Source: Nautilus pompilius (Eukaryota; Mollusca; Cephalopoda; Nautilida; Nautilidae). Taken from it: a stretch of 64,000 bases of DNA. The stretch covers positions 992,001-1,056,000 of the forward strand of contig JACATO010000039.1 of the NCBI GenBank assembly GCA_018389105.1. Direction: 5' to 3'. The notes below the pieces were generated by a model. It saw nothing but the letters and a program-made list of their open reading frames with translations. It had not been told where the DNA came from and made no database searches. Shown here piece by piece: positions 1 through 64,000 of this stretch (position 1 is its first letter; the number at the start of each line of letters is the position of its first letter). The position numbers were made by a program, and so were the translations under genes.

Positions 1-12
1 GTTAGTTTTCAG

Positions 13-345
13 ACACTATATTAAAGCAATTGAACATTTGCGATAAAAATCCACAAGGGTGGAAAAAATGCCTGCCCTTGGGAAAAGAATAAGCTGCAGA
101 TGTTATAGCTCATCTGAACCGTCATGTGGTATCTGCTCAGAATTTCATTGAGATGTTGCTAGGACAATTGGATGGCCATCAGCCAGCTCAAGTTAATTTA
201 TAGTAAAGTGTAACTGCAGCATGTAGCAAGAATTTAATGTCAACCTAAACAACTTGTGGGTGGAGTATGTCTGCCAGTCTGCTGAAGGAATATCTTCTAT
301 CTATCAGGGAAGTTCACAGTATGAGAAGATTATGCACTCACATTA
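13..345 (+). other. Plus-strand coding-like fragment, unidentified
   Basis: After a possible acceptor (TTTTCAG, ending at 12) one frame is open from 15 to 89, meets TAA at 90-92, and reopens from 93 to 200 before TAG at 201-203. The second stretch reads like protein (for example NRHVVSAQNFIEMLL). Another open stretch with protein-like composition follows at about 240-340. It could be the last exon of a gene ending in GKE-stop, or a decayed coding relic. I do not recognise the family. It lies where the downstream part of the minus-strand importin-11 gene would run. Confidence 0.2.
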
Positions 346-778
346 AAAACAGAACTAAAACTGGTATAAGTTCCTTTTCTGCTCCCTTCCAGTTGGCTGT
401 TAAATGTTGTACAAAATATTGATATCTCTGTACTAATTTGTTTCTGCATGTAAATTAATACAGACCAAAGTGTCTTTGATGCTGCAGATGCCAGCACAAA
501 TATTTAAGCATCACCAACAGCAGACATTTGGTAGTCAAAAGCTGAGGTTAAAATGTTTCTCATTTTATGCACCAAAAAAATCATCAAAAAAAAACAGCAG
601 CAGCAAATGTACGATTATATATAAATTATTTCACTAGGCACTTTCCTCTTGTTAAAGTTTTAAATATTAAATAAAGTGAACAACTCTATTAACAACATTT
701 TGTTCAGTAAATTACTGCGAGTCTTTCATGTAAACTCACTCAGATGTCAACAGGCAAGAAATGTGTACAGGTACTTAC

Positions 779-3700
779 TGGGAGAAACTGTTCTGTGTTG
801 AACTCAAAGTCATCAACAGGTACAGCAAGTTAAGGTGGTACAATTTTGCAACAGTAAGGAGAGAGAGAAATCTCCCACTCACTCACTAACCCCTTTCTCT
901 CATTCATATAAACACACACAGACACATCCTCTCAATCAGTAACACACTTCTCCCTGACATTCATATATATACACACACACACACAAGTATGCACAGGGAC
1001 ATTCTCCTATTCTTTCACACACCTCCCCCCTCTCTCTCTTCTGCCCCCTATTCTATCTCATTCACATACACACACACAAACAGACATATTCTCACTTTTC
1101 AAATGATAATTTTATATCAGATTTTTTCATAGGTTTCTAAGAAAAGCATAACTAACTAGCACATTAACAGGAAGGAATGCTTCAGCATATTCAGTCACAA
1201 GAGCAATAAGTGTTTAAAATTCATATAAAGCCACTTTGCCAAACATGGTTTAGGTAGATACACCATGATTATTAAAACAACAAACTTCTGAACTTTTTCT
1301 ACTTCTCTTATACTTATGATCTCTAGTTAAATCTGGTACTACTGCATAATCTATCAAACTTTATAAAATCCTTTGCAGTAGATCTTATAAAAATGTAAGT
1401 TATGTCACCAGGAAAACAGCTGGAGGTCAAATCAGGCAATCAGAGTCACTACATAAATGAAATCATGTACATTATTAACCATCCCAGTAAATCTTCTCAG
1501 GACTTTTAACAAGCTATCTATGTTCTTCTTACATAATGTGGACATCATGCCTAAACTGCATACTCCAAAAGGGGCATAAGTACAGATTTAATACAGCAGA
1601 ACTGCTAAAGTTTTACAAATGGCAGGGCTGTTGTGTTGTTTACACCAATCCCAACAATGGAAAAAGAGTGCAGTGCTGCAGTTGTCCACCAGGAAGTGTT
1701 GCTAAGCCTGTGCCATGCAGGGTCAGAGGAAATTCCTACTAGAACTCTTTCATAATGTGGGAAAAAACCTACATGAAAGGCCGAGCCAATTACCTGAGGG
1801 AAGTGAATTCAAGCCCTCAACTGTTCAGCGGTCAAACCAGCCAGCCACGATAGACTAAGTCAGTGGACACCAACTGGAAATCAAACACAGGACATTAGCC
1901 AGAAACTATAGGCTAGCAGAGCTTGCTTTTAGGAAACCATTATACCTTTGTCTAGCCATTAGTGACTGCTTGAAGCCTACATGCCATAGTGATTTTTCCT
2001 GTATAACAATTCTCTTCTGGCTCTCTCTGGTTCTGGTGTAAATTTGTTTTGATGAAAAATGAATGGTGTTTTCACTCATCCAGATAACTGTTTGGCTGTC
2101 AGGGGTCACACAACCACTGATGGCTGGAATCACAGAGACAACAGCATTTCTTCCACGAAAACTGAAACTCCATCAAGGTTCACTGGCATCTTTTTTTTTT
2201 TCTTCTAACCATCTGTAACTTCTCTCACAGTTGATGCAGCAAGCACAAACTATTTATAAAAAGGATATCAGACCTAAGGGTGTTAGCTGCTTCAAGGCGA
2301 ACAACCAGGTCTTCGCTCTCCTGCAACAAGGGTAAAACAGCTTCATAGAGAGTTGGCCGGAGGTTGACCGATAATTTCACCCCTATCCATTGACCAATCA
2401 ACCAGATTATACGGCGCCTTATGATGCGATAGCTAGAAGAAAACAAGCAAAAAAACATTCAAGTTGCCAACTATTAATGTTGCTGATGCAGGTTGATCCT
2501 GATCCAGGATCTTTTTTTTTTTTGAAAAAGAGTGCCATTATGTTGAAATGAATAAAAGAAAAGGATCTGAAATGCTTACTTAGTGTGTTTGTTTTTCAAC
2601 TCTTGAATTAGGTGTGTGCTAAACCAGTGGTCAAAGTCAATCTCGTCAAATAAGTCAAACGATGCAAGGCCAACAGCATTGTAGACTGCAAAGAAAAATT
2701 ACAGGGAAAAAATACTACTTGAGAACCTGCTAATGAGAGAAAAAAAAACATTTAGAGAGAACACATATAGAGAAAGGTGAAATGTGATTAAAGAGCTCCC
2801 ATTTTCCAAAAAAAATGCAATTCTATTAGGTCGTTACAAAGGTTTTGTCAGTTTTTATATTACGTTGATTTAGGGTTCATTTCTTGCATGCTTGTGAAGG
2901 TGTACGTAGATAAATTATACATAGTTTTGTAATGCAAGCTTTGGCAAACATTATGTAAAACCTACCTTTTTAAAAATTATAAAATGGTTATTTGTTCAGA
3001 GTTCTGAGTGGAGCAGGGATAGAAAAGTTTTTCGTGCCATTTTGCTTCACGAGTTCAAACCAGGCCACAAAGCGAGCACGGGGCGAGGACGCAGCAAATG
3101 AGCGTACAGTACAACGATGGTTTGAAAAGTTTTGATCAGGAGATGAGAGCCTCTGAGATAAGGAATGTAAAGACGCCCTTCCAGCTGTGATGACGACGTC
3201 TGAAAACCTCAGTTGAAGCCGATCCAAAAAAAACAGTGTGAGAAATTGCTGGAGAGCTTGATGTAAGCACTGGAACTGTTTCCCGGCATCTTGATGCAAT
3301 TGGCAAGGTGAAAAAGCTTGACAAGTGGGTCCTCATGAGTTGAATGAACAACAACAAAAGCACTGCTCTTCGCTTGTCACAAGAAACAAAACCATCACAG
3401 CTGAATGGTACTGTCATGAATCAAACATTCTTTGTTCATTAGAAACTCTCCCAACAACAGCCAGCATTGGTGAATCAAAGAGGCCCAATCCTGCTCCACT
3501 TGCTCATCCTCATGTTGCAAAAGTGACTCTTCGGAAACTGAATATGTTGGGGTACAAAGTTCTCCCTCACCCAGCCTATTCACCAGACCTTTCTCCCACA
3601 GACTACCACCTTTTCAAACACCTCGACAGCTTCCTCTGTATGAAATCCTTCTCCAAGCAAGCAGCAATTGAAACTGCCTTCCAACAGTTTATCAACTCTA

Positions 3701-6700
3701 GAAATCCATATTTTTTTCAAAATGGTATAAATGTGCTTGTAACTCGTTGGCAGAAGTGTATTGGTTGTAATGGGACTTTGATTAGTAAACTTCACATTCA
3801 GCAACGATATGAAGTCTCATTGTTGTGGTAGAAAAACCAACAAAACTTTTGTTACAACCTAACAGTTTGTTCTTAAAAATATTTAAACACACTGAGTCTG
3901 GTAAATCATTCAAGGCTGACATTACAGATTAAAGAAAAGACATTTCCTGTATAAATAAAATTATTATTTTGATTTTATGATTTTTAGAGGCATACAAAAT
4001 GCCAGTATATTAAGAAAATCCCTCTTCAACTCTGCATTCCTTAGTTGACAAATTTTTGATTACCATAATTTCAGCTCCAAAATGGCTACAGAACAAATTT
4101 AAGCTTCTCTGGCCAGACCTGAAATACTGTATGCATCACCATCTATGCAAGTAAACTTTCTAAAATACCTAAAAAAATATGTCCTTCGATTTAATTAGCA
4201 TAAGCTAACACAAGTAATATTTTTCTCATTGAAGCTTAAACCACATTATAAGTGTAGCCACTAAACGGGTTTTGTCTATGACTAATCTGCACTCTGCTTA
4301 GAAGGTGTGTGAAACTTAAGCCACTTCAACTGGTAACCAACCCAACACAAGCTGTCACAACAAAAAGTTGCCCAACCATTTATTTATTTATTTATTTTTT
4401 TAAATTGCTAGCCCTGGTCATGAACTACTTAACTCACCAAGCCACCTGCACACTGTAAGAGCAATAGGTGCTAAGTTAACATTATTGCACTCCAAAACAG
4501 CCCTGATGATGGCAACAGGGGAAGATTTCCAAAATTTAGCTGTTAATATATACTAGTGTACTGTAGTTACTATAGTTGATAGAATTGATGATGTGACCTG
4601 CACCTGCATCTTTACGAAGCAGTGTGGACATGTCTTCCAGACTACATGGTCCTTGTACGTTATGTACCATCTCCAGCAGCACTGGTGTTAGAATGGAACG
4701 GAATTCCTTGAACAGAGCCAGGAAGAACACTTCTGTACATGGCTAAAAGAATAAAGAATGTTTGTCAGAACTCTTTTTTAGAGAGAACCCTAATCCTAAA
4801 TCATGTAGTATAGCTTTTGACCATCAGTCTTTCTGCACTTTTGGAAAGAAGTGACATCTGGTGGAATCTATTAAAAAGCTGATACTCCCACCACCTACCC
4901 ACATTAGGAAGTGTTTAACACAAAAAACTATACATAAAAATGTACTGTAGGGTTTATTTTCCAGACAACTTAACCAGAGAAGAACAAAGTTTTTAAAGAG
5001 ACTTAACTTGTGGATTGTTTACTTACTGATGTAAAACAAATGATGGTAGTAACAGGTGGTGTACACCTCAGAGATGAAATTGTTTTGCAGTTTTATTTAC
5101 AAGTTTAAAAAATTAAATATTGAAGCAATACCATTTAAAAGAGGAATAATGTCTTTAAAAACAAACAAACAAAATTATCAATAAGATAACTGCAAAAAAA
5201 GAAACGTTTAACTGTCAAATATGATGTAAAAAATCATCAAGAGCTTTCAAATTTAACTGCTAGCCAGTTTTAATTATCAAAAGTTAAACACATCAGGCGA
5301 TGTTATAAACAAACTTAGAAATTAAGCATCATCTGCATGTTTCTTAATTTTAGTTTTTCTATCACTCCCAAAACTATGTATCCAAACTTAAAAATTTTAG
5401 TGAAATTGAAAGGATGAATGGAAGATTGATTGTAAAAGAGAGAGAGAGAAAGAGAGAGAGATGGAAAGAGATTAAATTTGTATGGTAGAGAAACAGATTT
5501 AATCTTCTATAAAGTAAGATACACACTAAGTGTGGACATACCCTGAGAGAAAACTTGTAGGAATCTCCACCTTCATCCTGACCTGAAATAGAAAACAGAC
5601 TGAGTGAGGGGTGGTCTGTTTGGGGCTTTGCACAGCAAGACAAACATTAGCAGGGAAAATCCACTCACAGAAGCACTCTGGGTCAGACTCCCACGTCTGG
5701 AGATCATCAGAAGAGAGCAGGAAATAATGGGACACCAGATGCTGGCAGATCTGTGTCAGTGTGTTGTACGTGAAAAATTCCATCCTCATTTTATGAGCTT
5801 CAACAAGAGCAGAGTTAACCTTATCTGGAAAAAAAAATCCAGCAAAAATAAAGATGAATTAACATTAAAGAGAGTTAAATAAAATTCTGAGCCAAGAATT
5901 GCTCAAAGTACTGAGAAATAACAATAATTTCTTAAGAAAGAATGAAAGTATTTATTACAACCATCAGAGAAAGTGATTCAAAAGTACAATGAGCAGTGAC
6001 CTAGAAATGTCAAAGCCAACAGTTATATCAAACAACACAAAACCTAATAGGACTTCAGGGACATTTAAATGAAACCCAGCTGAAATAGCATTGATGTAAT
6101 GGTATCCAACCAAGTTTCTCCTGGATGTCTCTAATATACACAGTACAACCATGAAATCTAGGACCTTACTGTTCTGAAGAGAGTTCTAAAGAGATTTACA
6201 GAATGGTGCATGTGAACTTGGATAAGAAGGTCCTGAAGGCTTTGTTCCACAAGTTTTCCAACAGCCACTTTAAGAAAGATGTCATCACAAAGGATTTCAG
6301 ATTTTTTCTAGCAAAGTGTGTCAATCTCATTAGGTTTTTTTTAACATCTGCAGCTTGCCAAATGTCACTAGGACAAAATAATACAAAATATTTGATTCAG
6401 TACTGGATAATGTTTTTCTAGTAACAATAACTTCCCAATCCATGTGTAAAACCTTACCAAGTCCTGTGGTCACTTTCTACTGTTTCATGCATGCAAGTTG
6501 TTTAAACAGGTTGTGGTTTGATTTAAGTTTCCTTCACAACAAATAAATAGCCCCTAAAATTATAACAAGAACCACTAGAGTTATCCCATCTATCAGTCAA
6601 TTCTAGCGGATGTGAAATGTTTTTCTTACCTTTCCCTGATTCTGGAACTTTGTACGTTTCACAGTGAAGAATTTCCTTCATAAGGTTAAGACAATTGACA

Positions 6701-9700
6701 GTGAACCTTTGAAAGAGAATACCTGAAATTTAAACAGACAAGTAGTGACTACATAAGAATACCCATCCAGAACTCAAAATCTTAATTTCTTTATTTCAGA
6801 AGAGATCTGCATATAACTTGGTGTGTGCCATTTAAGCAGCCAACAAATCAAAAACCACAAGGTATTATTCTCCTGAGTCACGCTGTCGCCATGATAATAA
6901 TGGCCAACTTGGATTTTGGGGTGGATACTTGTAGCAATTCATAATTCTATGAGAAAATAATTAATTCAGACATCATCTGGTGGTGTCAATTTTAAGGATG
7001 CAAGACTCCTACTGCATTCCCTCCAGAATCAATATCATTTGATATTACCACAAAAGAAATGATTCTAAATATCTCAAATGGCTCTGTCAAAATTTGTTGA
7101 AATTTAGTTGGACTTATTGCATAATTGATGATTTTAGATATGGAAAATGACTTTGGAAAAATTGGCTAAGGAATTTTTTCGCATTAAACTATTTCAAAAT
7201 CAAAAATCAGCTAAAAAATTTGTTTTCACTTTTCTATGCCATTATTTGTTCTGATCCCCCCATATCTACCAAAGTTACATTTACAGAAGTAATAATTTAT
7301 AATAGTAAGATAAAGTCAGGCAAATAGCTTTACATATTATGTACCATACAAATTATACTGTAGGTAGAGGGATATTATCTATGGTATATAGGGTATGTTA
7401 TACATTGTGTAAACCATAAAATCTTGTTTTTCATCTAATTTCTTCTAAAATACCAGATTAATTTGAGTAGCAAAGAAAGAAACCATCACTCACCATGACC
7501 CATCTCCATGAAGTTGTAGCGAGCCACAAAATTAAGTGTGGTAGGAATAAACTGGATATAAGACAATGGATGTGCTTCCAGGGCATCCAGCAGCTGAAAG
7601 GTAAGCAAAGAGTAGTTATTTCAAGCTACATGTTGTGGTTTGCTGTTCTCAGAATAACACAAAGTCAGCACCAGATGCCAAGTGGGTCTCTAAACATCTG
7701 AAAAATCAACAGCTTTTGTTTGTGCCATGCAAAAGTGAAATTACCTGTCTGCTGGTGAGCACTGAAAGCTTTCATAAATTTCAAAAGAAATTAATAAGAT
7801 ATCTTTACAAATTTTTTAAGAAAAAGAATGAAGTAACTCTTTGGTTACAGTCATGTGAACACAATGCTGATAGACTGATTGTTTTTAATGGTGATAACTA
7901 ACTTACTATCAGTCTAAGTTAGCAGCTATGACTGCTGCTACTTGAGAGATATTGTCCACAACACTGCTTAACAGAAATGGCTCCAATACTAAAATAAATT
8001 TTTGTTAACCTATAATAAATTTCAAAGGCAATCTCAGCCATTTTAAATGTTCAATGCTTTGCCACCTGTAGCTCTTCTGTGAAAAGACCACAAACAGCTG
8101 CATGAGTTGTATGTAGTAGCTCTGATGTTGCTATTTTTATTCACTACAAGAGGTCAAAGCACAATGTTATTTGTGATAAGCTGTTTCAGCACAGAAGCTG
8201 AAACAGAAGTAGATGTGCGTGTATACACATATATATGACTACAGTGCTCTGTCACCAGGTGGGTTACTTTTAGTTTTCGATTAGCAGTTAACAGTCAAAT
8301 CTGTTTAAAAATACGTGCTCACAGACACAAAGCAAACATCTACATGAATAGAAAGAAATCCAAATGAACTGACCACTTTTGTCATGAGCAATATGAACTT
8401 TTCACATCTGTCCAACATCCTGTGATTGCCCCACATACTTCTTCCTGAAAGACAAAAGTTGAAGACTAATAAAGCATTTACAAAGAGAAAGAAAGATGTT
8501 ACTGTTGCCCTGCTGACTTTCTATGAACGGTGTTTTACTGACTGGCTTTTGTTTTCTACTTTTAATCTGTTGAGGAGCAGGTTTTCAAGATACCTGCCTG
8601 GCCTATAAAAAGTGAGTTTTGGAAAAAATTTCAGAAATCACTTTAATCGTGACATTTCTTCACTTTTAAACCACATACAGACTTCCTTCCTCCAGCCTGT
8701 GGAGCCAGGGAAACATATATTGAAAATTTACTCTGTCAGAATTTCTACCCAGTCCCCGTAAATATATAGGCATGCCCTTCAAAGAGTTGAAATGGCACCA
8801 GAAAATTCAGTTGTCTATATTTGCTTTCTTTAGAAATATAAAAAAAAATAATTTTAAAAATTCCAACAATTAAGTGTCTCAAGACGCCATCATCCTCCTG
8901 TCACTAAAAACAAGTGTAACAAGCTTGATGGGAACATCAGCAGTTTTAACAAATCAATGTAAACAACAAAAAAGGGGTCTCAAAGAAATACTCTGCATCT
9001 TAATCAGGAACATCTATACAACTTATGAAGATCCATGTCAAAAATAAACAAAGGAATTAAAATAAAGTACAAACTTACTACACTCTAAAAGTGTTTCCAG
9101 TCTTTGAAAGATGATGTTCAGGAATGTGATGGCTTGAGCATCCAGGTGAGGGTCACGGTATCCAAATGTGACCAGCTTCCTTAGAACTAAGAAAGCAAAC
9201 AAAGTATTTAATATACATAAGTAAATAAATCAATTTCAAGATGTTTTTGTTGTTTATATGCAATCTACCATTACAGAACCATGGTGAAAATGAAATCTTT
9301 GAGCCAATCTGATAGAGAGCAATCAGTGATTCTACTATGCTATGCATCATTCCAAATGTACATGAAAATCCAGACAGTCTCATGATTGCCTAACTATAGC
9401 TTGAATTTTGAATGAAAATAAAACACTTGTAGGTCTTCTAAACACAGAGCTTCTAGTAAAATTGTATCTGGTTCATGAAAAACTACCACAACAAAAACTA
9501 CTGGTTGCAGACTAATCCAGAGAAATAAACATTCAATCTTTTGAATCTGTTTGCTTTGTTAATTCTGAATAAACTATTATGCAATGAGAAGATAAGCATT
9601 CTGACTTTCAAGGATTAGTGAGAAAGGATAAATCATTTCTTTTTGATTTTATTCAATTCTGTTCCAAACCCAAAGAATACATTTAACCCTCTGTAAATTT

Positions 9701-12700
9701 TAAGAACAAACAAACAAAAATTAAAATGTAAATTAAAATTCTAAGATCAGACCTTAAATCTTATATTATTATACTCAATGTTGAAAATGTAATCTGACCA
9801 CATGCCATTATGACAACTGCTATTTCAGCCAGTTTTCATTTGAATACCTCTGCCTCTCTGGATAACTTTATTTTTGTCACTTAGACCAAGTATGTCAAAC
9901 TCATTAGTGCATCAGGGCCACATTGAGACAATACATATTTCAAGAGAACATTTTTTTTTAAAATCCAAGTTGTCTAATAAATAATTTTAAAGCTGTTGGG
10001 CATTCAAAAACTCTGAATTTGAGGTAAAGGTAAAGAAAAGTGGATGGGTTTTGAGTTTTATTTTTTTTTTTAAATTACAATTTAATTAATATTTTTAACA
10101 TCTTTAATTAACATATTAACCTGTCACTCAGATGTTTTTCCAGAAACTTGACACTTTTTCCTTGTACTTAGCTGATAGACCTATCAGGTTCTAGTTCTTG
10201 TGCCGATACCACTTTTGTCCATTAATTGAGAGCTCTCCGGAATCTTGTTTCTTTTCATGAGTGACAAAAGTTGCTTGCACACTTATGTATTGCCAGACAT
10301 TGCATCAAACAAGTGGGACCATCTTTGAAAGGCTTTTATGCTGTCACACACAGACATAACTAATTTCTTTCTCCCTTGAAGTTGTATGTTCAACTCATTT
10401 AGGTGGCTTGTGATATCAACTAAAAATGCCAGATCTCAAATACATTTAATACTTTTATCTCAGCAACATCTTTTATTTCCAGGAATATGATGGTTTTTTC
10501 TCAAATCACAAAAACTGTTCATCACCATGACAACCAGCAAACTTCTGTATAATGTGGAAAATCTTCATACTCAATTTCCACATCAAGAAAGGAAGCAAAC
10601 TGCATATGATTTAACCCTCAGGCACATATAAAATTGACAATTGATGCTACTTGTTTTAAAACATGGTTTAGCTTAATTATTTTACCACACAATACTTCCT
10701 GGTTAATTATGCACTGGAAATTGCAAATTCCCCCCCTCCCACATTCTTCATTTTCCTACAAAACCATTCTTGACACCAATCATTGCAGGAACACCATCAA
10801 TTACTACACAGATTAATATTTTTCCAGTATTTTCTCTAACTGACAGAAAATGTCTGCACCAGTAGTAGTGCCATGCACCGGAATTAGTTCCATAAGTTCT
10901 TCTGTAACAACAAAATTTGAGTTACAACAACAAACAAATACTGCAAGCTGAGCAACAACTTTTATGTCTGTGCATTCATCAACAGCTATCAAGGTCGCTT
11001 GAAACTCTTCACTAATAGCACTTAGTTGATCTCTCAAGTTATTTGCAATGTCATTTACATTTTTCAGCCCATGTGTTCCAAGTGAGACTTATGTTTTTAA
11101 AATCTCTCACTTTATCAGGGCACATAATCTTGGTGAATAAACTGGCCTTTTGTGAAAGGTTTTGAGTGTGATGCATTTAAATGGGACAATAAATAGCTGG
11201 CTTTCACTTATTTTATTAAATGTCTAAAACATTGTTTAGCTCAGTTTAAATGCCCTAAACATCCCTGAAAATTTTTCATACCCTTCTTTGTGAGCTTCAT
11301 AATGGTGTCTAATAGTATACTCTTTACAAACATTGATTGTTTTTGAAACTGAGACACACGATATTACTGTTACTTTGAGTGGCAAAGTATTGCTCCTCCC
11401 ACTTGGCTTGAAACACATGACCCTCTTCCCGTTCTTAGTGCTTTCTACTTGAAGACAGCTCTGAGAAAGTCATTTTTAGGGGCTACGAAATAGTTGCAAG
11501 AGCTAATTAAAGGGCACAGCCACATTGCATTAAAACTAGCTTCTGTCTGAGACCTACTAAGTTTAGTTTAGTTTAAATTATAGTTTAGTCACATGTGCTT
11601 GTTCTATTTTACACACTGCAACTTAGTTCATGTGAAGGAATAAAAGATCAAATCCAGTAACAGAGACACTACTGCAGTAGTGTCTACAGACAGACATGAC
11701 TGGCTTTTAGAGTGTAGACAAGGTACAGGCCCACCAGTTTGATGTGTCTGATTTGGACATTAAAATCACCAAATGATTCGGTCTATAAACAAACTGGCAT
11801 ATCCCAACTGCTTTGTGTGTATCTCTATTGAGAATCTCATCGTAAAAAATTAAAATTTAATTAAAAAATAACAAACATAGGACCTTTAAGAGCAAGAATG
11901 CTGCGGTCCAGTGACACCACCATCGAGGATGCATGCTGTGAAGCCAAGTTTAGAAATGTGTCCAGCTGAGTGTTCCACAGGTTCAGCATAAAACTGAACA
12001 GATTTTCAGTGATCTGCAAATGAGAAAAAGTAATAACTGACAACAAAAAAGTGAGGATAAAAGGAAAAGGAAAAAAAAAAAAAAAACTTTATGTCATGTC
12101 ATTGTTGGGTTATCCTTTAGACTGATGAAAAAACGCCAGATGTTTCTTTACTGCAGAGAGACTGGTATAAGCTGTGATGGCTCCTGCCTGTTTCTAAGAG
12201 AAACCAAACCTCAAAGCCAATTTAAAATAGTCTGCAATTAAATAGAAAGGCATGTTTGAGACGATGTCCTGTGAAGAAAACTACAGATCCTGTGTGCATT
12301 AAATATAGGACATATTTCATACGAGAAATTTATTTTATAATAAATAAGTTGTCTTATGACAGCTGTACATATGGCTGAAGAATAAGTTGTTTAAGAGAAT
12401 CAAAATATGATTTAATATTAAAATTAAAGTCCCAGCCATCCTCATTTCTTTTATTATTTTCTAATTCATACATTTTACGTAGATTATACATTTTATATGT
12501 GAAAATGCTGCTATACTTTGGTGTGGCTTTTTTTTTCTTTTCTATTACTGTTTGTTACTGTAGATCATAACTTGTTAAATCCACAAGTTTGTTTATCTAT
12601 CTTCTTCTTTATTTTGTATGCAATAATTTGATTTATTATTTAACTTTGTAAAATTTTCCCTTTGTTTGGACTTATGGCTCCTTATTTTCTTCCTTCCTTC

Positions 12701-15700
12701 TTTGCTTGAAAGACAATATGAAGATTATCAATCCCAAATTGTTTTCAACACTGAAATCCAACAAAAATCTAATTTTAAAAAAGAAAAAAGTCATATTTAG
12801 AAGAAATGAAAATAAACAAACCTACAAAACCTAAACCTAGAAGCTTCTCAAGTCATTTTCAGTTGAGAACAAATTAGAAATAAATGAGCTGACTGAATAC
12901 TTTTATGAAACTAAAATTTTGAAATATCATCAGAAGAAGAAAGCTGATTATGAGTGAATTATACTAAATTATAGAAGAGCTGGATAACTTTCTACTTATA
13001 CAGAGCACCTGCTATTTCTTCAAAGCATTTATCAAGTGGCAATTTTTTAATGTATTGTGTTACATGTAACAACTACATGAGGTGCACCATTCCTCTATGT
13101 TCATCATTGTACATGATGCTCATAAAATTTTCAACTGTGAACCCTTTGTAGTTTCTTTACTTTTGAAAATTTCTAATGTCTCAATTAGAACAGTCTAGAA
13201 AGATGAGTTTTTACTAATCGCAAAGAAAACACCACCAAGATCCTTTGTTTCCTGAACCATTCATTTGCACACCTTCTAAACAGTATTTATTCCTAATGAA
13301 GTAAGAATATCAAGCCTGGACTATATAGTTTAGATGAGATGGAACCAAACAGTATGTAAAACAGATAACTACAGCCAAAGTGCACACATCTCATAAATTT
13401 AAAAAAAAGAAAAACATACTTCTTCGAACAACTTTCTGTCAGCCATCAGCCTCTTTGATGCAAGAGCTTTGATCACGTGATAGAGAGTCAACAAGACACG
13501 ATCTTGTAGCAAAGTATCCTCGCACCTGACCACCTGCAGTAGGGTAGGAATCAACTCTGGCCAGCTCCGTGGACAATCCATACGAGCAATCTTGGCAATG
13601 AGTACGGCAAGCTGGGTAGCTACCTGAAAACAATTCACACAGCAAGGGAGGAATGTGAATGGGGTAGGCTAAACTGAAACCACAAGTCTTTGTTTGGTTT
13701 TAAGGCTCTGGAATTAAACACAGCATTGCAGTTAAATGAATGTGGCAAGAAGTGTGTGGAAACGTTTTGTCAGAATGATTCTGATGTTGTTGGAACTGCA
13801 TGTTGTAAACATCCTGCTGATGCTAAAATTCCTTTTTTCCCTCCTGACATCTTCTAGTTAGTTTAAAGGCCAAGGTAACTAGACTATACATACAGCATTC
13901 ACCAAGTTCACTTAACTTGCAGCCATTATCATAGCATTTGCCAATCAAATCTTGAGAGTGGCAACACCACATTTCAAAAATTTTATCCTGAATTTTTTCC
14001 ATTTACCCTACTGTTCAAAACTGGATAATTAAATTTGAAAGACTTTTACTTATTTGAATATAAAAATATCATGCAAAAGTACACATGCCTTTTTAAGCTA
14101 AAATTTCATCAGTGAAAACAAGTTGTTGTACACTTCATATAAATTTAAAAATAGTTTAGTTGAAAATGTGCTTCCATCATGGTTCAGATACCAGAAAAAC
14201 AACAAAAAACAAACAGCATTTCTTACCTGAGGAACTGGTTCATTAAAGTTGGATATGAGTCGCTTTTTCAAGATATTTTTTTCCTCTTCAGCAATTGCAC
14301 TATAAGAAAAGCAAGCAACGTCACAAATGCATTGGGTTTTATTTACTTGCTGTAAAATGGTAATGCATGAACCATGACAGACAAACCTGTACTTGTGGGG
14401 GAGTTGTTTATTATCAATTCCTGAGGCAATAAGGAAACAATAACATAAGTATAAATATTTATGTAATGGCAAGAACCAGCCAGAGAATAATAATATTTAA
14501 AAAGTTACTTTCAATTTTACTTAATTTGGAGAAATATATATTTTATGTCTTACAATGCAAATAAATTTGATCTTATGAGACCACAGTACTTCAATGTAAT
14601 TCTCTTAATTTAATATTCTCTATACAAAAGCATTTGTCAAGCTGCCTGAGAATACTTTTGTTTGAAATGAGAAGAGGCAATTCATCATATAGAAAGATGT
14701 GTAGCTGTAGTTGATTATATTAAAGTACTGATGTGATTTACTTCCACATTGAAGTCTGAGGTAATAGAGAGAGAGAAGGCAATGAGAGGCACTTACTTTG
14801 GAGCTGATCGCCGCCAGTAACGGTCAATGCCATTCTTGAAGTACAAGACTGCCAACCATCTCACATTAATGTCAATCTCATGGTTGCAAAATATTGTCTG
14901 AAAAAAAAAATGATAATAGAATTTATTACTAAGGGGATGAGAATTGTTAGTCTTCTAAAACTATAGCATGTCTTCTGTTAGCCTCTCTCCAAGACAACCA
15001 GTTTTAAGAGACAGGTATCAGTATAAAATAATAATAAATCCACATATATACATACTGAGGGAGAGAGAATTATTTTTTTAAGTTAATAGTGGCAATCAAA
15101 GAATAAACAAATTATTTTTTCAAAACAGACACTAGAACATTATACTTTCTGCTAAAAGTTGTTCAGTAGCATCCAGCAATAAAAATGTCTAACTGGTTCA
15201 TGCCTGAAATAATAATTTATATATTGTAAATTTTTTAAAATAAGTTCAGGTTTCCACCTTGTCTTTCATCCAATCATGGCAAGAAAAAACTCAAGACTCA
15301 AATTAAAAAAAAAAAAGATAATCACAAACATTTTTTGAAAGTGCAAAGAAACACCCTCTCCTTTAGACAATTTCAGATGAATCACATTTTTTTCAAAAAG
15401 TTATTTTTGTATCAAGAACCCATGATTTTATTCAACTAATTAGATTTCAACATTTCAACCAAGAATACACTTTGCAGACACTCAAAATAAAATACTAACA
15501 ATTCTTTTGGTTTCAAAAAGCATAATAAAATTTTATTTATCACAGTCAATGTGGAAAAAGTAACACAACCATGGTCAATATTGGTACACAACCAGATCTC
15601 CTGCTAAAAGTTTCAGTGTCATTTCTCAGTTTAGGAGGTCAAATGTACACACATATATGCATAATGATTATCACTAAGACACCATGGCAATAACGCTTGC

Positions 15701-16198
15701 ACTTATCAGAACAGCGTCAATTTGTATTCACATATTCAACAAATGCTTGTGAAAAAATTGTTGTAAAACAAAACTTCCCAGATAACATTTATTATTAGCT
15801 TTATGTTGTTTTTAAAATTAAGTATCATATCCAGTTTTCCAAGGTTTGAGTTTCAAAACCTAAATCCAGGAGATAGCAGGTCAAAAACTTCCAGAAAGAA
15901 ACCTAATCATTACCAACTTAGTGGCACTAATATTAATTAGATGGTATCAGTTACCTTCTTTCAGTATTACGTTAAAAAACAGGCAGATTTGTATGTTTCT
16001 GGTAAAACCATTCCCTGATTGAACAATGTCGCTAACGATGTGCTGATGTTAACAACTCACCGACAAAATGCTGTAGAAGCCAGGCTTCGCCTCCCATTCT
16101 TTGAGCTGTGTCACAGCTGGTTTCAAAACGTCTGCATTTTGGTTACACGCCTTGGTCAGGGTTTCCAGCACAACGGGACCAGCAGTGGACAGATCCAT
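779..16198 (-). CDS. IPO11: Importin-11, 5' 15 coding exons (3' end off window)
   Basis: Importin-beta family nuclear import receptor; human IPO11 (about 975 aa) binds RanGTP and imports cargo such as ubiquitin-charged E2 enzymes. Exons on the minus strand: 16061-16198, 14797-14897, 14227-14299, 13420-13623, 11884-12013, 9079-9186, 8374-8444, 7494-7593, 6630-6722, 5669-5824, 5542-5582, 4604-4742, 2580-2685, 2269-2432, 779-819. All phases join without a frameshift to 555 codons. The start MDLSTAGPVVLETLTKAC and the motifs WLAVLYFKNGIDRYWRR, LIPTLLQVV, YHVIKALASKRLMADRK, LVSHYFLL, LTPVLLEMV and RRRIIWLIGQWIGVKL match IPO11. The importin-beta N-terminal domain lies in exons 1-3, with HEAT-like helices after it. 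Exon 5 has a weak donor (gtccta) and exon 12 an ambiguous one. Intron 14 is U12-type. The remaining C-terminal exons should lie left of position 1. Confidence 0.95.
820..2268 (-). other. U12-type AT-AC intron (IPO11 intron 14)
   Basis: The donor directly after exon base 2269 reads ATATCCTTTT on the minus strand (from 2268), which matches the U12 AT-AC 5' splice consensus. The acceptor ends in AC at 821-820. It is preceded by CCTTAAC (835-829), the U12 branch-site consensus, about 10 nt upstream. Joining at AT...AC makes an Ala codon split G/CT and gives TLRSAVDDFEF, collinear with human IPO11 TLKLTVDDFEF. No AG lies close enough upstream of the downstream exon to act as a U2 acceptor, and TAA blocks the frame just upstream. 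Confidence 0.88.
1750..1905 (-). repeat. SINE-like element, copy A
   Basis: Read on the minus strand, this contains a B-box-like GTTTGATTTC, then a GC-richer body, and ends in CATGTAGG followed by TTTTTTCCCACAT. The same order (GTTTGATTCC, then CATGTGGGTTTCCTCCCAT) occurs on the plus strand near 23.45-23.55 kb, so the two are probably copies of one tRNA-derived SINE family. The boundaries are approximate and no clean target-site duplication was found. Confidence 0.4.
2829..3859 (+). mobile_element. Degraded mariner transposon with TIRs and TA duplication
   Basis: The terminal inverted repeats match: GGTCGTTACAAAGGTTTTGT at the left (from 2829) and, on the minus strand, GGTTGTAACAAAAGTTTTGT at the right (ending 3859). 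TA flanks the element at 2827-2828 and 3860-3861. Inside is a mariner-type transposase read on the plus strand, broken by stops and frameshifts. Recognisable pieces are the N-terminal HTH region (about 3020-3290) and the C-terminal catalytic part (about 3490-3830), which includes the PAYSPDLSPTDYHLF signature. At 1,031 bp it is shorter than a typical 1.3 kb mariner, so it has internal deletions. It lies in IPO11 intron 12 and is inactive. Confidence 0.85.
9886..11460 (-). mobile_element. Decayed hAT transposon (ZBED/GTF2IRD2-like)
   Basis: Read on the minus strand, fragments of one transposase appear in order. A BED-finger-like N-terminus lies at about 11236-11418 (VCKEYTIRHHYEAH). The middle region at 10813-11037 contains AVDECTDIKVVAQLAVF. 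A following part at about 10200-10450 contains DITSHLNELNIQLQGRKKL. These match the hAT lineage that gave rise to vertebrate ZBED5, EPM2AIP1 and GTF2IRD2. The left end (about 9890-9935, ATGTCAAACTCATTAG) resembles the usual end of such elements. Frameshifts and stops break the reading frame. The right end is undefined. It sits in IPO11 intron 5. Confidence 0.7.
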
Positions 16199-17496
16199 GT
16201 CGAGCTGTAATGTATTATTACCTCGTGAAACGAAACTAGGATAGGTCGCCTTCTCATAAGAGCTTCACGCACGAACATCAGCAGCACCACCTTTAATGTT
16301 ATCGCCAGTTTGGAGATGTCGCCGCACGCACAGGTGTAAGAGGAAGGGGGGCTGAGGCATGGTGGCAGGAGGGAGGAGGAGGAGGAGGAGAAGGGGACCT
16401 GCCAACGGTGAGCGATCGATGCAGTTTGATCCGCGATCGATCCGGTGCTCAAAACACCTGAGCGGTTGGTGGGGGGGGGGGAGGTGAATTACTGTTGGTT
16501 CAGCTGCTGAACGACAACAATAATACAGAATACGATGCTTTCCGGAATCCAACCGTTGAAGCAAGCCCAGCTGCTGATGGAATGAGGTTTAAGGATAAGA
16601 AATGCGAGCTGAGGCGGGTGTCTAGACGTTGGAGTTAAAATATTCGACACCGATCCCTTACCACATGTACAGAGAGCCAGACGGCACCGATGCACACTTC
16701 CGGATGATTGGGGTAACCGGCAGCCGAGAGGGAATAACCACTATCCCAAAGCCTCTCACGAGATTGAAAATAAATAATTAAATAATCGAAAACGGTAGCG
16801 TTGACAAAGGGATTCCACTTTTCTTTTTTTTTTTTTTACTTTTGAAAAAAGAAAATATAAGTGCTCTTTACCACTGCATTAAAGGGCCCGTTACCTGTTT
16901 CCGCAGAAAAGGGCTAAAATTACTTTATTGAATTAATGTTTTTGTTTTGTCTTCTTCCGTCTAAAGGGTCTGTTAATTAAATACATTTTTTAAAAAAATC
17001 CCAATAATTTTAAACACCCCCCATCCAAAAATGCTATCGATATATTTAAATAAGTAATAAAAAAAAATAAAATACGATTTAAAAAAAAAAAAACTGGATT
17101 TTTAATTGTATTTTTTAGATGCAATTTCTAGCAGTGGTGTTTCGTGGACTGCGCGAGTTTGGTTCTATTTGGGGGGGGGGAGGAGCAAAACAATCATGGA
17201 AGAACTTCCGGTTTGGGGGAGCCACGGTGTCGTCTGGAACTAGAGACCGACCGCTATGAAGCCGCTGAAAGGCGTCCGTCGTTTTATAGATTTACTTTCA
17301 GAGTAAAAAAGAGGAGAACAACGACGACAGAATCCCGCAGACGGTAAAAGCGGGGGGGGGCTACAAAAAAGCGTGGTTTGTGGTCTGATGGCTTCGAGCA
17401 GCGTAACTAACCCCTTTGCTTCGTTTTGTTAAGATAGGGAACCACCCCTCCCCCACATCGGGACTGGAGGAGCCGCCGGGCTGCGGATGAGGAAGG
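16199..17496. promoter_or_regulatory. Head-to-head promoter region, IPO11 / SLC30A5
   Basis: The start codons of the two genes are 1.3 kb apart and point away from each other. Both flanks (about 16260-16740 and 17140-17660) are GC-richer than the surroundings, with CpGs and G-runs, and an AT-rich core (about 16750-17130) lies between. This fits a divergent housekeeping-type promoter without a clear TATA box. Transcription start sites cannot be placed from sequence alone. Confidence 0.6.

Positions 17497-17504
<8 letters not shown>
17388..17504 (+). promoter_or_regulatory. Two short upstream ORFs in the SLC30A5 leader
   Basis: If transcription starts upstream of 17388, the leader carries a 14-codon uORF (ATG 17388, TAA ending 17432). 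A second uORF of 5 codons (ATG 17487, TGA ending 17504) overlaps the main ATG at 17497 in another frame. Overlapping uORFs usually lower initiation at the main start. This is seen in sequence only; the true 5' end is unknown. Confidence 0.45.
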
Positions 17505-32669
<15,165 letters not shown>

Positions 32670-32830
32670 AAGTGGCACTATTTATACATAATATATATAT
32701 TCAGGTAAATAAATACTCTTCATACAGGTTTCTTGTTTGTTTTAGTTTGGAATGTTAGCATAAAAAGTGGACAGAACTTTGGTAAGTTTGGGAACATGCA
32801 GCTCTTCTGCTAACAAAATAAAGTCAAGAT
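32670..32830 (+). terminator. SLC30A5 3' UTR with polyadenylation signals
   Basis: AATAAA occurs at 32708-32713 and again at 32817-32822, 39 and 148 nt after the stop codon. Either could end the transcript. A longer 3' UTR cannot be excluded. Confidence 0.5.
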
Positions 32831-32899
32831 TGTTGTTCCACAGGCCCAACATGCAGTGCTCTTCACTCACCTGAATATCCTTTAACATTATTCCATTTG

Positions 32900-33940
32900 G
32901 TCAGAATATTTTTAGCAAATCTATCTTCATGTTGGCAAAGATTTTGACTTTCCAAATACATACCTGGCCTTTCCATGAAGGGTACAGAGGGGTAGCAAGT
33001 TTTAAAATGTATACAAATTCCCTTTGCCAAAAAATATGCATCTTGTTAGTTAAAGTTGTGTGCCAAGGAGTCTTTATCCACTTAAGGTACCTAACCAACT
33101 CAAATATAGTAGAATGTGCAACCATGTCTGGTGGATCTGTTTAATGTATTCACTATTCTATTATTGAAAAAATGCTTGCAAAAATCTATACTATGATTTC
33201 TTAAACAAATTAAACTATATTCCCTTTTTCTCTGAGAGCAAAACCATCACTTGTTTATTTCCTTTCGGAATTTTAAGTTTATTAAATCCCCACATGATAT
33301 GCAAATCTAGTTTTTAGTTTCATTGAACATTCAGAATAAATGACCTTTGATTCCCCAAATCATTAGTAAAACGTGCTCTCCAAACTGCCAACATCTTTAA
33401 AGAATGTATTGTGCACCTTAAATGTGCTCTAACTACCTCATGTGAATGGTTCTGTTCAGTAACCTTAAGATTCTATCTGCTCATACTACATATCCTATTA
33501 CTTGTTATATTTAATTGTTACATCAAGATTTTTCCCAACAGTATTCCTAATGAAACCACCATCCAAGCTACAGGCTTTTTTGTGATTATTGTGGCCATTA
33601 AACATTTTATGTAAATTATTTGGAGTTAACTAACATTAAAGTTAGTATTAATTAGCAGTATGATATAGTTTAACATCAACATCATCATCTGCAAATGTCT
33701 TAACCAACTCAATATCATTAAGAGAAATTAGGAACTGTTGGGGCAGTCCAATGATAATGACTATGAATGAAAATTTAGCACCATCTAGGATATGTTGCTG
33801 TGTATTTGACAAATAATCTAATTAGTCACAATAACAAGTTTCCATTAATACCTATGCCCTTAATTTTTAAATTAAATATTGATCTGGAACAAGGTCAAAG
33901 GTCTTACTAAGGTTCAAGTAAATGGAAAGTCACATTTAAC
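32900..33940 (-). mobile_element. Decayed LINE reverse transcriptase
   Basis: In minus-strand reading, 33660-33935 yields broken but recognisable RT pieces. LSKTFDLVPDQYL lies near 33900. Then come a LSNTQQHILDGAKFSF stretch and NDIELVKTFADDD near 33680-33722, which includes the FADD catalytic box. The order fits a CR1/L2/Jockey-type non-LTR element. Weak matches to the region after the RT core continue down to about 32900. Stops and shifts are frequent, so it is inactive. Confidence 0.6.
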
Positions 33941-35779
33941 TTGAGAACTATAAGACAAGAATGTCCCTTTTGAAATCCTTGCTATCTCAATACTTTTTTT
34001 GTTCTGCTTTGGTAATGTTATTAAGGCCTATAACAGTTTGCTTCATGAGATATTTACACACTGCTTCATCTATCTGTTGCAGCTATAAAGGATCCATTTC
34101 CTAAGAGCTAATTACAAATATTTAATGTATACTTATGGCTCCTATTAATAATATATGATGTGCCCACTAGAATTTTATATTAATGTATTTTTATTCTGGT
34201 TACAAAAGTACTGGATATATCTTGTAAATAAACAAATTTCATGTTTTAGACTAGTTGAAAAAAACGGGGACCTATGTTCAAAACTCTATTTTGTTAGGGT
34301 AGCACAGCCTTTTCTGTTTCATGTTTACTATTATTGTCACTTTTGTGTAAAGTAATTTAATTCAAGTTTTGTTTTCTATTACACACTATACTTTGCTGCT
34401 ATATTTTTACTACTGTTCCATGTATAAGTGTTTTTCAATTATTTAAAATATTTGGCCACAACTAGATACATACTGAGGCTTTAATATTTTAAAGAAATTT
34501 TTCTGTTTCTTGTGGCTATTATTACCAATTGAGTTTGGCAAATAGTATTTTGCCTGAAAGTTATGTATTTCAACTGATCTGCTTTCTGTTGTGTTGCTTA
34601 ACAGAACAACAAAATATGGTTTCTCTTTAACAACAGATCAAATCATTTATTTCTCTATTCTGCCGTATCAAACTATTTAGTCAGGGGGTTATGCTCCTAC
34701 AATAAAACCAATGTCACTTCTTCCAGATTTCATCTGATCTTTGACATAGCCTTCCTCTATTCCTTTTTCAATGCTACCTCTGCCACATTCGTGGTCTGCT
34801 TATCCTTTTATGCACTTGTATAAATGCCATGATATCTTAAAGTTCTTTCCTCTAGTATCAGTGTGCCTGAATTAATCAATCTGTTACAAGTGTGATCCTC
34901 ACGAACTAATGATTAATAAAGCAACTTCATGGAGCTGAAGAGCATTATATTGAACTAAAAGCGAAACTTTATATTTTCAAACAGTAGCCATTATGTACAT
35001 GTAAATAATTGAAGAGAAATGCCACACTACTCCAAAAGAGTGTGCTGCAAGAGTGATGACAAATTATAAAACAATGTATTCTTCAGACTCCTCTACCCAG
35101 AAAACTTAATAAGTACCTGAAGTATAATTGGTTTGATTTAAAAATAAAAAAAAAAATTTAGTTTATTCATATGTGAACTAATTTCTTTAAAATGTTAGTA
35201 TAGAGTTTATAGTAGTGGCTAATTATTACACCATCAATACTAGATAATTCTGATCCACAACTTGTCAGAAATTTCAAACATCGTAAGATCATTTTAGATG
35301 ATGGTGTGCGTACAAACCAGACTCTCCATCTCTAGACAGTAAAATGTGTTGTGAAAGGTTTTAAAATACCTCTGGCATAAAAATATAGTAACTATTCCAA
35401 ATATTCTATTTTTAAAGAATATAGGGCAGTTAATTTATAATATAAAAATCTAAGTTTTAAAACAAAATTTTTTGGTGAGGATAGCATTCTTCCTGGGAGA
35501 AGAACCTATCATTAGAAATACCTTAAGCACCACATGGGAATTATTAATATCAGCTGAATGCTTGCCTCTATTAAAAGTGAAAAATATTTGAAAATTCATT
35601 GATATTGAAATCCTAGAATGGGACTGTTTTAAAGAATTTTTGCATAATCAGCAAAATGTAGTGAAGATACTAGATTTTTTTTACATTAGTAATATATACA
35701 AGAAATAAAATCTCAGGGAAAAATTTAAACAACATTTCATTCTTTTAAAAAGATGCAAATGTAGATCATAATTAATTTG
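33941..35779. other. Non-coding intergenic DNA
   Basis: AT-rich sequence between SLC30A5 and the PAH-like gene. I see no exon with credible splice sites and no RNA gene. Part of it may be older LINE sequence too degraded to read. Confidence 0.5.
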
Positions 35780-35960
35780 GAGCTGTCAGGCTTCTGGAAT
35801 GATTTTATGATTTAGAGAATTAAATGCCATTCTATAATCAATAAAATAAACCTGATTTCATTCTTAGCCCAGTGGTATCTATCAATTATTTCCAGTAATG
35901 TACAACATGTCTGAGCATATTTGTGCAAAATGTTTTGAAGCAAAAATAGTACATATGCTA
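35780..35960 (-). mobile_element. LINE reverse transcriptase fragment
   Basis: Minus-strand reading gives VYFIDYRMAFNSLNHKII, matching the RT box usually seen as D-x-x-K/R-A-F-D-S-V-x-H. Upstream pieces are in other frames. It is short, isolated and decayed. Confidence 0.5.
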
Positions 35961-36364
35961 GGGCACTTGCTAGTGAAAGTTCTGGTATTGTGATGTCTGA
36001 GAAGTTTTACCAAATTATGCCACATTAGGTTTCTTCAGTTTCCAAGGCCAAATGTTAATTAAATGAATTTTCTGGATTTTCAATGATAGAAAAATAAATT
36101 TTGTAATGCTTTGTATTGTAAACTTAAAATGATTAGATTAGTTTTATTGTGAAGTTTTAAAAAATTCCTATGAAAGCAGCACTTAAAAACTATTTTTAAA
36201 ATGTATCTCATAAAAGAAATTTACTAGGAATGTGCAAATGATGCCCAGCCAGATATCATTATGGTGATGCCATTCCAGCCAGGCTTTATTTGAATGCCCC
36301 TAACATAATTGTGTAATATAGCCACAAAACAAAAACAAATAAAATATTAAATGCAAATGAACAA

Positions 36365-36370
36365 TTTATT
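36365..36370 (-). terminator. Polyadenylation signal for the PAH-like gene
   Basis: AATAAA on the minus strand, about 120 nt after the stop codon at 36491. It is a consensus hexamer, but no downstream element could be judged. Confidence 0.4.
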
Positions 36371-36490
36371 AACTTGTGCTAATTTAATTAAAAAAATATA
36401 CCAAAGAACATTTCTTCTAAGAAGCATACATTAACTTGCACAAGTTAAAACAAACAAATGCTAACTTTGGCTATGCAATATCAACTTATC

Positions 36491-39400
36491 TCAAACCTTT
36501 TTAATGTTTTTTCTTTCTCTCACTTTAGTCTTCAGTTTGCCAGCTGTGGTATTGGTTGGTAGAGATTCGTGTTGTGTGTTGCTTAGAGATTCTTTCTGAG
36601 ATTGGGCTGAATCCCGGCCATTGTCCCACTTGGACTTTTTGGGACTTGAGACATCTAAGTTTTTTTGTTTCTCACTTGCAGTAGTTTCTGTCTGTAATCC
36701 TCCATCTGAGCAACTGCCACCACTGCTGCTGCTGCTACTATCACTTAACTGCTTCCATGCTCCATGTTTTGGCTGGTTGGGAGAAAGCGAATTATTGTTG
36801 GCATATCTTAGTGATGGAAAGTTTGGTTTTTTACATGCAGACTTTGGTTTGATCATTATGACTTTCTGGTAAGTAGTTGGGATGTAACTTTTTGAATCTT
36901 TACTTTTAAGGACAGGATTCTTATCAAGGTTTTTTTCCAGATTTACTTTCACCTTGTTTTTGTCTAGTTCTCTCTGACATATCTGAACATCAGGAAAACG
37001 AGTCACATTCTGAAATGAAAAAGACTGGATGTTTTTTGTAATTATTGGTTGACTTTTTGAAGACTGTAGGAAATAAGTCAAAGGTACAAATGCAGCAGGA
37101 GTATTGGACAGAGACTCTGAACTGACTGTTGGCACATTTGGTGCTTTAGGAGTATCACTCATTGTCTGAGACAAAGCAACTTCTTGTTTAGAGCTGACCT
37201 CAATCTTCACTTTGTTTAAATCTTCATGCTTTTCATCTTGTTTGGAATTTTGCTGTTCTATTTTTGGTTTGAGAAAATTAGTTGGAGTGGTTGTTTTGGC
37301 ACATTCTCCTCCACACTGTTCAGGTGGACTAGGGATGCAGTAACCCACCTGCATAGGAGTTACTGGTATCAGTGTCATGGTGGACTTGTTATAGATTGTG
37401 TTGGTACTAACCAGTGGTGAGAGAATCTGGTATGTGCCTGCAGCTGTTGGCTTACACAGATTGCTAGTAGAATCCCAGGGCACAGCTGTTGGGGCTACCC
37501 ACATGGAAATGTTGCTATTACTGCTGGAAAAAGAAATATACATGTATATTGCCATCTAGGCAAAGATATGAATTCTAAAAACTAAATCTTTTCAACCTCT
37601 TTTATGATATTTTTTTTTGTTTCTGCCCAGGGAAGCTACTGAGCAAGCTTTTAAAAAATAAAGAGCTTACCTGAGTAATTCTTCAAGCTACAGTAGAAGT
37701 TTATTGTACATGAAGAAAATAAAACAAAGCATGTTACTGATATATCATCATTTCATCCAAGAGGAAGCAATCAAAGCAGTATGAAAACAAGAAGACAACA
37801 ATTAATGTAAAAGAATAAAATGAAGTTATTTTTTAAGAGAAAAAAATTATAATGGAGAATACAGACAAACTGTAATAAAATTATGTAGGTATTCAGATGA
37901 GTGCTGATCCTCAAAAAAAAATTCCATAATCATAGACAAATTGTAACAGTTCCAAACAAGCTACTACACTGTAAACAGGTGGTCTTAATCTCAATTTTAC
38001 TCTGAAAAATGAACATTAAGTTTTTTAGTGCTGCCAGGTCATCAAGCATTAGTACACTTGTCTGTCAATCTTCACCATGAAAAACTTGGTACTGCAAAGG
38101 TAGGTAATATATCACAATGTTAAAGCATGAGTGGATGGAATCAAAAATCAAAATAAAGTTCTACTTATCAATAGATAAGACCACAAAGCAGCACTGCAAA
38201 AGAAACAAGCCCAAAGTAATACTGTCCAGGAACTGGTGTGATTTTCTTGGGCAGCTTGTCAGTGTTTACAGTAGGTGAGAGTATTTTACTACTTAATGAA
38301 GTACAGAATTGTTTCCATACACTCTGTTTTAACCATGGGTATTCATATTTAATTACAATACTCCAGCAGCTCTTCAGGTTAGAAAATATTAAGATACACT
38401 ATGGTGGTGAGAAGACCCAGTCACTTAAAAAAGGTCTGAAAATGGGGTGCTTTCTAAATCACCTATACCTTGTTCCAAAACAATTGTTTACATCTTCATC
38501 TTTTCCAGTAGTTTTTGGCTTATATAGTGGTAAGAGTGACAAAAGATATCCAGTCACATCTGGATGGTCTGTCAACAAAAGCTGGACATATTTAATCACC
38601 TGTTACAATCAAAAAAAAAAAATTAATATTAGTTAGAAATGAAAATGAGTATAAAGCTACAAACATATTTACTTATTTTTCTTTTGACAGTTCTATTAAT
38701 TTCAAAATGACTGACCACATGCAGGTTTACATTATTCCGTTCATTTCTAACCCATTTTACTGATGTACTGAATTTGTCTGAAATCCTCTAGTATGGGTTT
38801 TCTCTACATACAATTTCTGAGCAAGTGAATTCTATGTAATAGACAGCTTGTATTTAGCTGCTCAGAATTAATTTGCATTATCCAAAACTGCATGCATTAA
38901 TCATTCTAATAATGAGCTTTTCATACTAAGTTAATTTAATAAAAGTTATATTTTAATCTGGACCAAGTAGCTAGATCTCTCTGGAAGTGTACAAGTTGAC
39001 ACCATTCAGACTTCTGCTCCAGCTTATCAGTTTTGACAAAACTTTCTTCTGGAAAAATGATTTTGAAGTTCTAAATAGGTGGACCATGCAGATACTGTGA
39101 CTTATGTTCATGCTAATCCTACAGTTGGGTTGGGTAAATAATTTGTCTAATGCAAATATTTATTGCATGTTCTGACATTTACTGGTATCAGTGCCAGTAC
39201 CTATACTTTCCCATTTTGAGGTGGTGGCCAAGGTCAAAGAATATTAAGTTTTTGTTTTCCTCAAGAAACATCCAAAATATCTTTTAGTCAAAGACAGGCT
39301 GCTTCAGAGATGGGTTTCAAGTTATCTAAAGTTGTGCCTTGTAAAAGGAATAATCCCAAAGGGATATTTCTTATGTAGTATTTTCTTAAAAGCACTAATT

Positions 39401-42400
39401 TATACAAAAGCAGACAGAACCATTCTCTTTTTTTCTTCACCAGAAATTGATTATATCCAAGGGTTACAACTGCGATTCTCTCTTAGTGAGATTTTTATTT
39501 CAATCAGTGGCAAAAAAATTCATTAGAAACACAACAAAACTTTAAAAATAATCTGTAAGACAAATAATTCACCGCATCACTTCAGTTCATTCCTGAACAA
39601 TGCTAAACGAAAATTCTTGCACCCATAACACCACTGCTAGCAGTAAATATTTCATCCATGCACACAGCGTGTTCGCTGTGTGGAAACTGGTCAGAGGATC
39701 AGTCATTTTTATTAAATACTAGTGCATTGTGTGGCTTAAATTGAAGTGATTGTCAAAAAATTTCAAAATATTTAAATGAAAAAGTCTTTGAGAACCCATT
39801 GGACAGATCAGTGAAGTCCAGAGAATTTGCATTTGTAGAAGTTTTCACTATACCTTCATATCCTTGAACAGGCTTTGGGCCATGGCAGTAATGTGCTGAT
39901 AGTCCTGTTGGAATTGTGCAAATTTAATGATTTAAACAAAAAGATATAGATATGTTGTCAGATAGGCATAGTCATGCTTATACACTCTGCTGCTTCTATC
40001 TAATTTGGAAAAATATTCCAAGCAGATACTACACAACTAGTGAAGAAACACTTTCAAATGTCTACTTGTGTTTCTTATTTATACAAAGGATTCATAGTAA
40101 CAGGTATAAACAAATGTTAGTAAATGTTTCTTTCCAGAAGAATTTTAAAAACTTTAACCGTGTTATTCCTTGCTTCTCATTTGTTTTTTTTTTTTAAGTT
40201 ACATGCTTAATTTTTAGTACAATCAGGAACAATATCGTCAATAAAAATGAAAAAAAAACCCAAAACTTCTAAAGTGTTTTCAACAAACAAGTTGCTTTCT
40301 TTCAGAAAATATCTTTGATCAAATGTTATGAAAAAAAAACTTCATTTCCGCATTGCCAACAAAGCACCATAAAATTAATGAGAGTTGAGAGTAACATCAC
40401 TGACCTTGCATTTGCTGTCAGCTGTTGGATCATAATCATAGAGTAATGCTATAAGTGTCCTGAAAACTTCTGGTTTTTCAAAATAATTATCTTTGATGAT
40501 GTTTAATAGAGCTTGAAGTGGAGCTATGTCAAGCTTGTTTACTGTTTTCAAATCTGAAAAAGAACTGCTGTTAATTAATAAATTCACTTGCAGTAAAGAA
40601 TATCCATGCTACTCACTAACACTACTACAATTTGCCAAACTTTCAACATTTTGTTTGCTTAGTTGAAAGTGCTCTGTTTTTCAGTGCAAGCAGACCATCA
40701 ACATTCTCTGTGTGAAGACTATGCACAAAGGTAATGGCTGCTGACTGTAGGTCGTAGTTAAGTACAAGTGGTAAAAATAGTTGTAGAGAATATAGACAAC
40801 TGCTTCATCGTGTTATGCATTTGAAGGTTGGTTCAGTAAAAGCAGTGGTGGGATTCAGCCAGTTCGCACCAGTTCTTGGAATTTCATGAGTTCCACGAAC
40901 TGGTTGTTAGCCCTTAACTTATTTTATAATCAAAATATAAGGCATGAATCCAATTATTCTTGCTACATATTGCATGATTCATCTTGGTTTTAGAAATATC
41001 TATGGTAACTTTCTACGGCTACAGAAAATAGATAAAACATCCCTTATTAGTAAGTGAAATATTCTATAATTATGCACAGCCACTAGTGGACCTGAGGGGG
41101 GGCTCCGTTAGTTTTCGAATATGAAATGAAAAATAAATGAAAAAGTCAAATTTTTGCAACATAATCAATGGTCGGCTGCTTTCTACAGGCCATTTCAAAT
41201 GAGTTTATCATCTGCTAATTATATTTAGCATTGGTTTGCTGCAGAAAATCTGTTAGTATATCCGATACTTTTGAGCATATTGGACTTTTAAAGCACTTAG
41301 AGCTAAAACAGTTGATTTAGTATTTTAAAACATACAGTATTTTTTTAATTTTCAAAAATACAAAGTTTTATTATTTTAAAAGTTACAGTATTTTTTATGC
41401 TGAACAATGGAGAAAATTAGTTTTGAGCTTGTAATTTGACATTGTATCTGCTGGTTCAACATTGCAGATTGAGCAGTTCTTGCGTGATAAACTGTAAGAA
41501 ATTATTAATTCTTATAATTTCAAGACTTTAAATGTTAAAAAGTATTGTGTTATGTAATTACGTGAACTGGTGAACACTACCAGTTATACTTACAAATGTT
41601 TTCATTACCCGCATTATAGTACTAGGCCATTAGGCCGCTTCTAGTCTAGGCCATTAATAATAATTTTTTTAGATATTCATTTTTGCACATTTAATTTGTA
41701 ATTCCTACTCCTATTACAAGAGGTATCTAAAATAATATTTGTTAGATATGTTTGTAGATGTTTTTATGCTACTACCTTCTGATTATGAAAATTATTCTCG
41801 TAATTACCATTGAATAAAAACACTGTATTTTACATTGTGCAGTGAAAATATTGTAGCAATCCTAGTACCTAGTGAAGCAATTTTTTTTACATTTCAGACT
41901 TCAGCCCTTAAAATGAAGCGGCAACAAAATATACTAGAGTTCATGCGAAAAATCCCAAGAACTGAAAGTTCAAAGGAAGAGGCCAGTGAAGACGTAACAG
42001 TAACACAGCCATCTTTGATGAATGATACTGATGAAACTTCTGCTTCTGATACTGTGCTACCTACAGATGAGGCAGATGCCGCATCATCTCTTCCATTCTG
42101 CTGGAGTATGAAGCAATATGAGGAGTTCCAAAAAAATATGATGGATTGATTGTTCGTAGCAAGAAACTTGGTTGTGATCACTGTGCCAAATTTGATTCCT
42201 TAAACATGAAGGGAATACACGTGTCAATTGAATGGGGAAGCTGCAGTGTTGAAGCCTCAAGGAAGGATAAAACCATCCAGCAAGTATCTCTCAGGAAAAA
42301 AATGAAAGAGCATTTTTCATCAAAGGCACATATTGTTTGTGTAAAGCAACTACAGGATCATGCAGATGATGCAATTACAAAATGCATTGATAAAACGAAC

Positions 42401-45400
42401 CAGAAACATTTTGCCTCTACATGCAGAGTTTTCAATACAGTCTACAGTTTAGCAAAAAGAAGTAGGCCATTTTCTGATGTTGAAGATGAGATTGAGCTTC
42501 AAATAAAAAATGGATTTGACATGGGTGTTGGACTTCATTCTCGCAAAACTGCTGTGAAAATAGTTGATCACATTGCAAAGGAGATAATAAATGAAATATT
42601 TACCAAAATTATTGAACAAAATTTAGAAATCTGTGTCATCGTGTGATGAAGCTTCAACCATATCTAGTAAGCCTGTTGTTATAATTTTTTTTGAAGATTG
42701 AAGATTGTGATCTATCACCAACAATTTTCTTTGATTTGGTCGAATTGGAAGGACAGGGAGCACAAACAATATACGCATCTTTGTTAAAGAGTTTGGTGGA
42801 TTTGATAATGAATATTTGAGAAATAATTTGATTGCTTTCTGTTCAGATGGGGCAAGTGTAATGCTTGGCCGCAATTCTGGGGTAGGCATTAGACTTAAAA
42901 ATGATTTTCCTAACATTGTCATTGGCATTGTTTAAATCATCATTTTCAACTTGTTTTGGACGATTCTGTGAATGATATAAAACAAGTGAATCACTTCAAA
43001 ATATTCATGGATAAAATCTACACAATCTTTCACCAATCAAACAAAAACCAAATTCAACTCTTCAAAATTTCAGAAGAACTTGGACAACAAATTCTGAAGA
43101 TAGGTAGAGTTCTGGGACCAAGATGGGCTGCTTGCAGTCTAAGATCTGCACTTGCTGTGTGGCGTGCTTATCCAGCATTGTACAAATATTTCTCTAGTGA
43201 GACAAAACATTCAGGGATAGATGCTCGTCTTTGCAACAAGCATTTCTTGGATGATTTGGAACTGATGATAGATATACTGCAAGAAATTTCCTTACTTTCT
43301 AATGCCCTTCAAGCTAGAAGTTTAACTTTGCCAAGAGTTGAAAAACTAATAAAAAGGTCCATTAAGGCATTTGAAATGCTCAAAGAAAGTAAGGGAACCT
43401 TTGAAAAGGAAATTGATGTCAGAGTTGCTTCAGATGCCTTTAAGGATATTCAGTTCGTTGAAAACAACAAAGTTGTTAGCCTTCCTCGTCAAAAGCTACT
43501 GGAGGCAGTGGTATAAAATATGAAAAACAGGTTGATGGACTGTGATCATTTAACATCAAAGAACAATGAACAAGAAAATGACAACAAAATTCATGAACTG
43601 ATAAACTTGCTTGAGCCAAATTCGTGGAACATTGAGGAAGTTGTTGTACCCTGGAAAGCTTCAGAAGAAAATCTGAGTGAATTCAGTGAAGTTTTCCATC
43701 ATGAAATCAGCATTAATGATTTCCGTGACTATATGGAAAATGTCCTACAAAATTCCCACAACCCTGCGATTCCTCAAAGTGTACAAAAGGCTAAAAATAT
43801 TGTCCTATTGCTGTCAGTTCTGGAGAGGCAGAAAGAGGTTTTTCAAGAATGAATATTATATATTCAGATAAAAGAAGCCGCCTTACAGTTGAGAATGTAG
43901 CAAACCTTATGACAATTAATCTGATTGGCCTCCCATTGGACTCATGGGATGCCACTCCTTCGGTCAAAACATGGCTTAGAAAAAACCACTCTGCTGATGA
44001 CAACAGGGTCAAACAAAAGAAAGCTAAAGACATTGATGACAATCAAGTGGCTATTTGGAAATTTTTAAAGTGAAAGATTACAAATGTTAAATTAATAAAA
44101 GACTCAGGTAAAGAATTTTTGTTATTATTTTTTTGCCAAAATGGTAACATTCAATGGAAATGCAGCAAACACTATAGTATTTTTATTTTTACCTAGCTCA
44201 GAAAACTGAAGAATACATAAAATCATAAAATTTATAAACAGTAATATGTATAATTAATAATAATAGTAATAATAATTCAAAAAGCACAAACAATCAAACA
44301 TGTATATACATAGATGTATCTTCGTATTACTTAGTTCATTAACTATATAGTCTAATATAGAGTCTCTTCGATGTTATTATAGTGATGCTTTAACCATTGT
44401 TTAGACATTTTTTTAATTTGGGAAATAATTATAATTAATAATTTGATTTGCTAAACTGTAGAACGCGGCAGGCCGGCAGCCCAAAGATCAACCTTTGGAC
44501 CTATATCGGGCCAAACTGACAACATGCTTTTTGTGAGAGAACCGGTTGTTAAAATATTTGAATCCCACCACTGAGTAAAAGGTTATTTTAATTATCTTCA
44601 CAATATCTGAGAATCATTCTAATTTTGTACATTGTAAATTCTGTGAGTTAGTTAATTTCATTTATTTTTATTTAAGGCTTATTTTAAGTGCCCCAGGAGC
44701 ATGCAGCCCTTACTATTTAACAAAGTAATCAAGTGCCTTTCTAAAGGATTTTTTTTGTATTCTTCCATTAACTACTGAGTGTTATTAAATAAACTATCGA
44801 AATAAAACACTTTCTTTCATTTTGAACTCTAGTTTAATTTGAGTTCTAGTTTTTTTATTATTAAAATATATATATCTTTTTGGATTCTTATTTTTGATAT
44901 AAATCAATAAAACAATAAATGGCCCAGTTTTCATGATCTTCCACCATCACTAAATGAAGTGGTATTTACTGTAATTCATTACAAAATAAGAAAAAGGTAA
45001 AAGATTGTCAGAATGCCTTTAGATCAACCATAATTCATTGATATATCCATCTGTATAAACATGTTCATTTAATGAAAATTTTCATTTTAGTCCTTTCTTT
45101 ATCACACTTAGAAGCTGGACTCATTAAAATTACTCCTGCTAAGTCACATCAAATTCCAGTGATTGCTCAGAAAAGCATTAACATTCTACCACAAATAATA
45201 ATGATCTTCCTTTGTAACTTAAGATGTCCATTTACATAATACAGGTAAACACCTGGGTGTGTGAATTTTTTTACAGTGAAGAGCTGCTGCAACCACACTT
45301 TTAGGAAGTGTGACCCGTTGTCAAGGAATATTTGAGAAGACCAGAAAACTGCAGAACTTTTAACCCAGATAGCAATCTGCCAATCAGCTAACAACCAGGT

Positions 45401-46807
45401 ACTCAATGCCAGGTAAACAAGAACTATTTGGAGTAAGGGAGCCTGACTAAGGTTTTGCCTTGCCAGAGAACCAAACCCAGATGTTTTTGTTTGTGAGGCG
45501 AGTGCACTATCTACTATACTATGGGAATTCAAACAAGACAGATCACTTGTGGAAAGATTGATTACCGTTGAGGTTCTGAATTGGTGAAATGATGACCAAA
45601 TAAACTGTAAAAAAAAGAAAATGTCAAACAACTTTGGGCATACTCTAAAAAACCAGTTGACTGCTATCTAAGCTAGTTATTTTGAAATGCTAAAAGAAAA
45701 TGACTGAAAACATGTAAAAACAATAATTAATGCCAAAGTATAATAAATCCAGTGTTAATGTGTGAAAAAATGGCTAAAATGATAATTTGTATTCTGTAGG
45801 ATGAGGCATTAATTCACCCAAGTAAAATTTATCAAGATTATTTTTCCAATGTTTACACATAATTTTGGAGACTATTGTACATACTATCCCAAATTAATCT
45901 CCCAACATACAGAATACATACATCAACGGTAAACAATATTCCAAGTAAGTTATACCCTATGATTTTAGGAACAACACTCGCATGCATAAGTTTTCTCCAC
46001 TTTTAAATGTCATCGATTAATATTTTGAAAGCTTTTTTTTTTTTTTTTCTAAATAGAAAGCAGCAGCTTAGAAATGCACAATGGTAATTGCAATACACAA
46101 ATCAAACACACCGGAAAGATGGAAATTACCATTTTTTGGCTGGAAGAAACAAATTAATTTCCTGCTAAAGATCAGAGTTTTATATTCTTCCTTCTTGCCT
46201 AATTGATTCTGTCATTTTATGTTTAATTATGTTATTTGTATTTCATCAATCCAATACATGCTGTGTTTAGATTCAATATTTATTTTAGTTTATAGCCAGA
46301 TGAGCGAGTGCGTATCTGCCAAGGCAGAAATTATGTGGTGGCGCTTCCCAGTATGTTTTAACCCATTTCTTCTAATCAATCATGCATGTCAATGCCTAGG
46401 GATGTTTACAGGTAACTTATTATAAGCTTGTGAACAGAACATTTCAGAGGGTCAGATATTATATAGTATTCTTTCAGTTGTCCGTGAAGCCTACTTCTCA
46501 AAAATTATCCAATACTCATCTGTTACTACCCTTTTTATCACTGAAGGATTTGGCAGCATGCAGCAGTAATTGAGAGAAATTTCTATGGCTTCCCACAGCA
46601 AACACCATTACAATTCATGTCTTTATAAAATTAATTTAATTTCACATTAGTGAACTGCATAAAAGTTAAAAGTTAATTAAATTGTGAATTTCCTGAATGT
46701 CTAATGAAATTTCGAATTGCTAAAATTCTTGTTGAAATTCTGGATTATTAAAAATTTTTAACCAAGATAGTTAAAAATAAATAAATAAAGATCGAGTACT
46801 TACCCAT
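36491..46807 (-). CDS. PAH-like domain protein, 468 aa, unnamed family
   Basis: Exons on the minus strand: 46804-46816 (ATG at 46805-46807), 45566-45604, 40405-40553, 39854-39904, 38469-38599, 36491-37523. Frame is kept through all junctions (469 codons with stop). Residues about 16-110 form two helical blocks. The first contains LQALLNII and [16 protein letters not shown]; the second contains [27 protein letters not shown]. Spacing and the HPD/LLP pattern resemble a PAH (paired amphipathic helix) domain as in Sin3. The rest (125-468) is one large exon, low complexity and probably disordered: Ser/Thr/Pro-rich, a VKIE SUMO-type site at 230-233, a poly-Ser run at 385-394, and a basic C-terminus. 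I infer a nuclear, perhaps corepressor-linked protein. I do not recognise the family; a GON4L-type PAH protein is one alternative. Confidence 0.75.
40835..44581 (+). mobile_element. hAT transposon with perfect 8-bp target duplication
   Basis: The element runs from 40843 to 44573. It starts CAGTGGTGGGATTCA and ends TGAATCCCACCACTG, exact inverted termini. AGTAAAAG flanks both sides (40835-40842, 44574-44581), the 8-bp duplication typical of hAT. The plus-strand transposase resembles the KIAA1586/ZMYM-like hAT group. The N-terminus begins at ATG 41913. A Cys/His zinc-finger-like region (LGCDHCAKF) lies near 42166. The catalytic-core [14 protein letters not shown] lies near 42846. The C-terminal hATC dimerisation region ([13 protein letters not shown]) lies near 43820 and ends at 44073. 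Frameshifts at about 42135 and 42640, and others later, inactivate it. It is inserted in the largest intron of the PAH-like gene, opposite to transcription. Confidence 0.92.
45250..45530 (-). repeat. tRNA-derived SINE
   Basis: The minus strand from about 45525 begins with an A-box-like TAGTATAGTAGATAGTGCAC followed by TCGCCTCAC. A B-box-like GGGTTTGGTTCT comes about 30 nt later. This is the order and spacing of a tRNA gene head. A non-tRNA body follows down to about 45250. It is next to the small coding exon at 45566-45604. The tail boundary is uncertain. Confidence 0.55.
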
Positions 46808-46816
46808 ATTTTAAAC
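46804..46816 (-). other. 13-nt start-codon exon of the PAH-like gene
   Basis: On the minus strand a run of about 25 pyrimidines ends in TTTAG, then 13 nt with ATGG at the end, then GTAAGT. ATG plus the first base of the next codon joins exon 45566-45604 in frame (M V Y L V I I S P). If the acceptor is used, this is a microexon carrying the initiation codon. If not, it is the 3' end of a longer 5' UTR exon. Confidence 0.55.
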
Positions 46817-47037
46817 CTAAAAAAAAAAAAGAAAAAAAGGGGGGACTTATTTAATGAATAATTAACGAGAAACAGCTGCACAATATTCGGAATAATTGTT
46901 TTCTGTGTAATAAAATCGAGCATAAGATGTGTGTAATGAGAAAGAAGGATTTTAACTCTGTTTACTAGGACAGTTTTACCTGCCAGGTGTCAAAATGACT
47001 TAAAAGGGTAAAAGAACAATACCCCTCCAAAAATATA

Positions 47038-48003
47038 TATTTATGGTGTTCAACCCTCAAAACATGAACCAAACTACACTTCCCTCACAAGTGGATCATC
47101 TACATCCAGGTATTTATGGTGGTCAACCCTCAAAACATGAACCAAACTACACTTCCCTCACAAGTGGATCATCTACATCCACATCTGCATTATAGTAGGT
47201 ATTTATGGTGGTCAACCCTCAAAACATGAACCAAACTACACTTCCCTCACAAGTGGATCATCTACATCCACATATACATTATAGTAGGTATTTATGGTGT
47301 TCAACGCTCAAAACATGAACCAAACTACACTTCCCTCACAAGTGGATCATCTACATCCACATCTACATTATAGTAGGTATTTATGGTGTTCAATCCTCAA
47401 AACATGAACCAAACTACACTTCCCTCACAAGTGGATCATCTACATCCACATATGCATTATAGTAGGTATTTATGGTGTTCAACGCTCAAAACATGAACCA
47501 AACTACACTTCCCTCACAAGTGGATCATCTACATCCACATCTGCATTATAGTAGGTATTTATGGTGGTCAACCCTCAAAACATGAACCAAACTATACTTC
47601 CCTCACAAGTGGATCATCTACATCCACATCTACATTATAGTAGGTATTTATGGTGTTCAACCCTCAAAACATGAACCAAACTACACTTCCCTCACAAGTG
47701 GATCATCTACATCCACATATGCATTATAGTAGGTATTTATGGTGTTCAACGCTCAAAACATGAACCAAACTACACTTCCCTCACAAGTGGATCATCTACA
47801 TCCACATATGCATTATAGTAGGTATTTATGGTGTTCAACGCTCAAAACATGAACCAAACTACACTTCCCTCACAAGTGGATCATCTACATCCACATCTAC
47901 ATTATAGTAGGTATTTATGGTGTTCAACGCTCAAAACATGAACCAAACTACACTTCCCTCACAAGTGGATCATCTACATCCACATCTGCATTATAGCAGG
48001 TAA
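47038..48003. repeat. Tandem array, 89-bp unit, about 11 copies
   Basis: Each unit begins GGTATTTATGGTG and contains CTCAAAACATGAACCAAACT and AAGTGGATCATCTACATCCA, ending near CATTATAGTA. Successive starts at 47109, 47198 and 47287 give an 89-bp period. The first copy lacks about 20 bp. Copies differ at a few recurrent positions (GTGTTC/GTGGTC, CAACGC/CAACCC, CTGCAT/CTACAT/ATGCAT), so variants are shuffled along the array. It lies between the start exon of the PAH-like gene and the GC-rich block. No coding frame is conserved. Confidence 0.95.
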
Positions 48004-48050
48004 AACAGGGTCTGGCTTACAAGGGTTAACCCAAACAGTAAGTTAACCCG

Positions 48051-48780
48051 TCATCGACCTCTCAAAGTCAGCAATGGAAACCAACGAACGATGAAGGGGC
48101 CGAGATTACACAGTGATATTACCAGGCGGACTCTCACACAGGGAGAATTAACTCTCTGCCGACAGGAAAGCGTTCCACCAAACCCAGTGCAGTTGGCTTG
48201 GTGATGGTGGGGGGGGGAGGAGAAAGAAAAACTGGCGGAGGATGCATCTTTGTGACGACCAGCCGCTGCAGATCCCTCGCCTTCACGAAAGACCAGGGGT
48301 ATCCAGGAGAGACGGACCCGGGGGCGGGGGGAGGGGGGGTGATGAGTTGCTGGCCGGCTGTTAGTTACACCCGCCAGTAATTCCCAAGAGGCTGTGTGAG
48401 ATCTCGGTGGTGGTCTCTTCCCTGTTCCCCGGGGCGGGGAGATTCCCACCACTTCCTCCATCGAGGTTTTCTCAGAGCAGTCGGGCTGGGAGGGGGAGCG
48501 ACACCGAAGGGAGCCGCACAGAGCGAGGTTCCACCACGGCGGCGTTTCTAAGAACAAAGCCCGGTGTTCGCCACACACGGAACTCCCCTCTGAGAATCAT
48601 GCTGTCCGCCGAAGCAGCCGTCCCCCTACCACCTGGACTGGATGCCTGAGAGCTGCTTCGGCGGGAAAAGCGGCGGAGAGAGGCTTCGGACATCAATACC
48701 TACGGGCGGGCAGATCAATCGCTCGTCTGCTCGGGGGAGACGGCGGGCGGACAAGTACGACCGGGAAATCCATTGGTCGG
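48051..48780. promoter_or_regulatory. GC-rich CpG block, probable promoter of the PAH-like gene
   Basis: A sharp rise in GC and CpG content with G-runs, bounded by AT-rich DNA on both sides. It lies 1.3-2 kb upstream of the minus-strand start exon. Several overlapping open frames on both strands are best explained by low stop frequency in GC-rich DNA. I infer a promoter and non-coding first exon for the minus-strand gene. Confidence 0.45.
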
Positions 48781-49455
48781 CTTCCACCTAAAATCACCGG
48801 GGGAAAATCGGAAATCGGGACGGAACATTTCCCTAAGGTTTTTATAAAATCTTTGTTGTTTTTTTCCGTTGGATAATTCTGTCTTTAACTCCATAAATAC
48901 CCAAAAATTCCGCCACTCGAGATCTCTCCATTTTTTCCTCATTCCAGCTGCCATTACAAGCAAATGTCGGAGTGGCGGCAGCATTACTTATTATTATTAT
49001 TAATATTATTATTATTATTATTTTCTAGATCACTGAAAAATATTTGGAATTGTTTTTTTTTTTTTACAGATTAATTAAAATATATAATTCAATTTAAAAA
49101 CAAAACAAACTACGCTTTTCTCTTACTGCAGCCGCGAGCAAAAGCCAACCTTTTCCCTCTCTTTTATCACTCGCTTATTAATGTGCTTTGTTTTACACCT
49201 GGAAATTAGTATATAAAAAATAAAATTTTAAAAAGGTAAAAACACAACGATATTTCTTTCCATCGATTGGGAGCTGGACGATGTCTTTGAGTTCGTTCTC
49301 TTCCAGGCGTCGGGTGGGGGGGGGTTCGTTTCTGCGATCCTGTTCGAGCAGTGACCGTTACCCTGCTAACATGCTGCTGTTAATCAATGGACTCCTGCCC
49401 CAATAACCTTTATTCACAGAGAACTATTCTCATGTCCCGTCGGAAAAAAAGTGAA

Positions 49456-49487
<32 letters not shown>

Positions 49488-49730
49488 ATAGTAATATCAG
49501 GCAGATCAGAGAGAGGAGGGGGGGGGGTTAGGTAGAAAAAAGTGCAGAAGTACATCAACCTGCAAACGGAGTGAAGTAGGATGTGGCGGCGGTTAGAACA
49601 AGCATAAAGCCAACTGTAGTCGCAAACGCCGGGGTTGTGAACGAGATCATGAAAAAGATAATTACTGGCTCTAATAGGGGATCCATCAAGTTCAAAAATG
49701 TTTCAGTAACGGGCAAGGCCCGAAAGATAG

Positions 49731-49781
<51 letters not shown>

Positions 49782-51996
49782 AACGAGATTCTGAGTGAGA
49801 AGTAGGTTGTTCCTGAGCTCTTCGGTCTGGTGTATAGAGATTTCACAGCTGGGGTTTTCTTCTTCCCCACAAAGTATACTAACCGTCAACGTACAATCTC
49901 ATGTACTCTGATTTTTAAATTTTAAAAAATTTTTAAAAAATTACTGTAGTGGAAAAACTCCATTTCTCGCGGGGTCTATTATTCTTAAACTGCATTGATG
50001 AGTTTTATATGTAGTCATGAAGGATCCCTTTCTCGGACTTCTAATGGATATAGGGGTGGTTAATCTCTTCCAAAAATATAATTAATTACTGTTAAATTAC
50101 ACAAGTGAATGACCGATGGCTGTTTACACCAACTATCTTCTGCATCATGAAACTGCTTTTGAGAGAAAATAATCATTGCCTTCGCACTTTCCGTTAAAAT
50201 ATCCAGTATCACGGCCCTTCAGTTACTTCTTTATCAATAAATAATCATTAGAGTATACTTTTTACTGGTAGTGTATTTGGGTGGCCTCCTTATGATTAAA
50301 TTCTATAGCAAATCCCGTTCTCACGTAAACACGTGACGCTTAACGATCGTATTTTAACATTTTCACGGAAACCTTTCAGCCAACAATGGAGCCTGTAGTT
50401 GGAGATCAATAAGAGTGCACCACGTTTGTATCGTCAATATTTATCTGTTTCACCGTTTTTTGTATGCTTCCGTGTTAAATAGTTTTTGACTCTCGCAACC
50501 CCACAATCACTCACGCGTGTCGTTAGTCAATCTAGTTCTTTTCCGTCATCGGTGTAATTAAACATTTTGACAGCACCGTTTCGTAGTCTCCATGGGTACC
50601 AAACAAATGCACGTGGCCGCATCGACCGGTTCTCAAATTCATCTCGTAACGGTAGAATCTTATTCTATAGAGAAAGATGGAAGAAATATCTATACAGTTG
50701 CCTAGATATTAGTTCAACCCCCCTCCCCAGACACCTAGTTATTTTAGGGGAGTGAAAAAACGAATTATCTAAAAGCTGCTCTAAAATGGATTCAAACACG
50801 TTTACTACAATAAACGGGCAGAGTACGGAGAACGTCTTTCAGTTTCTGTATAGTTCCAAGTTCACGTTGTTATCCGCAATCTTTCATTTCAGCGGACGAT
50901 GAAGTGTACAATGTCTAATTTTGTGATGTATGCCGCCATTGCGCAGCGTCTTTCGTATAGTCGCTGGTTTTCGGTTTGCGGACGAAATTCTAGTGCAAAG
51001 AAATATCTTGGTCATAACCACGCGCAGATAAGCAAGGTCTCTGATATATAAGGTCTCATATATATAAGGTCTCTGGTATATATGTGCAGGGTTATAAGTA
51101 TTTAAAATGGAAGGATCAGAACACTCCATATTTCTCATTTTACTACACCATGTTTTTATTTTTATGGGGACGTAGAGCATAATGGGGACCAGACTTCAGA
51201 GCGCAGTAGAACTAGGGAGCTTGTGAATGCTTCTGCTTGAGTGGCATCAGTTTTTTTGTTTTTTTTACATTACGTTATTCTAACCTTTTCTAAAGAGATA
51301 ATAAGGTTAACGAAAATAGACAAACATTGGACATATTTCTCTAACAACAGAATTATAAGCAAATGGAGCGAACTGACACCGAGAGCCGTCAACAGTAAAA
51401 GTCTGGATTATTGGAAAAGTGGAGTCAATAAGCACTCTCGGTGCGGGCTCGAACGAACTGAATTGCAACAGTCTGATATTTAAACGTACAAGTTGCGGGA
51501 AAATGTAAACGTAAAGAAATACATTGAAACATACGGGTTAGTTATTGGGTTTTCTTGTTTTTTAAAAAGTATTAGCCAAAACAAAAGGAATTCCGGATCC
51601 TCTTAATGATTTTTATCACGGTAAGAGTAGCTCATTTTTTCCCCATTAGAGAGATTAGGGTTAGTTCAATATGCTGCTGGCGTCATTACACAAACCATCA
51701 TCGATCGCTGATACCGAAACATTTTATCACGACAATGAATTTGCGACCAGAAAGTTTCTTTGTTTACTTCTGGCCTGGAGAAGTCTTTTGTTTTCTGTTC
51801 TACAACATCTCATGGTCGGCCGTAAACGTGAGGGGATGAAGACAAAGACCAAGTAAATTTACCGGTGTATGCTCATATGCAGATCGATACTCGCTGATCA
51901 ATCAATGCGTAGCAGGCGGCTGAAGCTTCGGCAATAGTTGATAAATCGCCGGAACGTCGTCGGCTCTTCGCCATTTGAGGAAAGAAAGTTCTAACA
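48781..51996. other. Non-coding DNA with microsatellites
   Basis: No credible exon was seen. It holds a (TTA)n run at about 48987-49022, a (CTA)n run at about 49455-49487, and (ATAG)n merging into (AG)n at about 49724-49780. Near 51040-51080, TATATAAGGTCTC is repeated with small changes. It probably includes the promoter of the lectin-domain gene at its right end. Confidence 0.5.
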
Positions 51997-54900
51997 ATGA
52001 CTTCTGCAGAACTGGTGGTGAGCGTGCTGTTGGCGTGCCAAGGGTTAATCGGCTCTGCCCTGCTGAACAGTGGTGAGTGCTTGAACCTTTGACTTACTCG
52101 GACACTTAGGCGTTGCAAAAGAAGCGAAACATTTTGTCAAATGATTAATCAAACGAAATCTTCGACTTCCGGAAACCACAGACAGGCGACCGGCGTCTCT
52201 TTAGGCGGCCAAGCGAGGCGCCACCAGTCTACTGGCAGAGAAATTTCCCGTCCAAGTCTAATTCGTTCTTTCACTTTAACCCTGTAAACGATGTAGAAAT
52301 TAACAACTCAACAAAAGTCTGACAAGAATGACTAGAGACGGCAACGTAGTTTGTTTGTTTAATTACAGCTCACTGAGAATGGTTTTCAGATGTAAAAGTT
52401 TATTTCAAATTATTAACTGTATTATTTTCCCCCATAACATTGAATTCTTGTAGTTTGGCCAATTACTCACCCGTCTCTCTATTTCACCTTTAACGGAGCT
52501 TTTGATGACCCCTCATCATCAAACTGATGTTTAGGTAACAGTGAAAATATCTTTCACAAACATTGTTTGTTTTAGTGGGAAAGTTGTTCCCAGATATACT
52601 TATCTGCTGACCATTTCTCCTTCTGTCCACCCTGGTTCAGGTCTGGTGCCAGGTATTAAACAGGCTCTGCCATGTGATCGGGCACCTCCCTTCCGCGTGC
52701 GGCTAATTTAGATCCTGCACTTAGGTAGGAGAGCTTGTGCTTGATCTGGGATATAAGTTATAACGATATTTTCTTGCATAGAGATTATAAGCATATCTGA
52801 AAGTCAGATGCATCTGTTATTTCTGTAATGTACTTTCATTAAATCAGTAGCTGACGATGATTAAAGTTATTTTTTATGCTACGTTTAATATACTCATACA
52901 GATAATAAGTAGAAAATATAATAGATGGTTGGGGGCCAATACCATGACGACAGTACCAGACATAACATTAAAACTGCCCCTATTTAATGCTTTAGCTTAA
53001 CTACTGCTCTCTAAATTTTTGTAAATTTTACTAAATATCTTGCTTTTTATTGAACTTATTAGCACTAGCATATGTCAGCTCATATTGTTTGGCAACATCT
53101 TTGGGCCCCCAAACCAACATATGGGTGCATTTTCAAAACAGTTACCCTTTAATCATATTTTTGTGGGATTACCTTTCCTGTACGGTTTTGTTAGCTGGTT
53201 GAACTACACCTATTGGATCATAGATAAAGGAGAGGGTGGGCACTTTAACATTGAATTTTCACTTATACGTCTGTGAAATGATAGGGCAAAATGACTGTCT
53301 TTATAGAAACAAAAGGTTAGGCTTTTAACTTTGTGCATAACTTCTGTGATTGGAAGCATGGGATGGATTGTGCTGAACCTCACCTCATGGAAAGAGTCTG
53401 TATCAACACGTTGCCATCCCAAACTTGGTCATACACTGTGATATGCCAGTGCGTAGACCATCAGCTCAGTGAACAAAAACAGTGACACACTGGAAAAAAG
53501 GTTTCAGACCGATTGGTAACAACGGTGAAGTTTTTGACTGAGTGCGGCTTAGCCTTTGAGAACCAGATCACTCACTTGGCTCAGTCCATAATAGAAATCT
53601 CCTTGGTATACTAGAATTGTTATCCCGATATGTCCTATTTCTGGCCGATCACCCGGCATAGAAATAAAGGCTGAGAAATTCCATGGTATCTGTTGAATGC
53701 AATGCACAATCACCTGGTTTGTTTAATAGGTGAAAACGTACGTAACTTGATGGCTTCAGAAGTAAAGAAAAAATACTTGTCATTTTGTGTTGACTTAAGT
53801 CCAGATAAAGTACACAGTGATCAGCTTACATTCACAGTCAGAAGATATGTATTGAACACCAACTTTCTAAAAAGATTTATGATCTTCATACCTATCGGTG
53901 GCCACATGGTAGATTTGGCAGACATTGTGATCGCGACGCTAGAAAAACGACCTTTCTCTAGGTGCTTGCAGGGGACAAAGTTATTACAATGCAAGTAATA
54001 TGGCTGACAGATACAGCAGGCTCCAACCCTTTCAGCAAGCCAATCGACTACAGCCGATGAAGTCTTTATTTATATCGGCCTCTAATTAAAATCTGCAGTG
54101 GAAGGGTTACATCTTGTAGAACTATCTGCAGCTGATTTCTGTGTGGTAGCCACAGTTAGTTTTTTTTTCAGATTCGTTCAGTCCTTTTTGCAGCTTTTGC
54201 GCATTGTCAACACAGAGGCGGCATACCAGTGTCCTTAAACTTAATCATTCCCCGAAAAATTTCCCAAATGCTCAGCGGTCAGCCAGAATTCACGAATGAC
54301 CATGGGCTAAAAGCTCTGCCTCATGGTCTGTCGTACTCTCACCAAGCAAAATGTGTGTAGTTCCTTCCAATCATTCTAAGCTCACTGGGAACAGGGGCTG
54401 TAAACAGAAAAGCTACGGTAAGCTTTCTTGTCTGGTATTCCGTCTATCCTTTAGATTTCCGACCACATCAAAACACATGCAGCTTCAGATTCTTCCCCGA
54501 CGTCTTCTCGGCGGCTCTTCTTCAGTTGATTTGTGAAGTGTTGCGATGTCGAACGACAACCTCGCAGGATAGAAACTTCCGCGCAGATGTCTTCATGGAC
54601 AGCGCCAGCTCTCTTCCGGCCTGGTCTTTGCTGACTTTAAACTTTGTCAGTTTGACCGGACCTTCTTGATGATATATGAATCTCTAGCTCATTCTGGTGC
54701 CTCGCCTACGCTTCCTTCGGGTTTCATCCTCCCAAAGCCGTCCTCTATAGAATAATAAATAGCTGTTATTGAATGATTCTCATTCAGTCCCTGTAAAAAT
54801 ATCACTCTGTCGAGGAATTCTCCCCAACTGCTGGTACACAGGGTTTACTCATTTGCATATCTGTTAACAATTCAAGAAAATCAGCATCGTTCGATTCTTT

Positions 54901-55148
54901 GTAATTCAATTTTTGAACTAATCAGTGTTATTTAGATCTTATGGTTTCAAACTCTGCAGCTATTGATATATGCCATCATTTTTATTACAGTCCAATCTGT
55001 ATTTTAAGCAAAACTTATGCTAGAATTAAAATTTTGTATTAGTCAGGCTCTTCAGGATGGTCGGATATATGCATGTTATAAAGTTATCCAGATTGTGTAG
55101 AAAACTGAAGTCGAAAAATTCTGGCCTTAAAACTGATCGATAATCTCT

Positions 55149-55204
<56 letters not shown>

Positions 55205-55314
55205 CTCTTCTCTGTCTCTCGTCTCTGTCTCTCTCTTTCTGTCTCTCTCTCTCTGTAATAACGTCATCTCTCTCTCTGTAATGACGTCATGTCTCTCTCT
55301 GTAATGACGTCATG

Positions 55315-55347
<33 letters not shown>

Positions 55348-55446
55348 TTCTGTCTCTCTCTCTGTAATAACGTCATCTCTCTCTCTCTGTAATGACGTCA
55401 TGTCTCTCTCTGTAATGACGTCATGTCTCTCTGTAATAACGTCATG

Positions 55447-55479
<33 letters not shown>

Positions 55480-55562
55480 TTCTGTCTCTCTTTCTGTCTC
55501 TCTCTCTGTAATAACGTCATGTCTCTCTCTGTAATGACGTCATGTCTCTCTCTGTAATGAAC

Positions 55563-55610
<48 letters not shown>

Positions 55611-58600
55611 TCCCTCTCTCTCTCCTCAGACAGTGGAGCCTGCAATCCTAGGTGGCGCCGACACAGAAGCAAGTGCTACAAAATCATGAATGAAGATGCC
55701 AACCACACAAAATCAATTGACCAATGCCAAAAGATGCAAGCCAGCCTAGTGTACGTCTTTGATACAGATACTGCGAACTTTCTATCCAGAATCTTGCGCC
55801 TCAACAAAATTGAGAATGCTTGGGTTGGCAGCAAGAGTGTGGTACGTTCATTCACTCTTAACAATTTGCGCTAAGATGATTTGAGCCACTCGCTGACATA
55901 ACGACTTCTAAATAATACATCTTGTTTGTTTCCTTCGTGCAGCCATTTACCTTCTTCTTTCCATAAACAAAGTTTGATGTCTAAGCTGAAATGTGGATTA
56001 TAAAAACAAGAATTGCAGTTATAATGAAGCGCAGTAAATGAATTAACTAACTTACATTTGCCGTTTCATTTCTAAGTAAAGAATAGCGATCTACTTTGCT
56101 CCGTGCATTCTGCGCGCTATTATATACAATAAGATTTATCGGGCGAAACTGTCAATAAATTAAGAATGTCTCTCACGTTCACAGAATTTTAAAAAAAAAA
56201 GGGAATTAACCTTTTGTATGAAAATTTCGAAGTTAAATCCATTCTAAAACTTCAACACGAAGTCCAAGTCATTTTTGACTTAGTAATAATTAAATATCGG
56301 TTGACTGAAAACATCCATGTAAAGCGAGTCAGGGTTTGTTGCCGTTGGTCACGTGAAGCGACGTCACAGTCTCGTATATTTGGATCTAATGCAGAGAAAG
56401 GTGCATGTAAAAACAAAAATACTGAAAAGAGGAATATTTTCAGATAATGATTTTTTTTTTTTTTTAAATGACAGTTTTGCTCATTTTTCGGCATCAAAGT
56501 TAAGCACAGATTCTGTTTATGTTCGTAAAAAAAAAAAAAAAATACAGACGTCTCGGTTTAAGAGTGACCAAGATTAGCAGCAGACTTCACGCTGTATCTC
56601 GGTGGAAATGGCTCAAGACAAATGCGTCGTATTTCGGTTATTTACAGGACAGCAAGTGGACATGGAGCAACTGTAAACTGGTTGAACAGATGGGAAATGG
56701 GTCCGAGTTTGAAGGTAAAACTTAGTTTGAGATTTGCGGAGAACGATGCTCACCTCTGCTAGGGTGATACCACCGACAACTTCTTTCTCTGTCATCCTAG
56801 GCTGCCTTTCCATAAACGCTAACAGCAGCTTTCTGGTACCAAAGACGTGTTCTTCCCTCATGCCGTACATCTGCCAGATGGATTCCTTTGGTAAGCTCGT
56901 TGAAATTTTACGTTTTAAGAAATAACTTTTAAGTTTGGGGCACACATGAGCTCTGGTGTTCTTCTTAACTTCGGCATAGGCGCTGAGGCTGGAATGTGTA
57001 CAGACCAAAGAGCGGCGGCTGGTCATCTACCAATAACTCACATCTGTCACCATTAGTTTTGAAATGATCCTAACCCTCCCTTCCATCTTTCTTATCTATT
57101 TAATGATTATTAATCTAAAATAATTCAATTCTGAGATCAAATTACCTAATTTATGTAAAAATCAACAGAATTATTCCTTTTTAAAGACCACTCTTTTTTC
57201 CCTTAGATTCTAGCTGAGCAATTTTTCAGACGATTTCGGTTTGTCACGAATAAATTTCCGCCTGAGAATATTAAATATTTAATCCCTTAATTTTATTGTA
57301 AAATAATGCGCGCGCCTTTGTAAAAAAAACACACAAGCAATTCCTTGCCCCCGTAATTCTATAAAGAGAAATAATAATAATAATTATATAGAATTTACAT
57401 GCCATGTTTTGTGGTACAGTGCTTTTCAAAAGTTAAATAATAAACAAAAAAAAAAAGAAAAATATTTCAAAATGGCTAAAGTTTTATTCACTAAATATGT
57501 AACAACTTTTTTTTCTTCCAAAGAAATATGTAAATAAGTTCCAGTTGGACAATTTTAATTATCCCTGGTATAAAGAAAAGATAAAGACTAGCTTTAGCTG
57601 ATGGCAATTTTGGCTCTAGAACATCTGTTTGGAAGGTCAACGTTACCAGTTGGTAGCCATTTTTCGCTTGGAAGCTTCTCTAAGATAGAGAACTGCTGGT
57701 TGGATGGAGTCGGAAACAGTCAGAGGCCAGAACGGCGGAATGGCTAAACGTGAATATAGGTGTGGCTTTTCGGCTATGGAATTGCATGGAGACCAGTTCA
57801 AGGCCGACTACGGGTCACCACCCCCCCCAGCGGATAATCGCTACATGTACCGATCCAACTCGGCTCTCATCTCTCTGCGGCTTACGGAGAAGTTGGTAGC
57901 AGGCTTAAGAATTCGCAGGAGAACGCATGAAAGAGGGCTCTAAGCTAGACGTGTGTGTATCCACTTGAACTGGCGCGGTGAACATGTTAGATTTAGCTTT
58001 CAATGTGACCTATGCGCACTCACCTGAAGGGAACGTGCAACACAGATCCAATTGGGGATAATTTCATTTTAATGTACGATAATGTTCGTCCACACAACGC
58101 ACTTGTTGTAATCGGTCAACACACTCAAGACCAAATCACCACTCGTATTATACGACCTGTGCGTTTTCCTGAGCTAAATTCTATTGAGAATGTTTGCGAT
58201 GCTCTAGGAAGATGTGTTGATTTCCTCCAAACCTTCTCCAACACTCCAAAAACTGCAAACTTTTCCAAGACAGGAGACGTTATTCTTGTTAATATAGGGA
58301 TAAGCAGCACGCAAAGCCACTGCGAATCATATATTGGCATCAGGAAAGGGAGGAAACCACACCTCCTGCTGACCGCTTCGTTTATATTCTTTATGCTAGA
58401 ATTCCTTCCTTTGTCCTGCTTGTTTCCCCTCTTACATCTCAAAAATTTATTTGTAATTTACAAATTTATTTGACAAATGCCCCTGTTACATGAAGAAGAG
58501 TTTGTGAGGAAACATTTGGTGAATTAGACTTAAACCATTTTTAAAATATTATCTTCGTTCTTGTTTGTTACCCACCTTTTAGAATCCAGTGTATAATATA

Positions 58601-61600
58601 TAGTAAATTTAATTGTACGTTAATAAAAAAAAATATTTTCTTAAGTTATCTCCCTTTAATTGTTAGACTCATTTTTTTTTTTTTTGTCAATAATGATGGA
58701 ATATTTATTTATCTACGAAACAATTTTAGCTGAGTCTCGATGGATTTCCCAAATTTTAAAGATGTTTTTGTGATGCCGTTGTAAAATAATGTTTAATTCG
58801 GTGCAGGGAAATATTTTCGAAAGCATAAAGCTACGTTTTGACCACCTGTCAGTAGAATTACTGGAAACGTTCAAATGAAGGCCGGCCGGGTGTTTTTGGG
58901 ACGGTGCCATTTCACCCGTCGAATCCCGTCCTCGGTCTTCTTCGCCAGCTGGCTACGTGGATCCCTTCCGCATCCGAGCATAACGAACAGCAGGAACTTT
59001 CGTTCGAGTGTTCCGACATCACCCACCCGTCTTGGACGAACCCGGCTCTCCCCGAACCCACCTGTCCGATACTCAACGCTGAAGCCGTTGTCGCGCCTTT
59101 TCGTGCGACTCACAGACAGCATACGCATCTCTGATTCCTTGGATCGTAAGTGCCCTCTGATTCTGCACTCATGCCGTCGCTCCGTGTGCAATCGGAAATA
59201 ATTACAGAAACAGAAGAACAACAAGTGTGGCGAGTACCATGGGACCTTGGAAGGGAATGTCACGTGACAAGCGTGTAGGGATCAAAGGCTTGGTTAGTGG
59301 AGGATGCTCCATGCGTAGCCAGACACCCATCTTTCAGGAGCTGTATACACGACTCTGAGGAGGACGCGCAAAACTGGTCCTACTGACAATTGACGCGGTC
59401 GAGGAAGAAAAAGCCCGAACTTCTTCCCAGAAGTGACGTTAGGTGTCTCAGGGTGTGTTCTCCGTCTGATAGGTGACAAGACAGTGGAGATGTTGCGAAC
59501 GACCTGGCTACAAGTACAAGTGTTATTAACGCGAAGTGGTCTCAGTGCAGCTCCCCGAAAGTCTTTGCTGAAAAAAGGCAGCCAAACGGCGAGGCTGAAA
59601 ATGGGCGGCAGAAATGGAAGAGTGGGAAGACCAAAGCTAGAAAAGGGCTGGTCTTTGTAGACGAGTCAGAGTTCTGTTTGGCAGCTTGTTCGAAGGCGGG
59701 CCGGAGAGAGACATAATTCAGTGAAGTCTGTGGCTGCATATCAGATAAGAATGTCGGAGATTTGAATAAAATCTAAGGTATACTGGCTGTCGACAGGTAA
59801 GGCAGGTTTTTCATACATTATGCTATTTCCTCAGGAAGACTTCTCATTCATTGCTCGGAGATTCCTCTTCCAGCATGGCAGTGACCTCAAGCATACAGTC
59901 ATGGCAAGAGGGGGCAGTTGTCTTCTCCTAGAAAGTTTGTGGTGATAAGTGTAATGATGGCATTGTTTTTTGCTGTAACATTACCAGCAACAACCAGCAG
60001 TACAGAAAGGCCGCATAGCACAATGAGAAAGGTGAAACCATGGCTAAGGCCAACTGTGTTCATAGAACAGGCTACAGATAGCAAGCATGAACTTATCTAA
60101 AAAGTAATGGGTAAATTTGGACAAAACCAGAGATGTTTACAATTTGTTTTGAATAAAAATGTTTTTTTTTTGTTGTTGTTGTCTCTTTATTGTGAGCTCT
60201 AACGGGGTTCTAAATGAATCACAAGAAATATTTCTTAGTAAATTTAATGGTCAAAATGAAATACTTTTGATAGGAAAAAACAACAAATTAGTATCTTTTT
60301 ATTTATTTGAAAATTAGTTTGCTTTAATCGATAGGTACATTCCACGCACTTGATATCATTCTGTCAACTCACTGCCCACTATAGTTTATCCTGCGGACAT
60401 TTTTTTTTTGTCATTTTGCCCCTCCATCCCCGGACAAAAATTCTGTGGACGCCCAAGCACACTGACAATGTAGTGAGAAACCATCTAGATCGTAAAGAGG
60501 CTGATGGATCACCCAAAAAGATGCCTTGGCCTGCACAAAGTACTGATATGAACATCACTGAGGAGGCTATGTGGGGTCATATGGCTGCTGAGACAGTGAA
60601 ACGGCAACCGAGCATCTTGATTGTAGAAAGTGCACAAAGTTCCAGTCATTTATTGATACCCTATAAGGGAGCATGAAAACGAGATGGCATGCTTTATATA
60701 TATCAAAAGACACCAAATACAAATTCTGTACAACATATTCATTTTGTTTTTTCATATTTTCAGTAATAAATCGTTTTCGTTTTGTATGCATTGCATCTTA
60801 ATTTCAACTAATTATTTGTGCGTATTCTGTTATCCTCTTTCCATAATTATTTCCAACATTGTTTTCCATATGTGTATATATTATATATATATTTTAAGAC
60901 TGCGCAGATGGTAAGTGGAGTGTACTTGCAGACTACTGCACTAGGTTATTCAAAAAGGAAACCAACTGGGTGGCAGCAAAGAGTCACTGTATGCTGAAAG
61001 GAGGTAACTTAATCATAGCTGATACGAACGGAATACACCAAAAGATTGGAACATTGCTTCAGTCTTTGAAAGGGTGAGTATGCTTTATGCAAGAACTTTC
61101 ACTTTATGAAGTGTCCGCAAGATAGTTCAACCATTAACAAAGCTAAGTCACGATGGCATGCACCCAAGAGGTTTAAGAGAAATGTTAAGATGGTTTTATA
61201 GGTAGCGAATGTCGGCCAGTACCAGCGAGACAGAGTTGACTACAATTCCTAAAACTTATCATTATACAAGGACCCCAGAGCAGAAGATTTAATTAGTGTT
61301 TTTCATGGCTAATTCCTCGTATCTTTAATTTCTTCCCAATTTTTCTGTTTAACTGAAATGTGATAAAGGTTTACAGGAATTCTTCTTTCTTTTTTTTTTT
61401 AAATACAGCATCCAACAGATTATTCTGAAGAATATTGCAGTAGGTAGGGAAGGCGAAATCTTAGCTGTCTTTAGCTCTCGACGTTTCCATTTACAGTTTC
61501 TTAATGTTCTCTTAAAACTGCATCATTGAAAAACCGAAACTGTGCTTAGAAAATAAATTGCGAAAATCTGTTCTTTCGTAACCATGATGATGTTCCGAGA

Positions 61601-61920
61601 ACTAAAAGATATTTCGTTTGCGTTGAACATGTAAGGATCTGGATTGGATTGGCGCAGGTCGAAACCTACGCTGACTTCGTTTGGGTAGACAATGGAACTA
61701 TACAAGAAACCACTGCAAGATGGCATCCGCACGCACCAAAGTCCGAAGAGTAAGTACCATTCCTTTCTGAGACGCGAATTAGCGGTGGTTTATCGCCACA
61801 ATTAACGTAGATCGTTGGAAGGACCAAAGTCTGGTAAGTGATTCTCAATGTTTGAAAGGAAACAAAGGCGGCTCGAAAATTTGGCGTTCCGGAAATGCAA
61901 CGAAGCATTGACACACACCA

Positions 61921-61952
<32 letters not shown>

Positions 61953-63764
61953 GCCGACTTTACTTAAGAACTCAGATAACGAAACCATTTTGAGTTTAAT
62001 TCATTATGTACTCGAATTTACTCAATATGTTTGTAATATTTCCATTAGAATTATTTCTGCTAGGAAAACACTAATTTATTATATAAAAGAACGAGCTGGA
62101 TGGCGATGCTGAAGCCGTTCTCCGATACGGCGGCTAGTTTACCCGCGGCGCCATTACTTATTTAGCCGAAATCTGCTGATTGCGACTCCGTGTGCAGTGT
62201 TTCGGATGAAAAGGATTTTACTGTTTCAGTCTCTCTCACAGAGTGTTTACCATAATTATATAAACTGTCGCGCTAACTGCTTGAGAAATATTTGCATGGC
62301 CTGACAAAAAGCAAACTTAAGTCAATGGTTGAATACTTGGGGAAACGTAATCGTTGAGTCACAAAAGATTTAATTTTACATTATCAGTAAAACTTGATAT
62401 AATTAAATGTTCTTTTAAAAAATATATAACAACACACACACACACACGTTAAAGTACCACTCTAAAGGAAAGAGCCAATCGAAATTGGCAATGTATTATT
62501 CCCTTTAATTCTTTTTCAGACAATGTGTGATGTATTTCCTGATTGAGAACAAACCCTTTTGGATTAAAACAAACTGTAATCAGACTCAGTGGTTCATGTG
62601 CCAGAAGATTTATCCCAGGTGTAAGTAGATGCTGACAAGACTGACAAGGTCCTTAGCTTTGATTTCTCTGAGAGAAAATATAGACTCTGGCTTTTAAAAC
62701 ACATTTGACACTAACTCTGTAGGCCTTTTTTCCATTCATTGTTTTGAAACAAGCAAAAATATTGCGTTTTATAAAAGATAGAAAACAGATAAACAAGAAA
62801 TTACACTGATAATATGTAGATACAAAAGGAAAAAAGATTATTTTAGTATTTATCGAGCCTTAGAGATAGATTATCTTTAGTTATTACTTTTACAAAGGTA
62901 AAGTTCCTTTCCAGTGTAACATTGGTTACCGAAAAAAAAGCTTCTAGTGAGATTTTTGGACTACTATTATGGAACTCAACAGACAAGGTCTTAAATGACT
63001 ATTATAAAGCATCACTTGGCATAAACATGGCTATGGCATCATTACAAATTTTTCTTGCAGACAACATGACACCACCTCCAGTAGTGGAATGGGAATCATG
63101 TGCTGAATCATCTGTCCAGGAACTAGGCATCACTCAGAGCTCCGAGATTTCTGGCACATTTCAAGTTTTACACACTAGCACCCTGCAGATGGAAACCATA
63201 TCCAAGGCATTGCAGTCAAGCGACTTTGACAGTTCTGATCATGTCCAACAGGAAGCTAACAGTATCAGAACACCTGTCATGTCTCTCAAGAACCAAGTGA
63301 TGGTCACTACAATGGGTGAGATGCCACATTTTCAGAATATCGGTATGTAAATTTCATTTAGATTTAATAGCAGTCTTACTCTTGTTGCCAGCGTTTCTTT
63401 TTTTTAAACAAAATGTTCACAGCTGTTGTTTTGACATTATATAAGCAAGAATAAATTAGATTTATGCAGACCTGAATCTTATGGAAAAGAATCAAGAGTC
63501 TCACCCTTGAAATAACTTCATTTTTGTATTTATATAAAATATTTTAAAAAGTTTTTTTTTTTTTTTTGGCTTTTACATTGCATTACAATATTAAAAATCC
63601 CCGTCTGTAGCTGAATAGTTTGCACATATTAAACAAAAAAATGGACTTCAAACAACAATAAAAACTGTTTGTCTAAACTTTGTAAAAAGTAGTTGCTTAG
63701 TTGATGACATCTGTTGTCCCTCTAATGTAGCAGTGAAAGTGATCAGTCCAAGACCACAAAACAG
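51997..63764 (+). CDS. Two-domain C-type lectin-like protein (3' end off window)
   Basis: Exons: 51997-52072, 55630-55841, about 56573-56714 (left edge uncertain), 56801-56890, 60899-61073, 61636-61749, 62520-62620, 63061-63342, 63731-63764. The frame is kept at all junctions (about 408 residues so far). Residues 1-20 are a signal peptide. CTLD1 (about 26-170): C30/C41, C58 and C168, C145 and C160, with WVG and a C-terminal YICQ. CTLD2 (about 174-299): C175/C187, C204 and C297, C272 and C289, with NWVAAKSHC, WIGLAQV and WFMCQ. Both have the six cysteines of long-form CTLDs. I see neither EPN nor QPD nor a WND motif, so calcium-dependent sugar binding is not supported. A Ser/Thr-rich stretch follows in exon 8. 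No membrane segment is seen in the window. Probably extracellular or a receptor ectodomain; role unknown. Confidence 0.82.
53430..54740 (+). mobile_element. Decayed hAT transposase (DUF4371 type)
   Basis: Plus-strand pieces appear in the right order but in shifting frames. TVKFLTECGLAFENQ lies near 53520. YLSFCVDLSPDKVHSDQLTF lies near 53772-53840, then GGHMVDLAD, then YYNASNMADRYSRLQPF near 53978-54030. A weak C-terminal match (LSFRFPTTSKHMQLQ) lies near 54440-54490. This is the DUF4371/ZMYM-like hAT family. No ends were identified. It lies in intron 1 of the lectin-domain gene. Confidence 0.65.
55142..55627 (+). repeat. CT microsatellite with embedded TGACGTCA minisatellite
   Basis: A pyrimidine tract of (CT)n with inserted units of the form GTAATGACGTCATGTCTCTC. 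Perfect TGACGTCA palindromes lie at 55282, 55305, 55393, 55416 and 55535. Several one-base variants (TAACGTCA, TGAACGTCA) lie between them. Neighbouring units are 23 bp apart. The tract runs into the acceptor of exon 2 (CTCCTCAG, ending 55629), so it also forms an extreme polypyrimidine tract. Confidence 0.9.
56891..57990. other. Intronic DNA, nothing recognised
   Basis: First part of the 4 kb intron between the exons ending CTLD1 and starting CTLD2. A plus-strand open frame at 57704-57943 has no recognisable domain and no good splice context. Confidence 0.4.
57998..58300 (+). mobile_element. Tc1-like transposase fragment
   Basis: Plus-strand reading contains FILMYDNVRPHNALVV, then VRFPELNSIENVCDALGR. 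These match the second and third catalytic blocks of Tc1 transposases (DN-x-RPH, then P-DLNPIE-x-xWD-x-LGR). The N-terminal part and termini are missing. Confidence 0.7.
59275..60680 (+). mobile_element. Nested or duplicated Tc1-like remnants
   Basis: Further Tc1-type pieces on the plus strand lie in different frames. One is RLVSGGCSMRSQTPIFQ-like HTH sequence near 59290. Others are VDESEFCL near 59657, the first catalytic block, and FLFQHGSDLKHT near 59865, the second block. A second copy of the block-two and block-three region (PKHTDNVVRNHL ... PWPAQSTDMNITEEAMWGH) lies near 60450-60580. Two versions of the same block imply at least two insertions. All are decayed. Confidence 0.55.
61924..61953 (+). 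repeat. (GA)n microsatellite
   Basis: About 15 GA units in the intron between the two exons of CTLD2. Simple repeat only. Confidence 0.85.
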
Positions 63765-64000
63765 GTAGCAGCAACAGATAGGATAAATGAGAAAACCATG
63801 CTTCAGCATATTTTTTTGATTAAATATTAAAATTTCTTTTAAAATGTAAATAGATAGAAATTAATTTCCTTATGTGGAACTTGTAATCATATGGATTGTG
63901 GGATGAACTCAACTCCAGCACCAGAGAGAAAAAATGTCTCAGCTCCTACTGCCTGCCGTCTTGTTGAAACTGCACATAATCTGTGAGATTACATGAATTC

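Follow-up and report, generated by a model that had tools for sequence, protein, structure and literature searches.

A predicted U12-type AT-AC intron in an importin-11 gene of Nautilus pompilius

Near the left end of the 64,000-nucleotide stretch of Nautilus pompilius DNA analysed here (the window), two exons of an importin-11-like gene on the minus strand are separated by 1449 nt that begin with AT and end with AC, raising the question of whether these ends are the real splice sites and which spliceosome would use them. Exons were located with the human importin-11 protein, and the joints of the window introns were placed by hand. The gene, with exons 1–15 and 14 introns in the window, occupies 779..16198 (minus strand), begins with an ATG at 16198 and extends beyond the left edge. 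Its spliced exons 1–15 (16198..779) comprised 1665 nt, or 555 codons without a stop. When the spliced protein was compared with yeast KAP120 (PDB 6fvb), residues 10–555 were aligned (E 1.7e-64) and the alignment ran ungapped through the exon 14/15 joint, importin-9 being the next-best match (E 6.2e-10), and exons 13–15 alone gave E 4.5e-9 against KAP120. The importin-beta N-terminal domain (PF03810) was found in the spliced protein with E 1.3e-16; exons 13–15 alone gave two Pfam families, each below its own cut-off. Its sequence places the predicted product in the importin-11/KAP120 branch. The identity (IPO11) and strand that a first, sequence-only reading had assigned to the gene held up. 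About 8.5 kb more of importin-11 lies to the left of the window, with exons reaching the C-terminal part; one exon there, which falls between human residues 722 and 746, could not be placed. In two non-animal collections no relative of exons 12–15 was encoded among the pattern matches (20 and 9 in viral_contigs, 188 and 143 in genome_contigs).

Several other features were seen in the window. Exons resembling the zinc transporter ZnT5/SLC30A5, again with a human protein as locator, lie at 19258..32609 on the plus strand, head to head with importin-11. Within importin-11 intron 12, at about 2990..3850, there is a putative mariner-like transposase remnant (ORF 3322..3831, plus strand), for which Pfam gave no match at 1e-3. 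At 41814..44073 (plus strand) ORFs in several frames look like those of a hAT/ZBED-type transposase, and two pieces of them had no Pfam match at 1e-3. A fragment at 55515..55871 (plus strand) that matches the C-type lectin family PF00059 with E 1.9e-4, its 22.6 bits just equalling the cut-off of 22.6, adjoins a long CT-rich repetitive stretch. The donor of importin-11 intron 5, at 11883 on the minus strand, is weak, reading AAG|GTCCTATG and matching the major consensus at 4/8 positions.

The AT-AC intron, intron 14, occupies 820..2268 on the minus strand in phase 1; it starts ATATCCTTTTT and ends CCACCTTAACTTGCTGTAC. Exon 14 (2269..2432, minus strand) ends ...VVRLEAANTLRS plus one base of the next codon, and exon 15 (779..819, minus strand) reads ...VDDFEFNTEQFLP, with a GT donor next to it at 778, so that 2269 joined to 819 reads ...VVRLEAANTLRSAVDDFEFNTEQFLP. 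The 5′ splice site, ATATCCTTTT, makes up the first ten bases of the intron (2259..2268) and matches TATCCTT at +2 to +8 in 7/7 positions, as the U12-type donor pattern [AG]TATCCTT demands. The branch site, ACCTTAAC, at 829..836, matches TCCTTAAC at 7/8 positions close to the 3′ end, as in U12-type introns, the mismatch being an A before CCTTAAC where the consensus has T. The intron closes with the terminal AC at 820..821, and AT-AC is one of the two pairs of termini, with GT-AG, that U12-type introns carry. From the branch site to the 3′ end we counted 10 nt past the second A, or 11 nt past the first. The optimum for U12-type introns is given as 11–13 nt in a review (PMC3584512), and the spacing here is at or just below its short edge, according to the A that is counted. 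U12-type introns lack a distinct polypyrimidine tract; here pyrimidines made up 9/14 of the bases before the acceptor, a share not clearly below the 8–12/14 of the 13 other introns of the window.

At this intron, donors from 2330 to 2201 were combined with acceptors from 900 to 783 and each joint was scored against the corresponding segment of KAP120. Among 1727 frame-keeping, stop-free joints, 42 had spliceosomal ends (13 AT-AC, 11 GT-AC, 7 AT-AG, 6 GC-AG and 5 GT-AG), and the AT-AC joint 2269/819 had the highest score of all 1727, at 66. With spliceosomal ends, the next joint scored 44; pairing the same donor with an AC that lies nine bases upstream gave 42, and no GT-AG joint exceeded 20. 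Nine joints adjoining 2269/819, with other ends, scored 63–65, indicating that the protein places the joint within a few bases and that the splice signals give the exact base. These results agree with the earlier claims that donor, branch site about 10 nt before the acceptor and terminal AC all point to one intron, and that reading frame and collinearity with IPO11 require this joint.

A control enumeration was run on the importin-11 introns downstream, in which GT-AG, GC-AG and AT-AC joints were scored against human importin-11. GT-AG ranked first in all nine introns tested (a tenth exon pair was left out because its exon was not located), showing that a similar enumeration does not favour AT-AC. 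In the last of them an AT-AC joint lacking a U12 donor scored 53 against 57 for GT-AG, and AT-AC ends by themselves are therefore weak evidence. What separates intron 14 is the full donor together with the branch site: the 13 other introns of the window fit GT-AG with joints placed by hand, and their donors match the U12 motif at 1–5/7 positions and their branches at 4–6/8. Taken alone, the U12 motifs are no more frequent in the window than chance would give; six U12-type donors were observed against 4.8 expected from 40 first-order Markov simulations of the window, and 47 branch-like sites against 57.4. On the minus strand a full donor was found at 0.053% of 5669 AT dinucleotides, and a branch site matching at 7/8 positions or better and lying 8–16 nt before the end at 0.43% of 3487 AC dinucleotides, giving a frequency product of 2.3e-6. 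The weight lies in the protein placing the joint onto the motifs, not in the motifs themselves.

The sequence-only reading had pointed to U11, U12, U4atac and U6atac snRNAs in the genome as a check on its proposal. When the genome (727.6 Mb in 2558 contigs, with the window on contig C39) was searched with Rfam, all four were present, each as one match above its cut-off: U12 at 121.5 bits (cut-off 53), U6atac at 107.3 bits (cut-off 33), U11 at 83.3 bits (cut-off 39) and U4atac at 60.8 bits (cut-off 53), the last with a margin of only 7.8 bits. Rescanning the four loci against all of Rfam recovered U12, U6atac, U11 and U4atac. The absence of matches from 14 control genomes in each of the snRNA searches carries little weight, and an Rfam scan of the window gave no family at the gathering score. 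We found that bases 2–7 of U11 can pair with CCTTTT at +5 to +10 of intron 14, a run of six, the longest run with U11 bases 1–12 among the 13 other introns of the window being four. U6atac bases 11–16 can pair with TCCTTT at +4 to +9, and GTAAGG at positions 18–23 of the genome's U12 is complementary to CCTT-(A)-AC of the branch site with one A bulged. Such pairing follows largely from the consensus and adds consistency, not independent proof.

One competitor is a GT-AG intron with other boundaries, and the AT donor does have a GT shortly before it, within a few bases (AG|GTCTGA). The GT-AG joint was nevertheless rejected: its best version scored 20 against 66 for AT-AC, and acceptors farther downstream lose VDDFE, where KAP120 has VDDWN. 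The earlier claim that no usable AG precedes exon 15 holds in this sense, that AGs exist upstream, but the frame of VDDFEF runs into a TAA within the branch site, which puts VDDFEF out of reach of any exon starting at one of those AGs. An overlooked exon with GT-AG sites inside 820..2268, which the sequence-only reading had named as a finding that would overturn it, was sought as well. Six short open stretches between YAG and GTRAG lie within the intron, but a pattern search of its three frames gave no VDD- or DDF-like replacement, and with the best GT-AG joint at 20 the missed exon was not borne out. It is very improbable that either arrangement is used instead.

An AT-AC intron might also be handled by the major spliceosome, since U2-type AT-AC introns exist, as in some sodium channel genes (PMC2831892). 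According to the same paper, those of sodium channels carry G at +5, and AT-AC introns change to the U2 type less often than GT-AG introns do. Intron 14, by contrast, carries C at +5 in a donor that fits the U12 motif throughout, with a U12-like branch site close to its 3′ end, and we see next to no chance that it is of the U2 type. Nor did we find any point in favour of a decayed or misassembled gene copy whose AT-AC ends are accidental. Such a copy would hardly keep 555 codons in 15 exons with no stop and an alignment to KAP120 over residues 10–555, with further exons (one not located) that extend some 8.5 kb past the window's left edge into the C-terminal part, and the motifs' chance product of 2.3e-6 likewise argues against it, making this origin exceedingly improbable.

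Intron 14 is thus almost certainly a phase 1, U12-class AT-AC spliceosomal intron of an animal importin-11, predicted to be spliced by the minor spliceosome; the class and joint first proposed for 820..2268 are supported by the 7/7 donor, the 7/8 branch site and the score of 66. In U12-type splicing (see PMC3584512), donor and branch site are recognised by U11/U12, U6atac takes the place of U11, and exon joining follows. On the pattern of this known class, U11 would pair with CCUUUU of the donor and U12 with CCUUAAC of the branch site, U6atac would next displace U11 at UCCUUU of the donor, and the minor spliceosome would link ...TLRS to AVDDFEF.... Because no protein-keeping joint is available to the major spliceosome, minor splicing should be needed to make full-length importin-11 mRNA, and from known AT-AC introns we infer that importin-11 expression would depend on the minor spliceosome.

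The intron offers a clean, protein-anchored AT-AC example in an animal genome with all four minor snRNAs. It is of use for annotation, as a gene finder confined to GT-AG would break importin-11 at this point, and it can serve as an age marker for the minor introns of importin genes; alone, it settles no open question. Our literature search, outside which lay supplements and the gene lists of minor-intron databases, found no paper linking IPO11 with U12 splicing, and an importin-11 minor intron may well be listed already in supplements or databases. PMC9372748 mentions IPO11 and a minor intron, unrelated to each other; PMC6419433 has a minor-intron term, no IPO11, and importin passages that are not about a minor intron. 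It is a tentative and rather doubtful suggestion that importin-11 hosts an AT-AC minor intron not found described, ancestral to animals or gained in the lineage, through which minor-spliceosome activity might gate cargo import in that lineage.

Minor introns are widespread among animals and AT-AC minor introns have long been known (PMC10639083). AT-AC introns make up 26% of U12-type introns in human and 8.3–47% in those four invertebrates of a table in PMC7367187 that have U12-type introns. As a protein, the only level at which KAP120 was compared, the product resembles the importin-11/KAP120 family (PDB 6fvb) over residues 10–555 with E 1.7e-64. The AT-AC introns of PHB2, STX6 and KCMF1, among other Drosophila genes described in PMC2831892, share the class and termini of intron 14 but lie in different host genes, and IPO, Ranbp11 and CG33139 are absent from the main text of that paper. 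Set against U12-type AT-AC introns in general, intron 14 is alike in its donor ATATCCTTT, its branch CCTTAAC, its AC end, its short branch-to-end spacing and the minor snRNAs of its genome, and unlike in nothing of substance, differing by one base of the branch consensus and a spacing at the short edge; it represents a known intron class in well-formed shape, not a new kind.
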